A DNA stretch of 62,569 nt. Origin: Clostridiaceae bacterium (GTDB lineage Bacteria > Bacillota > Clostridia > Saccharofermentanales > Saccharofermentanaceae). The notes below the pieces were generated by a model that did not search any database, was not told where the DNA came from, and saw only the letters and a list, made by a program, of their open reading frames with translations. Shown in pieces: positions 1-62,569 of the stretch. The number at the start of each line of letters is the position of its first letter. Position 1 is the stretch's first letter. The DNA is taken from the NCBI GenBank assembly GCA_012838315.1, contig DUPM01000157.1, positions 1-62,569 on the forward strand. Reading direction: 5' to 3'. Made by a program: the position numbers and the translations under genes.

Positions 1-95
1 ACCGTCAGAAAAGACAAAACCGACATGATTTTGATAAACAACTCAAACGGACCATTCTTTCGTTCGACAATTTTTTCGATAAATACGTCTTTCAT
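1..95 (-). CDS. N-terminus of a DUF6106-like membrane protein (partial)
   Basis: The minus strand carries an ATG at 93-95 preceded by a good ribosome binding site (AGAGGAA, about 7 bases upstream). The first 31 codons stay open to the window edge and begin MKDVFIEKIVERKNG, followed by a hydrophobic stretch that looks like the start of a first membrane helix. The charged start plus early hydrophobic segment resembles DUF6106 proteins of Clostridia, whose function is unknown. It lies downstream of the groEL terminator and is probably a separate unit. The family call rests on about 30 residues. Confidence 0.55.
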   Translation of the reverse strand, partial: MKDVFIEKIVERKNGPFELFIKIMSVLSFLT

Positions 96-181
96 GAATC
101 ATTTCCTCTACATTTATTAGAATTATCATATCGTACTTTGAATATAAATTAAACGATGTTTTGATTAAGTATGCAGAAAAT

Positions 182-208
182 AAAAAAAGGCCGGCATCGC
201 CGGCCTTT
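182..208 (-). terminator. Rho-independent terminator of groESL
   Basis: A perfect hairpin (GGCCGGC, ATC loop, GCCGGCC at 189-205) is followed on the minus strand by a run of seven T. It sits just after the groEL stop codon and closes the groESL operon. Confidence 0.9.
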
Positions 209-212
209 AATA

Positions 213-2176
<1,964 letters not shown>

Positions 2177-2203
2177 TTAGCACTCTCAACGCAAGAGTGC
2201 TAA
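2177..2203 (-). promoter_or_regulatory. CIRCE operator (HrcA binding site)
   Basis: The exact consensus TTAGCACTC-N9-GAGTGCTAA is present with no mismatch, between the promoter -10 box and groES. CIRCE is the binding site of the heat-shock repressor HrcA, whose gene is not in this window. Confidence 0.97.
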
Positions 2204-2212
2204 GCAAGTACT

Positions 2213-2241
2213 AATATATTATTATTCGCAGTTAATGTCAA
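2213..2241 (-). promoter_or_regulatory. Vegetative promoter of groESL
   Basis: On the minus strand TTGACA (2236-2241) and TATATT (2213-2218) are separated by exactly 17 bases. The predicted transcription start falls in or next to the CIRCE element, the standard arrangement for HrcA repression. Confidence 0.88.
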
Positions 2242-2288
2242 GTGGAGAAAATACAAATATCCTGAAGAAAGAGGTGCAATATTAAGCA

Positions 2289-3461
2289 TTACGGTGCATT
2301 AGGAATTTCTTCCACTGGGTCAAACTCAAATTGTTCACCAAGTATAAATTCTTGAACAGTCGGAATCATCGCATTCCAGTTCGGTCGTATGCTCCATTCG
2401 CCTGCTCTTACGTCACTGTATATGCCTTGATTTGAACATCCCTCAATCGGAAGTTGCAGGTATTCAAAACTAGGTTTTTCTAAATTATCCAGAAAAGAGA
2501 AAAAATACCATTCAATTTGATCTTTGGTAATATTGGTCGTGACATGACTCGCTACACTCTCGGCCGTCGTTAATTTAGAACTTGCAGACTGCCCCATAAA
2601 TTGGTCCGCCATACTCTGGATAATTTCCATTTGCCGATTGGTTCTACCAAAATCGCCATTCCCAACCTTGCGAATCCGAGCGTAAGCAACCGCTTGACGA
2701 CCATTAAGTTTTTGACTTCCTGAAGTAGTAACCATATACGCATACGGGTCATCGCCAAGACGGAGATTTGCATCGTATATTAATTCATTTAGACCGCCCT
2801 CGACGTTTGTTCTTTCACTCTCCGAAACGTGAACATAAACGCCACCGATTGAGTTTATGATTTTTTCCATATGATAGAAGTTAACATAAGCATACTCGTC
2901 AATATCCAGTCTCAATGTTGAAGAAATCACTGACAAAAGAAGTTCCGGACCACCGTACGACATTGCTGCATTAATTTTCATGGGTTGTTCGTGACCCGGA
3001 ACATAAACGTAAGAGTCTCTGGCAATTGATGTTAGCTTAATTGTTGAATCATTTTCATTAATCGTCATGATCACAATCGTGTCGGCCAAACTCCCACTAC
3101 CGGTTTCAGAATAACCTCTCGAGCGACTGTCGATTCCGATTAGCAATATATTATGTATGTGATTAAATTCCGGCAGAGGATATTCGGTCGTCTCCACTTT
3201 CACGACTTCGGCTAAAGAGACAACTGAACCCTGGTCATCAATTATTGTTGCATTAGGGTCTAAAGGAACGTAATTCACTTTGTCCAACACTCGATCTTTG
3301 ACAGAATTAGCCCAAATTAATGCACCTAATCCAATAAATAGGCATATGACCAAAGCAGCTATCACTATACGCAATGCAAGTTTTCGCTTATTCTTCCCGG
3401 GAGCGCGCACTATGGGTTTTGATTGTTGTATGCGAGATATTTTTTTCTCCATTACTAACAT
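2289..3461 (-). CDS. LytR-CpsA-Psr (LCP) family cell-wall ligase
   Basis: LCP enzymes transfer lipid-linked glycopolymers such as teichoic acids or capsule onto peptidoglycan at the outer membrane face. The 390-residue protein has a basic cytoplasmic tail, one membrane helix (about residues 28-50) and an extracellular LCP domain from about residue 100 with IGIDSRSR, ADTIVIMTIN, SIARDSYVYVPG and the late segment AYARIRKVGNGDFGRTNRQ, whose arginines bind the polyprenyl phosphate. The gene follows galE by 31 bases and is probably cotranscribed, which suits a link to sugar-polymer synthesis. The ATG at 3461 lies 17 bases after GGAAG, but a small hairpin (CCGAT-N5-ATCGG) fills that gap. An in-frame ATG at 3452 is the alternative start. 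Confidence 0.92.
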   Translation of the reverse strand: MLVMEKKISRIQQSKPIVRAPGKNKRKLALRIVIAALVICLFIGLGALIWANSVKDRVLDKVNYVPLDPNATIIDDQGSVVSLAEVVKVETTEYPLPEFNHIHNILLIGIDSRSRGYSETGSGSLADTIVIMTINENDSTIKLTSIARDSYVYVPGHEQPMKINAAMSYGGPELLLSVISSTLRLDIDEYAYVNFYHMEKIINSIGGVYVHVSESERTNVEGGLNELIYDANLRLGDDPYAYMVTTSGSQKLNGRQAVAYARIRKVGNGDFGRTNRQMEIIQSMADQFMGQSASSKLTTAESVASHVTTNITKDQIEWYFFSFLDNLEKPSFEYLQLPIEGCSNQGIYSDVRAGEWSIRPNWNAMIPTVQEFILGEQFEFDPVEEIPNAP

Positions 3462-3462
3462 G

Positions 3463-3477
3463 CCGATAGTTAATCGG
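3463..3477 (-). promoter_or_regulatory. Hairpin between ribosome binding site and start of the LCP gene
   Basis: The 15 bases CCGAT-N5-ATCGG form a perfect 5-bp stem between GGAAG and the ATG at 3461. Folding it would shorten an otherwise too long spacing of 17 bases. A role in start selection is inference. Confidence 0.4.
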
Positions 3478-3492
3478 ACTTCCTTTCAAAAA

Positions 3493-4506
3493 TTAATACC
3501 CTGTCGAGTTCATTTTTTGCCAACGCCAAGCATCTTCGCACATTTCACGGAGTGATAGCGTTGCCTTCCAACCGAGCTCGTTTTCTGCTTTTGTCGTGGA
3601 AGCCACGGAAACGGATACATCGCCTTCTCGTCGCGGTGCAAGGCGACAAGCTATTTTCTTACCCGTAATTTCCTCAAAGACTCGGATGACGTCCATAACG
3701 GAATGTGCACAACCGGTTCCCATGTTGTAAAGGCTAACTCCGGTGTTTTGTATTGCTTTTTCAAAAGCTAGGACTTGGCCGCGAGCCAAATCCATGACAT
3801 GGACATAATCGCGCTCTCCGGTGCCGTCTGATGTCTCGTACTCTGCACCATAAATCGGCAAATAATCTAATCGACCTGCCAATACTCTTAATATATATGG
3901 AAATAAATTATTCGGAAGACCCTGTGGATCTTCGCCCATTCTCCCTGACGGATGGGCACCGGCCGGGTTGAAATATCGCAAAATAACAATTGACCAATCC
4001 GGATCGGACCGATAAACATCTCTCATCATCTGCTCAATCATCCATTTTGACCATCCATAAGGGCTTGTACAGTGCGCCAATACGGCGTCCTCAGAAAAGG
4101 GAAGGAACTCGTTGTCTCCATACACTGCGGCAGATGATGAAAAGACAAGTTTTTTTACATTGTGACGCTGCATCACTCGCAATAATGAGATTGTGCTCAT
4201 AAAGTTCGACTTGTAATAATCAAGAGGAATCTGTACCGACTCAGATACTGCTTTCTTACCTGCAAAATGAAGCACACAGTGAATGTTGTGGCGCGAAAAT
4301 ATCTTCTCCATTTCAATTTCATCACTGACATCATAAGGGTAAAAACATGACTTTTTACCCGTAATTTCTCGAATCCTAGAAATCACTTCAAAGCGACTGT
4401 TCGATAAATCGTCAACAATGATAACAGAGTACCCAGCATTTAACAAAGTAACGCAAGTGTGCGAACCGACATAACCTGCTCCGCCGGTAACCAGTACATC
4501 AAACAT
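3493..4506 (-). CDS. galE: UDP-glucose 4-epimerase
   Basis: Interconverts UDP-glucose and UDP-galactose using bound NAD in the cytoplasm, supplying galactose to polymers and the Leloir pathway. The 337-residue product opens with the Rossmann signature VTGGAGYVGSHT, carries the catalytic YGWSK (Y-x-x-x-K) about 145-150 residues in, and has RYFNPAGAHPSGRMGEDP and YIRD-type substrate motifs typical of GalE. An in-frame extension of 19 codons exists upstream, but the ATG at 4506 is chosen because GGAGG sits about 8 bases before it and the Rossmann fold begins there. The LCP gene follows closely. Confidence 0.95.
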   Translation of the reverse strand: MFDVLVTGGAGYVGSHTCVTLLNAGYSVIIVDDLSNSRFEVISRIREITGKKSCFYPYDVSDEIEMEKIFSRHNIHCVLHFAGKKAVSESVQIPLDYYKSNFMSTISLLRVMQRHNVKKLVFSSSAAVYGDNEFLPFSEDAVLAHCTSPYGWSKWMIEQMMRDVYRSDPDWSIVILRYFNPAGAHPSGRMGEDPQGLPNNLFPYILRVLAGRLDYLPIYGAEYETSDGTGERDYVHVMDLARGQVLAFEKAIQNTGVSLYNMGTGCAHSVMDVIRVFEEITGKKIACRLAPRREGDVSVSVASTTKAENELGWKATLSLREMCEDAWRWQKMNSTGY

Positions 4507-4605
4507 GAATAACCTCCACGATAAAGAGATCATGATGTTATCATAATCCTCATAATAATACACCGAAACTGCAAAAATTAACAGAGATTCTTATCATTGG
4601 ACATA

Positions 4606-4641
4606 ATCGATACACTTTTCATAATCCTGTGTCGATATAAT
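4606..4641 (+). promoter_or_regulatory. Probable promoter and operator of the glycosidase gene
   Basis: A TATAAT box lies at 4636-4641, 31 bases before the ATG of the GH1 gene, but no good -35 is visible. An interrupted inverted repeat, ATCG(AT)ACAC at 4606-4615 and GTGTCGAT at 4629-4636, spans the -35 region and touches the -10, which is where a sugar-responsive repressor might bind. Confidence 0.4.
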
Positions 4642-4672
4642 TAGAGCAACAAAGCAGAAACGAGGATATTCT

Positions 4673-6037
4673 ATGACACATTCTAAATTTGTCTGGGGAG
4701 CATCTACGGCATCTATCCAAATCGAGGGCGGTGCCGATTCACGAGGCTTGTCAAACTGGGACGTTTTTTGTGAAACTCAAGGTCGCGTTCATGCCGGTCA
4801 CGACGCGCGAATCGCTGCGGATCATATTAATCATGTGGAACAGGATGTTGCGATCCTCAGGGAAATGGGTCTAAAAGCCTATCGCTTTTCTGTATCTTGG
4901 CCGAGAATTATGCCGGAAGGTCTCGGCCAAGTTTCCGAAGAAGGTCTTGCTTTTTATGATAGATTAATTGATTCATTACTTTCCAACGGGATTGAACCCT
5001 ACTTAACCATTTTCCACTGGGATCTCCCCTATGCACTTCATCTCAAAGGGGGTTGGCTTAATCCGGATATTTCAAATTATATTTCAGATTATACAAAAAT
5101 ACTCGTAGAGCACTTTTCTGATCGCGTCCGTCATTGGATTACACTCAATGAGCCGCAATGCTTTATTAACCTTTCATACAGAATGGAAGCACACGCACCA
5201 GGCTATCGAGTTTCGGACCGTGAGTTGGCTCTCGCCGCTCACAATGCCCTGTTATCACATGGCAAGATGGTACAAGTGATTAAGTCCTATGCCAAGTTGA
5301 CGCCTACAATTACCTACACGCAGGCGATGCCAATGAGTAGCATCCCTTATACAAATACAGAAAACGATATCGAAGCGGCACGCAACCGGCAATTCAGTAT
5401 TACTTCTGACTTTGCAGGAACTGTCAGTGTTTTCGCTGATCCGATATACCTCGGAGCATACCCAACAGAGTATTTGAATCGTTACGAATCCATTTTGCCG
5501 AACTTCGGACATGATGACTTTAAGATTATCTCTTCTCCTATAGATTTTCTCGGAGTTAACATATACATGGGAGATTATGTTACTGCAGGACCGAACGGAG
5601 AAGCGGTTGTTGTTCCACCCCAACCAGGGCATGCCAAAACCGCGTACAATTGGCAGGTACGGCCGGAATGTATGTACTGGGCAAATCGCTTTTGCTTTGA
5701 ACGTTATAATAAACCAATCATCATTACTGAGAATGGCATGAGCGGAAACGATTGGGTTCATCTAGATGGTAAAGTACACGATTATGATCGTATCGATTAT
5801 ATCAACAGACATCTTCTCGAACTCAACCGTGCGATGAGAGATGGTGTTGATATCCGCGGCTATTTTCATTGGTCGTTACTCGATAATTTTGAATGGGCGC
5901 AAGGTTATCATGAGCGGTTTGGTTTGGTCCATGTCGATTTTGAGAATGGGAACCGCACGATGAAGGATTCGGCTTATCACTTTGCAGAAATCGCAAAAAC
6001 GAATGGAAACTGCATTGGCGCGGATTTTTCTATATGA
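4673..6037 (+). CDS. Glycoside hydrolase family 1 (beta-glucosidase type)
   Basis: Retaining beta-glycosidase acting on disaccharides such as cellobiose, probably in the cytoplasm because no signal peptide is present. The 454 residues cover the whole TIM barrel: N-terminal FVWGASTASIQIEGG, acid/base glutamate E160 in TLNEPQ and nucleophile E353 in ITENG. The late DGVDIRGYFHWSLLDNFEW segment and its final WAQGYHERFGLVHVDF contribute substrate contacts. No phosphate-binding loop typical of 6-phospho-beta-glucosidases is evident, so a free sugar substrate is more likely; this is inference. The start is ATG 4673 with GAGG 7 bases upstream. It stands alone ahead of the two-component genes and is divergent from galE. 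Confidence 0.94.
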   Translation: MTHSKFVWGASTASIQIEGGADSRGLSNWDVFCETQGRVHAGHDARIAADHINHVEQDVAILREMGLKAYRFSVSWPRIMPEGLGQVSEEGLAFYDRLIDSLLSNGIEPYLTIFHWDLPYALHLKGGWLNPDISNYISDYTKILVEHFSDRVRHWITLNEPQCFINLSYRMEAHAPGYRVSDRELALAAHNALLSHGKMVQVIKSYAKLTPTITYTQAMPMSSIPYTNTENDIEAARNRQFSITSDFAGTVSVFADPIYLGAYPTEYLNRYESILPNFGHDDFKIISSPIDFLGVNIYMGDYVTAGPNGEAVVVPPQPGHAKTAYNWQVRPECMYWANRFCFERYNKPIIITENGMSGNDWVHLDGKVHDYDRIDYINRHLLELNRAMRDGVDIRGYFHWSLLDNFEWAQGYHERFGLVHVDFENGNRTMKDSAYHFAEIAKTNGNCIGADFSI

Positions 6038-6093
6038 TTTAGGCATCAACATCGCTTTATACCGCATTTTTCACGCATTTTGCATTCTTATAT

Positions 6094-6102
6094 TGATATA
6101 AT
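6094..6102 (+). promoter_or_regulatory. Extended -10 promoter of the two-component operon
   Basis: TGATATAAT (TGN-TATAAT) lies 38 bases before the response regulator start. No clear -35 is present, as allowed for extended -10 promoters. Confidence 0.6.
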
Positions 6103-6139
6103 GTGAATAGTTGTCTATTTTTTCTATAGAGAGGAATTC

Positions 6140-6850
6140 ATGAGCAAGTCAATATACATTGCAGATGATGATGTAAATATTCGAAATCTAGTACAAACCT
6201 TTTTGCAAAAAGAAGGTTATAATGTGTTGTCCTTTCCGGATGGCGAGTCTTTACTGAGAGCATTTAGTTCGCAGCCATCGGATCTTGTCATCCTTGATGT
6301 GATGATGCCTGGTCGAGACGGTTTTCTTATTTGCAGCGATATCCGCTCAATGAGTCAGGTCCCGATCGTCATGCTAACCGCACGTGACAGCGATGCCGAT
6401 TATATTGCGGGACTCTCTCTCGGAAGCGACGATTATTTTACGAAGCCCTTTTCGCCGATGAAGCTTGTATCTAAGGTGAAGGCAATCTTCAGGAGAATGG
6501 ATTCTGCGGAGATGAACCCCTCGGAAACAGATGCTGATGGCCGTTTGATATATGAAGATATCACAATTGTCCCCAAGACCAAGGATGCCTTTGCAGGATC
6601 TCTTGATTTGAAGTTGACGCCCAATGAATATTCGCTTATCACGTATTTGATTATGAATAAGGATCGCGCTGTCTCGCGAACGGAGCTACTCGATAGACTT
6701 TGGGGTTATGAATCATTGGTTGAGACGCGAGTCGCAGACGATACGGTAAAAAGACTAAGAAAAAAAATCGAATCCACGAAAGTCAACATTAAGACTGTTT
6801 GGGGATATGGTTTTAGGCTAACCGCAAAAGAACCTAATGAGCGTGAATAG
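6140..6850 (+). CDS. OmpR/PhoB-family response regulator
   Basis: Cytoplasmic transcription factor activated by phosphorylation. The receiver domain (1-120) has the acidic pair D10/D11, phospho-acceptor D53 in VILDVMMPG, T80 and K102 in FTKPFSP. A winged-helix DNA-binding domain fills about 135-232, with LTPNEYSLITYL, SRTELLDRLWG and the terminal VWGYGFRL. At 236 residues the length is typical. The ATG follows AGAGGAATT. The partner histidine kinase begins 27 bases downstream. The regulated genes cannot be deduced, though the neighbouring GH1 gene and membrane operon are candidates. Confidence 0.95.
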   Translation: MSKSIYIADDDVNIRNLVQTFLQKEGYNVLSFPDGESLLRAFSSQPSDLVILDVMMPGRDGFLICSDIRSMSQVPIVMLTARDSDADYIAGLSLGSDDYFTKPFSPMKLVSKVKAIFRRMDSAEMNPSETDADGRLIYEDITIVPKTKDAFAGSLDLKLTPNEYSLITYLIMNKDRAVSRTELLDRLWGYESLVETRVADDTVKRLRKKIESTKVNIKTVWGYGFRLTAKEPNERE

Positions 6851-6877
6851 CTAAGCGGTATACGGAGCGAATCTGAA

Positions 6878-8356
6878 TTGATTAATAAAAAACGCAGTCT
6901 CAGGCTTGAAATATTTATCGCTTTTCTCATCGTTTTTGTCGTTTCATTTTCGACATTCTTCGTTGCTTTTCGCGTAGTCGTCGATCGATATATTCAACAA
7001 GACTCTAACAACAAAGTCATTGCGGCTCGACGAACTGTGAGAAGTATTTCTCGTTCTTTTCGTGATTCCAACTTGTATTTTCAAAGCACGGTTAACCAGG
7101 AAATTGAATTATCCAAGGTGGTTACCGGAGGCTCAGACGTCAATGTTGCTCTAATCAATGCTTCAGGTTATGTTGAATGGCCTGTGGCTTCTGATGCCTA
7201 CAACAACGGACACAAAGTGGCAAAACTTCTCGAGATTGCAGAAGATCACGGTATGATTCTTGGTGACAATAGTTTGACTAAAGTATCGTCTGAATCTCAC
7301 GATTACATAGTATCCAGTATTTTTGCGCCCTCCCTCAGTTCGATAGAAGCCGCATCCAGCGGAAATTTCTATTTTATATACTTGGATATTTCACCTTATG
7401 TATCTTTTGCAAAAGAGTTAGACGGCATATTATACACCGCTATGACCGCTGCTGTTTTTCTGTCGTTGCTATCTTCTTTTCTCTTATCAGATAATTTAAT
7501 ACGCTCCATTCATAAGCTCATGCAGTTTGCTAGCAAAATCGGTTCAGGTGATTTCAACCTTCGGGATTTGAACATGCAAACTAAAGAACTTGACGCTTTG
7601 GCTAATAACATGAATAAAATGGCATATAAACTATCTCAAGCAGATATGGAGCAAAAGACTTTTTTCCAAAATGCTTCGCACGAACTCCGAACGCCTCTGA
7701 TGTCTATCCAAGGTTATGCGGAAGGTTTGAAGCTTCAGATATTCGACGATCCGGAACCCGCATTTGATGTCATAATTTCAGAATCAAAACGTCTGACTAA
7801 TATGGTCGAAAATCTATTAAGTATTTCTCGTTTAGACCTAGTTAATTCCGGCCTGAAGACAATTCAAAAATCCGGCGTTCATCTGCAAGAACTACTCGAC
7901 TCCGTTATCGAGAAGGTCAAGGGTACTATCTTATTTTCAGACAAAGAAATTTCTCTCTCTGCTCCGAAAGAGGAGATTTATGTTTTCGGGAATGACAGCG
8001 ATTTGTTCCGAGCCTTCGAAAATCTACTGTCTAATGCCATACGACATGCCAATCACCATATAGATGTCAGCGTCGAAGCACAAGGCAGACAGGTTAAGAT
8101 TCTTGTATCCGACGATGGACCCGGAATCTCTGAAGATATAATTGATCGCGTGTTTGATCGTTTTGTACAGGGCGAAGGCGGAAAACATGGGATTGGCTTA
8201 GCTCTTGTTCACGCAATTATCTCAAGCCATGAAGGCTCTGTATTTGCTACCAATCAAAAGAGTCCAAAATCCGGCGCTACGATTACTGTTCAGTTACCTC
8301 AATATTCGACGGATAAACAACAACGAAGATACGATCGCCCCAATACAAATCCCTAA
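6878..8356 (+). CDS. Membrane sensor histidine kinase
   Basis: Signal-transducing kinase partner of the preceding response regulator. Its 492 residues show TM1 (about 10-32), an extracellular sensor region (about 35-180), TM2 (about 184-204), a HAMP-like linker, and a HisKA domain with H268 in FFQNASHELRTPL. The ATPase domain follows, with N-box FENLLSNAIRH, G1 VSDDGPGIS and G2 GKHGIGLALVHAI. Translation starts at TTG 6878, with GGAG 10 bases before it. The gene converges on the 8441-9304 gene, with an A/T-rich hairpin between them. Confidence 0.95.
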   Translation: MINKKRSLRLEIFIAFLIVFVVSFSTFFVAFRVVVDRYIQQDSNNKVIAARRTVRSISRSFRDSNLYFQSTVNQEIELSKVVTGGSDVNVALINASGYVEWPVASDAYNNGHKVAKLLEIAEDHGMILGDNSLTKVSSESHDYIVSSIFAPSLSSIEAASSGNFYFIYLDISPYVSFAKELDGILYTAMTAAVFLSLLSSFLLSDNLIRSIHKLMQFASKIGSGDFNLRDLNMQTKELDALANNMNKMAYKLSQADMEQKTFFQNASHELRTPLMSIQGYAEGLKLQIFDDPEPAFDVIISESKRLTNMVENLLSISRLDLVNSGLKTIQKSGVHLQELLDSVIEKVKGTILFSDKEISLSAPKEEIYVFGNDSDLFRAFENLLSNAIRHANHHIDVSVEAQGRQVKILVSDDGPGISEDIIDRVFDRFVQGEGGKHGIGLALVHAIISSHEGSVFATNQKSPKSGATITVQLPQYSTDKQQRRYDRPNTNP

Positions 8357-8357
8357 T

Positions 8358-8393
8358 CAAAAAACACGGATTAATTTTGGTGTCTGTTTTTTG
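8358..8393. terminator. A/T-rich convergent terminator
   Basis: CAAAAAACA at 8358-8366 pairs with TGTTTTTTG at 8385-8393, between the convergent kinase gene and the 8441-9304 gene. The arms supply a T-run on both strands, so it could serve both, though the stem is weak. Confidence 0.55.
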
Positions 8394-8440
8394 ATTATTT
8401 GTGTAATCTATTGTATGCGCAACGCATAACTTCGAAAAAA

Positions 8441-9304
8441 TTATCCCCTCGTCGCAGAGAGACTTGGATCCGTCGTTTCAAGTTCGTCGCTTGGAGTGTC
8501 CGCAACTGTTGTAGAATTCGAACCATCCATAGTAGTGTTATCCTGATTATCTCCCGCAATAGCCGAAGAAGGAACAGTGTTATCTTCCTGCGCGTTGACT
8601 TCAGGATTCGAAGCATTGGATGCATCCTGAGCCCCTTTGTCTTGTGCCGTAATCATTTCCTCGTCAAAAATTCCCTTTTGCATTTGAATCGGCATGTATA
8701 TTAGTGCGTCGACATTCAAAAAACTATTTTTTCGAACTCCCGAGAAGGGATCGTCGTCAATTAATGCACCCACGTCAAATACACTCATCGAAATAAAATG
8801 CGCTGACAAAAATATCACAACGGAAATGATTATGACTTGAAGTACGAGCATCAGGTTAATGCCCATTTTACCCGCTTCCGATAATAATGAAATAAATCCT
8901 GAAGTCTTCGTCGACAATTGCGATGAGGTCCCGGAAGACATAAGCAAGTCCATCGCCCTAAATGAAATCGAGTTGATTCTCTTATGAACCTCTGCTTTGA
9001 TCGTGCTTTTAGTGAACTCGTCTAGACTTCTGTCTGAAATGACAACGTGATCCGGAACAGGATATTTATCAGACAACGCTCGTACCTTGTCTTCTAAAAT
9101 ATCAGCAAATACGAATACCGGATCTTCATCCGTGTGCACATTTCTCTGATGAAAAGCCTCAACAAATGAATCAATCAAAACCATTTCTGTTCTCGTCGCA
9201 TCTGCTAAAACACGATATGACGATTTATATGCTGACGGAGAATACGTGTCGATAAAAATGTCAATGTTATCTCTGCCCAGTGGCGCATTGCCGGTGTTCA
9301 TCAT
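8441..9304 (-). CDS. Single-pass membrane protein with sigma-region-2-like N-terminus
   Basis: I do not recognise a named family. The 287 residues divide into a cytoplasmic N-terminal part (1-150), one strong membrane helix (about 152-180) and an extracellular tail rich in Asn, Asp, Ser and Thr that looks disordered. Residues about 21-55, with YKSSYRVLADATRTEM and VLIDSFVEAFHQR, resemble the helices of sigma-70 region 2, where an aligned AEDxxQexF pattern would be expected. No region 4 is present, so if related it is degenerate. The ATG at 9304 follows GAGGAGG and overlaps the stop of the preceding gene as ATGA, so it is translationally coupled to the sensor-MFS gene. Confidence 0.6.
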   Translation of the reverse strand: MMNTGNAPLGRDNIDIFIDTYSPSAYKSSYRVLADATRTEMVLIDSFVEAFHQRNVHTDEDPVFVFADILEDKVRALSDKYPVPDHVVISDRSLDEFTKSTIKAEVHKRINSISFRAMDLLMSSGTSSQLSTKTSGFISLLSEAGKMGINLMLVLQVIIISVVIFLSAHFISMSVFDVGALIDDDPFSGVRKNSFLNVDALIYMPIQMQKGIFDEEMITAQDKGAQDASNASNPEVNAQEDNTVPSSAIAGDNQDNTTMDGSNSTTVADTPSDELETTDPSLSATRG

Positions 9305-11325
9305 TGCACCTCCTCGCCGTCTTCAAAAAACGAATGTGCATTTTCCACGGGAGAATCCAAATGGGAATCGTTAGAATAATTGGTCAACTCCGGATGGTTC
9401 GATTCAAGTTCGACATATGGATCAAGTTGATTAGGCTTGTTATTCTTGTTATCAGGGAAATAAATTATATTGACTACTGGGTGAAACAATAGTGCAAAGG
9501 AAACAATTAAAGAAACAATCAGTAGCGGCATTCGAATATTAACTTCAAAGAATAGGACTCCACTGAACAGCACAATTCCGCTCAAAATGCCGACATAAAA
9601 TGCCTTTTCGACGATAAGACGAGACATCGAACGCTTGTCCCTGCGAATAAGCAACTGGTAACCTTCGTGAAGACTGAAGTTATGAAGACCAACAGATATT
9701 GCCAAAAGGATAGTGACAGGAACCAATGTTTTCGCGGTCGGCAGCAGGGCAAATGAAAAATAGGCGACCACTTGAGTAAGCGAAGCTATAGCTATATTCG
9801 GTCCACCTCGGCCGGAAGAAGAAAAGATTATTTTGATAAAGCGCGGAACCACAAATGCAAAAAACGCATACAGCAGATAATAAAACGATAAGGCCGCTAA
9901 CGACAATCCGACTCGCTTGATATAGACGGGAACAAAACCAACCAAAAACGCAAACTGAATACCGAGCGAGACATAAGTGCTAAATAAAAATGATCCGGAA
10001 CGTCTGTTCGTCAAGGCATATAGGAAGCTGGTCAAGTGCAACTGATTCTCCGAAGATGCCGGGCAGTGTTGCACAATAACCATTGATAGCACGGAGACCA
10101 GCAACAGAGACGCTCCACTCAACAACAAAACCGAAGCCAATCCAAATCTTTCAAATATAACACCTGCAATGACGGCACCTACACCGGCACCATATAAACT
10201 AGATGAGAATTGAGATTTGAGTAACGATAAATTGTCATAATCTTGGTGACCGAGCCTTCCGGCATACACACGGTATTCTCGCTGAAAATATAATATCATG
10301 CCTTGAAAAAATGCGATGGGCAACACAAATACGATCAACGCAATGGGATGATTAAACAGTGCGACAACAAATAACATCACAAAGGAGATAATAATCGACA
10401 CTGCCATCGACAACCTCGACGTAAAGCGCTTAAATATGTAGACCCTAATGGAATGTAGGCCAAAAAAACCAATTGCATATAAGAGCAACGCAGAAGATAA
10501 GGCGAGCCATAATAATACCGGTTGTCCGGAAAACCGTGACGAACGAAGTATATAGTTTGAAATGACGAGCGGTATCATGATACAGGACATAGACGAAAAA
10601 AATGCAATCGATCGACAACCATCATGACCGAAGCGAATAATTTTCGGCAAGCGCTTATCATGCCTGCTGAATGCAAGTGATATTAACCGATAAGATTGAA
10701 AATATAGCAACGTTAGAGAAATAGAAATCGCGAATAAAGTGAATATGTAAGATAACGAAAAACCATTGACCGTTCCAGAATAGTCACTTTCAGGGATCAT
10801 GACTTCAAGAACTCCAGCAACAGCGCCCGAAGAAACAACAATCGGAGCAATTGCAACGCGATATACTACACCGTCCTCAGTGCGCATATCCAATCCGATT
10901 TTTTCCAGTTGATACGCTGCTAAATATTCCTTGCCATCGACATCAAGCGTCTCGGGTAACTCTTCGGTATTTATTGCCAACTGGTTATCCTCAGATGAAG
11001 AAAAAACGCGAAGAAATGAATTGTGAGAGTACATATAAATATTCATCTCATAATATTTATCTTCAGCATAAGGGTAGTCCGGAAGTACTTGAGGCATGCC
11101 ATGAGTAATCGGCACTCCAGAAAGCGCGACGGCTGAGGATGCCGAAACTTCTAATAATGCATTGGAGCGCTCTTCCTTGAGCGCAGAAATATATGCATCG
11201 TTCACAACTGAAGACATAACAATGAGCGTAATAAGGCTGACAACAAAACAATACGCCAACTGTATTGACAACGACTTAACGCCGCGTGGCGGTTTCTGGA
11301 GGCTGGAGAGAATAATGTTATTCAA
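9301..11325 (-). CDS. MFS-type membrane protein with extracytoplasmic sensor-like domain
   Basis: The 674-residue protein begins with one membrane helix (about 18-40), then an extracellular region of about 150 residues bounded by a second helix near 205, the layout of a single Cache-type sensor. About twelve further membrane helices follow in a major-facilitator pattern, including FGLASVLLLSGASLLLVSVL, and a polar C-terminal tail of about 45 residues. A transport substrate cannot be named. The start is TTG 11325 because AAGGGAGG lies 8 bases upstream, and an earlier TTG at 11358 has no such site. The gene overlaps the preceding one by 8 bases and the following one by 4. Confidence 0.7.
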   Translation of the reverse strand: MNNIILSSLQKPPRGVKSLSIQLAYCFVVSLITLIVMSSVVNDAYISALKEERSNALLEVSASSAVALSGVPITHGMPQVLPDYPYAEDKYYEMNIYMYSHNSFLRVFSSSEDNQLAINTEELPETLDVDGKEYLAAYQLEKIGLDMRTEDGVVYRVAIAPIVVSSGAVAGVLEVMIPESDYSGTVNGFSLSYIFTLFAISISLTLLYFQSYRLISLAFSRHDKRLPKIIRFGHDGCRSIAFFSSMSCIMIPLVISNYILRSSRFSGQPVLLWLALSSALLLYAIGFFGLHSIRVYIFKRFTSRLSMAVSIIISFVMLFVVALFNHPIALIVFVLPIAFFQGMILYFQREYRVYAGRLGHQDYDNLSLLKSQFSSSLYGAGVGAVIAGVIFERFGLASVLLLSGASLLLVSVLSMVIVQHCPASSENQLHLTSFLYALTNRRSGSFLFSTYVSLGIQFAFLVGFVPVYIKRVGLSLAALSFYYLLYAFFAFVVPRFIKIIFSSSGRGGPNIAIASLTQVVAYFSFALLPTAKTLVPVTILLAISVGLHNFSLHEGYQLLIRRDKRSMSRLIVEKAFYVGILSGIVLFSGVLFFEVNIRMPLLIVSLIVSFALLFHPVVNIIYFPDNKNNKPNQLDPYVELESNHPELTNYSNDSHLDSPVENAHSFFEDGEEVQ

Positions 11326-12007
11326 TACTTGAACCTCCCTTACGATTATTTGTAGCAATTTTGAAGATGACAGGAATGATGTACTGCAACGAAAATAGAA
11401 CCAGGGAAATTAGTATGACGACCAGTACTGTCTTTAATAAGTTCTGCTCAATATTACGTCCATATTGATCGAGCTCAGAAAATTCGCCGTTAAGTTCAAA
11501 CAGGCCTCTCATATTCCCTTGAGAGTCAAAAATCGGTACGAATACACTGCTGGTGTTCTCCTCTTGAAATAGGGATATCGAATAATCCTTTGTGAACCAA
11601 TCTGATACCTGCTTTTTTCTGGCCATCATGCGGTCTGGATTCGTCTCGTACATGACAATCAGTTCTCCGGTAGAGTACGCATACAAACCATAGTCTAAAG
11701 AAGAAAAGGATTCTCGATCTGATTTTTGAATCATCAGTCCGAGAACTGAAGCATATTTTTGTGAAGCCGTGACAGGATCCAAGGCGATCTCATCACCACT
11801 GATAGATAGAGAAACATTCGTCGCAATCGTCTTGAGTTTATATTCATGAATGGCGCGGTATTCCTTTTCAAAACCGAGACGCATGTGATTCACAGCAAAA
11901 GAAACCGCCAGCAGCAATAGAATACAAGCGATCGCTGCCAATACAACGATACGAACAACAAGACCGACATTATTCACTGCCTTATCTGAATGGGTAATAT
12001 GACTCAT
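11318..12007 (-). CDS. Membrane protein with an extracellular Cache-like domain
   Basis: This 229-residue protein has TM1 (about 16-38), an extracellular domain (about 40-185) and TM2 (about 188-210) followed by a short basic tail. The extracellular part has the alternating pattern of a single Cache sensor (YGLYAYSTGELIVMYETNP, then SVFVPIFDSQGNMRGLFELNG). No kinase, HAMP or cyclase output domain is attached. Since its topology mirrors the N-terminus of the coupled MFS fusion, the two may pair. The start is probably ATG 12007; a TTG at 12025 is possible and neither has a strong ribosome binding site. It is the first gene of a three-gene operon. Confidence 0.68.
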   Translation of the reverse strand: MSHITHSDKAVNNVGLVVRIVVLAAIACILLLLAVSFAVNHMRLGFEKEYRAIHEYKLKTIATNVSLSISGDEIALDPVTASQKYASVLGLMIQKSDRESFSSLDYGLYAYSTGELIVMYETNPDRMMARKKQVSDWFTKDYSISLFQEENTSSVFVPIFDSQGNMRGLFELNGEFSELDQYGRNIEQNLLKTVLVVILISLVLFSLQYIIPVIFKIATNNRKGGSSIE

Positions 12008-12042
12008 ATTTTTACAATCTCTCAAATCTCAAAGATGATAGA

Positions 12043-12072
12043 ATTATAACGCTAATCTGTCATAACATACAA
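12043..12072 (-). promoter_or_regulatory. Promoter of the three-gene membrane operon
   Basis: TTGTAT (12067-12072) and TATAAT (12043-12048) are 18 bases apart on the minus strand. The predicted start of transcription lies about 30 bases before the ATG at 12007. Confidence 0.55.
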
Positions 12073-12111
12073 CTACGCAAGCCCTTTTGTTCTTAAAGGA
12101 GACCGATCAGG

Positions 12112-14619
12112 CTATTCGCCTTCTTCCTCATCATCACTTAAAAATATGGATGAGTATTGAATTCTTTCGTAATCGCTCAGTACTGCAAGTGTTTCCTCGT
12201 CAAGATCTTGGCGATTAAAATAGGGTTTTCCGTCGTGATCATAAATGACCAGAGCAGACATCCCTGCAATTTTGGTGCTTAACACACGTAAACATGCCCT
12301 TTGCGCCGGAGACTGAATGCCGGAAAGATTGAGAACTTGTTGCCCTAAGAAATTCGGACTGGTCGGACCCATTTCGCCTATCGGTATTGGGTAATTTGCC
12401 CAGATAAAATAAGGTGTTTCATAAAGAGATAAGGAGTCCTCTATTGAGACATCTTTGATATCCATACCCAGCAAGTCATCATAAAAACCGTGATCCATTG
12501 TTGCCCAATGATCACCGAAAAACACAATGATAGTCGGCTCGTCTACCGTTCTGAAATATTCAACTAGATATCTCAATGCATCATCAGACTCGCGAATCAG
12601 CGATAGGTAATTCTCTGCATATGGATAATCACTTTCCGGAAAACTCTCTATCTGGATGTCATACAATTGATTATCATATCTTTCAGAGTAATCGGCGTGA
12701 TTTTGCACTGTGACGCAAAACCCAAAAAACGGTTGACCATCCTCGGTCGCTTCATATTCTTCAATAATCCTTTCGAACGCAGAATGGTCACTGATAAATC
12801 GACGAACAATTTGAGGCTCGACGAAATCATCTTGAGAAATGAACTCTTCAAAACCAAGTGAAGGATATGCTTGATCTCTATCCCACCACTCAGGATCAAA
12901 GGGATGTATCGCGACAGTTCGATAACCATTTTCTTTATAAAGCGAAGGCAAGGAACTGAATCTTTCATTGAGATAGAACGTGTAGACGGATGAACCAGGC
13001 AATAACGAAGACACCGAAAATCCTGTCAGAAATTCGAACTCGGTATTACATGTTCCTCCCCCGAAAATAGATACCTGCAAATTGCCATTCATTGTCTCAT
13101 CGAGAATAGAATCGTAATATGGCATTACATCCATAGTGGTTTCAATATCACGTATTGACCTGAAGTCCGTGTAGGATTCGCTCATAATGCAGATGACATT
13201 GGGTTGAGTATCCTGAGATACAACTTTCTTGTCGAGCCCCATCTCCAAAACTAATTTCTCATATTTTTCGGTAATGTCCTCCGCAAGTTCCGGAGAATTA
13301 GACTCTTGTCCCTTGGGTCGCATATTGTTTAGTTGTAAAAAGAATGAAAGCATCGTTCCGTTCTCTTGATAACTTTCAAGTGGTGGGTATAAAGGATATG
13401 AAATGTCGAATTTCGTATGCAAGCCCCGATTAAGAATGAACCCGAATGACAACAACAATGCAAATGTTATTGCAATGACGAGTGAGGCTATACGAATACG
13501 AATTTTACGCATAGGTTTCATATAGACTAAACGAATAAGAATAAGAATCAACGGTATCATGAAAAATGAAGCTACATATTCTTTTGTCACATAGAAATCA
13601 TATCCGGAAGATATCTTAGCGGCAATGCCAGCAGAAAAGATATCCCACGGCACAAAAGGATCTCCTCGCATAATTATTTTAGAATGATTGACATATGCCA
13701 CCACAAGTGACATAAGTCCCACAACAATTATCGCAATTGTTCCACGACCGATTATGGAATAAATAAGTAGATATAAGACAAAAAGAATGACAAAACCACC
13801 AAACAAAATCAGATAGGTTCTTGGCTCAAACGGTAATAGTGTCTGAAGTGCGTGATTCCTCGATGCGTTGAGTAATTCGACTTGCAACAAAACAAAAAAC
13901 AAAAGTATGGTCGATCGATATATTTCTGCGAAAACGCGCTTAGATCTCAATCTGTCGAAGAATAAGATGCCGACAAATGCGAGATAAATAATAATGTGGA
14001 TAATCGCAACCGGAATTGAAAAAACATCATAAGCGTACTTTGCATTTGGAACCCATGCGTGACCACCGGGTATGTCGAGCATGATGTCATCACTATTTCT
14101 GGTAAAAATATTGACTTGATGCATTCTAAAAACCATATTCGAGTTTGGCGAAAGTTTTGTCACCTCAAGAAGAACTCTGTATCTCTCGCCTTTTTGAAGT
14201 TTAACATCACCCAGATCGACTGAAATATAGGGACGCGTCGGGTGGTATAAATAAAACTCTTTATTTGCGATAACCTCATTGTTTTCATCGATTATGTGTA
14301 ATCGACCCATGTCATCTTGCGATAAAATCGAAACATTAATGTCTTTGTAAAAACGTATAGAACTCAAACGTGTTTTCGGAGCCGTGAAATAATAGTCTAT
14401 GGTCTCCCCTTGGCTGACATGAATTGCGGATGAAAATGTCTTTTCGTAGTTGGAGTAAACATATTCTCGATTGAAGTGCTTAATAAGTATTCCACATACA
14501 ATAATTAAAAATACAAGCGCTACAACTTGATAGATTTTCTTGTGAATCAAGAAGTCATCGATTTTTCTTATTCTATCAGTTACTTTTTTCAACAAAGACA
14601 TACCATTATTGCTAGCCAT
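12112..14619 (-). CDS. LTA synthase / phosphoglycerol transferase family membrane sulfatase
   Basis: Likely transfers glycerol-phosphate or a similar group to a lipid-anchored or cell-surface polymer. The 835 residues start with a cytoplasmic segment and one helix (about 30-48), an extracellular beta-rich region (about 50-200), a block of about seven helices (200-410) and an extracellular alkaline-phosphatase-fold domain from about 460. That domain carries NVICIMSESYTDF, the expected catalytic threonine near 521 in GGGTCNTEFEFLTG, and metal ligands in FFGDHWATMDHGF. The extra N-terminal beta region is not part of the five-helix LtaS of Staphylococcus. The ATG at 14619 follows GGTGG, and a TATAAT lies at 14648-14653. 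Confidence 0.88.
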   Translation of the reverse strand: MASNNGMSLLKKVTDRIRKIDDFLIHKKIYQVVALVFLIIVCGILIKHFNREYVYSNYEKTFSSAIHVSQGETIDYYFTAPKTRLSSIRFYKDINVSILSQDDMGRLHIIDENNEVIANKEFYLYHPTRPYISVDLGDVKLQKGERYRVLLEVTKLSPNSNMVFRMHQVNIFTRNSDDIMLDIPGGHAWVPNAKYAYDVFSIPVAIIHIIIYLAFVGILFFDRLRSKRVFAEIYRSTILLFFVLLQVELLNASRNHALQTLLPFEPRTYLILFGGFVILFVLYLLIYSIIGRGTIAIIVVGLMSLVVAYVNHSKIIMRGDPFVPWDIFSAGIAAKISSGYDFYVTKEYVASFFMIPLILILIRLVYMKPMRKIRIRIASLVIAITFALLLSFGFILNRGLHTKFDISYPLYPPLESYQENGTMLSFFLQLNNMRPKGQESNSPELAEDITEKYEKLVLEMGLDKKVVSQDTQPNVICIMSESYTDFRSIRDIETTMDVMPYYDSILDETMNGNLQVSIFGGGTCNTEFEFLTGFSVSSLLPGSSVYTFYLNERFSSLPSLYKENGYRTVAIHPFDPEWWDRDQAYPSLGFEEFISQDDFVEPQIVRRFISDHSAFERIIEEYEATEDGQPFFGFCVTVQNHADYSERYDNQLYDIQIESFPESDYPYAENYLSLIRESDDALRYLVEYFRTVDEPTIIVFFGDHWATMDHGFYDDLLGMDIKDVSIEDSLSLYETPYFIWANYPIPIGEMGPTSPNFLGQQVLNLSGIQSPAQRACLRVLSTKIAGMSALVIYDHDGKPYFNRQDLDEETLAVLSDYERIQYSSIFLSDDEEEGE

Positions 14620-14680
14620 AAAACCACCATGTGATATAAATAGAAGAATTATACATTAAACTCCAATCAACCGCACTCTG

Positions 14681-15841
14681 TTAATCCTTGCATGCACTGA
14701 AAAAATGCCGATCATAATGAATACTTAAATGAAATGTTTTAGAAAAACGATTCTCAAGACTTTTCTTCAATAATGTGCACAACTCATCCTCGGACATATC
14801 GGACGAAGAGTCTGCCTCATAATCAAATTCTACATGTACGTCATCTCCACTCTCCTGCAATCGAAAATCGTGAGTCGAGAGGCTTAGCTTCCTAGATTTG
14901 AACTCGTCTTGCACAAACTGATAAACCGAGTCAGTGAAAGAATCACCAATGACTACCGGATCAATATGAAGGGTAATTGGTATATTGAGTTCGGATAGCA
15001 CATGTTTTTCAAGTTGGTCCGTAGCCTGATGTGCCGATAATAAAGACATCTCTGACTCAAATTCAATATGTGCTGAAGCTAATTGTCGGTACGGACCGTA
15101 ATCATGAACGATGATATCATGGACGCCTAACACATTAGGATCGCTCATGAGAATCTCACGTATGCTATCAATTGTATTGATATCTGATGGACTGCCAATT
15201 ATTGGAGTGATGGCGTCTTTCGCAACGGAAAATCCAGCATATATGACACCGACAGAAACAAGAACACCGATATAGCCGTCGATTTCAAGCTGAAAAAACC
15301 GCAATAAGAGCAAGGACAGCATCGCCACGAAAGTGATAAAGGAATCTGAAAGACTATCAAACGCTGCGGCACGAATTGAGCTGGAATGGGTCAATTTCGC
15401 TTTGTGACGATAATATAAAAACAGCAATATTTTAACAAGAATTGAAACAAATAACAAAAACACAATCGGCCACGAAAACGTCATCACTTGCGGAGTGATT
15501 ATTCTTTCAACCGAATTTTTAAAGAATTCAACGCCAATGACCATTATGATACAAGAAATTAGTAGAGTAATTACATACTCTATTCGACCATGACCAAAGG
15601 GATGATTCTTGTCTGCCGGTTTACCTGAAAGATGAAACCCAAAAAGGTTAAGGACTCCGGATGCTGAATCTGAAAGACTATTCACTGAATCTGTTATTAC
15701 CGAAATACTACCGGAAAGCAAACCGGCCACAATCTTGACAAAAAACAAAAATAGATTAACCAGTATTCCCAGAATACAAGTTCTAATGGCACGCTTATTT
15801 CTTTCCGAGGCCGCCGATTGTATTGTATGAATTCTTGTCAT
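14681..15841 (-). CDS. Cation diffusion facilitator (CDF) metal transporter
   Basis: Exports divalent cations such as Zn, Mn or Fe in exchange for protons. The 386 residues have six membrane helices (about 25-215) with the metal-site motif ITDSVNSLSDSAS in helix II, the loop motif NHPFGHGRIEY and the second site FDSLSDSFITFVA in helix V. The cytoplasmic C-terminal region is about 90 residues longer than a minimal CDF and seems to hold a second ferredoxin-like repeat (from about 290). The substrate cannot be assigned from sequence. The ATG at 15841 follows GGAG. Confidence 0.93.
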   Translation of the reverse strand: MTRIHTIQSAASERNKRAIRTCILGILVNLFLFFVKIVAGLLSGSISVITDSVNSLSDSASGVLNLFGFHLSGKPADKNHPFGHGRIEYVITLLISCIIMVIGVEFFKNSVERIITPQVMTFSWPIVFLLFVSILVKILLFLYYRHKAKLTHSSSIRAAAFDSLSDSFITFVAMLSLLLLRFFQLEIDGYIGVLVSVGVIYAGFSVAKDAITPIIGSPSDINTIDSIREILMSDPNVLGVHDIIVHDYGPYRQLASAHIEFESEMSLLSAHQATDQLEKHVLSELNIPITLHIDPVVIGDSFTDSVYQFVQDEFKSRKLSLSTHDFRLQESGDDVHVEFDYEADSSSDMSEDELCTLLKKSLENRFSKTFHLSIHYDRHFFSACKD

Positions 15842-15955
15842 ATACTCCTACTCTTTACCGTATTCGAAAATAATATCTTTTCTTCTCACAAAATAGATTA
15901 TGTTAATTCAAGACATTATACCAACAACTCGATTTGTTTGTCATATTCCTTGATA

Positions 15956-15982
15956 TAAAAAGGGCGCGGAATTCGCGCCCTT
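15956..15982 (-). terminator. Terminator of the acidic lipoprotein gene
   Basis: A GC-rich palindrome (AAGGGCGCG with its complement around a central AATTC) is followed on the minus strand by TTTTTAT. It lies just after the stop at 16003. Confidence 0.88.
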
Positions 15983-16002
15983 AATGATAGCTCGGCACAC
16001 AA

Positions 16003-16707
16003 TTAATCTACAGAATTTTCCATCTCCATCTCAGAATAGTCATAGTAAGAAAATATAGCAGTGCCATCTGTATACCACGAGAAACCAACAAACGTGTTTT
16101 CATCATACGAAGCACCGAAATATATACCGCTAGAGTCTTCGGACGAATATGCATTCATCGTGAATCCCGAATCTTTAATTGTGTCAATGTAATCTTCGGC
16201 TTCGCTTTTCTTAACTCCCTCGAGATTAACGACTGCCGCACCCTCCATTGAATACGAGTAGACAATAATGCCGGGCGGTTCGGGAAGATTGGCAAATTGT
16301 TCCTTAGGATATGGTAAAGCAGGCTCACCGGATAAAGTAATAGCGGTTTGATTGTCATCATCATCGTCATCAATTTGCTCGGTAGGTCTAGGAGCTAATT
16401 CGCCGTCATCATCCTCGTCTTCATCTTCATCTTCATCTTCGCCGTCATCTTCGTCTTCATCCTCATCTTCGTCTTCATCCTCATCTTCGTCGTCTATTTG
16501 CTCTGTCGGTCTCGGAAAGAATCCACCGTCATCTTCCTCATCATCGTCTTTATCATCTTCTTCGTCGTCCTCGTCATCAGCGCGATCACTTTTTCTCTCA
16601 TCGCGATCATCGTCGTCATCATCATCAGAACCAAAACAACCGGTAGCAGAAAAAAACATGGCCAGAGCAATGAATAAAATGAGTAGTAACTTAAGCCTCT
16701 TTTTCAT
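16003..16707 (-). CDS. Acidic-repeat lipoprotein of unknown function
   Basis: The 234-residue protein opens with a lipoprotein signal peptide ending FSATGC (lipid-modified Cys at about 24). About 90 residues of almost pure Asp/Glu follow, containing two copies of a PRPTEQIDD unit, then a small folded domain (about 140-225) with alternating hydrophobic strands and several Tyr. The C-terminal domain has no recognised family. The long negative tract could bind Ca or Mg or space the domain from the membrane, but that is inference. The encoding DNA is a GAx/GAy triplet repeat prone to slippage. The ATG at 16707 follows AGGAGG. Confidence 0.8.
   Translation of the reverse strand: MKKRLKLLLILFIALAMFFSATGCFGSDDDDDDDRDERKSDRADDEDDEEDDKDDDEEDDGGFFPRPTEQIDDEDEDEDEDEDEDEDDGEDEDEDEDEDDDGELAPRPTEQIDDDDDDNQTAITLSGEPALPYPKEQFANLPEPPGIIVYSYSMEGAAVVNLEGVKKSEAEDYIDTIKDSGFTMNAYSSEDSSGIYFGASYDENTFVGFSWYTDGTAIFSYYDYSEMEMENSVD
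16398..16500. repeat. Trinucleotide microsatellite coding for poly-Asp/Glu
   Basis: The plus strand reads as repeated tcatct/tcgtct triplets, encoding alternating Glu and Asp on the minus strand within the acidic lipoprotein. The repeat is imperfect but long enough for replication slippage in steps of three bases. Confidence 0.75.
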
Positions 16708-16887
16708 ACAAAACCTCCTGTTCTCGATGAATCAATCATTGATCAAAAAGTTGAAAGCCACATTGACGATGAATTACACATCCATCTCAATATCATATTA
16801 GTATCTTGGAAGCAACTTTACAAGAAAATTTATGATTTGATTTAATTATTTGGGTGTGTTGACTTTCTAGGCGCGAAACGGGCAAAA

Positions 16888-16925
16888 AACATCGCAGAAT
16901 GATAAATTTATCATTCTGCGATGTT
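16888..16925 (-). terminator. tRNA operon terminator: perfect 38-bp palindrome
   Basis: Two 19-base arms meet without a loop (centre between 16906 and 16907) and pair perfectly. On the minus strand a T-run follows directly. It lies 5 bases after the tRNA-fMet CCA end. Confidence 0.88.
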
Positions 16926-16930
16926 AACTG

Positions 16931-17007
16931 TGGTTGCGGAGGCGGGACTCGAACCACGCGACCTTCGGGTTATGAGCCCGACAAGCTACCAACTGCTCCA
17001 CTCCGCG
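16931..17007 (-). tRNA. tRNA-fMet (initiator, CAT anticodon)
   Basis: A 77-base tRNA including an encoded CCA. Three initiator hallmarks are visible: a C1-A72 mismatch at the top of the acceptor stem, three consecutive G-C pairs (GGG/CCC) at the base of the anticodon stem, and anticodon CAT. The T-arm reads GCGTGG-TTCGAGT-CCCGC, with one base more on the 5' side than a 5-bp stem allows; pairing works best if the T is bulged. It is the second gene of a two-tRNA unit. Confidence 0.95.
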
Positions 17008-17032
17008 ATATTGTGCACCAACGTAAGTTGCG

Positions 17033-17119
17033 TGGTGCTCGTGACCGGACTTGAACCGGTACGGGAACTACCCCGACGGATTTTAAGTCCGTTGCGTCTG
17101 CCGATTCCGCCACACGAGC
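17033..17119 (-). tRNA. tRNA-Leu (TAA anticodon)
   Basis: An 87-base class II tRNA with a long variable arm, anticodon TAA reading UUA/UUG, and an encoded CCA end. It lies 25 bases upstream of tRNA-fMet and is transcribed first, from the promoter at 17143-17171. Confidence 0.97.
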
Positions 17120-17142
17120 TCGCTCCGGTTATGTGCCTTGCA

Positions 17143-17171
17143 ATTGTAGCACTGAAGACTAATGATGTCAA
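17143..17171 (-). promoter_or_regulatory. Promoter of the tRNA-Leu/tRNA-fMet unit
   Basis: On the minus strand a perfect TTGACA (17166-17171) and TACAAT (17143-17148) are 17 bases apart, 24 bases before the tRNA-Leu 5' end. Confidence 0.9.
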
Positions 17172-17342
17172 ACGTGATTTTTGGGATTTTATATCTATTT
17201 ATTTTCATAAATTCTTTACCTATTCGTTTGCTAATCATACATATCCGGTAAACATATAAGAGACAAATTTCTGTTTGGTATATAACTTGTTTTATGGTAT
17301 TGTATTTTCATACGAAATTCCGTCATTTTCGGAGGTGTGTTC

Positions 17343-19751
17343 ATGCTCAGAGGTTCATTTAATTCCGATAACGACCCTAATCGGGATCGTCTCATTCATT
17401 CGAATAACGATGAAGATCTCGATCTCGATGACGATGTCGAAGCTTCTTCTGTGTTTTCTACATTTTATAAAAAGTCTCGTTCTCAGAAATCTGAAGATTC
17501 TCCAAAGCTATTCTCTGCAAGCGAAGAGGAAGACCAAGAACCTGACAGCGAAGCAGATTTAGTTTCTTCCTCACCTCCATCTGTTCCCTATGTTGCCGAT
17601 GATGGGCCCCCTGAGTCCTCAGACAATGATAATGATGAGGGATCGTTGGAGGATTCCGCCTTTCCTCTATTTATTTCATTTAAAGCAAACGATCCAAACC
17701 AAACCATAAGTGATGCATTAAGAGAAAAAAAGGAAGAATTGCAGACTTCTGAGGATTCCGGAGAACTTCTCGACGATGATTTTTTAGATGATTATCACTA
17801 TGAGATGCCGGAAATTCAGTTCCCTGCTGATTCCTCAAACGGCACTAATTCCGATTTCGATAATTTTGATGATGATTTTGATGATCCGTACAATGTTCCT
17901 CTTGATGACATTACAGTGCCGATTTTCAAACCCGTTTCTCAAGATGCCATTATTGAGGCGGCTAAACAAGATGAATTGTCTGTAGATGATTCTTCTGACC
18001 ATTCGGATCCAACGACTCAATCTCCTACCGTTGATGATTTGACTTTAGACGATGAATTGCTCATTGACAACAATTTATCGGACACCAACGATGTTATCGA
18101 AGATGATGACGCAATCGATAAAACAAATAGTTCGAGTAACGAGCTCGGGTTTATTCCCGTTGTAGAATCTGTTTCAAATACCGCTGATCCTACTGACTAT
18201 CTCGATGATACTATTGCACCCGCGTCAGATGATTACGAATCTATATTTGAGAATAATTCCAAATCTGAAGACTCTTCCCTTTCGATAGAGCAAGATGAAT
18301 TTTCTATTAATAATGAAGAATTGGCAGATCCGATTAAAACCCATTCCACTGACTTAATTGACAGCGATGATGGAGATATTTCTCACGAGGGCGAAGTAAT
18401 TGATGAGTTCTTACAAGACGAGCCAGTGGCATTGGTCGAAAGCAATGCCACTGATGAATCCTTTCCGGAAGTGCCTGGTTCCAATCCGGATAATTCGTTA
18501 CTCTCCGGTTTTCAGAATGATGAGGAATTAATCGAAACATCGAATTCGGCAGAAGAAATACTCGATGATTCGATGTCTCAAGCCAATAGCATTTCCGACT
18601 CACTCAAAGACGCTTCGAAAGATTTGCGTGAAGATCTTTCAAATAAGCCAATTTCTACTGATACCGAAGAAATTACTGTTGCAGAGGCGCTCCAAGATGA
18701 GGGCTTCCCGGTTTTTAAAGTATCTAAAGCAGATACCGATGAAGCTGATTTCATTCCACTTGATATACCGGATACAACGTCTTCCGATCTTACTGAGCCC
18801 TCTGAACGGCCCGGAAGAAATTATTCAAACCGTTCTGAGAAGAGAGTTGAGGCGCTTGCTAATGCTGCTTCGTCTACAGCTACAGCAACGACAGCCGCAG
18901 AACGAAGGAGCTCGTCGAGTCCCAGAGCTCAAAGAATCTCAAATTCTGATGCCTCCTCGCGGCCCGGAACCAGTCGTTATTCTGCTGCGCAACAGATGGG
19001 TACAGTTGCCCCGTTGCCGCCCAGAATTACAAAGAGGAAAAAGCGATCAGGTAACATTAAGGGGATACTTATTTTCTTGTTGATTATTGCGCTTATTGTT
19101 GCAATTTGGCAGTTGTGGAGTATTTTGGATTTGGGCTCATTTTTCAAGGACACTTTCTCCGGCAGCAACGAAACCGTCAGTTCCACTTACCACCCTACCT
19201 CGATCTCAAGTTCTACGGTTGACTCATCAGCAGATTCCTCGGAAAATTCTGCTACGTCAGCAACAACTGCCGCGCCCTCCGCAACGCCTGTACCGAGCAA
19301 AGAAGCGACTCCCACGCCGACAGCTACAGCTACCCCGACTCCATCACCCACGCCTGAGCCTACAGCAACGCCTGTGCCGACTCCTTCTCCTACGCCTGTT
19401 ATTGTGTTGGAAAAGACACGCTTTTCTACTTATGTTTCAGATGGCAAAACTGACGGCTCTACGGCTTTCTTTAATCTCAATTTTGACAATACCGGTGGTA
19501 AGGCGTCTTCATTTAACGCATCTATTATGCAGTTTACATTGACTTATAATACGTCTGTTACTATCGATAATGTTTATAGCGATTACTTCACATTTGTTCC
19601 TAAGGAAGGCTCTAAAAATGTGTTTATAGCTACACCCAACAACGATACCGTAATCCCCAAAAATGGCGAGGTTGCAGTTGGCATCACAGCTGAATCAACC
19701 GGCGACAATGTCAGCACATTTAAAGTCGTCTACTACATCGAATATAATTAA
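17343..19751 (+). CDS. Large Asp/Ser-rich single-pass membrane protein with C-terminal beta domain
   Basis: No family is recognised. The 802-residue protein has a very long N-terminal region (1-560) that is Asp, Glu and Ser-rich and low in hydrophobics, so probably disordered. A basic patch (ITKRKKRSGNIKG) and one membrane helix (about 573-597) follow, then a Ser/Thr/Pro linker with TPTPTATATPTPSPTP-type repeats (about 625-685) and a C-terminal domain of about 115 residues that looks like an all-beta sandwich. By the positive-inside rule the acidic region is cytoplasmic and the beta domain extracellular. No N-terminal signal peptide is present. The start is ATG 17343, with GGAGG 7 bases upstream. 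Confidence 0.72.
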   Translation: MLRGSFNSDNDPNRDRLIHSNNDEDLDLDDDVEASSVFSTFYKKSRSQKSEDSPKLFSASEEEDQEPDSEADLVSSSPPSVPYVADDGPPESSDNDNDEGSLEDSAFPLFISFKANDPNQTISDALREKKEELQTSEDSGELLDDDFLDDYHYEMPEIQFPADSSNGTNSDFDNFDDDFDDPYNVPLDDITVPIFKPVSQDAIIEAAKQDELSVDDSSDHSDPTTQSPTVDDLTLDDELLIDNNLSDTNDVIEDDDAIDKTNSSSNELGFIPVVESVSNTADPTDYLDDTIAPASDDYESIFENNSKSEDSSLSIEQDEFSINNEELADPIKTHSTDLIDSDDGDISHEGEVIDEFLQDEPVALVESNATDESFPEVPGSNPDNSLLSGFQNDEELIETSNSAEEILDDSMSQANSISDSLKDASKDLREDLSNKPISTDTEEITVAEALQDEGFPVFKVSKADTDEADFIPLDIPDTTSSDLTEPSERPGRNYSNRSEKRVEALANAASSTATATTAAERRSSSSPRAQRISNSDASSRPGTSRYSAAQQMGTVAPLPPRITKRKKRSGNIKGILIFLLIIALIVAIWQLWSILDLGSFFKDTFSGSNETVSSTYHPTSISSSTVDSSADSSENSATSATTAAPSATPVPSKEATPTPTATATPTPSPTPEPTATPVPTPSPTPVIVLEKTRFSTYVSDGKTDGSTAFFNLNFDNTGGKASSFNASIMQFTLTYNTSVTIDNVYSDYFTFVPKEGSKNVFIATPNNDTVIPKNGEVAVGITAESTGDNVSTFKVVYYIEYN

Positions 19752-19764
19752 TTGTTTTCTTCAC

Positions 19765-19806
19765 AAAAAAGCAATGCCTGTCTTAATCGGACAGGCATTG
19801 CTTTTT
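19765..19806. terminator. Bidirectional terminator
   Basis: A strong hairpin (GCAATGCCTGTC at 19771-19782 with its complement at 19790-19801) is flanked by A-runs and T-runs. It serves the plus-strand membrane gene and, on the other strand, prfB. Confidence 0.92.
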
Positions 19807-19821
19807 AATGTGAAGTATGAA

Positions 19822-20931
19822 TTATTTCTCAGCTTTCATGCCTGACAAATATGCATTGATGAAAGCGTCTATGTTGCCATCCATAACACGCTGAACGTCT
19901 GACTCTTCATATCCGGTTCTGTGATCCTTAACCATCGTGTAAGGGCAAAAGACATAGGAACGAATCTGGCTTCCCCATGCAATCTCCAGCTGATTTCCCT
20001 TCAGGTCCTCAATCTTCTCCATGTGAGCCGCCTGTGCCAGCGCGAACAACTTCGCTTTCAACATATTCATTGCTGTTTCTTTATTCTGCACCTGCGATCG
20101 CTCTGATTGGCATGCAGCAACGCATCCGGTCGGGATGTGTGTTAATCGAATCGCTGAATCCGTTTTGTTAACATGCTGACCACCTTTTCCGGATGAGCGA
20201 TATGTGTCGATACGAAGGTCTGCCAGATCAATCTTGATTTCAATGGAATCATCTAATTCCGGTATAACCTCGCACGAGGCAAAGGATGTGTGACGACGCC
20301 CAGAAGAATCAAATGGAGATATTCGGACAAGTCGATGAACGCCAATTTCCGAGCGCAAATAACCATAAGCATTATCACCAATGACGTGAATGGACACGCT
20401 TTTCGTTCCGGCTTCATCTCCATCTTGATAATCAAGTATTTTGGTTTCAAAATCGTGAGCCTCTGCCCATCTCATGTACATTCTATACAACATTTCTGCC
20501 CAATCTTGAGCTTCAGTACCACCGGCACCTGCATGCAGTGTCAAAGTCGCATTGTTGCCGTCATACTGTCCAGTAAATAGTGTTTGCAATCGCATACTTT
20601 CGTATTCTTGGGAAAATAAATTAAAACCGTCTAGAACCTCAGCAAAAACACCATCGTCATCCTCTTCCGCCCCTAGTTCACAAAGAACCAAAATATCCTC
20701 ACGAAGTTTTACGAGGTTGTGATAACGCTCGACCTGCTTCTGCATTCTTCGAATTCGAGTTTGAATATCTTGAGCACGAGCTACATCTTCCCAAAATCCG
20801 GGTTCTTGTGCACGAGCCTCAAGCTCAGATACTTGATCTGAAACTTTCTCAATTTGGAGCGCCGTCTTAAGAACTTCGAGAGGTGTATCCATCTCTTGAA
20901 GCTGTATACGAATTGAGTCATAATCATTCAT
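19822..20931 (-). CDS. prfB: Peptide chain release factor 2
   Basis: Recognises UGA and UAA stop codons and triggers peptide release on the ribosome. The 369-residue protein has the RF2 tripeptide SPF (205-207) and the catalytic GGQ (250-252). The start is ATG 20931, with AAAGGG about 8 bases before it; it overlaps the end of the aminotransferase gene by 8 bases. The reading frame is continuous through the usual frameshift site (reads GCG CTC CAA, not CTT TGA), so the autoregulatory +1 frameshift seen in many bacteria is absent. It is the last gene of a five-gene run. Confidence 0.97.
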   Translation of the reverse strand: MNDYDSIRIQLQEMDTPLEVLKTALQIEKVSDQVSELEARAQEPGFWEDVARAQDIQTRIRRMQKQVERYHNLVKLREDILVLCELGAEEDDDGVFAEVLDGFNLFSQEYESMRLQTLFTGQYDGNNATLTLHAGAGGTEAQDWAEMLYRMYMRWAEAHDFETKILDYQDGDEAGTKSVSIHVIGDNAYGYLRSEIGVHRLVRISPFDSSGRRHTSFASCEVIPELDDSIEIKIDLADLRIDTYRSSGKGGQHVNKTDSAIRLTHIPTGCVAACQSERSQVQNKETAMNMLKAKLFALAQAAHMEKIEDLKGNQLEIAWGSQIRSYVFCPYTMVKDHRTGYEESDVQRVMDGNIDAFINAYLSGMKAEK

Positions 20932-22126
20932 GTTGAACACCCTTTATAGAATTAATGTCTTGAACAAATTCGCGAAGCCTGTCCATGGCCTCAGTAATGT
21001 TTTCCATTGAAGCAGCATAACTAATACGAACATACCCCTGACCGCAATCTCCAAAGGCAGTGCCCGGAACAATTGCAACCTTCTTCTCCACAAGAAACCG
21101 CTCGCAAAATTCTTCGGATGTAAGTCCAGTACTTTTAATGGAAGGAAAGGCATAAAATGCACCCATTGGCTCAAAGCACTCGAGTCCTGCTTTATTAAGA
21201 CCGCTCAGAATGACACGTCTGCGACGATTGTATTCACTTAACATGTCCGCGATGTCCTTATCACCATTGAGGCAAGCCTCTATGACTGCATGCTGGGCTG
21301 TCGTAGGCGAGCACATAATGCAATATTGATGAATTTTATTCATTGCCGCAATGACTTCCTTCGGACCAGCCGCATATCCGATTCTCCAACCGGTCATTGC
21401 AAGCGCCTTTGAAAAACCATTGACAACGATACACCGGTCGTGCACTTCAGAAAAAGACGAAATAGACACTGAAGGCTCCGGAGCATACGACAATTCGGAG
21501 TAAAGTTCATCCGACAAAATATACACATGCGGATACTTGCGAAGAACTTCAACAATTCGAGACAACTCATTGCGATTCATTATCGCACCTGTGGGATTGC
21601 ACGGATACCCAAGTATCATGTATTTAGTCTTCGGCGTAATCGCCTTTTCCAGATCTTCGGGCATTAGCTTGAAATCATCTTCTTGACGAGTAGAAATAAC
21701 CACGGGAACACCACCGGCTAAAGAGACGGTCGCCTTGTACGCCACAAAACAAGGCTCAACAATAATCACTTCATCTCCCGGATTAATCAGCGCTCTCGCC
21801 GCTAAATCAAGAGCCTCGCTACCGCCGACAGTGACAATAATTTGATCTTTAGGGTCATACTGTATTGCGAACTTTCGGTTGAGATAATCAGAAATTGCCT
21901 GCCTGACTTGTATATATCCTTGGTTCGGAGAATAATGCGTATGACCTTGTTCGAGAGAGTAAATGCCGGCTTCTCGAATAGCCCACGGCGTAACAAAATC
22001 CGGCTCTCCGATGGAAAGAGATATGACCTCCCCCTTCATCTCGTTAGCAAGATCAAAAAACTTACGAATCGCAGAAGGCGGAAGTGCCTGAACCACAGAT
22101 GATAAAGAATTAGCTAGGTCACTCAT
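20924..22126 (-). CDS. Class I pyridoxal-phosphate aminotransferase
   Basis: Cytosolic fold-type I transaminase. The 400 residues contain the PLP lysine K240 in VVNGFSKALAMTGWRIGY, the substrate-contact ILGYPCNPTG, and SDELYSELSY with the Asp that binds the PLP ring nitrogen. It resembles the aspartate/aromatic aminotransferase subgroup common in Clostridia, where the exact substrate often cannot be read from sequence. The ATG at 22126 follows GGAG. It lies 22 bases after an Lrp/AsnC regulator, a pairing typical of amino-acid metabolism genes, so the regulator may control it. Confidence 0.93.
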   Translation of the reverse strand: MSDLANSLSSVVQALPPSAIRKFFDLANEMKGEVISLSIGEPDFVTPWAIREAGIYSLEQGHTHYSPNQGYIQVRQAISDYLNRKFAIQYDPKDQIIVTVGGSEALDLAARALINPGDEVIIVEPCFVAYKATVSLAGGVPVVISTRQEDDFKLMPEDLEKAITPKTKYMILGYPCNPTGAIMNRNELSRIVEVLRKYPHVYILSDELYSELSYAPEPSVSISSFSEVHDRCIVVNGFSKALAMTGWRIGYAAGPKEVIAAMNKIHQYCIMCSPTTAQHAVIEACLNGDKDIADMLSEYNRRRRVILSGLNKAGLECFEPMGAFYAFPSIKSTGLTSEEFCERFLVEKKVAIVPGTAFGDCGQGYVRISYAASMENITEAMDRLREFVQDINSIKGVQHE

Positions 22127-22148
22127 ATATATACTCCGTCATATCAGA

Positions 22149-22637
22149 TTAGAGAATGATGGTTTCTCGATTGTCTTCGGGTTTCGAATCAAATGCGATG
22201 CCATTACTCTTATATTTCTTTAAAATAAAATGAGTAGAGGTAGAAATGACCCCATCAATAGGTGCAACTTTCTCAGAAACAAATGAGGCTACCTCTCGCA
22301 ATGTCGAATCCTCGATGATCAACATGAGGTCAAAACCACCCGACATCAAATAGCATGATGTCACTTGAGGATATCTGAATAGTTGTCCGGCAATTTGATC
22401 AAAACCTTTGTTACGCTGAGGCGTAATTCGAATCTCAATCATTGCCGTCACAGATTCACGCTGCGTCTTGCTCCAATCAATTACCGAAGAATACCCCAAG
22501 ATGATGTTTTCCTTGTGCAGTTGCTCAAGCTCATCGATAATCTCAGATTCATCAGCGCCGAGCATAACCGCTAACTCTTGAGAAGAAATTCTGGCGTTAC
22601 GTTCAATGATGTGAAGTAATTCAAGACGATCAAACAT
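22149..22637 (-). CDS. Lrp/AsnC-family transcriptional regulator
   Basis: Feast/famine regulator that senses an amino acid. The 162-residue protein has an N-terminal winged-helix (about 1-60, LLHIIERNARISSQELAVML) and a C-terminal RAM ligand-binding domain (about 70-145, with VTSCYLMSGGFDLMLIIE). An in-frame extension of 14 codons exists, but ATG 22637 is chosen because GGAGG lies 8 bases upstream and the domain starts there. The aminotransferase gene follows immediately and is the likely target, but this is inference. Confidence 0.92.
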   Translation of the reverse strand: MFDRLELLHIIERNARISSQELAVMLGADESEIIDELEQLHKENIILGYSSVIDWSKTQRESVTAMIEIRITPQRNKGFDQIAGQLFRYPQVTSCYLMSGGFDLMLIIEDSTLREVASFVSEKVAPIDGVISTSTHFILKKYKSNGIAFDSKPEDNRETIIL

Positions 22638-22709
22638 AGATAACCTCCAAAAACAGGTTTTCAAAGTATTGTAACACATTTACGAAGTGATAACACAGCG
22701 AATTCGAGC

Positions 22710-23570
22710 CTAATCAATATTGAGAAGTATTTTCCACTTCTTTGAGTATGCGACAGGTACAGTGTAGTCACCTATGACTCCGGAACGGTAATATTTCCCA
22801 TGATAATCGCTACCTCCCGAGAGCAGCAACTGATGAAGTTGACACAGTCGAATAACACGCGCTCTATCTGTTTCAGAGTGCGTCGGATGATTGCATTCAA
22901 CACCTCGCAAACCCTCTTTTGCCAGACGCGGAATGATATCGAAATTATCATTATGTCCGGGATGCGCAAGAACCGGGATAGCGCGAGATTCAATGACAGC
23001 ATGTAAAACATCCGAAGTATCCGGGTAATCCTTTGGGAAATAACAGTTCTTTCCCTTCACAAAATGATTGTAATGGAAATGTTTGTATTCATCCTCAGAA
23101 AGAAGGCCGGTATGACGAATCGCCTCCATGATGTGTCTTTTGAAAATTTGACCGGTCGATGTCGATTGCAAGACCGTCTGATAGTCAACGGGAAATCCCA
23201 TCGCATGAAGGCACTCAATCTGGCGACTGCCAACCGAATTACGCATTTGAACCGTATCCTCAATAATACTTCGAAGATTGTTAGAAATAAAAGACTCACC
23301 TTCCGGCCAGAAAGCCAGAAGATGAGCCTTTTTACCTGAAATTCGATCTCTTGTAGACAGTTCAACAGCACGAATGAATTTCAACCCCATTCGACGGGCT
23401 TCTTCTCGATATGCTGAAGAACATTCTCCAATCCAAAAATCGGTATCGTGATCTGCAAACGCGAATACGCTGATTGACTTGTCTTTGAGCAAGCGCATGA
23501 CTTGCTCAGGAGAGTCGGAGCCATCAGAATACATCGTATGAAGATGCAAGTCTAACCGATAATCACACAT
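22710..23570 (-). CDS. PHP-domain phosphoesterase
   Basis: Metal-dependent phosphatase of the PHP superfamily; the closest characterised type is the RNase AM (YciV)-like nucleoside 3',5'-bisphosphate phosphatase. The 286 residues have DLHLHTMYSDGSDSP at the start, FADHDTDFW near 37-45, VLAHPGHND, and a late GGSDYHG, giving the metal-ligand His/Asp/Glu set. It begins one base before the malic enzyme stop ends (TGATG), so translation is coupled. A role in nucleotide salvage or RNA decay is plausible but unproven. Confidence 0.88.
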   Translation of the reverse strand: MCDYRLDLHLHTMYSDGSDSPEQVMRLLKDKSISVFAFADHDTDFWIGECSSAYREEARRMGLKFIRAVELSTRDRISGKKAHLLAFWPEGESFISNNLRSIIEDTVQMRNSVGSRQIECLHAMGFPVDYQTVLQSTSTGQIFKRHIMEAIRHTGLLSEDEYKHFHYNHFVKGKNCYFPKDYPDTSDVLHAVIESRAIPVLAHPGHNDNFDIIPRLAKEGLRGVECNHPTHSETDRARVIRLCQLHQLLLSGGSDYHGKYYRSGVIGDYTVPVAYSKKWKILLNID

Positions 23571-24742
23571 CAGATTCTGGCAACACCACTATCGCGAGCA
23601 GCCTGAGCTACGGCAGCAGCAACAGCCTTTCCAACTCGTGGGTCGAATGCATCCGGAATGATGTACTCAGCCTTCAATTCATCATCAGATACCAATCCTG
23701 CAATCGCATATGCTGCGGCTAGCTTCATCTTGTCATTAATATCAGAGGCACGAACATCCAAAGTACCTCTGAAGATACCCGGGAAAGCAAGAACATTGTT
23801 GATTTGATTGGGAAAATCAGAACGCCCTGTCGCCATAACAGCAACGCCTGCCTTGTGTGCCTCTTCGGGCAAAATCTCCGGTACCGGATTAGCACAGGCG
23901 AAAACGATCGGCTGATCAGCCATAGTGGCCACCATCTCAGATGTCAGTACGCCGGGAGCTGAAACGCCGACGAATACATCTGCGCCCTGAATGACATCAG
24001 AAAGAGAACCCTTCTTCATCTTGCGGTTGGTCATCTTCGCGATCTCAACCTTAGAGTCATTTAGCTTATCTCTTCCTTCGAAAATTGCTCCGGTACGATC
24101 ACATAATACAACGTCGCTGAGTCCACTTGAAATCAACAACTTAGTGATTGCTATAGCTGCGGCTCCTGCACCATTGACAACTACCGATACATCTTCGATT
24201 TTCTTATTCACAAGGCGAAGAGCATTGATCATTCCGGCCAATGTAACAACAGCCGTTCCGTGCTGATCGTCATGAAAAATCGGGATATCACATAGCGCTT
24301 TAAGCCTCTTTTCGATTTCGAAACATCTTGGTGCAGAAATATCTTCTAAATTGATACCGCCAAAAGAGCCTGCCAACAACGCAACCGTATTAACGATATC
24401 ATCAACTTCTTTAGAACGAATACACAACGGGAATGCGTCTACATCTGCAAATGCTTTAAACAGCGCACACTTTCCTTCCATGACAGGCATACCCGCCTCA
24501 GGACCGATGTCTCCCAATCCAAGTACTGCCGTGCCGTCTGTAACAACAGCAACAAGGTTATGGCGACGTGTGTACTTATATGACAAATCGACATCTTTAG
24601 AAATTTCCAAACACGGTTCCGCAACACCGGGAGTATAAGCGATAGATAACTCTTCTTTTGTTCCGACTGGAGCGGTGGCAATCACTTCGATTTTGCCCTT
24701 CCACTCTGTATGCTTCTCAATTGCAATTTTTTTAACGTCCAT
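23570..24742 (-). CDS. NAD(P)-dependent malic enzyme
   Basis: Decarboxylates malate to pyruvate with NAD(P) reduction. The 390 residues match the short prokaryotic form without a phosphotransacetylase fusion: SIAYTPGVAEPC, DGTAVLGLGDIG, the metal- and substrate-binding HDDQHGTAVVTLAG and the nucleotide fold VVNGAGAAAIA. Cofactor preference is not clear from sequence. The ATG at 24742 follows GGAGG. The gene heads a minus-strand run ending in prfB. Confidence 0.95.
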   Translation of the reverse strand: MDVKKIAIEKHTEWKGKIEVIATAPVGTKEELSIAYTPGVAEPCLEISKDVDLSYKYTRRHNLVAVVTDGTAVLGLGDIGPEAGMPVMEGKCALFKAFADVDAFPLCIRSKEVDDIVNTVALLAGSFGGINLEDISAPRCFEIEKRLKALCDIPIFHDDQHGTAVVTLAGMINALRLVNKKIEDVSVVVNGAGAAAIAITKLLISSGLSDVVLCDRTGAIFEGRDKLNDSKVEIAKMTNRKMKKGSLSDVIQGADVFVGVSAPGVLTSEMVATMADQPIVFACANPVPEILPEEAHKAGVAVMATGRSDFPNQINNVLAFPGIFRGTLDVRASDINDKMKLAAAYAIAGLVSDDELKAEYIIPDAFDPRVGKAVAAAVAQAARDSGVARI

Positions 24743-24859
24743 GATATCTCCTCCAAATTAATAATAAGCCTCAACAATAATATTAGAAAACCAATATAAA
24801 TACAATGTTTGACCTCATGCTAATTCATAATTATGATCATAATAGTGTAATTAAACATG

Positions 24860-25627
24860 TCATACCTTCTCCGTTTCGCCCGGTCGATTAGTTACCAATT
24901 GATACATCACGCCAACATTTCTCGCGATGGCAAGTAGCATGAATGCATCTAAAAAACCCATGACCAGCGAAAAACCCTTAGATTCGACTTCAAGAACCAA
25001 CGCAAAAAGGAAAGACGCAAATGAATTCATCGAACTTAGCATTATCAAATTGAAAAATATAGAAAATTTATAACCTTGAGTGAGCGATCCACTTTTAACC
25101 ATTGACTCAAACCCGGGCATTTTTTTATCATAAATAAGCGCCGGCGCGAAATAAAATATAGGAAGAATGAGCAAAACGACAAAAGGCATCGAGACTAAGA
25201 TTAAAAATAAAGGGGCAATAAATAAGAACATGATAAAAATGATCGACGGTGTTCTTTTAAATGTTTCAAGAACAATTTTACGAGGCGAATCAAATTTGTC
25301 ATTAAGAAGATAAAAGCCAGCGTATATCAATGCTAAAAACAAAGAAAGAACTTGGTACCCTAATTCCGAAGCACGATTCAATAAATGTCCCATAGTAATG
25401 GGCGGCATTGACGAAAGAACTTCTATTGAAGAAAGATTCTCGCCTTTCTCGACAACATTGTCCATCCAACGGACGAACTCAGAAAAATCAGGATTGCCGA
25501 CCGGAAAAAATACGGGCAAAACAGAAAGCAATAAAATGGCAACAAATAGAACTCTCGCGGCCCAATGGGCCTTGAGAGCATCTATCTTAAGTGATTCAAA
25601 CCGAAAACCGGTATAATGCCAAAACAT
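24860..25627 (-). CDS. DUF975-like integral membrane protein
   Basis: The 255 residues show about six predicted membrane helices and the opening of DUF975 proteins, whose function is unknown. A long extracellular loop holds residues about 48-85. The gene is 8 bases after the HndB-like [2Fe-2S] gene and has AGGA 6 bases before its ATG, so it is in the same transcription unit though its link to redox signalling is unclear. It occupies the position where catalytic hydrogenase or NuoF genes usually follow. Confidence 0.72.
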   Translation of the reverse strand: MFWHYTGFRFESLKIDALKAHWAARVLFVAILLLSVLPVFFPVGNPDFSEFVRWMDNVVEKGENLSSIEVLSSMPPITMGHLLNRASELGYQVLSLFLALIYAGFYLLNDKFDSPRKIVLETFKRTPSIIFIMFLFIAPLFLILVSMPFVVLLILPIFYFAPALIYDKKMPGFESMVKSGSLTQGYKFSIFFNLIMLSSMNSFASFLFALVLEVESKGFSLVMGFLDAFMLLAIARNVGVMYQLVTNRPGETEKV

Positions 25628-25635
25628 CCTTTATC

Positions 25636-25998
25636 CTACTCGATAGTGGCAATCGTGAGATCAGCACAAACCTGTCCGTTAACAATGTGTTCTGCAACAA
25701 TGCGCTTTGCCTTGTTGGCGTCAACCTTTATATATGTGGTCTTAGTTCCGTCTGCATCAATAATCTCAACCATCGGCTCATATTTACAGAATCCGAGGCA
25801 ACCAGTCATTGTGACGTTTACATCCGAAACACCACGAAGTTTCAATTCTTCGACCAGTGTGTTCATAACGGGACGGGCCCCGGCAGCAATACCGCAAGTC
25901 GCCATTCCGACAACAACGCGCTTGCCCGACTGATTGCGAGCAGACATCGCCTCTTGTGCTTGAGCTTTGATCTTTGCAAGTTCTTCGAGAGTTTTCAT
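25636..25998 (-). CDS. HndB-like [2Fe-2S] thioredoxin-fold ferredoxin
   Basis: Small (120-residue) electron carrier with a thioredoxin-like fold. Cysteines are at 35 (GMATCGIAAGARP) and in the pair TGCLGFCKYEP (about 66 and 70), as in the HndB family accompanying NADP-reducing hydrogenases; the first pair has lost one Cys compared with NuoE. It starts at ATG 25998 and follows the GHKL ATPase gene by 4 bases. No NuoF or HydA partner is found downstream, so its electron partner must lie elsewhere. Confidence 0.85.
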   Translation of the reverse strand: MKTLEELAKIKAQAQEAMSARNQSGKRVVVGMATCGIAAGARPVMNTLVEELKLRGVSDVNVTMTGCLGFCKYEPMVEIIDADGTKTTYIKVDANKAKRIVAEHIVNGQVCADLTIATIE

Positions 25999-26002
25999 GT
26001 GT

Positions 26003-26551
26003 TTATCCTCCTAAAATTGAATGCTGTTGTTCGTTGATATAGTCCTTAATAAACATATAAACATCAGGATGCGATAGCGAAAGCCCATCTAATTGTTGCT
26101 TTATCTCCCTTGTATCTATTGTACTCTCGCCGCTACGCTGCGAAGAAAACAATAATACAAAATCCCGATCATCATAAGTCGACCACACCGGAGCCATGCT
26201 ATCACCAATACATCCAATCGGCAAGCGATCAATTGATGAATTCACAAATGCCGCCTCAACCCGGGTCCCTTTGCCCTTAATAGATTCGATTTTGAAATAC
26301 CCGCCGGTAAGTTCACACAATTCTTTAAGAAGAGGGATTCCAAGTCCTACTTTGCGAGTCGTTCGCGTGGTTGAAAACGGATCAGCGACTGTCTTGAGAA
26401 AATCTTCATCCATGCCTGCACCGTCATCTTCAACAATTACACGAAGTAAATCACTGTCTTCTTGAATGATAACAGATATGTGCATGAGTTTGGCGTCTGC
26501 GGCAATCGAATTCGTCAAGATATCCAAAATATGCAAAGACAAATCTCTCAA
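26003..26551 (-). CDS. GHKL-family ATP-binding regulatory protein
   Basis: The 182-residue protein has a histidine-kinase-type ATPase domain with N-box LHILDILTNSIAA, G1 VEDDGAGMD and G2 RKVGLGIPLLKEL, but no sensor or phospho-acceptor His domain. It resembles the 'ATP-binding protein' always found beside HydS-like and HndB-like genes in Clostridia. The start is TTG 26551, with GGAGG 6 bases upstream. It is the second GHKL protein of this cluster, the first being at 29058-29408. Function is not established. Confidence 0.82.
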   Translation of the reverse strand: MRDLSLHILDILTNSIAADAKLMHISVIIQEDSDLLRVIVEDDGAGMDEDFLKTVADPFSTTRTTRKVGLGIPLLKELCELTGGYFKIESIKGKGTRVEAAFVNSSIDRLPIGCIGDSMAPVWSTYDDRDFVLLFSSQRSGESTIDTREIKQQLDGLSLSHPDVYMFIKDYINEQQHSILGG

Positions 26552-26613
26552 AGTCGTCCTCCGCTATCCGTTGCTTATCAAGCACGTCACTTTATTCAAC
26601 CTCGGTAATTATA

Positions 26614-27369
26614 TCACTGATACGATTGTTCCCGCAATGAAAGCACAAAATCTTTGGCAGAAAAACCATTGCGAAAATGGCTCGGAAACTCGTATCCAAA
26701 ACCGGGATCAGCGATCATCGTCAAATTGTGAGCATCCGAATTGGAAACAAAAACAAACCTGTAGAGTTCAGGATGTTTTTTAAGCATTTGAACCGCGTTT
26801 GTTCTCGAACTGATTTCAAGGATTTTCCCATTGAATTCCGGAGGAATGGCACCGAGGCTAGAAAGCATACTATATGAATCGCGATCAATATGCGCCGGAA
26901 CCACCACTCCATCAAATCTAAGCACCGCATCGACTAATTCTTCAGACGATAAATAACTGGATACACTCAACAACTGATCGTACTCGCCAATCACATGATC
27001 GACCGAGTCGAATATGAGCTGTTGCCCAAAAATATCCGGTTTGTTTGGCAGAATAATTCTATGCTTTTCATAAAAAGCTTCAAACGCTTCTGCTGTATCA
27101 ACATCCGGAAAATATGCAAGCAAATGAAATCCTTCGGCGCACTCCATCTCCATTCCCGGAATCACTCGCGGAGAATTCTGACCTTCAGATCGCAATTGAT
27201 CTGATATTTCGGAAGCGGCGCGGACATTTCGGCAACTTCCATGGTCTGTAAGCGCGATAGCATCCAGTGCATTAAGCATTGACATCATGACGATATTACC
27301 TGGTGTCATATCATTTTCGGCACAAGGCGATAGGGCGGAATGAATATGTAGGTCACACGAAAGAATCAT
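26614..27369 (-). CDS. PHP-domain protein of the HydS-like cluster
   Basis: Metal-dependent phosphoesterase-like protein of 251 residues with CDLHIHSALSPCAEND at the start, ALTDHGSCRN near 40-49 and late SNSDAHNL. It is shorter and distinct from the other PHP protein at 22710. The gene follows the DRTGG-like gene by one base with GGAG 7 bases before its ATG, so it belongs to the cluster. Substrate unknown. Confidence 0.85.
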   Translation of the reverse strand: MILSCDLHIHSALSPCAENDMTPGNIVMMSMLNALDAIALTDHGSCRNVRAASEISDQLRSEGQNSPRVIPGMEMECAEGFHLLAYFPDVDTAEAFEAFYEKHRIILPNKPDIFGQQLIFDSVDHVIGEYDQLLSVSSYLSSEELVDAVLRFDGVVVPAHIDRDSYSMLSSLGAIPPEFNGKILEISSRTNAVQMLKKHPELYRFVFVSNSDAHNLTMIADPGFGYEFPSHFRNGFSAKDFVLSLREQSYQ

Positions 27370-27370
27370 C

Positions 27371-27742
27371 TTAATCTCCGAGTGATTTATTTAGAAGGTC
27401 GTTGAGCGCACATGCCGCTTCATAGGAGTTCATCGGCGTTGAGCAAACCGAGACTCTTTCTTCGCCGGCTTTCAAAATAACATTCGGATCGATTTGACCA
27501 TCCGATTCAGTGATGACCACTAAAGGGCAGTCCGATAAAGATGCAACTGCTATGACGTTCATACTGTTGAGTATGGTAAACCAGCACGCCGTGCTTTCGA
27601 GTTTAGAAATTACCCAACTGAGCATGTCACAACAATACCCCGTACGGACCTCTCTGTTCTCGTACACATCTGTCAGCATATTGAGACGCAGCTCGTTTGC
27701 CACCTTGTCGACAGTAAGCACCTGGTTGCTCTGATCATGCAT
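27371..27742 (-). CDS. DRTGG-like small regulatory protein
   Basis: The 123-residue protein resembles the DRTGG-type or HPr-kinase-N-like proteins in hydrogenase clusters: CCDMLSWVISKLESTACWFT, NVIAVASLSDCPLVVIT and a C-terminal PMNSYEAACALNDLL. DRTGG domains are presumed ligand-binding modules. It lies 2 bases after the [FeFe]-hydrogenase-like gene. A second such protein is at 29477-29833. Confidence 0.75.
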   Translation of the reverse strand: MHDQSNQVLTVDKVANELRLNMLTDVYENREVRTGYCCDMLSWVISKLESTACWFTILNSMNVIAVASLSDCPLVVITESDGQIDPNVILKAGEERVSVCSTPMNSYEAACALNDLLNKSLGD

Positions 27743-27744
27743 GT

Positions 27745-29046
27745 TTACTTATCTCCTTTTCGCAAAATAATACAATCTGAAAAATCGGCTCGACCTTGAA
27801 CAATATCTTCAGCCATTGCAGCACAAGATGGTGCACCGCAAGCGCCACAATCAAGTCCCGGTAATATGGATAACAGTTGATCAATCTGGTCAAATTTGCT
27901 CATCGCCTGAACGATGTCATCAGAGAGCTGCATCGCTTTGTTGTCAGGAAGTTCGACTGACCAAGGCTTTGATTTGACCTTGTCTTGATCAATACACTTC
28001 TCGGCTTCTGGCGGCATCTTTTCACAACTGATTTCTCGAAGCCTAGAAGTTGCGGTAAAGCGGTTCATCACAGTCAATGGTCCGCCGACGCAACCGCCAA
28101 AACATGAGAATGGTTCGACGAAAGAGATACCTTCAAGGTGCTCCGCCTCTATCTCGTTGAGAATATCCATGACATTATTTATTCCGTCGACGGTTAAAAA
28201 CTGACTGACCCCAACCAACTCTGATTCTCCACCGATTGCCGCACAGGAAAGGTATGAAGACTCCGAGCAGCGAATTGTCGGATCGTGTCCAATCGCCTCC
28301 CCGACATCAACATCTTCAATGATGCGAACAATCCTTGAATATGCTTCATGGACAGAAATAACCAAATCAACAGAAGATTTGGACATACCCAAGGGGTAAG
28401 ACTTTTGTGTGTTATGCGCGGGACAAGGCGAAAAATATACAACTCGAATTGATGAGGCATCAACACCTTGCGCTTGCAACTCCTGTCTGGCAAAAGAAGA
28501 AACAGATTCCATCGGTGGCTCGAGCTGAATCAGCCTCGGAATTATTGTTCGATATTTCATTTGAATCAGACGAACGACGACAGGACAAGTTGAGGACACA
28601 AGCGGAAGAAAGTTCATTGCATCATTAGGACTCATATGAGCTGTTGTTTTCTCCGCTTCATGTATTTGAGCTTTTATCGACTCAAGATAAGATTCATAGG
28701 CGATAGACTCCTCAAATACATAGTCGAAACCGAGGCTTTTAACGGATGAGAGTACGGCAAAACGAGAAACAGGACGTGCAAATTGCGCATAAAGTACAGG
28801 TGAAATAACAGCGACAACCTTCAGCTTTTTCCTGTCTTTAAAAACAGCTTCAAAATCGTCCGTTTTAGCATATTTTGCATGATAAGGACAAATCCTTATG
28901 CACTCAGAACAGTCAATACATCGAATATCATCGATAACCGCCTTGCCGTCTCGGACTCGAATCGCTTCTGTCGGACAACCTTTAATACAATTGGTACACC
29001 CGACACATAAATCAGGTATGATGGACACACTGTGCAATCTATTCAC
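27745..29046 (-). CDS. [FeFe]-hydrogenase-like iron-sulfur protein (HydS-type, probably sensory)
   Basis: The 433 residues start with two ferredoxin-type [4Fe-4S] sites (C14, C17, C20, C24 and C43, C46, C49, C53), followed by a hydrogenase-large-subunit-like region and a C-terminal CGACGAPSC motif for a third cluster. All four H-cluster cysteines remain (C154, C208, C315, C319), but the proton-relay Cys is Thr (T153 in SSTCPVV), and the Lys, Glu and Met of the L2 and L3 motifs are His, Gln and Phe. Catalytic turnover is therefore unlikely, and redox or H2 sensing is the better guess. The start is GTG 29046, with GAGG about 8 bases upstream. Confidence 0.82.
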   Translation of the reverse strand: MNRLHSVSIIPDLCVGCTNCIKGCPTEAIRVRDGKAVIDDIRCIDCSECIRICPYHAKYAKTDDFEAVFKDRKKLKVVAVISPVLYAQFARPVSRFAVLSSVKSLGFDYVFEESIAYESYLESIKAQIHEAEKTTAHMSPNDAMNFLPLVSSTCPVVVRLIQMKYRTIIPRLIQLEPPMESVSSFARQELQAQGVDASSIRVVYFSPCPAHNTQKSYPLGMSKSSVDLVISVHEAYSRIVRIIEDVDVGEAIGHDPTIRCSESSYLSCAAIGGESELVGVSQFLTVDGINNVMDILNEIEAEHLEGISFVEPFSCFGGCVGGPLTVMNRFTATSRLREISCEKMPPEAEKCIDQDKVKSKPWSVELPDNKAMQLSDDIVQAMSKFDQIDQLLSILPGLDCGACGAPSCAAMAEDIVQGRADFSDCIILRKGDK

Positions 29047-29057
29047 TTTGATTACCT

Positions 29058-29408
29058 CTAATTGAAAAGAACGATCATGGTTACTGTTGTACCCTTGCCG
29101 GGCAGAGAATCAATGTTGAGACTGTCAACATTCTTCTTAATATTCGGTAGTCCCATCCCCGCTCCAAACCCCATCTCGCGGGCCGTATCTGGCGCAGTAG
29201 AATAACCGGCGACCATAGCCTGCTCAATATCCGGAATGCCGGGACCTTGGTCGATGATATCAATTTTGACTTCGGTTGGAGACACCGCAACGACAGCAAT
29301 GCCACCTCCGCCGTGAATGACGGCGTTAATCTCGGCTTCGTACATCGCAATTGCTGCGCGTTTGACATTTGCAGGCGAAACGCCAAGGCGCACAAGAGAC
29401 TTTTTCAT
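29058..29408 (-). CDS. GHKL anti-sigma-factor-like ATP-binding protein
   Basis: A RsbW-like ATPase with N-box YEAEINAVIHGGGG, G1 IIDQGPGIPD and G2 GFGAGMGLPNIKK; 116 residues from ATG 29408. The coding frame is open and conserved-looking for 24 codons further upstream (IEPLIREYQIRANDFTHAG), ending at an ATA at 29480 that lies 7 bases after AAGGAGG and overlaps the preceding stop as ATAG. The true start may therefore be the non-standard ATA; the ATG at 29408 lacks a strong ribosome binding site. It precedes the hydrogenase-like gene by 11 bases. Confidence 0.8.
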   Translation of the reverse strand: MKKSLVRLGVSPANVKRAAIAMYEAEINAVIHGGGGIAVVAVSPTEVKIDIIDQGPGIPDIEQAMVAGYSTAPDTAREMGFGAGMGLPNIKKNVDSLNIDSLPGKGTTVTMIVLFN

Positions 29409-29476
29409 TGAGCTGGACGCTTCACCTGCATGTGTGAAATCGTTCGCTCGTATTTGATATTCTCGAATTAATGGTT

Positions 29477-29833
29477 CTATACGTCTTCCTCCTTCCCACG
29501 AATACCAGCTCTGAATAATACACCACAGCTGGTAAATAGAGAGTAAGGCGTAGACATGAGTGCAATTTCTTTTTCTCTGGCCAATTCACACATGTTGACG
29601 TCCGGTAATTTGCCGCGAACAAACACAACCACCTTGACATCAAGCATTTCCGCCGTCCGAATCGTCTGCGGATTGACAAGTCCGGTGAGCATCATCTGAT
29701 TTGTCATGCCTGCAAAAGCCATGACATCACTCATCAAATCTGAACCACAGGCAACAAGTATTTCCAACTCAACGTCATCGGAATCGACAAGAATTTCTGC
29801 ATGGAGCAAAGACGCTACTTCGCTTATTTTCAT
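29477..29833 (-). CDS. DRTGG-domain protein
   Basis: This 118-residue protein opens MKISEVASLLHAEILV and continues with VACGSDLMSDVMAFAG and TIRTAEMLDVKVVVFVRGK, as in the DRTGG proteins that head HydS-like clusters in Clostridia. Its ligand is unknown. It is the first gene of the eight-gene cluster, with AAGGAGG before ATG 29833. Its end holds the ribosome binding site of the next gene. Confidence 0.82.
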   Translation of the reverse strand: MKISEVASLLHAEILVDSDDVELEILVACGSDLMSDVMAFAGMTNQMMLTGLVNPQTIRTAEMLDVKVVVFVRGKLPDVNMCELAREKEIALMSTPYSLFTSCGVLFRAGIRGKEEDV

Positions 29834-29871
29834 ATATTTGCCTCCTTATAATTGATCATATATTCGTATAA

Positions 29872-29918
29872 ATGACACATTGACATAATAACATGAATTC
29901 AGGAATCTCAAGTGTCAT
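29872..29918 (-). promoter_or_regulatory. Promoter of the HydS-like cluster with flanking inverted repeat
   Basis: On the minus strand an extended -10 (TGT-TATTAT, 29885-29893) lies 15 bases after TTGAGA (29906-29911). The exact inverted repeat ATGACAC (29872-29878) and GTGTCAT (29912-29918) brackets the promoter. A redox-responsive repressor could bind here; none is identified. Confidence 0.45.
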
Positions 29919-29968
29919 ATATTCTACATTTCGCTCTAACTTTCCATATATGGTGAAGAGTGACATCG

Positions 29969-30027
29969 TGTTTACATGCATATTAGTGTAACAAACTGTA
30001 TGTAGCGCTGCTTAGTCGTGGTATAAT
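29969..30027 (+). promoter_or_regulatory. Promoter and candidate operator of the glutamine synthetase gene
   Basis: An extended -10 (TGG-TATAAT) ends at 30027, 35 bases before the ATG. Upstream is the imperfect inverted repeat TGTTTACA (29969-29976), N10, TGTAACA (29987-29993). It resembles, but does not match, the GlnR/TnrA consensus TGTNA-N7-TNACA. Confidence 0.5.
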
Positions 30028-30061
30028 GTTTTTGATTTTTGACTGAAAGGCTGGAAGTATT

Positions 30062-31972
30062 ATGAGACCATTTCATATCTATCCCGATCTCCTTTATATC
30101 ATTCCGGTTTCAACGCACAACGAAGATCAACTGAACGAGATAATTAATGCCAACCCCAATATTCAGTTTGTCTCATTTGTCGGTATTGATCTTGCCGGAA
30201 ATGACACGGATGAAAAGATTCCTATCTCTAACTTTCTCAGCAATATCAAGGGTTATCTTAACGGACACGCCGTACAAACCGACGGCTCTTCTGTTGTCCT
30301 TCCGGGTATTGCAACCCTTAACGATGGACAAGTAGATTTTGAGACAGATGCAGATGTCAATTGGTTTGTCGACTATAATTATGAGCACTTATGTCCCAAG
30401 ACCAATTTGCCGGTCGGTACTTTACGCGTACCATCATTCCTGGTTCATAATGGCAAGCGTGTATGTTCACGATCCATCCTTAAGCGCGCTGTCGACCGGT
30501 TTTCGAGTGTCATCTTGGATACATTCAAAACCTATCCTCATGTCGCTGAGGACCTTGGCTTTGCTCCGGATGAAGTCGATCATATCGATATGCTAGTAGC
30601 TACCGAACTTGAATTCTGGGTCAGTTCACCGGACGAGACCATTAGCGCCCAGCTCCTAAGTATTTCCGAGAGCCTTAAGGAACAGTATTGGAAGAGAACC
30701 AAAGGCGTTGTTCGCACTGCACTGGAGCAATCAATCACGCTCCTTGAGCTCTATGGTTTTGATCCCGAGATGGCTCATAAAGAGGTCGGAGGCGTAAAAG
30801 CCCACCTATCGGGCAGAGGCGAATTTCATAATATTATGGAACAACTGGAGATCGACTGGAAGTATTCGACTGCGCTTCAATCTGCTGACTATGAACTCTT
30901 AGCTCGTATATTTATTAAAGAAGTATTCCGAATGCACGGATTAGATGTCAGTTTTTCTGCGAAACCTTTGCAAGGCGTGGCCGGAAGCGGAGAACATACG
31001 CATGTCAATGCTGTTGCCTACCTTAAGAATGGCAGAAAAGTTAACATATTCAGTCCGAAAGATATGAAGAAAGACTTCTTGAGCATTATCGGATGGGGTG
31101 CACTCATGGGTTTCATGAAGCACTATTCTCTGATCAACCCTTTCATTTCTGTGACTTCTGATGCCTTTCTTCGACTACAACCCGGCTTTGAGGCACCGAC
31201 ACACCCCGTGGTTTCTTTGGGCAAGAATATCTCAATTCCATCGAGAAACCGGACAGTATTGATTGGCTTAATTCGCAATATGGAATCTCCATCACAGACA
31301 AGGATGGAGATTCGATCACCTAACCCTCACACCAACACGTATCTCTGCCTAGCTGCAACGTACCAGTGCATGCTTGAGGGTATAGATTATGCGGCGTCTT
31401 CCAATAGAGACACGAAGTCTTTGGAAAAGGAATTTTGTAAGCCATACGGAGAAAAAGGCGATTATCTTGAGCAAAATCGCTTATACCGATCCGAAGATGA
31501 TATCTTCGTCCGCTACTCTGCCGAAGAGCGCGACACGCTTTTCGGAAAGCCGCCGTCTACAGTTTACGATTCTCTCCGCACACTTCTTCGCGATGACTAT
31601 TTAATTCCCGTGTTGTGTGCAGGCGGTGTCTTCAGTGACCGATTACTTGCTTCGTATGCACATGCCATGCTTGATCGTTGGCAAATGGAGCTAGCCGACC
31701 GCATTATTCCGGACAACCTATCCCGAATTCGCCAAATCGATCCTTGTCACGATGACTCGAGCGAATATGACGTGCTTCTCTGGAAAGATATTCAAAGTAT
31801 CAAGTATCGTCTGGCGAAAGATACATCAGATTATGTCAGTATCTTTAAAGAGATTCGCCTTGCCATTGACGCGAAGAATCTAAAAGAGCTTTCTCGTTTG
31901 CAGCAAGTCATGAACTCGCTTCAGTCCGAACTTCTCACCCTTTATTCTGAGTATTTATTGAATCAAATCTGA
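30062..31972 (+). CDS. Long glutamine synthetase family protein
   Basis: Glutamine synthetase ligates ammonia to glutamate using ATP. The 636 residues are longer than the GSI type (about 450) and close to clostridial GSIII-like enzymes. Catalytic features are TELEFWVSS (metal-binding Glu), GVAGSGEHTHVNAVAYLKNG (the HxH-type motif), SRNRTVLIGLIRN and a late RMEIRSPNPHTNTYLCLAA. The N-terminal region (about 1-170) and a C-terminal extension of about 140 residues differ from GSI. The ATG follows GGAAG. It is monocistronic, divergent from the HydS-like cluster. Confidence 0.88.
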   Translation: MRPFHIYPDLLYIIPVSTHNEDQLNEIINANPNIQFVSFVGIDLAGNDTDEKIPISNFLSNIKGYLNGHAVQTDGSSVVLPGIATLNDGQVDFETDADVNWFVDYNYEHLCPKTNLPVGTLRVPSFLVHNGKRVCSRSILKRAVDRFSSVILDTFKTYPHVAEDLGFAPDEVDHIDMLVATELEFWVSSPDETISAQLLSISESLKEQYWKRTKGVVRTALEQSITLLELYGFDPEMAHKEVGGVKAHLSGRGEFHNIMEQLEIDWKYSTALQSADYELLARIFIKEVFRMHGLDVSFSAKPLQGVAGSGEHTHVNAVAYLKNGRKVNIFSPKDMKKDFLSIIGWGALMGFMKHYSLINPFISVTSDAFLRLQPGFEAPTHPVVSLGKNISIPSRNRTVLIGLIRNMESPSQTRMEIRSPNPHTNTYLCLAATYQCMLEGIDYAASSNRDTKSLEKEFCKPYGEKGDYLEQNRLYRSEDDIFVRYSAEERDTLFGKPPSTVYDSLRTLLRDDYLIPVLCAGGVFSDRLLASYAHAMLDRWQMELADRIIPDNLSRIRQIDPCHDDSSEYDVLLWKDIQSIKYRLAKDTSDYVSIFKEIRLAIDAKNLKELSRLQQVMNSLQSELLTLYSEYLLNQI

Positions 31973-31991
31973 TTATCAATAATCGCATATG

Positions 31992-32030
31992 ATTAAAGCG
32001 TCTGTTTCACGAAGAAGCAGACGCTTTATT
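31992..32030. terminator. Bidirectional terminator between glutamine synthetase and hom
   Basis: A hairpin with arms AAAGCGTCTG (31995-32004) and CAGACGCTTT (32018-32027), between convergent genes. The T-runs are short on both sides. Confidence 0.6.
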
Positions 32031-32049
32031 GTTGATCGGTATAATATAA

Positions 32050-33285
32050 TTAACTGTATATTCTGATTAATGAGATGAACTCCTTGATTTGAGAAGTCGC
32101 CTCTGAAAGCATTTTTTCCGTCAATGTGCCTTCCTGCCCGACAACAAATGCAGTCTCTTGTGGAACTGCGGAAACGACAGGCTTAATTTGTTGATTAGGG
32201 AACAGACGACGATATAAGTTAAGATCAACGGTGCCTTTCAGTCGAACTAGGGCAATAACATGCATATCTTCAAATGGCTTAATTACCGTATGTTCCGGAT
32301 AAGTCCAAGACATGATATGTGCATTCTTTGATTGGTGTAACGCTGCGTCAAGTACGTCCGCTACCACTGCGGAAGCTGTTGCGAGTTTACCTGCACCCTT
32401 TCCATAAAACATAGACGGTCCGAGCGCGTTTCCATCTACTGCAATCGCATTAAACACCCCATCAGCGACCGAAATCGGTTCAGAACGATCGACAAGATGT
32501 GGCGCAACAATCACTTCACAGGAGCCTTCTTTATAACTCTTATAAATTGCTAATAACTTAATTTTCGCTCCCAATGCCCTGGCATATGTCATGTCTTCAA
32601 CGCCGACATTCTTTATACCTTCCGTATGGATTTGATCCGGATTAATATAAATTCCATTCATAGCAATGCTCGACAAAATTGCAATTTTTCTTTGCGCATC
32701 AATACCCTCAATATCCGCTGCGGGATTGCTCTCCGCATATCCCTTTAGCTGCGCCCGACTAAGAGCATCCGAGAAATCCATATCGGACAACTCCATTTGC
32801 GTCAGAATATAGTTGGTTGTGCCGTTGACAATACCTGCGATCTTCGTGATACGATTCGCAGCCAAACAACGATGCAATGGCCGAATGATCGGAATGCCCC
32901 CCCCGACAGCAGCTTCAAAGAAATATGCGCAGTGGTTGTCCTTCGCCAATTGAAGGAGCTCAACGCCATGTGTCGCGACCAGCTCTTTATTGGATGTCAC
33001 GACGCTTTTCCCTTGGCTCAAAGCTCTCGACGTGAATTCATAAGCGATGCCAACTCCCCCGATTGTTTCTACAACAACTGAAATATCAGTGTCATTAAAG
33101 AAAACATCCGCATCCTTAGTTAATAAATCTGAAAACGGACTATCGTCGAAATCTCGAACATCTAATATTCTCTTAACTCGAATGGGTTGTTCAAGATGCT
33201 TTTCAAGCTTCTCAAGGTTCATCGCAATCACCTCTGCAACGCCCGAGCCGACTACACCGAAACCAAGAATTCCTATATTTATCAT
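32050..33285 (-). CDS. hom: Homoserine dehydrogenase
   Basis: Reduces aspartate semialdehyde to homoserine on the path to threonine, methionine and isoleucine. The 411 residues show the nucleotide-binding GILGFGVVGSGV, the catalytic region NYILTQM through AESNPAADIEGIDA and a C-terminal ACT-like regulatory domain (about 330-411), shorter than the full ACT of many Hom proteins. The start is ATG 33285 (GGAGG 7 bases upstream), not the upstream in-frame ATG at 33357. The gene follows the ACT protein by 19 bases. Confidence 0.95.
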   Translation of the reverse strand: MINIGILGFGVVGSGVAEVIAMNLEKLEKHLEQPIRVKRILDVRDFDDSPFSDLLTKDADVFFNDTDISVVVETIGGVGIAYEFTSRALSQGKSVVTSNKELVATHGVELLQLAKDNHCAYFFEAAVGGGIPIIRPLHRCLAANRITKIAGIVNGTTNYILTQMELSDMDFSDALSRAQLKGYAESNPAADIEGIDAQRKIAILSSIAMNGIYINPDQIHTEGIKNVGVEDMTYARALGAKIKLLAIYKSYKEGSCEVIVAPHLVDRSEPISVADGVFNAIAVDGNALGPSMFYGKGAGKLATASAVVADVLDAALHQSKNAHIMSWTYPEHTVIKPFEDMHVIALVRLKGTVDLNLYRRLFPNQQIKPVVSAVPQETAFVVGQEGTLTEKMLSEATSQIKEFISLIRIYS

Positions 33286-33304
33286 ATCCATTCCTCCCGG
33301 TAAA

Positions 33305-33748
33305 TTATTCTCTAGCCATGATTCGACATGAACGGACACCTGGAATTTTCTGAACATCCGTCACCAACAAGTCAATGGAGCGCGACATTCGGTCAGTCTC
33401 CATCGAAATAGATATATCTGCAAGTCCATTGATTGGAATATTTTGATTAATAGTTAAAATATTCCCCTTAGCAAAAGCAATGCACTGTATGATACCGGCA
33501 AGTATACCCGGGAAATTCTCAACAGAAACGGTTAACGTAACAATTTTGCCCTTACTTGTCTCATAAAAAGGCATAATTGAATCTTTATACTTGTAATAGG
33601 CACTTCGTGAAATGCCTATCACCTGAACCGCTTCATTAATCGAACGCGCTTTACCGGAATTCAAAAGACGCTTCACTTGCATAACCTTTACGAATACTTC
33701 AGGGAGGATATCAGAACGAACCAAAAAATACTCTTCACCCTTAGACAT
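33305..33748 (-). CDS. ACT-domain protein (PheB/UPF0735-like)
   Basis: The 147-residue protein has a helix-turn-helix-like N-terminal part (NEAVQVIGISRSAYYKYKD) and a C-terminal ACT domain (about 70-145, with VTLTVSVENFPGILAGI), as in the ACT proteins encoded with hom or pheA in Firmicutes. It probably binds an amino acid and tunes the pathway or its transcription. The start is ATG 33748 after a GGGGGG run. It precedes hom in the same operon. Confidence 0.87.
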   Translation of the reverse strand: MSKGEEYFLVRSDILPEVFVKVMQVKRLLNSGKARSINEAVQVIGISRSAYYKYKDSIMPFYETSKGKIVTLTVSVENFPGILAGIIQCIAFAKGNILTINQNIPINGLADISISMETDRMSRSIDLLVTDVQKIPGVRSCRIMARE

Positions 33749-33771
33749 AATTACCCCCCCTAATAACATAA

Positions 33772-33794
33772 AATGTCCACGCTTGGTGAACATT
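33772..33794 (-). promoter_or_regulatory. Hairpin in the ACT-hom leader
   Basis: AATGTCCAC (33772-33780) and GTGAACATT (33786-33794) form a nine-base stem with one mismatch and a 5-base loop, between the predicted transcription start and the ribosome binding site. It could be an operator or an RNA hairpin. No T-box or riboswitch is recognised. Confidence 0.4.
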
Positions 33795-33807
33795 TGTCTT
33801 TATTGGA

Positions 33808-33836
33808 ACTATACCATTATCAGTGGATTTAATCAA
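33808..33836 (-). promoter_or_regulatory. Promoter of the ACT-hom operon
   Basis: TTGATT (33831-33836) and TATAGT (33808-33813) are 17 bases apart on the minus strand, about 60 bases before the ACT gene. Confidence 0.7.
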
Positions 33837-33867
33837 GTAAAAGTCATATTGCAGAAAAGAACGATTG

Positions 33868-34455
33868 TCATTTCAATTTCAGCAACCGAAGCAGATGTGC
33901 TAAAGCGAGGCCTCGATGACTTATGCTGTTTTTCTGCGACTCACTGATTTCAGACGTCGTCTTTTGATATTCGGGCAAATAGAATATCGGATCATAACCA
34001 AAACCATTTTCGCCTCTCGGTTTTGACAGCAGAATACCCTGTAATTTCCCTTCCGCAACTATTTCCTTGCCCGATTTATCGATGAAAACGATTGAGCACA
34101 CGAATTGGGCCGTTCTGTTATCTTCAGGGACATCATCCAACAGACGGTTTATTTCTATAAATTTATCTTCATACGCGGTGTCTTTCCCGAAAAAGCGTGA
34201 CGAATAGATACCGGGCGCACCATCAAGGGCATCAATGCATAACCCGGAGTCATCCGCCAATACATTTCCACCGATTTGATTGTAGATAGCTCTCGCCTTT
34301 ATTCTTGCATTTTCGACAAAAGTGGTCCCATTTTCTTCGATGTCCAAATCAAATCCCGCATCCTTCATGCTAATGACTTCAAAATACGAACCTAGAATCG
34401 CCGAAATTTCATCGATTTTTCCATAGTTATTTGAAGCAACGACCAGTTTTTCCAT
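33868..34455 (-). CDS. XTP/dITP diphosphatase (HAM1/RdgB family)
   Basis: Removes non-canonical purine nucleoside triphosphates (ITP, XTP) to protect DNA. The 195 residues have VVASNNYGKIDEI at the start, LADDSGLCIDALDGAPGIYS with catalytic Asp residues, and the late FGYDPIFYLPEYQKTTSEIS segment. The length is typical. The ATG at 34455 follows AGAGG. It is located downstream of the NOL1/NOP2 methyltransferase in a long run with argS and the peptidase gene. Confidence 0.95.
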   Translation of the reverse strand: MEKLVVASNNYGKIDEISAILGSYFEVISMKDAGFDLDIEENGTTFVENARIKARAIYNQIGGNVLADDSGLCIDALDGAPGIYSSRFFGKDTAYEDKFIEINRLLDDVPEDNRTAQFVCSIVFIDKSGKEIVAEGKLQGILLSKPRGENGFGYDPIFYLPEYQKTTSEISESQKNSISHRGLALAHLLRLLKLK

Positions 34456-34510
34456 AATATACCTCTTCTATTCATTACTTTGACGAGAATTTTCTATCGT
34501 TAACAGCGAT

Positions 34511-36028
34511 TCACAAAACGCGCCAACCTTGGGGATAATGATTTTTTAGCATGCCGTTTTGATTTTGAACGAATCCGAGAGGAAGGCCTTCAACGGCAAC
34601 AATGAGGTAGCCCTTCCCCTCGAGAAACGTCCTTTCTTCATCTGACAAAAAGAGTGTTTCACCTTTCAAATAACGTACTAGTCTCGAATCATCATATGCC
34701 ATGTTCAGATAGCGCGACCGACGAATTACATTCTGACCCAGAGTAAGCGCCAGCGAATGCGACGGGTTAAAAGAAAGTCCGTTGACTGTTTTTTTTGTAT
34801 CTCCGGCAAAGAGGCCTAATTTGACAATATTAAGTTGACGATATTTTTCGACGGGCTGATTGTGAATGCGAAATCCTGCGCCGAACGCAACAAATTCTTG
34901 CATCGTACGTTCGAAAAAGGAATGATACGCATCTTCTGACAATAAATCCTTCATAAAGCTAAGGTACGATTCTCGCATTTCAAGTTGCGCCTTCGTTAAA
35001 CGTTTTGAAGATACCTTAACGGACATCGCCTTTGTCTTAGTCGTCGAAAGCTCATGGTCTCCATCCACAAACTTTGACTTGATCAACTTGACGCAAAAAT
35101 GACCGTCTCCGCGTTGCAGATGCGGCCAAATTCGCATACTTCCGGGCAACCGACCAGTAATCTGATGTTTGACCGAGGGAATCTCGTTTGCCATGTCGGA
35201 TACGCGGTACTCTGGGTGTTTTTCTATAAACGAAAAAATCATATCCTCGTTTTCAACCTCAGAAAACGTACACGTCGAATAAACCAGAACACCACCGGGC
35301 TTTAACATGGCATCGGCATATTCAAGAATCTCCTCTTGTATAAGAGAAGTTGAACATGGACCATACTTTTGCCAAGACGCAATCGCATTGGGATCTCGTC
35401 GAAACATTCCTTCCCCGGAGCAAGGCGCATCAATTAATATCTTATCGAAAAACAATGGAAATGCGCTCTTGAGATTCAGTGGGTTCTCATTGAGAATCAC
35501 CGTATTCGTGATACCAAATCGTTCAATATTGCGTAGCAACGCTTTGGCTCGCTGTGCACTAATTTCGTTGGCAATCAACAAACCATCCTGACCGATTTGT
35601 TCTGCAATTGCTGTAGCTTTTCCGCCGGGAGCCGCACACATATCAAGAACATAGTCACCACTTTCAGCAGAAAGCACCTGAGCAGGCAACATCGCGCTTG
35701 GCTCCTGAATGTAAAACGCGCCGGCGTGAAAAAGTGGATCGTTACCGGATACCGGATCAGACATGTAGTATCCGGATGCATTCCATGGAATACGATCAAA
35801 AACAAAATTTGAAGATACTATATCCGATGAGCGATTGATATCTGTCGCATCATTTTGGATCAAAGATAAATATCGAGCATCGTCTTTGGGTGAAATTTTC
35901 AGTCGATTGATACGAATGCCTTTTTCCGGATCGCAATCAAAACTCTCAAAAAAACCGCCTTGAGGCGTTTCTGGATGCGAATCAAAATATTGTCTCATAG
36001 TATTAATAAAAGACTGCGGCAAATTCAT
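34511..36028 (-). CDS. NOL1/NOP2/Sun-family rRNA cytosine-C5 methyltransferase
   Basis: SAM-dependent methyltransferase, RsmF/RsmB-like, forming m5C in rRNA. The 505 residues include the SAM site DMCAAPGGKATAIAEQ, the catalytic motif DAPCSGEGMFRRD with the release Cys, and VYSTCTFSEVENE with the nucleophile Cys. A C-terminal RNA-binding extension (about 320-505) resembles RsmF/YebU. It overlaps the M3 peptidase stop by 4 bases (ATGA), so translation is coupled. Confidence 0.93.
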   Translation of the reverse strand: MNLPQSFINTMRQYFDSHPETPQGGFFESFDCDPEKGIRINRLKISPKDDARYLSLIQNDATDINRSSDIVSSNFVFDRIPWNASGYYMSDPVSGNDPLFHAGAFYIQEPSAMLPAQVLSAESGDYVLDMCAAPGGKATAIAEQIGQDGLLIANEISAQRAKALLRNIERFGITNTVILNENPLNLKSAFPLFFDKILIDAPCSGEGMFRRDPNAIASWQKYGPCSTSLIQEEILEYADAMLKPGGVLVYSTCTFSEVENEDMIFSFIEKHPEYRVSDMANEIPSVKHQITGRLPGSMRIWPHLQRGDGHFCVKLIKSKFVDGDHELSTTKTKAMSVKVSSKRLTKAQLEMRESYLSFMKDLLSEDAYHSFFERTMQEFVAFGAGFRIHNQPVEKYRQLNIVKLGLFAGDTKKTVNGLSFNPSHSLALTLGQNVIRRSRYLNMAYDDSRLVRYLKGETLFLSDEERTFLEGKGYLIVAVEGLPLGFVQNQNGMLKNHYPQGWRVL

Positions 36029-37713
36029 AACTGTAAAAACTCCGCTGCGCGATACGCTATACGCTTGATGACGCCGGATTCAAATGGCGATTCTAATCCA
36101 GACTTACTAAGCAAATCCAGAAAAACGCTGTTACCACCTTCTTTGCAGAGCGAATCATAAACACGCATTGCTTCGGCAGGACTTGATCTGGATTTATCCC
36201 AAAGTTGCAAAGAGACAACTTGAGCTAAACAATAATCAATATAATAGAAAGGATCGGTAAAGATATGTCCCTTTTTCACCCAAGCCGCACCTGACTCATA
36301 AAAAGATTGTCCATCATAATCAAGAAATGGTTGATACTTCTCTTCGAGTCGCTTCCAAACTTGATGTCTTTCGTCATTTCCCATCTCAGGAGCGGCATAA
36401 ATTTCATGTTGAAATTCATCGACCATGCAACCATACGGTATAAATAACAGAGAGCGTGTCATGTGCAAATCACGAACATCCGCAGCCCGATCTCCAAAGA
36501 ATAATTCAAGATAAGGATATGTGAGATATTCCAGCGCAGTGGAGTGAATCTCACAAGTCTCTAATGTCGGCGAAAGACATTCAATAAATGGTGATGCATC
36601 CGCGCTCCGCAGAGATGCATATGCGTGTCCAGATTCATGAATCAATGTGGTGACATCTTCAGCAGTGCCGTTCGCATTCATTAATATAAACGGTATCGCA
36701 TAATCTAAAAGCGTCACACAATAACCACCGGTTGCCTTATTCGCGCGTGACACCAGATCCATAAAACCATATTCTCTCAATATATCGAAAAAGCTTGGCG
36801 TTTTTCCCATGAGCGCACTGAACATCTCACCGGTTTTCGCCGGGTATTCGTCCATGTTGATAATCGGTTTGGGATTGCCTTTTGGAAAAAGCACTGGCAG
36901 ATCAAAATATTTCAGCTCAGAAACAGACAATCTGTCTTTCTGCAATCTTCTGATCTCGGATGTCAACGGAACGATATATTTGCACACCATTTCCCGAAAA
37001 GACGAAACCATTTCAGGGGTATAATCATATCTTTCCATTCGCTTGTATCCAAGCGAAACAAAATCATCAAATCCAAGTTTGACGGCAATACTCGTTCTTG
37101 TCTCAACAAGTTGACTAAATATATCATTGAACAAATCCAATTTCGACTCAAAGAAATGGGCGGCCGCTTCCTGAGCATGCATTCGTATCTCGCGAGTCTC
37201 AGATTCAAAATAGGGTTCCATCATGGATAAATTCAATGTCTTACCACGGAAATTAATGTTTGCCTGAGCCATAATTTGATCGTAATCATTTTCCAATGAA
37301 CTTTCGAGCGACAATAATTCCAGTACTGAACTGTTAACGGTTTCTTTCTGAGTTTGCGCCTTGCGAAAAATCATTTCGCCAAATCGTTCTTTGAGCATGT
37401 CTACATCATCCATATTTAGCAACACGCCATAAACCATTGAAGACAATTCGCTTACAATCGGTTCATTTTCTTCAAAAAAATCCTGTTCAAGCCGAAAATA
37501 CTCATTTTCTGTATCTTGGTCGAAACGGATATTACACAACGCCTCGGCGGTATAGAATCCGCTGAGAGAATGTTGAAATTCTGCCAGTGCAGTATCGATC
37601 AAGGATATATCTTTTGAAGTCATGAGCCGAAGCCGCGTACGCAACGCGCACTCTCGTATCTCATCAACAGAAGGGCGCTTGTACTCAAGATCCAGATATT
37701 TTGGCATTTGCAT
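36025..37713 (-). CDS. M3-family metallopeptidase (oligoendopeptidase F-like)
   Basis: Zinc peptidase that cleaves short peptides in the cytoplasm. The 562 residues are mostly helical and carry the zinc motif HESGHAYASLRSAD (HExxH) with downstream Glu in FIECLSPTLETCEIHS. The length fits the M3 family. The start is ATG 37713 behind GAGG. The gene follows argS by 26 bases and overlaps the methyltransferase start by 4. Confidence 0.92.
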   Translation of the reverse strand: MQMPKYLDLEYKRPSVDEIRECALRTRLRLMTSKDISLIDTALAEFQHSLSGFYTAEALCNIRFDQDTENEYFRLEQDFFEENEPIVSELSSMVYGVLLNMDDVDMLKERFGEMIFRKAQTQKETVNSSVLELLSLESSLENDYDQIMAQANINFRGKTLNLSMMEPYFESETREIRMHAQEAAAHFFESKLDLFNDIFSQLVETRTSIAVKLGFDDFVSLGYKRMERYDYTPEMVSSFREMVCKYIVPLTSEIRRLQKDRLSVSELKYFDLPVLFPKGNPKPIINMDEYPAKTGEMFSALMGKTPSFFDILREYGFMDLVSRANKATGGYCVTLLDYAIPFILMNANGTAEDVTTLIHESGHAYASLRSADASPFIECLSPTLETCEIHSTALEYLTYPYLELFFGDRAADVRDLHMTRSLLFIPYGCMVDEFQHEIYAAPEMGNDERHQVWKRLEEKYQPFLDYDGQSFYESGAAWVKKGHIFTDPFYYIDYCLAQVVSLQLWDKSRSSPAEAMRVYDSLCKEGGNSVFLDLLSKSGLESPFESGVIKRIAYRAAEFLQL

Positions 37714-37739
37714 GACACGTTCCTCACTCTTTGAAGCGA

Positions 37740-39473
37740 CTACATTCTTTCTACGACATCAATGCCCAGCAAATACGTGCCGGTCTTGATTGCTGTGCAG
37801 ACCGCTTCACACAAGGCGAGACGTGCACTACGAAGATGATCATCCGCGCCGCCGAGAATGCTGGAATTGTTATAAAAGCGATTGAATGCTCTGGCAATTC
37901 TTGATACCTGTCTGGACAGCATGAAAGGCTCATTACTTGAAGCAGCTTTTTCAATGGCTTCCGGCAAATCAGAAAGAAGCTTCACAAGCGCAAACTCTTC
38001 TTCTGTCGTCAATAACGACAAGGAATCGTCAAAAGCATCTGCAGAGCGGATACCCTGCTCTATTGCCTTTCTTAGTATAGAACGCGTACGAGCATAGGTA
38101 TAGATTAGGTAAGGAGCCGAGTCGCCATCAAAATCAAGCATCTCCTCCCATGAAAAGACAATGTCTCGCTCGCGACCGGACTTAAGGTAGGTATAAATAA
38201 CAGATCCGATACCTACTTTGTTCGCAATTTCAAGAATCTCCTCTTCTGTCATATCGGACTGACGCAAAGCCGCATTGGTTTTAATGATTTCGAGTGTTTT
38301 CGCGATACTTTCGTTAAGAAGATCTTCGAGTACGACAATATTACCTTCACGCGTTGAAAACTTCATATTCTTGAACTTAACCAGACCGAATCCAACATGC
38401 TCACAATCTTTCGCATAATCAAGGCCCGCTTTGTCCAAGACAGCAAATACCTGCTGAAAATGCAAGGACTGCGGTAGTCCGACAACATATATGTTCTTAT
38501 GAAAATTGTAGTGCTCATGTCGATACATTGCGGCGGCAAGATCTCTAGATGCATAGATAGTAGTTCCGTCAGATTTCACCACTAGACACGGCGGCAACTT
38601 ATATTCATCAAGCATAACCACTCGAGCACCTTCACTGTCGACTAAAAGATCTTTCTCCTCAAGAAAAGAAATGACACTGGGAATATGATCGCTATAGTCG
38701 CTTTCACCCTTGTAGCTATCAAAAGCCACACCCATGCGATTGTACACTTGCGCGAATGCTTTTAGAGAAAGATCTCTAAATCTCTGCCAGAGTGCCTTTT
38801 CTTCCGGATTTCCGGCCTCAAGTCTACGGAAATTATCTCGTGCAGTCTGAGTCAACTCGGGGTCATCCTTTTCATTCTCGTGAAAAAGAACATAGATTCG
38901 AAGCAACTCATCAATCGGAGAAGCTTCTAAAGCTGATTCCTCCCCCCACAGACGATAGGCGGTGATAAGCTTGCCGAACTGCGTCCCGTAATCGCCAAGG
39001 TGATTGACTCGAACAACGTTATATCCGAGTTTTTCGTAAATCCGGGACAGTGAATGTCCCAAAACAGTGGTGAATGCGTGTCCGACATGGAACGGCTTTG
39101 CGATATTGGGAGAAGAAAACTCAACGATAACCGTTTTCCCCTGTCCAATATCTGATGCCGCATATTGCTCGCCTTTTAAAATAATCTCGGAAATGACTGC
39201 TTTTGATAAATGACCCTTATCTATGAAAAAATTCACATATGGTCCCTGTGCGCGAACAGAATCAACATAATCTACGTTCAACGTCGGATCCGACGCAAGT
39301 TCAACGGCTATCGCCACAGGGGACTTTCGCAATTGCTTCGATAGCGTAAAACACGGGAAAGCATAATCACCCATCTCAGGCTGAGGCGGAATCTCCATCA
39401 GGCGATGAATTTCTGCAGATTCGATTCCGGTTAATTTTGAAAGAAGAGCACTGATCTCTACTTTGTAATCCAT
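37740..39473 (-). CDS. argS: Arginyl-tRNA synthetase
   Basis: Charges tRNA-Arg. The 577 residues show an Add-1 N-terminal domain, the HIGH-like HVGHAF in SSPNIAKPFHVGHAF, the KFSTREG loop in place of KMSKS, as is usual for ArgRS, and a C-terminal anticodon-binding DALR domain ending with LLGIDVVERM. ATG 39473 is chosen over an upstream in-frame ATG because GGAGG lies 10 bases upstream and the domain begins MDYKVEIS. It heads a run of four genes. Confidence 0.97.
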   Translation of the reverse strand: MDYKVEISALLSKLTGIESAEIHRLMEIPPQPEMGDYAFPCFTLSKQLRKSPVAIAVELASDPTLNVDYVDSVRAQGPYVNFFIDKGHLSKAVISEIILKGEQYAASDIGQGKTVIVEFSSPNIAKPFHVGHAFTTVLGHSLSRIYEKLGYNVVRVNHLGDYGTQFGKLITAYRLWGEESALEASPIDELLRIYVLFHENEKDDPELTQTARDNFRRLEAGNPEEKALWQRFRDLSLKAFAQVYNRMGVAFDSYKGESDYSDHIPSVISFLEEKDLLVDSEGARVVMLDEYKLPPCLVVKSDGTTIYASRDLAAAMYRHEHYNFHKNIYVVGLPQSLHFQQVFAVLDKAGLDYAKDCEHVGFGLVKFKNMKFSTREGNIVVLEDLLNESIAKTLEIIKTNAALRQSDMTEEEILEIANKVGIGSVIYTYLKSGRERDIVFSWEEMLDFDGDSAPYLIYTYARTRSILRKAIEQGIRSADAFDDSLSLLTTEEEFALVKLLSDLPEAIEKAASSNEPFMLSRQVSRIARAFNRFYNNSSILGGADDHLRSARLALCEAVCTAIKTGTYLLGIDVVERM

Positions 39474-39621
39474 ATATTTAGCGCCTCCGAGGGTATATAA
39501 TAAGAAACATATATCATGACTTGGTACCATGACAATGTATCATTTCGTCGACATTGCGTCAATTTATGATATCATGTTGATGTTGTTTTTCTGGAATCTT
39601 TTGTATCCAAGGAGGCTCGTT

Positions 39622-40617
39622 TTGCTGACTCATATAATTAATGGCTTCTCTCCTGCATATGGTGTGCTATCTGCTTCTTTCTTGACAGTTGTGGCACTAT
39701 TTGTTTTGTATTTCAAATTCACGCGACCACTCCCGACTGATCGTGGCCGCGCATTTGCAGCACAAGGCACCTTGAGTATCGGCAAACCGACCGGCGCAGG
39801 GATCTACTTCATAACTGTTTACATTTTGACTTCTATTCTTTTTATTCCATTCTCTCTTCCAATCGGCCTAACTTACGTTCTGGTTTTATTCTCTATGTTA
39901 TTCGGTTTTTTTGACGATCGAGCAGAAAAGCCATGGCACGAGTATCTAAAAGGTTTTTTGGATTTGATCTTATCGGTCTCTGCTGCAATCGTTTATGCGG
40001 TTTTTTATGGCACCAAAATCATACTGCCCGTTATTAATGTCCGATTCGAAATGCCATTTGTTCTTTTTGTTATATTAGCAACCCTTCTGGTCTGGACAGC
40101 AATCAACGTGACCAATTGCACGGATGGCGTCGATGGTCTCAGTGGCTCGATGAGTATTGTATCGATAGCTTCATTCATTATTCTGAGTTACCTCAACCAC
40201 ATTCAATCCGACTGGAATTACTCGTTAATTGTTCTTATTTTTGCCTTGTTAGTCTACTTGTTCTTCAATACAAACCCGAGCCGAATACTTATGGGTGATG
40301 CCGGCTCAAGGGCTCTCGGCATTGTCTTAGCAATATCAGCACTTCATACCGGATCGCCATTTGCATATTTAATCATATGTCTCCTATTTATCATCGATGG
40401 TGCCGCGGGAATCCTTAAGATATCACTTAAGCGATTTTTCGGAATTCTGATACTGAAAAATATTACAACGCCAATCCATGACCATTATCGAGAAAGAGCG
40501 TCTCTCCCGAACAAAAAATATCAGTTGAAAAACCAGACTTTAACTGCTCGTTTTACTATTGTCCATATGTTGATTTGTCTGTTTTACTTGATGTTAGTAT
40601 ATATCGTTCGATTATAG
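39622..40617 (+). CDS. MraY/WecA-family phospho-sugar polyprenyl transferase
   Basis: Membrane enzyme transferring a phospho-sugar from a UDP donor to undecaprenyl phosphate. The 331 residues have about ten helices and the family's Asp motifs FGFFDDRAEKPWH, NCTDGVDGLSGS and LMGDAGSRALG. A C-terminal TPIHDHYRE replaces the usual MraY HHHxE motif. It might be MraY for peptidoglycan or a WecA/TagO type for teichoic acid; the sequence does not settle this. No other dcw genes are nearby. The TTG start at 39622 has GGAGG 6 bases upstream. Confidence 0.85.
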   Translation: MLTHIINGFSPAYGVLSASFLTVVALFVLYFKFTRPLPTDRGRAFAAQGTLSIGKPTGAGIYFITVYILTSILFIPFSLPIGLTYVLVLFSMLFGFFDDRAEKPWHEYLKGFLDLILSVSAAIVYAVFYGTKIILPVINVRFEMPFVLFVILATLLVWTAINVTNCTDGVDGLSGSMSIVSIASFIILSYLNHIQSDWNYSLIVLIFALLVYLFFNTNPSRILMGDAGSRALGIVLAISALHTGSPFAYLIICLLFIIDGAAGILKISLKRFFGILILKNITTPIHDHYRERASLPNKKYQLKNQTLTARFTIVHMLICLFYLMLVYIVRL

Positions 40618-40645
40618 CTAACAAACTTTATACGATGAAAAAAAG

Positions 40646-40672
40646 AACGACCGGGTAACCGGTCGTTTGTTA
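40646..40672 (+). terminator. Terminator of the MraY-like gene
   Basis: AACGACCGG-GTAA-CCGGTCGTT forms a perfect 9-bp stem, followed by a T-rich tail on the plus strand. It also separates the gene from the convergent kinase operon. Confidence 0.88.
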
Positions 40673-40739
40673 TTATTCAACATAGATATAGGTATTGAAA
40701 ATATAGATTATGCGTCAGAGTACGCAGACATATGAAAGG

Positions 40740-41111
40740 TCATAAATTACTATCATCGGTCTCAACATCGTCTACTGATGACTCGTACTGAACCGCAGCC
40801 GTATCTGATGACTCTTCTAAAGCATCGTCTTGGTCCGATTCTTTTGAATCGGCATCAGAATCCTCGCTTTGCTTGCTTTTCTCTTGCTTAATGACCTCGC
40901 GAGCTAACAGTTGCATTTGCTTCTGTGCCTCTGTAAGCTTCGAATCAAGTTTTGCGACCTTGCCAAGTTTGGATAGGGGCTCGGAGCGATTGGTGCCGCC
41001 CCCCTTCGCAATTGTTGGGTCAGAAAAATCTTCAGCGACGCGAGAAATCTCTTCGATGTCCGGCACTTTTACTTTTGTTTCAAAATCGTATTTGCGTTTT
41101 CTATTCGGCAT
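40740..41111 (-). CDS. Small acidic coiled-coil-like protein of the kinase-VWA-PP2C operon
   Basis: The 123-residue protein is not recognised. It starts basic (MPNRKRKYDF), has a central predicted coiled coil (about 48-78, KLTEAQKQMQLLAREV) and ends in about 40 residues rich in Asp, Glu and Ser. No membrane helix is present. It is the last gene of the operon, 13 bases after the phosphatase gene, with AAGGAG before its ATG. It might be an adaptor or substrate of the kinase and phosphatase (the tail is rich in Ser); this is inference. Confidence 0.6.
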   Translation of the reverse strand: MPNRKRKYDFETKVKVPDIEEISRVAEDFSDPTIAKGGGTNRSEPLSKLGKVAKLDSKLTEAQKQMQLLAREVIKQEKSKQSEDSDADSKESDQDDALEESSDTAAVQYESSVDDVETDDSNL

Positions 41112-41124
41112 AAAATACTCCTTA

Positions 41125-42285
41125 CTATCTGAAAAAATAATACAAGGCTATTGCAACAGAAACTAATACTATACCGAGTGCACAGAATAAGTATACACGT
41201 TTACCGGCTTTAAATCTCTTATTCTTCGATTCTATTTTAACTGAATTTTCAATGTTCTGACACTCGATACCCACTGCATCAATATCTTCTTTTGCCGGGG
41301 TGGATTCTTTAAAACTATCAATGGTCTCATTTGGGATGTCCATCTCATCGGGGATTTTGTTAGAGTCAACCTGTGCATCATGTGACATGATATCACTGGA
41401 TTTTTTGAATAACTCGCGTGCTAACTTGACGCGAGGTAAAATGTCCATCTGAACATTCTTCATTACGTCTGAAAAATTTATGAGCGGAACAGATTTTTCT
41501 TTGGGCAAAGAATCAAAATCCGGAGATGGAGTGCCAGGAAAATACATGATGCCAATCGTAGCGTCATCAGACAATGAGGATTTTTGAATAATATGTTTGT
41601 CGATTGCTTCTTTGAGTTTGTCATAGCGATTCGCTTCTTGAGGGGATCCCAACTCGGCAAGACGCGCGACCACCGGCAAAACGTGGTAGGTAGATGAATC
41701 AAATACCGATTCAGAAATACCATCTGTCATAAGAACGAACGCGTGGGCATCATCTGTCGTTGTACGTACGATTCGCAGATAGTCTTGGGCATCAGGGAAG
41801 GTGATAAAATACGTGCTTGAAGCATCTTCACCATTTTGCGGGAGTGTGACAGGCACGATCCCCGAAGATGACACCCGTGCAATTAATCCATCACCGATAT
41901 GACCAAATATAACTCTGGAATCCTTAACTGCACAAAACATAAATGTTGCAGCCATCTTGTCAATTGTTTTGAGACTGTTCTCTTTCGCCTTGATTGCCAG
42001 CTCCGACTGAATGGCTGTTACGATGATGCTTCGAACGACGTTTTCTCGAACGTCCATAAAGAAAGCATCAAAATGCTTAGTCATCAATTTAGCAATGGTC
42101 TGAACTGCCGTTAGCGACCCGATTCCCGCATGCGTATAGAAACTTCCACCCGCACCATCCGAAATACACACAACATGAACGTCGTTCTCTGTCATCGCAT
42201 AGCATGCGTCTTCATTAGGCATGTGTTTATCCGTATGCTTTCTGCCCGCAAGTGACAGACAAGTCAGTTCCGGTTTTAAAAACAT
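41125..42285 (-). CDS. Tail-anchored PP2C-type Ser/Thr phosphatase
   Basis: Manganese-dependent protein phosphatase. The 386 residues hold a PP2C domain (about 1-260) with the metal-binding pairs in MPNEDACY and CISDGAGGS, FGHIGDGLIA and TDGISESVF. A Ser/Glu-rich linker (260-350) leads to one membrane helix at the extreme C-terminus (about 364-384), leaving the catalytic domain in the cytoplasm. It follows the VWA gene by 6 bases, its ribosome binding site lying in the end of that gene. It likely reverses phosphorylation by the operon's kinase, as in TerY-P triads. Confidence 0.9.
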   Translation of the reverse strand: MFLKPELTCLSLAGRKHTDKHMPNEDACYAMTENDVHVVCISDGAGGSFYTHAGIGSLTAVQTIAKLMTKHFDAFFMDVRENVVRSIIVTAIQSELAIKAKENSLKTIDKMAATFMFCAVKDSRVIFGHIGDGLIARVSSSGIVPVTLPQNGEDASSTYFITFPDAQDYLRIVRTTTDDAHAFVLMTDGISESVFDSSTYHVLPVVARLAELGSPQEANRYDKLKEAIDKHIIQKSSLSDDATIGIMYFPGTPSPDFDSLPKEKSVPLINFSDVMKNVQMDILPRVKLARELFKKSSDIMSHDAQVDSNKIPDEMDIPNETIDSFKESTPAKEDIDAVGIECQNIENSVKIESKNKRFKAGKRVYLFCALGIVLVSVAIALYYFFR

Positions 42286-42291
42286 GCCACA

Positions 42292-43029
42292 TTACTCCTC
42301 TTCTAAGTACTTGAAAAACTCATCAATGGCTACGGATTTTTTCTTTTCGGTATCGTCCAAAGAATAGAGTGCATCATCTTTCATTCCACTTGAAACAATG
42401 GAAGAACTACTCGAACCTAAAAACTCAAACAGCTTTGAGAACTGTGCCGAGTCAATACATATAGGTTCCGGTCTTTTCACGGATAATCGTTTGAGAAGCG
42501 TGAAATCAATGCCGGTGCCAACACCAATGTTAAAAACGACCAAGCGTCCTGTCGACTCAAGATCATTCGTAGCACCAATCGCCTTTTCCATGTTTTCAAT
42601 CGCATTATCTCCTTGGGGTGCGCCGTCAGTTATAACGACCAACCAGGGTTGATAATACTTAATCCCAAGTTCTTTGTATCCTTCTTTTCGCGCGGCTAAC
42701 AACTCCAATGCGGTTAGCACACCCTCGCCCATCGGCGTCAAACTCGTCGTCGCCTGAATGTGAGGAACCGATGTCTCTTTGCTCAGTCGACCGAAAGGCA
42801 AGAAAATATCGACCGTACCACCAAAAGTTATAATGCATATGTCAGCCGCTGCCCTTGTCTCTTCGTTTTCTCTTATAGAAGAAAAGAAACTCTGCAAGCC
42901 CTCGTTGAGTTGTCGAATTGGATTACCTGCCATCGAACCGCTGACATCTAAGCAAAAGCATATCGGCAAGCGACGACGCGTGCTCTTGCCAAAATCTGAA
43001 GCGTCAATTTGAGTCGATTTCTTTGTCAT
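42292..43029 (-). CDS. VWA-domain protein (TerY-like)
   Basis: The 245-residue protein is a single von Willebrand factor A domain with an intact metal-ion-dependent adhesion site (D28, S30, S32 in LDVSGSM; T98; D135 in VITDGAPQGD). TerY-type VWA proteins are cytosolic scaffolds in tellurium-resistance-linked stress systems. It lacks signal peptide and membrane helices. The ATG at 43029 has GGAGG 6 bases upstream; an in-frame GTG at 43035 overlaps that site. It lies between the kinase and PP2C genes. Confidence 0.92.
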   Translation of the reverse strand: MTKKSTQIDASDFGKSTRRRLPICFCLDVSGSMAGNPIRQLNEGLQSFFSSIRENEETRAAADICIITFGGTVDIFLPFGRLSKETSVPHIQATTSLTPMGEGVLTALELLAARKEGYKELGIKYYQPWLVVITDGAPQGDNAIENMEKAIGATNDLESTGRLVVFNIGVGTGIDFTLLKRLSVKRPEPICIDSAQFSKLFEFLGSSSSSIVSSGMKDDALYSLDDTEKKKSVAIDEFFKYLEEE

Positions 43030-43044
43030 TTTCACCCTCCTAGG

Positions 43045-44844
43045 TCATAATGAGTTTGTAACTACAAACAATAATATCACTAATACTATAAAAACAGAAA
43101 GCAAAAGTATCGTTAAAGGACGCATAAGAAATTCTTTGACGTCCACGGAGTCATTGTCCGCATCGGTAGATTTGTTATTGCTCGCTGAAACATTCGAGTT
43201 GGTTAATGGGGCTTCAGTCTTGCTCTGCGGTGAAAAAACTTTATCCTCAGAACCAATGTATTCTCTCTTCATTCTCTGCGCACGCAAATCAATTCGGGCA
43301 GAAATCATTTCTGAAGACTCTTCGGGCGCATGAATGATTGCTTCTCGAAATGATTTTTTAAATCCTGCTTTATTTTCAATAACAACAATACGGGAAACGT
43401 CCGTAAAGGGGAAAAGGTTGTAGTATTGTTCATCGGCGAATGCGTGCTCCTGAAGTTGCTTTTTATATTCGAGCAACGCATCATACCATTCCGTCGGCTC
43501 ATATCTTATACCATTTGAGAAAGCATTAACAAACATCATTTTTAATCGAACCGGTAATGCATCCCATATTCTGTCATACCCACCAAGAGGAACCATTGAC
43601 TCTTCTGCTTTTTGCATATGATAAGGAAAAGCTCGATCTAACATCTCCTCGCGAAGAGTCTCCTTTCCCAGACGTTGAGCATAAGGATGCTGGCCACAAA
43701 AGAGCAACGAAAATACTAAAATACCGCACGAGTAATCCTCATGAACCGGCTCACGTAAAATGGCCGAAAACGAATAATCCCATAGTTCAGGCGGTGTATA
43801 ATCCTCCGTACCGACCGGGCATGGCATATCCTCAAACTGAACACTGTCCATATCAATGACAAATACATTCTGAGTATCCTTAATCATCATATTCTTCAAT
43901 TGAATGTCCCCAATCAGAACATTGTGAAGATGCAAATAGATGATTTTCTGAAGAATGCTGATTGAAGTGTTGACAACATCCACTCTCTTCCAATCTGGAT
44001 AATGCGCCAATACAGCGTCCGGCCCATCAAAAACAGATCCCAGTGTGCGTCCTTCTGCTGTTGGCATGACAAACCCAACGGGCACCTTATTAAAAGTATA
44101 AAGTAACTTACACGGCCACGCCAATCCCTTCGCGCGAATCGCGGCTTGTCTCATACGCATTAGTTTACGCCATCTAAGGGGGGTAATAACCGCCTTGTGG
44201 TATACCTTTGCAACATAATCCGGATCGCCGGTACGAAAAACAATGCCTTCTGCACCCGTACTTATCTTAGAAGCCAAATATACCGGTTTGCCTTCATCAT
44301 CGTATACCGTATCGCCAACGTTACAATGAATTTCAACATCAAGATACTCGTCCGATCCGGAGACCTTGTGAATAACGTAAGGCGCCTCTTCTTCAAGGCA
44401 CACGTTAAGACTGGAATACATTTTGAAAAAGGTTGCAGATATAACAAAGACCGGCATAGAACCGGAAATGTTTCGATCACGAATACGTTCGAGAACAAAT
44501 GATTTTTTGCCAACAACGAATAGATTCGTCGGATCAGATGCATACTCAGATAGAAATGGAAAAGCCGACAAATGATCCGTCCAAGTCAATAAATCAGCTT
44601 TCTCAACTCGAGCCAATAAATCTCTTAGAGCTCCAAAATTAGCTTTGCCTTCTTGATCAGAAGTCTGGAAAACACTCTCGTGTTGAAAGCGAAAATACGC
44701 GGGAAGAATGAGCATCACCCGATGCGAAATGATTTGCTCGGTAAAAAATGACAGCGATTGCGTCTTGGCCATGACAATCATGGCCGAATAGTCTACAAGA
44801 ACACGCTTTTTGTTAGATAATAATTCGACAATTCTGTTTTTCAT
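43045..44844 (-). CDS. Tail-anchored Ser/Thr kinase-like protein with N-terminal PIN-like domain
   Basis: The 599-residue protein has three parts. Residues 1-150 look like a PIN-type nuclease fold (VLVDYSAMIVMAK at 14-26, later LFVVGKKSFVLERI and VFVISA), though not all its acidic residues are present. Residues 185-455 are a protein-kinase fold with G-loop STGAEGIVFR, lysine K213, catalytic loop D313/N318 in IGDIQLKNMM (the His of HRD is missing), D331 in VIDMDSVQ and PPE at 351-353. Residues about 572-597 form a membrane helix. It is the first gene of the TerY-like operon. Whether it is an active kinase needs testing. Confidence 0.85.
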   Translation of the reverse strand: MKNRIVELLSNKKRVLVDYSAMIVMAKTQSLSFFTEQIISHRVMLILPAYFRFQHESVFQTSDQEGKANFGALRDLLARVEKADLLTWTDHLSAFPFLSEYASDPTNLFVVGKKSFVLERIRDRNISGSMPVFVISATFFKMYSSLNVCLEEEAPYVIHKVSGSDEYLDVEIHCNVGDTVYDDEGKPVYLASKISTGAEGIVFRTGDPDYVAKVYHKAVITPLRWRKLMRMRQAAIRAKGLAWPCKLLYTFNKVPVGFVMPTAEGRTLGSVFDGPDAVLAHYPDWKRVDVVNTSISILQKIIYLHLHNVLIGDIQLKNMMIKDTQNVFVIDMDSVQFEDMPCPVGTEDYTPPELWDYSFSAILREPVHEDYSCGILVFSLLFCGQHPYAQRLGKETLREEMLDRAFPYHMQKAEESMVPLGGYDRIWDALPVRLKMMFVNAFSNGIRYEPTEWYDALLEYKKQLQEHAFADEQYYNLFPFTDVSRIVVIENKAGFKKSFREAIIHAPEESSEMISARIDLRAQRMKREYIGSEDKVFSPQSKTEAPLTNSNVSASNNKSTDADNDSVDVKEFLMRPLTILLLSVFIVLVILLFVVTNSL

Positions 44845-44960
44845 ATCATACCGACTTGCTTCACATAATATATAAATGATAAGTTATTGGACTACTCAAA
44901 ACAAGCCAAAATATGCATTTTGTTCAAATTTCTGACACATTTCGTATAACAAGACATATT

Positions 44961-46217
44961 CTACTGATATTCAGGAAACTCTCTAAACAAATCTTCTATA
45001 GTCTGCCTTCTTCTTATTAATCGCGGTTGACCATCACATCCGATCATCACTTCCGCGGCCTTCAAACGATTATTGTAATTTGAAGACATACAAAAACCGT
45101 ACGCACCGGAATCTAAAACCACCAACAGATCATTTTCATGAACATTAGGCAGTACACGGTCCTTGGCAAGAATGTCTCCGGTCTCGCATATATTCCCGAC
45201 GACGGTGTATGAAGAAGTTCCATCGTCATTGCTCAATATCTTCCCGTCGCGATACACCTCTATGTCATGCCATGAGCCATACATCGACGGACGAACTAGA
45301 ACATTCATGCCGATGTCCGTACCGACATAATCGACGCCGGCATTTTGCTTTAGCGTGTACGCTCTTCCGATGAGCACGCAAGATTCGGCAGCAATATAAC
45401 GACCGGGTTCAATTTTGAATACAAGAGGCTTGCCATACTCTTTGGCGAATTTGCCGCATATACGATCGAGAGCCGTCGAGGTTGATTCTATATCCAACGC
45501 GTTTTCTCCGGAAAGCTTTCGATAAGGAATTCCGAATCCACCGCCAAAATCAACAAACTCGAGATCTTCAAATCCTTTAGCCAGTTGAAGAAAGTTCTCA
45601 ATTGCTTGCAAATACGGAGTGGCATCCATAAATAATGAGCCGATGTGTTGATTAACGCCAACAATTTTCAGATTATATTTCTGAGCAACCTTCTTTGCCG
45701 CATCAATATCTTCTTGTGCAACCGCAAACTTAGTCTTCTTGCCAGCGGTAATCACTTTCTCATGGTGTCCTGCACCCACACCAGGATTGAGACGCAACGC
45801 ACACTTGCCGTTCGGATTCAATTGGCCGAACCGCTCAAGCTGAGATACGCTATCAAGACTGGTCATTATTCCTCTTTCAATTGCGAACAAAAGCTCTTCA
45901 TTGGATACATTATTCGCAACATAAAAAATACTGTTCTCAGGAAATCCGGCTCGAAGCAAAAACTCGATTTCTCCCGGAGACATCGCATCCGCATTCATCC
46001 CCTCATCCAATGCAATTCTAAGCAGTGTCAGATTCGAGTTGGTCTTGATTGAGTAATTTGCCGTAAATGGTACCGAACGAATGAGCCCTTGCATTTGACG
46101 CATTCTCTCTCGCAAGATTGATTCGTTATAAACATATAACGGCGTCCCAAAAGACTTTGCCAGAACTTCTGGGTTCGTATCACCAAAAAACTTCGTATTT
46201 TGAGTAAATGATTCCAT
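44961..46217 (-). CDS. lysA: Diaminopimelate decarboxylase
   Basis: Makes L-lysine from meso-diaminopimelate. The 418 residues have an alanine-racemase-type PLP barrel with the lysine in ANYSIKTNSN, the phosphate-binding VDFGGGFGIPY, ligand-binding KIEPGRYIAAE and a late CETGDILAKDR segment carrying the active-site Cys. Length is typical. The ATG at 46217 follows GGAG. No lysine riboswitch is seen in the 73-base gap upstream. Confidence 0.95.
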   Translation of the reverse strand: MESFTQNTKFFGDTNPEVLAKSFGTPLYVYNESILRERMRQMQGLIRSVPFTANYSIKTNSNLTLLRIALDEGMNADAMSPGEIEFLLRAGFPENSIFYVANNVSNEELLFAIERGIMTSLDSVSQLERFGQLNPNGKCALRLNPGVGAGHHEKVITAGKKTKFAVAQEDIDAAKKVAQKYNLKIVGVNQHIGSLFMDATPYLQAIENFLQLAKGFEDLEFVDFGGGFGIPYRKLSGENALDIESTSTALDRICGKFAKEYGKPLVFKIEPGRYIAAESCVLIGRAYTLKQNAGVDYVGTDIGMNVLVRPSMYGSWHDIEVYRDGKILSNDDGTSSYTVVGNICETGDILAKDRVLPNVHENDLLVVLDSGAYGFCMSSNYNNRLKAAEVMIGCDGQPRLIRRRQTIEDLFREFPEYQ

Positions 46218-46290
46218 GCCACTCTCCTATTTTCTTAGAACATACAGTATATTTTAACACTGAGAGTTTGTTTTGCAATACATATGTACT

Positions 46291-48141
46291 CTATTCGATG
46301 CCCACCATCTTCATCAAATATTTCGCATTTGCAGAAATTGATATGCCTTCAGCCAACAAATAATCAAAATGGATACCTTCATTATCGTATTGTTCGGTAA
46401 AGTGATAAAAACGGATAGGCAAATTACCATCGCGATTCAGCTCACACAGCTGGTAGTCATGAGTTGACATCAGTCCGGTCACCCATGACTTGTTCAGGTT
46501 ATTGAGAACAATTTGTGCCCCATCCGTTCTGTCTCTAGAATTTGTCCCGCGAAAGATTTCGTCGATTAAAAATAACAACGGCTCTCCGATTCGCGAAAAC
46601 CGAACAATACGTTCAATACGAACGAGCTCGGCATAAAATGTAGATAACCCCGACTCCAGATTATCCGTGATTCGCATAGACGTCATGATGCGCATAATAG
46701 ACAATTCGAGTTCATCAGCGCAACATATAGTTCCCGCATATGCCAGAACCGCATTTATTCCTACCGTCCGCAAAAGAGTCGTCTTTCCCGACATGTTTGA
46801 ACCGGTAATAATCGCAATACCGCCAGGTAAATTGAAATCGTTTCTCACTTGCTTCGCAATCGGAATCAAAGGGTGTCCCATCTTCTTTGCAGAAAACACG
46901 GGTGCCATCAAGACGTCTTGTGCATCTGGAGAAATAATAGTTGGCATCGGCAACTCAGGATAAATCAATCGCATCATGGAAAGGCTCATCAGCGCCTCCC
47001 ATTCTCCAAGGTATTCAAGATTTTGAAGAAAAAGCGGACCTGATTCTTTAACCCATTTTTGAAGATGGTAATAGCAATAATAATCATATAAAAACAAGGC
47101 GTTAAGTATCAGAAACAGCAGTGGTTGGCTTCTGGCTTGAATAAAGAGACATATATTATGCAACCTAGACAATTGCATGGAAGCTGAAGCATGAAGATCC
47201 GTGCCCTTCAGCTTCGTCTGTAAAAATTTTAAATAATCCGACTGAACATTTAGTTTCTCAATGCATTCGAAAAGTGAGTGATACGCGAATAACTTTGGAT
47301 GCAACCCTGTTATTGATGAGAAGGCATTTTTAAACCGAGAATAGTTCGTCGCGGTGAACACAAGTTGCACCAAAATGAGTATAAACGACACAAAAATGAT
47401 ATTGACCGGTGAAAAGAAAGAAATAGCGGCCGAAATGATTAGCAATGTTGATATCAAAGCATTGATAATTAACCGACTCTTAGGAAATGAATAAGAATTT
47501 GACTCATAATACGTGGCATAGTTTACAAATGAATTTGTTGATTTAATGGTTTTGAATGCTTTGTTACCTAGAGCTTCAAAGGTCTGAACCGATTCATAAT
47601 CCTCAGATAATTCGAGAACAGCATGTTGACGAGACATAATTTTTTCCGAATCCAAACTAGCTGGCTCTCTCGGAGATATATACTCGCACAAAGCTCTTCG
47701 CCCATGTTCTGTTTGGGCTACAGATAACAAATGAAATAGAGATCCATGACCAAACAAATCTAAATCAGAAGCATAATCGTGATTGTCTGCAAGAAAATCC
47801 GATCCGTCATCCGGCAAATTATCGAACTGATGAATCACTCTTGACTTGTATCGATTATGAATGTCCATAAGCGACATTATTTGCTTGCGCTTACGCGATA
47901 TTCGTATATGCAACAGGACTACAAAGCAAAAAACGCAGGAAATCACGCCGGCACCGATTAGTAACCACCACTGCCGATCCGAAAAGAAATACACTGAAAC
48001 TAATAAAATAATAGCGAAGAATAATAGCAACCGAACATGAGACAAGCGATCAAAACCGACAAGTAACTGTTGGTACTCTTTCTGAAGCGCGTCCTCACGT
48101 TCTCTAATAAATTCGTCGCGGGAAGCATTCGATTGGATCAA
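46291..48141 (-). CDS. MutS-like ATPase with membrane helices
   Basis: The 616 residues end with the MutS ATPase domain: Walker A GSNMSGKTTLLRTVGIN (about 446) and Walker B LLFLIDEIFRGTNSRDR (about 520). The N-terminal region has two strong membrane helices (about 37-82) and another pair near 223-262, and lacks the mismatch-recognition domain I (no Phe-x-Glu). It belongs to the MutS-related, membrane-spanning group, whose function is unknown and unlikely to be canonical mismatch repair. The TTG start overlaps the sirtuin stop by 4 bases (TTGA), with GGAGAG upstream. Confidence 0.85.
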   Translation of the reverse strand: MIQSNASRDEFIREREDALQKEYQQLLVGFDRLSHVRLLLFFAIILLVSVYFFSDRQWWLLIGAGVISCVFCFVVLLHIRISRKRKQIMSLMDIHNRYKSRVIHQFDNLPDDGSDFLADNHDYASDLDLFGHGSLFHLLSVAQTEHGRRALCEYISPREPASLDSEKIMSRQHAVLELSEDYESVQTFEALGNKAFKTIKSTNSFVNYATYYESNSYSFPKSRLIINALISTLLIISAAISFFSPVNIIFVSFILILVQLVFTATNYSRFKNAFSSITGLHPKLFAYHSLFECIEKLNVQSDYLKFLQTKLKGTDLHASASMQLSRLHNICLFIQARSQPLLFLILNALFLYDYYCYYHLQKWVKESGPLFLQNLEYLGEWEALMSLSMMRLIYPELPMPTIISPDAQDVLMAPVFSAKKMGHPLIPIAKQVRNDFNLPGGIAIITGSNMSGKTTLLRTVGINAVLAYAGTICCADELELSIMRIMTSMRITDNLESGLSTFYAELVRIERIVRFSRIGEPLLFLIDEIFRGTNSRDRTDGAQIVLNNLNKSWVTGLMSTHDYQLCELNRDGNLPIRFYHFTEQYDNEGIHFDYLLAEGISISANAKYLMKMVGIE

Positions 48142-49010
48142 GTACTCTCTCCTTCATTCAAGTCTTTATTCGATTCCGGTGCCTCTTTAGTATTTTCCAA
48201 AGAAACTTCTCGTGGAGATTCTGAAGAAGCCTTTTTGCGTTTTTTCTTAGGTATAGAGGAATCTAATACCAACCCGATGCTATCATGGATGGTTAGCATG
48301 GCCTGAAGATCCAAATAAGTGGAACTCTTGTTGATAATAACGACGCGGTCATGCGGCAAAAACTGTGCAAATGTAGCAGCAGGATATACGGTCAGTGATG
48401 TACCCCCAATGATTAACAAGTCTGCTTTCTCGATATCTGCGACCGCACGATCAATATTTGCATGGTTTAAATGTTCTTCATACAACACTATGTCCGGTCG
48501 CACCATACCTCCACAAGCAGAGCACTTCGGTATCCCTTCTGACTCAAGAACAAAAGACAAATCGTACTTTGCACCGCAAGATAGGCAATAGTTTCGAAAA
48601 ACTGAACCGTGAAGTTCAATGGTCTTGCGGCTACCGGCGCTTTGATGCAGATTATCTACGTTTTGAGTAATTATCGAACGAAGCTTTCCCGATTTCTCAA
48701 GCCGAACCAACGCCTTATGCGCGCGGTTCGGTTTTGCATTAGGGTAACAAAGCTTCTTTTTATAGAAGTCGAAAAAAATGTCAGGATGCTCAACAAAAAA
48801 AGAATGGCTGATGATATCCACCGGCCGATATTTAAGTCCGCTATCTTGGTTGAAAATGCCTTCTCCGCTTCGGAAATCGGGTATTCCGCTCTCAGTCGAA
48901 ACGCCCGCGCCACCCAAAAAAACAATCTGATTCGACTCATCAATCAATTGCTTGAGTTGCTCAATTTTTTTCTCTTTAGCACCCGAATATCGGTCCTGCC
49001 TTGTCTCCAC
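48138..49010 (-). CDS. Sir2-family NAD-dependent protein deacylase
   Basis: Removes acyl groups from lysines using NAD. The 290 residues include GAGVSTESGIPDFRS, TQNVDNLHQSAG with the catalytic His nearby, and the zinc Cys pairs YCLSCGAKYD and KCSACGG. Residues 1-20 are a charged extension, and the C-terminal 45 residues (rich in Lys, Glu, Ser) are an unusual appendage. The start is GTG 49010 but with a weak ribosome binding site, so it is uncertain. Coupled to the MutS-like gene. Confidence 0.92.
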   Translation of the reverse strand: METRQDRYSGAKEKKIEQLKQLIDESNQIVFLGGAGVSTESGIPDFRSGEGIFNQDSGLKYRPVDIISHSFFVEHPDIFFDFYKKKLCYPNAKPNRAHKALVRLEKSGKLRSIITQNVDNLHQSAGSRKTIELHGSVFRNYCLSCGAKYDLSFVLESEGIPKCSACGGMVRPDIVLYEEHLNHANIDRAVADIEKADLLIIGGTSLTVYPAATFAQFLPHDRVVIINKSSTYLDLQAMLTIHDSIGLVLDSSIPKKKRKKASSESPREVSLENTKEAPESNKDLNEGEST

Positions 49011-49091
49011 CTAGAAATATCCTCCACAGTTTTTCGTTACTATATTATATTCTTGTCATCGCCTTTAGTCCAGCAACTACATCTTGATTAA

Positions 49092-50108
49092 TTAGCGGTC
49101 CGTAATGCCAATTGGATCATCTTCCGGACAATACGGAAATAGGTCCGACCAATCATGATCACGATCAAAAAATTCATCTGACCTTAACAAATATGTACTG
49201 ATGACCTGATTTCCCGTATCCGGTATAGGATCATCCCAAGTCACATCAACGTGATACCATACCCCATCAATCTTAACTTGATTCCATGCATGAGGTTGAT
49301 ATTTTGCACTTTGATCAAGCGCAGAACCAGATACAATTCGACATTCCACGCCAGAAAGAGTCAGCATGAGCGTGTACGCCTCAGCGTACCCTTGACACTG
49401 ACCCTGATTTTGAATTAATATGCTGTGCGCAGTCGCCAAATAGTCAATTTGATCGCTCGTTTCTGCGTCGTCCTCATAAATCGTATTCATCACTAAATAA
49501 TCATGAACCGCGACAGCAATCTCTCGATCGGACATTTCCGAATTTGTAATGTCCTCAAGAACACTTACCGCCGAATCATATAGTTCCTGATGTAATGCCT
49601 CGTCAAAATCCGGAGTGGGGCTATTTATTACTTTTTGCATAACCTTACCGGTATCATTGTAATCGAGAGCAATCCTGACCGTACAAGGTTCGAGATTATC
49701 ATATTCAATCTGTACCTCTGGATTTTGAAAAGCAGAGTGCAATGCACCATCTTTGATGAGTTCGTCCCAGAATTGATTGAACTCTTCGAAAGAGTTTACC
49801 TTCAAATATAGATCAGGCTGAAAAGCGTATAAAGCCTCTTGGGAGGCATAAAACAAATCTTGCGCGCTACCTACAGGAATGACATCGTCCGAATCGACGG
49901 AAGCCAAACTGCTTTGAAGATGTTTCGGCGTCTGAAAAACTTCCGGAAATTGACTTTCGACTGCATTGACAATATCCCGGAACCCATTACCGGATGAAGA
50001 ACAAGAAGTAACAAATATTGATGCAAGACAAAGTATTAAAGCGGAGAATCGGAGGACTCGACGCTTCAACGAATTCACGGAACAAGACTCAGTTATCTGC
50101 TTATTCAA
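49092..50108 (-). CDS. Transglutaminase-like lipoprotein
   Basis: The 338-residue protein has a lipoprotein signal with lipobox FVTSC (Cys about 37) and a transglutaminase/protease-like domain (about 210-320): Cys in NQGQCQGYAEAYTLML, His in QPHAWNQVKIDG and Asp in YHVDVTWDDPIP. Such secreted domains cleave or cross-link peptides, possibly in the cell wall. The start is TTG 50108 with GGAGG 5 bases upstream; a TTG at 50120 would lie before that site. Its target is not known. Confidence 0.88.
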   Translation of the reverse strand: MNKQITESCSVNSLKRRVLRFSALILCLASIFVTSCSSSGNGFRDIVNAVESQFPEVFQTPKHLQSSLASVDSDDVIPVGSAQDLFYASQEALYAFQPDLYLKVNSFEEFNQFWDELIKDGALHSAFQNPEVQIEYDNLEPCTVRIALDYNDTGKVMQKVINSPTPDFDEALHQELYDSAVSVLEDITNSEMSDREIAVAVHDYLVMNTIYEDDAETSDQIDYLATAHSILIQNQGQCQGYAEAYTLMLTLSGVECRIVSGSALDQSAKYQPHAWNQVKIDGVWYHVDVTWDDPIPDTGNQVISTYLLRSDEFFDRDHDWSDLFPYCPEDDPIGITDR

Positions 50109-50208
50109 TGTCTCCTCCAAAACACGATTTGAAATTTATTAGTTAAGGATATCATATATGTGATATTGAAAAGTGAATATTTAAATAATCTTTCTCAATT
50201 CTGCTTAG

Positions 50209-52083
50209 TTAATCAAATGGAACCTTCCTACTCTCATCATATACGTCTTTGGCCTCAAAGAGCCTTGAGTAATCAACATTTCGAACGGTATCGCCGTTGA
50301 GTACCGCTCGGTCAAAATAAAGATAATTATCACCATAGATATGATACGGAGTCGGCCCGACGCCAAAGAAAATTCTAAACCCGCTGTTTTTCAAATACAC
50401 ACATCTTGGGTCCGAGCCCTTGATGAAGTCACCGTTCGGATAGACCAAAATATTCACTTGACCGACAATCGGCGCAACCTGATCCAACCATTTCTGCGTA
50501 TCAATCTGAATGGTCTCTTGGTCACAACTGTTGGCATTAATATATCCATAAGTTGATGATGCAAAAACCCATCCCGTCGTATTAAGGCGATCAATAATAC
50601 CTTTCACCTTTTCTTGATTCGCAGAAATTTCCTGAGTTGATAAAGAGAGCGTGGGCTGTCCGACTGCGGTCAGCGCATTGTTTCGATCATCCAATTGATC
50701 TTCGTGAACGATGTAACCAAAAACACTTTCATATCCGCTAAATGAAATGACACCCTTTTGACCATTGAACGAAAAACTCGGATACTCTTCGACAAATGCA
50801 TCAAGAATACCAATGGCCTCTGCTGTTCGACTTATTACCGCTTGCCCGGATGCATTTACATATTCGCCGCTTACTTGATTTTGATCGTTAAGAACCAGTC
50901 TTGAACAGAATCCTTGTCCCATCTGATACGCCGAATAGTTGAAGTTCTCGAGAATTATGACGAGTGGCTTTTTACCTTGCGGCACATAAAGCGCCTGATC
51001 TTGAAGAACTATCGGATTTGATAAATCAACCATATGCTCAGGGTTAATCAGCACATAATTTTTTGCGTAAAGTGATTCGAGAATTCGAGAAAATTCATCT
51101 CTCGTCAAATTGTATGCATCGACAGACGACGCAGATGAACTTGAAAAAGCAACTTCTTTATCTGCAATCAGCGGTTTAACACAAATGACTTCGACCGTCC
51201 CAATATAGGGTTCGATTAAAGACGTATTTGATGTTGCCTCCAATAATTTATTCTCAACTCGTGCGTCATCCGGAAAAATACGAATCATTTCTGACAGAAT
51301 ATCTTCTGCAGTGTAGTATTGAAAATTATCAATCAGTTGCTCTGACTCTTTCATAATCGGTTCGTACATTTCTTCCTTAAGAGTTGCCAACCGATCCTGA
51401 GAAAACTTTAAAACATAGCCGTCTGCCATGGACAGAATATATTCATATTGTTTGGCCGCTTCGATGTAATTATATTGGGAGAAATATGTCTCTGCAAGTT
51501 GTACATCACCACGAAGCAATTCAATTGCAGACAATTCGTTTTTGAGTTGACCTGTCGTAGCAGAAACATTGGCATAGTCACTAATTTGATCATAAATAAA
51601 TACAATGGTTGGTTTTTCTATCGAGCCGAGCAAATACTCTCGAGCCAAATCATCGAGCCATGTTGACAGACGCGCACCGGTTAGCTCTTCCAATCCCTCT
51701 AAAAATGCTCGGTCATCAGCAGATGGTACATATCTCTCGTAGCGGATTTGAGTCATAATTCGCGTCACGCGCTCTTGCACGACAGATTCAATTTCGCCAA
51801 GCACTTGTATTTCCAGTTGGATGCTTTGCTGACGGCTCGGGTCAACGCGAACAATGCTCTCGTGAATATCTCTATATATCAAAAGGGCTTTTGAATAATC
51901 GCGCTCCTCGATAGCCATATTGAAATCAATCAAAACGCGAGATAATCGATTATTAGTTGCATGTATAATCCCAATACCAATGGAAAAAACGAGCAAGATA
52001 GCAACTCCGATTATTACAATCGACAGTCTGAATTTTGAAGAGCCACGCTCCAGCTTCGGGTCAATTCCGAAATATGAGTTCAA
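50209..52083 (-). CDS. Membrane-anchored polysaccharide-deacetylase-like protein with tetratricopeptide-like stalk
   Basis: The 624 residues have a short cytoplasmic tail and one helix (about 19-40), a helical region (about 45-275) resembling TPR or coiled units, and a C-terminal region (about 290-600) with the general layout of a polysaccharide deacetylase. No obvious zinc triad (Asp-His-His) is visible to me, so the enzyme may be inactive or diverged. The start is probably TTG 52083, which has GGGAG 9 bases upstream; an ATG at 52092 abuts that site. It follows the topoisomerase A gene immediately. Confidence 0.65.
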   Translation of the reverse strand: MNSYFGIDPKLERGSSKFRLSIVIIGVAILLVFSIGIGIIHATNNRLSRVLIDFNMAIEERDYSKALLIYRDIHESIVRVDPSRQQSIQLEIQVLGEIESVVQERVTRIMTQIRYERYVPSADDRAFLEGLEELTGARLSTWLDDLAREYLLGSIEKPTIVFIYDQISDYANVSATTGQLKNELSAIELLRGDVQLAETYFSQYNYIEAAKQYEYILSMADGYVLKFSQDRLATLKEEMYEPIMKESEQLIDNFQYYTAEDILSEMIRIFPDDARVENKLLEATSNTSLIEPYIGTVEVICVKPLIADKEVAFSSSSASSVDAYNLTRDEFSRILESLYAKNYVLINPEHMVDLSNPIVLQDQALYVPQGKKPLVIILENFNYSAYQMGQGFCSRLVLNDQNQVSGEYVNASGQAVISRTAEAIGILDAFVEEYPSFSFNGQKGVISFSGYESVFGYIVHEDQLDDRNNALTAVGQPTLSLSTQEISANQEKVKGIIDRLNTTGWVFASSTYGYINANSCDQETIQIDTQKWLDQVAPIVGQVNILVYPNGDFIKGSDPRCVYLKNSGFRIFFGVGPTPYHIYGDNYLYFDRAVLNGDTVRNVDYSRLFEAKDVYDESRKVPFD

Positions 52084-52084
52084 G

Positions 52085-54346
52085 CTATACATCTCCCAAT
52101 GTGATTTGTCTGAAATCCAATGTCTTCTCTTTTAGATAATAACCCACTGATGGGGTTTTGCGAATACGATAACGTTCCGGATCATTCAAACCACTGAATT
52201 GAATCGGAATCAGGTTTGAAAGTTTACTTCCTTTTTTGCTGACAATAACCTGAATGCCTTGGGACGATCGTGTCGTCTTCAACGGGATTAGCGTGGAATT
52301 GAAAATGACGACTTTATCCTGATTTGTTATTGCAGCAAAATCTGCATCTTCAAAAATATGATGTACAGCAATGACCAAAGACCCTTCATAGCAAGCATGA
52401 AGCAATTTTTTTCGATTTTGCTTGGTCTCGTACGCCTTGAGTGGGATTTTTGACACCTTGCCGTTCTCATAGCCGAACAAGATTTCGCCCACGTAATCAT
52501 CAGTGACGACCATGTAAATGATGCGTTCGCCCTCCTCCATATCCAGGATATTGGGGAGATACCCGCCGAGTTCCGATGGCTTGGTGTCTGCAAGTTCAAA
52601 AATTCGCAGCTTATACGCAACCGCTTTATCCGAAAAGAAAATGACCTCGCTTTTGTTTTTGCTTTCCTTTTCAATGATGATATTATCTTCATCTTTGGTC
52701 TTGAGTTCGCCTGCGCTGCGCAGTGAGGTAAGCGGAATCTTCTTGATATATCCGTGCTCCGTCATGAACAGCTTGAGATTATAGTCCTCAATCATTTTAT
52801 CCGCAGAGAAAGTCGCAGCCTGTTCTATGTGAAGAAGTTCGGATTGGCGAGGCTTGCCGTACTTTTTTGCGACGTCTTCAAGCGACTTGATAATCAATGA
52901 ATCCAGTCGCTTAGGCTTACTTAAGATATCATTCAAATCATCAATATCTTTGATGAGGTTTTCACGATCTGCAGTACGATTAATAATATACTGGCGGTTG
53001 ATATTTCTGAGTTTAATTTCTGCTACATACTCTGCTTGCAGTGCATCAATATCGAAGCCATCCATTAAATTCGGTACGACATCGGCCTCAAACTCTGTAT
53101 TCCGAATAATGGCAATGGCACGATCTATGTCCAGGAGAATTTTCGCTAAGCCGTCGAGTAGATGCAATCGATTTTGCTTGCGCTCCACATCAAAGAGAAT
53201 TTCACGCTTCTGGCAAGCACGCCGCCATGACAACCATTCGGCAATAATCGACTTCACGCCGAGAACTCTGGGCATACCGTTAATCAGAATATTAAAATTA
53301 CACGAAAATGTATCTTCAAGCTTAGTAAACCTGAATAACTTGGTCATCAATTCATCAGGATCCGTACCGCGCTTATATTCAATAGTAATACAAAGACCAT
53401 CTAGATCGGTTTCATCTCGAACATCCGACACTTCCTTGACCTTAGATGATCGAACGAGTTCGCTAATCTCATCGATGATGGCTTCTGCGGTTGTCGTATA
53501 AGGAATTTCATAAATCTCAATCATGTTTTGTTTGCGGTCTACACGATACTTCGAACGCACACGTACAGCTCCGCGTCCCGAATCAAATACTTGTTGCATC
53601 GCTTCATCATCATATAGGATGACGCCGCCGCCCGAAAAATCAGGTCCGGGCATAATGTCCATCAGCGATGCCATTGGATCTTTCATGTATGCGATCGTTG
53701 CACGGCAAACCTCTTCTAAATTAAACGAACAGATATTCGATGCCATCCCGACCGCAATACCTTGATTACTATTGACCAAAATGGAGGGAAAAGTCGAAGG
53801 AAGAAGCGTGGGTTCCTTCATAGTCGAATCATAATTATCAATAAAATCAACAGCATTACGATCTAAACCTTTAAATAATTCTTCGCAAATTTTGTCAAGC
53901 TTTACTTCCGTATATCTCGAAGCGGCAAATTGCATGTCTCTGGAGTAATTCCGACCAAAATTACCTTTTGAGTCGACATATGGATGCAAGAGTGACCCAT
54001 TGCCTCGAGTCAATCGGACCATCGTTTCATAAATAGCCATGTCGCCATGGGGATTGAGCTTCATTGTCTGTCCGACGACGTTTGCAGACTTGGTTCGTGT
54101 CGAGCCCAACAATCCCATCTTATACATGGTGTACAATAATTTGCGATGAGAAGGCTTAAACCCGTCAATTTCCGGAATTGCACGAGATACAATTACACTC
54201 ATCGCATACGGCATATAGTTGCTTTCAAGCGTATCAGTAATCAACTGTTTCTCTATGATAGCCGGTCCGTCGCTCTCAGCATTATTGCTTGATTTAAGCG
54301 ATATCTTCGGTTTTTCTTCAGATGGTTGGTTCGAATGTTTCTTCAT
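52085..54346 (-). CDS. Type IIA topoisomerase subunit A (ParC/GyrA family)
   Basis: Breaks and rejoins DNA as part of a type IIA topoisomerase. The 753 residues include the catalytic Tyr Y145 in FAASRYTEVKLDK, the quinolone-region LNPHGDMAIYET, a dimer domain and a C-terminal beta-pinwheel. No GyrA-box (QRRGGKG type) is seen, so it is closer to ParC or to a third clostridial paralogue. The gene follows subunit B by 57 bases, with which it forms the enzyme. Confidence 0.9.
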   Translation of the reverse strand: MKKHSNQPSEEKPKISLKSSNNAESDGPAIIEKQLITDTLESNYMPYAMSVIVSRAIPEIDGFKPSHRKLLYTMYKMGLLGSTRTKSANVVGQTMKLNPHGDMAIYETMVRLTRGNGSLLHPYVDSKGNFGRNYSRDMQFAASRYTEVKLDKICEELFKGLDRNAVDFIDNYDSTMKEPTLLPSTFPSILVNSNQGIAVGMASNICSFNLEEVCRATIAYMKDPMASLMDIMPGPDFSGGGVILYDDEAMQQVFDSGRGAVRVRSKYRVDRKQNMIEIYEIPYTTTAEAIIDEISELVRSSKVKEVSDVRDETDLDGLCITIEYKRGTDPDELMTKLFRFTKLEDTFSCNFNILINGMPRVLGVKSIIAEWLSWRRACQKREILFDVERKQNRLHLLDGLAKILLDIDRAIAIIRNTEFEADVVPNLMDGFDIDALQAEYVAEIKLRNINRQYIINRTADRENLIKDIDDLNDILSKPKRLDSLIIKSLEDVAKKYGKPRQSELLHIEQAATFSADKMIEDYNLKLFMTEHGYIKKIPLTSLRSAGELKTKDEDNIIIEKESKNKSEVIFFSDKAVAYKLRIFELADTKPSELGGYLPNILDMEEGERIIYMVVTDDYVGEILFGYENGKVSKIPLKAYETKQNRKKLLHACYEGSLVIAVHHIFEDADFAAITNQDKVVIFNSTLIPLKTTRSSQGIQVIVSKKGSKLSNLIPIQFSGLNDPERYRIRKTPSVGYYLKEKTLDFRQITLGDV

Positions 54347-54403
54347 GATTTACTCCGATATTCTTGTATTCATTGGCTCATCTGCAAGATTGTGTTGGTA
54401 CGT

Positions 54404-56389
54404 TTAACCGACATCCAGTTGGTCGAGATAGAGATGACCATTCTTTTCAATGTGATTTTTCCGTGCTTGGAGGTTATCACCCAATAGCATATCAAACGTC
54501 TCTGATGTTGCCTTAACATCATCAGCAACCACCTCAATCAGACGCCTTGAATTCGGGTTCATTGTGGTTTGCCACATCATCTCCGGCTCATTTTCGCCTA
54601 ACCCTTTTGAACGCTGTATGGATAACTTTTCGCCCGGATAGTCAGCGAGAATCTTTGCCTTTTCCTTCTCATCATACGCAAATAAAGTTCGCTCCGTTTT
54701 TTTGTCGCGATAAGTAATCTCAAACAGCGGCGACTCAGCGATAAAAACCTTCCCTTCATCGATGAGCGTCGGTGTCAGCCGATATAGCATTGCCAAAATC
54801 AATGTGCGAATTTGAAATCCATCGACATCAGCGTCTGTGCAAATAATAATCTTGTTCCATCGCAGCATGTCCAGACTGAAAGAAGAAAGGTCTTTGTTAT
54901 GCTTTGTGCTGATCTCAACACCACAACCCAATACTTTTAATAGATCGACTATAATTTCGCTTTTGAAAATAACGTTATAATCTGATTTTAAACAGTTGAG
55001 TATCTTGCCTCTCACAGGCATAATCGCCTGAAAGTCAGCATCACGTCCCATTTTACATGATCCGAGAGCCGAATCTCCCTCTACGATGTAGAGTTCTCTG
55101 CGTGATATATCCTTCGTTCGACAATCAACAAACTTTTTGACGCGATTATTGATGTCAATTGAGCCCATCAGCTTCTTCTTCACATTCAAACGCGTTTTTT
55201 CGGCATTCTCACGACTGCGTTTGTTAATTAACAGTTGCTCAATGACGCGATCGGCATCCTGCTTATTCTCAATAAACCACACCTCAAGTCGCTGTCGAAT
55301 TAAATCCGTCATAAACTCCTGGATGAATTTGTTGTTGATGGCCTTTTTCGTCTGGTTCTCGTAACTGGTCTGTGTAGAAAAAGAACTTGTGACCAAAATC
55401 AGACTATCTGAGATATCTTGGAACGTAATCTTGCTCTCATTGTTCTTATATTTGTCTCTAATCCGAATTTGACGATCTATTTCCGACGTAAATGCATTTC
55501 TCGCCGCTTTGTCCGGTGCGCCACCGTGCTCAAGAAAACTCGAGTTATGGTAATACTCAATTCGATTAATCTCATTATTGAAGCAGAAAGCCACTTCCGA
55601 GCGGACCTTGTAATCGGACTTGTCAGAACGATCTCTGCCCTGACCACTACCCTCAAAAAAATGTGTCTTAGTCATCGCGTTTTCATCACCGATTTCTTCA
55701 ACATAACCGGCGATTCCATCGGGATAACAGTAAACATACTCTTCCTTGGTCTCATCATCGGTCAATACAAAGGTCACACCGCTATTCACAACGGCCTGAC
55801 GCTTTAAGATTGTCTGAAACGACTCAATCGGGATGACTATTTCAGTAAAAACCTCTCGATCCGGTTTCCAGCGTTGGACTGTACCGGTTCGCTTAAAACG
55901 CGTCTCTTCTTTTTGAAGCTCACCATGCACTTCTCCTTTTTCAAAATGAAGTGCATATTTGTATCCGTCTCGAAAAACGGAAACATCGAATACTTCAGAA
56001 GCATACTGAGTAGCACACGCGCCCAGACCATTGAGACCTAAGCTAAATTCATAATTTTCACCGGTGTCATTATTGTATTTGCCGCCGGCGTATAGTTCGC
56101 AATAGACAAGCTCCCAATTAAATCGGCCTTCTTTGGCATTATAGTCGAGCGGAATCCCTCTTCCGTAGTCAGAAACCTGAATGGTGCCATCGGCGTAACG
56201 AATCACCTCGATGCGATCGCCATGGCCTTCACGTGCCTCATCAATTGAGTTTGAAAGAATCTCAAAAAACGAGTGCTCACATCCTTCCAGACCATCTGAT
56301 CCGAAAATAACTCCCGGACGTTTACGAACTCGGTCTGCCCCTTTAAGTGATGTAATACTTTGATTGTCGTAGACTGCTTTTTTTGGCAT
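54404..56389 (-). CDS. Type IIA topoisomerase subunit B (ParE/GyrB family)
   Basis: ATPase subunit. The 661 residues begin MPKKAVYDNQSITSLKG, with GHKL ATPase motifs DRVRKRPGVIFGS, NSIDEAREG and DYGRGIPLDY, a transducer domain and the TOPRIM domain with YIVEGDSALGSCKMGRD and ICTDADVDGFQIRTLI. It starts at ATG 56389 because GGAGGAGAG lies directly upstream; a longer frame exists but is unsupported. The second-position sequence is of the divergent clostridial type. Confidence 0.93.
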   Translation of the reverse strand: MPKKAVYDNQSITSLKGADRVRKRPGVIFGSDGLEGCEHSFFEILSNSIDEAREGHGDRIEVIRYADGTIQVSDYGRGIPLDYNAKEGRFNWELVYCELYAGGKYNNDTGENYEFSLGLNGLGACATQYASEVFDVSVFRDGYKYALHFEKGEVHGELQKEETRFKRTGTVQRWKPDREVFTEIVIPIESFQTILKRQAVVNSGVTFVLTDDETKEEYVYCYPDGIAGYVEEIGDENAMTKTHFFEGSGQGRDRSDKSDYKVRSEVAFCFNNEINRIEYYHNSSFLEHGGAPDKAARNAFTSEIDRQIRIRDKYKNNESKITFQDISDSLILVTSSFSTQTSYENQTKKAINNKFIQEFMTDLIRQRLEVWFIENKQDADRVIEQLLINKRSRENAEKTRLNVKKKLMGSIDINNRVKKFVDCRTKDISRRELYIVEGDSALGSCKMGRDADFQAIMPVRGKILNCLKSDYNVIFKSEIIVDLLKVLGCGVEISTKHNKDLSSFSLDMLRWNKIIICTDADVDGFQIRTLILAMLYRLTPTLIDEGKVFIAESPLFEITYRDKKTERTLFAYDEKEKAKILADYPGEKLSIQRSKGLGENEPEMMWQTTMNPNSRRLIEVVADDVKATSETFDMLLGDNLQARKNHIEKNGHLYLDQLDVG

Positions 56390-56563
56390 GTCTCTCCTCC
56401 GAAAAAATATATGATAGCGTTGCGGAAACACCCAAAAACAGGTTATCACAACAATAGCAGAAATACTGCTAACAATTCTTAACAATATGATTGCAAAAAA
56501 TTTGAGATTCTCGGCAACTCAGGTCATTTTACAACATTATCAAATAATGCCAATGAAAAAATT

Positions 56564-56588
56564 AAAAAAGGATCGTCTAAACGATCCC
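56564..56588 (-). terminator. Terminator of the tRNA-Gly/tRNA-Arg unit
   Basis: GGATCGT and its complement around TTAG (56570-56587) followed by TTTTTT on the minus strand, directly after the tRNA-Arg CCA. Confidence 0.9.
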
Positions 56589-56589
56589 T

Positions 56590-56666
56590 TGGTGAGCCTA
56601 GGAGGACTCGAACCTCCGACCCACAGCTTAGAAGGCTGTTGCTCTATCCTGCTGAGCTATAGACCC
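56590..56666 (-). tRNA. tRNA-Arg (TCT anticodon)
   Basis: A 77-base cloverleaf with anticodon TCT (reads AGA/AGG) and encoded CCA. Two G-T wobble pairs occur in the acceptor stem. It is the second gene of a two-tRNA unit. Confidence 0.96.
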
Positions 56667-56701
56667 AAGATAACTTTGGCGGCCTCTCGACCGCCAAAGA
56701 G

Positions 56702-56775
56702 TGGAGCGGGTGATGGGAATCGAACCCACGTGATCAGCTTGGAAGGCTGGAGTTCTACCATTGAACTACACCCGC
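56702..56775 (-). tRNA. tRNA-Gly (TCC anticodon)
   Basis: A 74-base cloverleaf with anticodon TCC (reads GGA/GGG) and encoded CCA. It is first in the two-tRNA unit, about 40 bases after the promoter. Confidence 0.97.
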
Positions 56776-56816
56776 AAAATATATATCGGTCACAAATTCA
56801 GCAAACTTGCCTTGAC

Positions 56817-56845
56817 ATAATACAACAACATTTTCGGCTTGTCTA
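56817..56845 (-). promoter_or_regulatory. Promoter of the tRNA-Gly/tRNA-Arg unit
   Basis: TAGACA (56840-56845) and TATTAT (56817-56822) are 17 bases apart on the minus strand. Confidence 0.72.
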
Positions 56846-56915
56846 TACTAAAAGAAAAGCCGTATTAAAAGAGAACGAAGGGCAATCCATCACGATGGCT
56901 TGATACCTTTTCTCG

Positions 56916-56944
56916 AAAAAATGGCCGATGCAGCTGCATCGGCC
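56916..56944 (-). terminator. Terminator of the SH3b lipoprotein gene
   Basis: A perfect 22-base palindrome (GGCCGATGCAG and its complement) is followed on the minus strand by ATTTTTT. It lies just after the stop at 56967. Confidence 0.9.
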
Positions 56945-56966
56945 GAAAAGACAACCGAATGAGTTA

Positions 56967-57410
56967 TCACGTCGTCGTATCCGACAAGTAATCTCCCGAA
57001 ACATAATAGCCATCGTCAAGTTTGTACCAATTACCATCCGTCTTACCGATAACGACTACCTGCATATTCTTAGAAAGTGCGGCGACCTGATCATAATCTA
57101 CACCGGGCCCCTTGCGCACCTTGAGATATCCCGTATTGACGTTGACATACTTTGTAAGAGCCGGGTTAATCGGTGTTACTGTCCATGTCTCGACTTCATC
57201 ATTCGCCGCCAAAGATCCCGAAAAAACAATAGTCGGAACTGTTGTTGTCGTTCCGAGAGTAATCAGTTGACTGGGCGTGGATGACTCAGAAATATTGCTG
57301 GAAGAGGCCTTAGACGAATCATCTTTCTTGCCGCAAGCCGCAATCGATAAACCGAGAGCGAACACCAATGACGAAACGGTAATCACCTTGATGAATTGAG
57401 CCTTATACAT
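56967..57410 (-). CDS. SH3b-domain lipoprotein
   Basis: The 147-residue protein has a lipoprotein signal ending LSIAAC, a Ser/Thr-rich linker (about 27-75) and a C-terminal bacterial SH3 domain (about 88-143, with YLKVRKGPGVDYDQVAAL and YYVSGDYLS), which binds peptidoglycan or wall peptides in other proteins. No catalytic domain is attached. ATG 57410 is chosen because GGAGG lies 9 bases upstream; the in-frame ATG at 57428 would include that site. Confidence 0.86.
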   Translation of the reverse strand: MYKAQFIKVITVSSLVFALGLSIAACGKKDDSSKASSSNISESSTPSQLITLGTTTTVPTIVFSGSLAANDEVETWTVTPINPALTKYVNVNTGYLKVRKGPGVDYDQVAALSKNMQVVVIGKTDGNWYKLDDGYYVSGDYLSDTTT

Positions 57411-57510
57411 GGAACATAACCTCCTCATATTTAACTGTCATTCATGAAAACACAAATACAATAATCATTATAGCGCTAATAATCAAATCATCCTATACAT
57501 ATTCGAAAAT

Positions 57511-58113
57511 TCATTCATTCAAAATTGAATCATTTTGGTAGTCAGCGTTAATTAGAGCATATGTTTGGTGGTCTTCCCACCGCCCATCAATTGCCATGTA
57601 ATCTTTATTGAGGCCCTGCCTAATGAAGCCCGAACGCAATATAGTACTATTGGATCTCGCGTTGTGTGGCATAACATCCGCTTGAATCCGATGCAACTGC
57701 TGATATTTAAACATGTACTGACAGCCTGCTTTGATGGCCTCGGTCATATATCCGAATCCGACACAATCCTGATCCAAGTGATATCCCATAAAACAGGACT
57801 GCATCGCTCCCCTGATGACAGAAACAAAGGATAGACGTCCAACCACTCGCGTTGGAACCGACTTAAGAAAAATCCAAAATCCAAACTGCTCATTTAAACG
57901 GAACGCTCTTAAATCATATTTCAAATATTGCCTTTGCACCTCGGCTGAATAATATGCATCATCGTGCAACTGTTGAAATGGCTTGTGAAAATCTCGATTT
58001 CTGCGAAGATAGTCCGCGACTTCAACATCAAAAGAAGCCGGCAAGACACGCAAAAATAGTCGCTCTGTTTCAATCTCAAATATCGGACGCTTCTCTTTTG
58101 AATATAACCGCAT
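57511..58113 (-). CDS. GNAT-family N-acetyltransferase (RimJ/RimL-like)
   Basis: Transfers an acetyl group from acetyl-CoA to an amine, probably a protein N-terminus or small molecule. The 200 residues contain the GNAT core with IETERLFLRVLPAS at the start, the acetyl-CoA-binding loop CVGFGYMTEAIKAGC and the tail DVMPHNARSNSTILRSGF, typical of the RimJ/RimL group. ATG 58113 is used because GGAG lies about 9 bases upstream; the open frame continues 96 codons further without a plausible start. Substrate unknown. It is divergent from the NAD synthetase gene. Confidence 0.88.
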   Translation of the reverse strand: MRLYSKEKRPIFEIETERLFLRVLPASFDVEVADYLRRNRDFHKPFQQLHDDAYYSAEVQRQYLKYDLRAFRLNEQFGFWIFLKSVPTRVVGRLSFVSVIRGAMQSCFMGYHLDQDCVGFGYMTEAIKAGCQYMFKYQQLHRIQADVMPHNARSNSTILRSGFIRQGLNKDYMAIDGRWEDHQTYALINADYQNDSILNE

Positions 58114-58200
58114 AAATGACGCTCCATGATGCAATTTAATTACGAAAATTATAACATTAATGAAAGCGTCTTCCAAAGTGTTTCGACACTGTGATTGTTG

Positions 58201-58206
58201 TATAAT
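58201..58206 (+). promoter_or_regulatory. Promoter -10 element of the NAD synthetase gene
   Basis: A perfect TATAAT lies 37 bases before the ATG at 58244. The -35 region is weak. Confidence 0.5.
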
Positions 58207-58243
58207 AGTATTGATTCGCTTCTTATCAGAAAGGAACAGCAAT

Positions 58244-60166
58244 ATGAAACATGGATTAATTCGTATCGGTGCATGTACCCCGAAGTTATTGCTCGGAAAT
58301 CCTCTTCGCAACGCCGAAATCATCGCAGACGAAGTCACAAAAGCTTCATCAGCCGGCATTTCGGTTTTATGTTTTCCCGAACTCTCGCTAACCGGATACA
58401 CGTGTTCCGACTTGTTCCTTCAGAAAGTATTGCGAGCTCAGGCCGTTGCAGCACTCATTAAGATTGTCGAAGATACCAAAGACGCTCCAATAGTGTTTAC
58501 TGTTGGTCTCCCGATTGCATACCATTCTAAACTATATAATTGTGCTGCAGTCATTTGTCATGGCAAAATTCTCGGATTTGTGCCTAAGCGAAACATCCCG
58601 AATTTTGGTGAATTTTACGAACGACGTCATTTCAGCGCCGGTCCGGCTTCCGGCACAATTCTATTCAACGGACAGTCGTATCCTTTCGGAAGCAATCAGA
58701 TATTTGTATGTCATGATTTGCCCGAACTCCGTATCTCTGTCGAAATATGCGAAGATTTGTTTGTGCCTACTCCTCCATCTGCTACTCATGCAGCTTTTGG
58801 AGCTACCGTCATTCTGAACCTTTCTGCCAGCGATGAATTGGTCACAAAAGCTGATTTCCGACGCGATCTCATTCGGATGCATTCGGCACGTTTAATCTGT
58901 GCCTATGCGTATGCCGATGCCGGTAACGGCGAATCGACCACCGACATGGTTTTTGCCGGCCACAATATTATTTCCGAGAACGGCAGAATATTGTGTGAGT
59001 CTCAACTATTTTCTGACGGCTTAGTTTATCAGGATGTCGACATTGAGCTACTGACTCAGGATCGCCTGAGACAATCGACCTTTCCGGATTATTCGGCCCA
59101 GCAGGTAGATGCCGATTATCGTCGCACAGACTTTTCCTTGCCGAATATCAAGGCCTCGCGCGACACCGTTCGATTATTCAACAAACATCCGTTTGTCCCA
59201 ACAGATCACGCAGATCGTGATAAACGCTGTAATGATATTCTCAATATTCAGGCGCACGGTTTAGCTAGACGCCTCTCTCATATCCACTCTGAATCTGCCA
59301 TCATCGGTGTGTCCGGCGGATTAGATTCAACTCTTGCGTTGCTTGTAACAATTCGAGCCTTTGATATTCTCGGTTTGTCACATGCCGGTATCTATGCCGT
59401 CAGCATGCCGGGGGTTGGGTCGACTTCACGCACGCGCGACAATTCTGAAGAATTGTCAATCAAGACAAACACCACTTTTATGACCATCCCTATTCAAGAT
59501 GCCGTATCACTTCATTTTAGAGACATCGGACACGACGCGAACCTTCACGATGTCACGTTTGAAAACTCGCAAGCGCGAGAGCGTACGCAGATATTAATGG
59601 ACCTTGCCAATCGTTTTAATGGGTTAGTCGTCGGTACCGGTGACTTATCCGAACTTGCTCTGGGGTGGGCGACATATAACGGTGATCACATGTCTATGTA
59701 TGCGGTCAACGCATCCGTTCCAAAGACTTTGGTTAAAGATCTGGTGTTATTTAGCGCCACTCAGTCCGAACCGGGAATTGCTGAGGTGCTTCGCGACATC
59801 GCAAATACACCGCCCAGTCCCGAACTTCTTCCACATGACAATAACACCATGACGCAGATTACCGAGGACTTGGTCGGCCCGTACGAGCTTCATGACTTCT
59901 TCCTCTACTACTTTGTGAGATATGGATTTTCGCCTTCTAAAATCGCGTATATGGCGACTTTAGCATTTATTGATTCATACGACTTTTCGACTATTAAGAA
60001 GTGGCTCAAAGTATTTATACGGCGATTCTTTTCCCAACAGTTCAAACGATCCTGTATGCCGGACGGTCCAAAGGTCGGATCGGTATCCCTATCTCCTCGC
60101 GGGGATTGGCGAATGCCTAGTGATGCCTTAGTCGATGCATGGATGAATAGCATGGACTCCCTCTGA
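58244..60166 (+). CDS. nadE: Glutamine-dependent NAD synthetase
   Basis: Final step of NAD synthesis: amidates deamido-NAD with ATP and glutamine. The 640 residues join an N-terminal nitrilase-like glutaminase domain (about 1-275; Glu in CFPELSLTG, Lys in VPKRNIPNFGE, Cys in VEICEDLF) to a C-terminal synthetase domain (about 330-640) with the ATP-binding SGGLDSTLALLV and GTGDLSELALGW. The start is ATG 58244 (AAAGGAA upstream); a longer frame exists from 58160 but is unsupported. It supplies NAD for the redox enzymes and sirtuin. Confidence 0.96.
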   Translation: MKHGLIRIGACTPKLLLGNPLRNAEIIADEVTKASSAGISVLCFPELSLTGYTCSDLFLQKVLRAQAVAALIKIVEDTKDAPIVFTVGLPIAYHSKLYNCAAVICHGKILGFVPKRNIPNFGEFYERRHFSAGPASGTILFNGQSYPFGSNQIFVCHDLPELRISVEICEDLFVPTPPSATHAAFGATVILNLSASDELVTKADFRRDLIRMHSARLICAYAYADAGNGESTTDMVFAGHNIISENGRILCESQLFSDGLVYQDVDIELLTQDRLRQSTFPDYSAQQVDADYRRTDFSLPNIKASRDTVRLFNKHPFVPTDHADRDKRCNDILNIQAHGLARRLSHIHSESAIIGVSGGLDSTLALLVTIRAFDILGLSHAGIYAVSMPGVGSTSRTRDNSEELSIKTNTTFMTIPIQDAVSLHFRDIGHDANLHDVTFENSQARERTQILMDLANRFNGLVVGTGDLSELALGWATYNGDHMSMYAVNASVPKTLVKDLVLFSATQSEPGIAEVLRDIANTPPSPELLPHDNNTMTQITEDLVGPYELHDFFLYYFVRYGFSPSKIAYMATLAFIDSYDFSTIKKWLKVFIRRFFSQQFKRSCMPDGPKVGSVSLSPRGDWRMPSDALVDAWMNSMDSL

Positions 60167-60194
60167 TACAACAATGCCCATAAGAATAGTATAA

Positions 60195-60236
60195 AGGCGG
60201 CTGCAAATGTGTTTATTCACAAGATGCAACCGCCCT
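60195..60236. terminator. Terminator between nadE and the SDR gene
   Basis: A long hairpin with arms GGCGG-TTGCA and TGCA-CCGCC plus inner pairs lies between convergent genes. Its T-run is better on the minus strand. Confidence 0.65.
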
Positions 60237-60268
60237 ATTCGTGCATAGCAAGGTCATAAAAAGACTAA

Positions 60269-61000
60269 TTAATGACCTTGAAGTTTTTGAACTGCTTCTT
60301 CTATCGTCAATCCGGCATATTCTTGAGCACGAATATATTTCGGGCTTTTATGATCGTCCGCAAATGCGCCTACAACCATGCCGGGCAAAGCACTTTCTGG
60401 TGCATTGGGTGCACAAGGACCGCCCATGTCAGTGCGGCACCAACCGGGATCGACGACAGAAATCATTATATCCGAACCGTCAAATTTCCCGCCAAGATCC
60501 AATGTGAATTTATCAAGTGCTGCCTTACTCGCCGAATATGCGGCTTGCTCGGGCTCATTTTGAATACCGCTCGTCGTGTTAATGATTCGCCCAAATCCGC
60601 GAACTCTCATTTTTTTTAAGAAATGGTAGCAAATGATTGCCGGAGCTATGGTATTCACTCGAAAACTGGCGTCAAAATCAGAAATCGGTGTATTTAGATA
60701 GTCACTGTGATACCCAACCTGTACACCGGCATTATTAAAGACAACATCAATCACAAGGTTCAGATCGTCAATTTTTTTAAGCATAGACTCCACTGTGACG
60801 GTACTTGAAAGATCTCCATCGACACATCGTGTCATTATTCCCTTCTTCTCAAGTTCTTGTGAAAGATTTGCAGTTCCTGAAAGCGATCTGCTATGCAATA
60901 TTAAATGGCAACCCTGATCCGCCAGGTACTGTGCCATTTGATATCCAAGCCCTCGGCTTGCCCCGGTAATGAAGACCCATTTTCCTTTTAATGTAATCAT
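60269..61000 (-). CDS. Short-chain dehydrogenase/reductase (SDR)
   Basis: NAD(P)-dependent oxidoreductase of unknown substrate. The 243 residues include the dinucleotide motif TGASRGLGYQMA, VVFNNAG with the structural Asn, and the catalytic YSASK about residue 155. Classical SDR length. GGGAGG precedes ATG 61000. Lone gene with its own terminator; context gives no substrate. Confidence 0.93.
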   Translation of the reverse strand: MITLKGKWVFITGASRGLGYQMAQYLADQGCHLILHSRSLSGTANLSQELEKKGIMTRCVDGDLSSTVTVESMLKKIDDLNLVIDVVFNNAGVQVGYHSDYLNTPISDFDASFRVNTIAPAIICYHFLKKMRVRGFGRIINTTSGIQNEPEQAAYSASKAALDKFTLDLGGKFDGSDIMISVVDPGWCRTDMGGPCAPNAPESALPGMVVGAFADDHKSPKYIRAQEYAGLTIEEAVQKLQGH

Positions 61001-61051
61001 ATAAACCTCCCGTTAGTATTCATAAAACATCAATCGATTCGTCAAGGAGCA

Positions 61052-62569
61052 TTAGAGATCCGGATCAAATTTAAGCGGTTCAAATTCATTCTCTATCAAT
61101 ATGTCACTATCGTTTGGAAAATGCAGTTCCGATTTCTCGAGGTGAGTCTCTTCCTTGGTGATCTCAGCAGTATCTTTTAGTACCGCTGCTTTTGATTCTT
61201 CCATCATCTCCATCTTCAACCGAACCGGAATAGGCTTCTGAACGTCATCTTTGGCTTCTGTTTCTTTTAGTTGCGGTGAAACCACCTCTTGTTCTGCAAG
61301 AATTGGAAGCGAACCAAGGTTCACTTGGCGAACCGAGGGGTTATGTTGAATCACACTTTGGGCATCTTGAGTATCTGCACGATGCGTACTTTTCGACGCT
61401 TCTGCTTCAAGATTCTGATTCGAAACCTTCTGAATACCAAATTCATCACCAAACAGCAACGTTGGTATCACCGTAGATTTCTCAACCTTGTCAATTTGTT
61501 TATCTTCATCGTTATCATAAGGATAAGCGAAAGCATCGTCTGTATCTGTAGACATTGAATGATACCCTTCATAGTTTACATCCTCATCATCAACGGTATT
61601 CATGCGACTCTTGATATAAAGAATAATCATGGAAGCAAGAAGAATGAGTATCAACAAGCAAGCGATGTAAAAGAGTAGTGTAAGGGGATTCTTAAAGTTC
61701 GTCAGCATAGCACCAAGCGACTCATTCTCTGTCGATTGTTCAACGAGCACATCCGTCTGTGACTGTGATGGAATGACCGTAGTGGGCGCCAGTGTGGGTT
61801 CAGGAGACAGCGTGGGCGTCGGCAAAACAATAACCACTTCACCGCGATAAGGCATAATCAATTTCTGCTCTATGTCATAGTAATAAAAACTTCCAATCCC
61901 GTCTTCACCCAAAAGAAATACCAGAATCTGAGGATTAAGCGGATCACTGATGAGTCGAAATGCCGTAATAATCTGAGTATCATACTCGAAATCAAAGGCT
62001 TCATAACCTTTTGGTATTGGAGTCGCTGCATTCGGTTGCATAAACACCAAACGTTTCTCGGCCTGACTGTAGTAGATATACGGCATAACCGTCGAATTAA
62101 CCTCATCATAGATAAAATAGCGCTGCCCTTGATCCGTTAGCAAAGATACTAGCAACAGAACGGTCTGATTGGGTAAAACGGTCTTAATGACAGGAATATC
62201 TACTCCCTTGTATTTAGCTGTCGTCATACTGAACCCCTCAAGTACAGAAGACGGATCGTCAAAATTCAAGATGACGAACTCCTGGCCTCGATATGTCATT
62301 AAAGGCAATGGTATCGGTGAAGGAGTCGGCGAAGGTGTCGGCCCTTGCGCACGCGTGACAGATATGGAGTATACTTTTGTCGCTCCGTTTTCTGCAGTGA
62401 CGGTAATCTTCACAGTATTCGCTCCAGGCTTCAAATTATTCTGCACACCATTGAGAGCAACAGACGCCTTAGCATCAGCTGGGACTGCGGATACCGTAAT
62501 CTTGGATACCGTTTCTTCAACGTTCATAGAATATGATGTCGTGCCCGCAGCAAATGCGGGAGACAAGGA
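61052..62569 (-). CDS. Cadherin-like beta-sandwich single-pass membrane protein (5' end missing)
   Basis: The frame is open at the window edge, so the N-terminus is missing. Visible are a cadherin-like beta-sandwich repeat (LSPAFAAGTTSYSMNV through VYSISVTRAQG, about residues 1-72), a Pro/Thr-rich linker, a region of about 180 residues, a second Pro/Thr linker, one membrane helix (about 292-316) and a long acidic cytoplasmic tail. It thus has an extracellular cell-surface part and an inside tail, like the 17343-19751 protein in reverse. The TTG at 62564-62566 is inside the repeat and is not the start. Confidence 0.82.
   Translation of the reverse strand, partial: SLSPAFAAGTTSYSMNVEETVSKITVSAVPADAKASVALNGVQNNLKPGANTVKITVTAENGATKVYSISVTRAQGPTPSPTPSPIPLPLMTYRGQEFVILNFDDPSSVLEGFSMTTAKYKGVDIPVIKTVLPNQTVLLLVSLLTDQGQRYFIYDEVNSTVMPYIYYSQAEKRLVFMQPNAATPIPKGYEAFDFEYDTQIITAFRLISDPLNPQILVFLLGEDGIGSFYYYDIEQKLIMPYRGEVVIVLPTPTLSPEPTLAPTTVIPSQSQTDVLVEQSTENESLGAMLTNFKNPLTLLFYIACLLILILLASMIILYIKSRMNTVDDEDVNYEGYHSMSTDTDDAFAYPYDNDEDKQIDKVEKSTVIPTLLFGDEFGIQKVSNQNLEAEASKSTHRADTQDAQSVIQHNPSVRQVNLGSLPILAEQEVVSPQLKETEAKDDVQKPIPVRLKMEMMEESKAAVLKDTAEITKEETHLEKSELHFPNDSDILIENEFEPLKFDPDL

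What the first reader, a model, noticed from the sequence alone, without database searches (positions are those of the whole stretch)
40740..44844. Membrane-tethered TerY-like kinase, VWA and PP2C operon with a small acidic partner
Seen: four minus-strand genes separated by 6-15 bases encode a kinase-like protein, a VWA protein with intact MIDAS, a PP2C phosphatase and a 123-residue acidic coiled-coil protein. Both the kinase and the phosphatase end in a single C-terminal membrane helix, so opposing enzymes would sit on the inner membrane face. Established: comparative work on Ter systems describes TerY-P triads of VWA, PP2C and kinase linked to stress. Inference: this is a membrane-tethered variant with the acidic protein as adaptor or substrate, and it lacks the TerC/TerD genes in this window.
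Basis: partly seen in the sequence, partly recalled or inferred. Interest (0 to 1): 0.85.

Follow-up and report, generated by a model that had tools for sequence, protein, structure and literature searches.

The report
PIN-kinase, VWA, phosphatase operon
A four-gene bacterial signalling operon (kinase, VWA protein, phosphatase and a disordered acidic protein), conserved throughout the Saccharofermentanaceae, appears to be a settled and remodelled version of a mobile gene module, in which a former RNA-cutting (PIN) domain joined to the kinase has lost its cutting residues.

Summary
In detail: four intact minus-strand genes 9, 6 and 13 nt apart. Kinase, VWA and phosphatase keep their active-site residues, and the kinase and phosphatase end in a C-terminal membrane helix. 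The kinase is in 74 of 75 sampled genomes of the family (Saccharofermentanaceae), and the gene order holds in essentially all loci.

The filing 'membrane-tethered TerY-P variant' is only partly right. Kinase and VWA trees place the operon on the E. coli YegI/YegL side, with TerY-P as outgroup. YegI is already reported to be a membrane-bound kinase dephosphorylated by PphC, so tethering is not the novelty. TerD is absent from 77 of 78 family genomes.

- Kinase residues 1-155 form a PIN-like domain (pLDDT 89; PIN structures rank first, Z about 9). Only 1 of 4 PIN acids is kept.
- Its nearest relatives are sporadic, often plasmid-borne PIN-kinase/VWA/PP2C modules that keep all four acids.
- The acidic protein was found only in this family. 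It has a conserved N-terminal motif, and most relatives also have a conserved C-terminal tail.

Best reading: a domesticated, membrane-tethered phospho-switch with a non-catalytic PIN-like sensor and a disordered adaptor or substrate. Output unknown. New variant of a known kind.

The parts
43045..44844 (-). Kinase gene (599 aa): N-terminal PIN-like domain, YegI-type Ser/Thr kinase domain, disordered linker, C-terminal TM helix
44380..44844 (-). PIN-like domain of the kinase (residues 1-155); only D18 of the four PIN acids is kept, with conserved K/R52, H55, R120
   Evidence: AF2 pLDDT 89; PDB PIN structures rank first; sister proteins have intact PIN at the same place; profile-profile E 0.004; residue counts
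43405..44325 (-). Protein kinase domain (residues 174-480), catalytic residues K213, D313, N318, D331 invariant
43051..43131 (-). C-terminal TM helix of the kinase (residues 572-598)
   Evidence: hydropathy; AF2 helix
42292..43035 (-). VWA protein (YegL-like, 247 aa), intact MIDAS
41125..42285 (-). PP2C-type phosphatase (386 aa), metal-binding Asp residues intact, C-terminal TM helix
41140..41196 (-). TM helix of the PP2C (residues 364-382)
40740..41111 (-). Acidic, largely disordered fourth protein (123 aa, pI 4.5), found only in this family in the genomes searched
41025..41093 (-). Family-wide N-terminal motif of the fourth protein (residues 7-29, KYxxxxxVxxPDxxEIxxxAxDFS)
40881..40961 (-). 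Second conserved stretch of the fourth protein, helical (residues about 51-77, dN 0.07)
40645..40668 (-). Terminator-like hairpin with T-run after the fourth gene (works on both strands by pattern)

Best explanation
The operon is a chromosomally fixed member of a YegI-type kinase/VWA/PP2C triad clade whose sporadic, often mobile sisters carry an intact PIN (RNase-type) domain fused to the kinase. In the Saccharofermentanaceae the PIN-like domain has lost three of its four catalytic acids, the enzymes have gained C-terminal membrane attachment, and a disordered acidic fourth protein has been added. Most likely mechanism (inferred): the PIN-like domain senses a signal (a nucleic acid or a protein) and controls the kinase. 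The YegL-like VWA uses its metal (MIDAS) site to bind an acidic stretch of the fourth protein and present it to the kinase and phosphatase on the inner membrane face. The phosphorylation state of the fourth protein (candidate sites in its N-terminal SDFS/DFT motif and, in relatives, its C-terminal DETxDDFSEFL tail) then carries the signal.
For: Shown: the kinase, including its N-terminal domain, in 74 of 75 listed family genomes, one copy each; conserved gene order; active-site residues invariant. PIN-like fold: confident model; PIN structures (Utp24, SMG6, AF0591, Nmd4) fill the top of the VIA list (Z up to 9.0) and most of the top Foldseek rows. Sister kinases with Pfam PIN_4 and four invariant acids in plasmids and scattered genomes, followed by VWA and PP2C. 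Trees: f1 plus PIN-mobile VWAs as one clade at 97*; kinases 84/67, or 98/94* with one PIN-less row included. Fourth protein: hits in 21 of 21 listed f1 genomes and none listed in other families, N-motif under purifying selection. PP2C TM in 87 of 88. MIDAS domains bind extended peptides (PMC7159879). YegI is membrane-bound and dephosphorylated by PphC (PMC13232886).
Against: The PIN relationship rests on structure, position and a weak profile match (hhalign E 0.004, probability 8%; no PIN hit in Pfam for any member). The f1 + PIN-mobile kinase branch is not starred (84/67). No physical interaction, phosphorylation or localisation is shown. The window's fourth protein lacks the C-terminal tail seen in most relatives, so the tail cannot be essential here. 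Most family kinases lack a TM helix; their basic-aromatic tails are only a possible membrane anchor.
Confidence: 0.5

Rival explanations
1. It is a TerY-P triad proper: a metal- or stress-linked or anti-phage switch that happens to be membrane-tethered.
For: Same three enzyme classes in an adjacent set; TerY-P triads are described as metal-sensing switches and as anti-phage systems (PMC11090510, PMC10889362).
Against: Kinase profile scores: YegI 101, mobile PIN-kinases 197-250, TerY-P kinases 12-45 bits. In both trees TerY-P is the outgroup. No TerD in the genome and in only 1 of 78 family genomes. PADLOC gives only weak hits to kinase-with-OB-fold and PP2C models (STK_OB 13 bits, PP2C 15.6 bits, no VWA hit). 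Near-universal vertical presence is unlike a defence gene.
Confidence: 0.1
2. An active defence module: the PIN-like domain still cuts RNA on phage infection and the kinase/phosphatase pair controls it.
For: Sister modules have intact PIN acids and sit on plasmids or beside restriction genes.
Against: In 41 of 41 family members only one PIN acid remains. Single copy, conserved neighbours (argS, LysA-like, MutS-like) and 74 of 75 occupancy argue for a core function; no viral contig or annotated phage carries a close relative.
Confidence: 0.08
3. The N-terminal domain is another Rossmann-like fold that only resembles PIN, and the operon is simply a YegI/PphC/YegL triad with an unrelated sensor.
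For: No sequence hit to PIN; Foldseek E only 1e-3 and TM about 0.45; the profile match to sister PINs is weak.
Against: PIN-type structures take the top 25 VIA rows; sister proteins with unmistakable PIN have the domain in the same position; the alignment is collinear over the whole domain with D18 on the first PIN acid; unrelated controls score 0.26.
Confidence: 0.2
4. The fourth protein is a structural spacer or an independent envelope or cell-division protein that is only co-transcribed, and the triad acts on other substrates.
For: No known domain; the long middle is low-complexity charged sequence of variable length.
Against: It directly follows the PP2C gene in every locus long enough to judge, except L154, which lacks the PP2C and the fourth gene too, and it was found only where the triad is.
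Confidence: 0.2

Closest known systems
Mobile PIN-kinase/VWA/PP2C modules (Lysinibacillus capsici pFN9B, Paenarthrobacter sp. AT5 plasmid, Fusobacterium vincentii and several unnamed Firmicutes); no name for this module found in the papers searched
   Same: Gene order kinase-VWA-PP2C; N-terminal PIN plus kinase in one protein; closest in the kinase and VWA trees
   Different: They keep all four PIN acids, several have zinc-binding C-terminal domains, no TM in the kinase, often an HTH gene upstream, no acidic fourth protein; scattered and often mobile
E. coli YegI / PphC (YegK) / YegL
   Same: Membrane-bound Ser/Thr kinase, PP2C that dephosphorylates it, VWA; matches of 101, 44 and 121 bits to the window family's profiles
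   Different: Order VWA-PP2C-kinase, helix-hairpin-helix after mid-protein TM segments, no PIN domain, no fourth protein of this kind, PphC (253 aa) ends with the catalytic domain
TerY-P triads (ter operons; anti-phage TerY-P)
   Same: VWA, PP2C and Ser/Thr kinase side by side
   Different: Distant by sequence (12-45 bits for the kinase), zinc ribbon or OB-fold on the kinase, linked to ter or restriction genes, no TM by hydropathy in the kinases tested
GAP1-N2 systems with kinase/PP2C/vWA (Kaur et al. 2020, PMC7159879)
   Same: Kinase (sometimes with TM helices), PP2C and standalone vWA genes together
   Different: Associated with GAP1-N2 GTPases in actinobacteria; no such gene seen next to this operon
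PrkC/Stk1 PASTA kinase with Stp1
   Same: Membrane Ser/Thr kinase and PP2C phosphatase
   Different: Extracellular PASTA sensor; a separate PASTA kinase is present in 38 of 38 family genomes

Membership tests
TerY-P triad | Adjacent VWA, PP2C and Ser/Thr kinase genes | tested here: met
TerY-P triad | Kinase fused at its C-terminus to a zinc ribbon (or OB-fold) | tested here: not met
   No such Pfam hit; residues 490-574 are mostly predicted disordered, then a TM helix
TerY-P triad | Kinase and VWA group with TerY-P sequences in a tree | tested here: not met
   TerY-P rows form a separate starred group
TerY-P triad | Linkage to ter genes (TerD) | tested here: not met
   TerD absent in own genome and in 77 of 78 family genomes; TerC not searched
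YegI/PphC/YegL triad | YegI-type kinase domain with PP2C and YegL-type VWA | tested here: met
   Profile scores of 101, 44 and 121 bits and trees
YegI/PphC/YegL triad | Membrane segment in the kinase | tested here: met
   C-terminal TM in the window kinase; only 16 of 92 distinct relatives
YegI/PphC/YegL triad | Helix-hairpin-helix C-terminal region as in E. coli YegI | tested here: not met
   No HHH hit in the window kinase; weak HHH_5 in YegI
PIN-kinase/VWA/PP2C clade | PIN fold N-terminal to the kinase in one protein | tested here: met
   Predicted fold, PIN structures rank first; weak profile support
PIN-kinase/VWA/PP2C clade | Four PIN catalytic acids | tested here: not met
   Only the first is kept in 41 of 41 family members
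PIN-kinase/VWA/PP2C clade | Gene order kinase-VWA-PP2C and tree placement | tested here: met
   (kinase branch 84/67, VWA 97*)
Anti-phage defence system | Protection against phage | not testable with these tools
   No assay; family-wide single-copy presence argues against

The most novel reading that the evidence does not exclude
A mobile module with a PIN nuclease under kinase/phosphatase/VWA control was captured once by an ancestor of the Saccharofermentanaceae and turned into a core membrane signalling system: the nuclease became a non-catalytic sensor and a new disordered protein with conserved ends became the dedicated phospho-relay substrate held by the VWA metal site.
Probability: 0.35. 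Interest if true: 0.72.

Novelty: new variant of a known kind. Interest (0 to 1): 0.52.

Why it matters
Kinase/PP2C/VWA triads are widespread, and to my knowledge what most of them sense or modify is unknown. This lineage offers a rare handle: a core, single-copy triad with a dedicated, co-inherited fourth protein as the obvious candidate substrate or adaptor, and a fused PIN-like domain whose intact form in mobile sisters suggests that the ancestral output or input was RNA. It would also be a clear case of a mobile conflict-type module becoming a housekeeping regulator.

Tried and rejected
(1) Single-protein scan of genome contigs found nothing; the alignment-based scan worked. (2) Sequence profiles of the N-domain against PDB and Pfam gave no PIN match; the fold had to be predicted. 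(3) Foldseek on the full kinase model lists only kinases, so the N-domain was folded alone. (4) Close relatives in viral contigs or annotated phages: none. (5) Papers on a PIN-kinase/VWA/PP2C system: none found; the primary YegI and Ter papers are not held, so their content is cited through PMC13232886, PMC11090510 and PMC7159879. (6) PADLOC gives only generic kinase hits and weak PP2C hits for the triad proteins. (7) Two same-order kinases (L071, L072) that match the window kinase are ordinary TerY-P-like kinases, not members of this clade.
Full report
OBSERVATION. Pfam finds a protein kinase, a VWA and a PP2C domain; nothing matches the fourth protein. In 39-41 family members the MIDAS residues of the VWA, the metal-binding aspartates of the PP2C and the kinase residues K213, D313, N318 and D331 are invariant, so the enzymes look active. 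Hydropathy supports a C-terminal TM helix in kinase and phosphatase. Against the same-genus relative, synonymous change is near or at saturation while dN is low in the kinase domain (0.078), VWA (0.036) and PP2C domain (0.068). In the fourth protein the N-terminal motif (0.097) and a helical stretch (0.068) are constrained, and the acidic tail is free (0.73). A terminator-like hairpin follows the fourth gene.

CONSERVATION. The kinase, over nearly its full length, is present once in 74 of 75 listed genomes of the window's family. In the rest of the order only two genomes match, through the kinase domain alone, and these two kinases are TerY-P-like. The missing genome is a MAG of 87% completeness that also lacks the VWA. 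Named hits are Saccharofermentans, 'Mageeibacillus' MAGs and related rumen, gut and digester bacteria, that is, Saccharofermentanaceae by my reading of these names. Gene order kinase-VWA-PP2C-fourth holds in every locus long enough to judge, with one exception, L154, where the PP2C and fourth gene are missing next to the VWA. Neighbouring genes (MutS-family ATPase, LysA-like decarboxylase, glycosyltransferase, argS) are often conserved too, which fits vertical inheritance.

THE OVERLOOKED DOMAIN. Kinase residues 1-155 were predicted alone (as 1-172) with high confidence (pLDDT 89, pTM 0.83). Foldseek's top hits are mostly PIN domains at borderline E-values. The VIA second look puts PIN-type domains in all of the first 25 rows, Z 9.0 to 7.2 over 106-123 residues (Utp24, SMG6, AF0591, Nmd4, VapC). 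Z values of 7 to 9 alone could be a common arrangement, so I looked for independent support. A genome from another family (G332) has a 789-aa relative whose N-terminus is a plain PIN domain (Pfam PIN_4 at its cut-off), followed by a YegI-type kinase, two VWAs and a PP2C. Similar modules occur in other Firmicutes genomes, in Fusobacterium vincentii, on a Lysinibacillus plasmid and on a conjugative Paenarthrobacter plasmid, where RefSeq itself names the kinase 'PIN domain-containing protein'. Their PIN domains share four invariant acids (D30, E66, D111, D133 of L169). Profile-profile comparison aligns the two sets over the whole domain, with the first acid on D18 of the window, but weakly (E 0.004 against 0.26 for two unrelated controls). 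In the family the other three acids are replaced (conserved K/R52 and H55, S/G at 115). I conclude that the domain is PIN-like and very probably not a nuclease; the first half is well supported, the second is inference from residues.

WHERE IT BELONGS. The kinase-domain profile scores mobile PIN-kinases 197-250, a PIN-less Photobacterium plasmid kinase 160, YegI-type kinases 101-118 and TerY-P kinases 12-45 bits. In the kinase tree the family and the PIN-mobile set are each one clade and sit together (84/67, not starred; 98/94 starred with the Photobacterium row), then YegI, with TerY-P as outgroup. The VWA tree agrees (97, starred). TerD is absent from the genome and from 77 of 78 family genomes. 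A PASTA kinase is present in 38 of 38, so this is a second, separate kinase system. E. coli YegI is reported as membrane-bound and autophosphorylating, and PphC dephosphorylates it (PMC13232886). TerY-P triads are described as metal-sensing switches and as anti-phage systems (PMC11090510 and PMC10889362). Hence 'works like a TerY-P or YegI triad' stands, 'is a TerY-P' does not, and membrane tethering is already a YegI property.

WHAT IS LINEAGE-SPECIFIC. First, the mobile sister kinases have no TM helix, and the one mobile PP2C scanned has weak winged-helix-like matches at its C-terminus. In the family 87 of 88 PP2Cs have a C-terminal TM. Kinases end either in a TM (16 of 92, including the window) or in a basic-aromatic tail such as KKKFFGLF (48 of 76 match a crude motif, against a mean of 1.9 in shuffled tails), perhaps a second way to touch the membrane. 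Second, the fourth protein was found only in this family (21 of 21 listed f1 genomes, none listed elsewhere). All members share the N-terminal motif KYxxxxxVxxPDxxEIxxAAsDFs. Most relatives also end in an acidic-aromatic tail such as DEETxDDFSEFL, with a charged low-complexity middle, but the window's genus and two others have a short form without that tail.

MECHANISM. Shown: anatomy, co-inheritance, intact active sites. Established elsewhere: MIDAS-type VWA domains bind extended peptides (PMC7159879). Inferred: the VWA holds the acidic fourth protein and presents it to a kinase and a phosphatase on the membrane, and the PIN-like domain is the sensor. Nothing here shows a physical interaction, a phosphorylation site or an output. 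The defence role of sister modules is a guess from their mobility and neighbours (type I restriction genes, transposases).

VERDICT. A real, strongly conserved operon, correctly seen but filed under the wrong relative, with a more interesting architecture than reported. New variant of a known kind; interest 0.52.

Noticed in passing
L031-L070, L089-L168 (kinase C-termini): Kinase C-termini are bimodal: TM helix in 16 of 92, otherwise a basic-aromatic tail (KKKFFGLF, GLFGKFKKGLFN, GLFSRFKKK); its charge is opposite to the acidic-aromatic C-tail of the fourth protein (DDFSEFL).
   Followed up: partly
L169:5529-6518, L215:6587-7495, L222:6480-7343: Mobile PIN-kinase modules are preceded by an HTH protein of about 290-330 aa; by eye the C-terminal part of the L169 copy also looks PIN-like.
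   Followed up: partly
L219 (G761) 6801-11328: Two PIN-kinase genes in tandem in one genome, one with an acid replaced in the ITQDxDL motif (ITQNGDL), possibly an early step of the same PIN decay.
   Followed up: no
L154: Only locus inspected with ample downstream sequence where the PP2C and fourth gene are missing next to the VWA; a response regulator follows instead.
   Followed up: no
window 46291-48141 (-): MutS-domain-V ATPase with predicted TM helices, next to the operon in many relatives; a Sir2-type gene (48138-49010) and a transglutaminase-like gene (49092-50120) lie further upstream.
   Followed up: partly
L215 (NZ_CP084075.1): A 2.1-Mb Fusobacterium vincentii record labelled as a plasmid looks by its size and neighbouring genes like the chromosome.
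   Followed up: no
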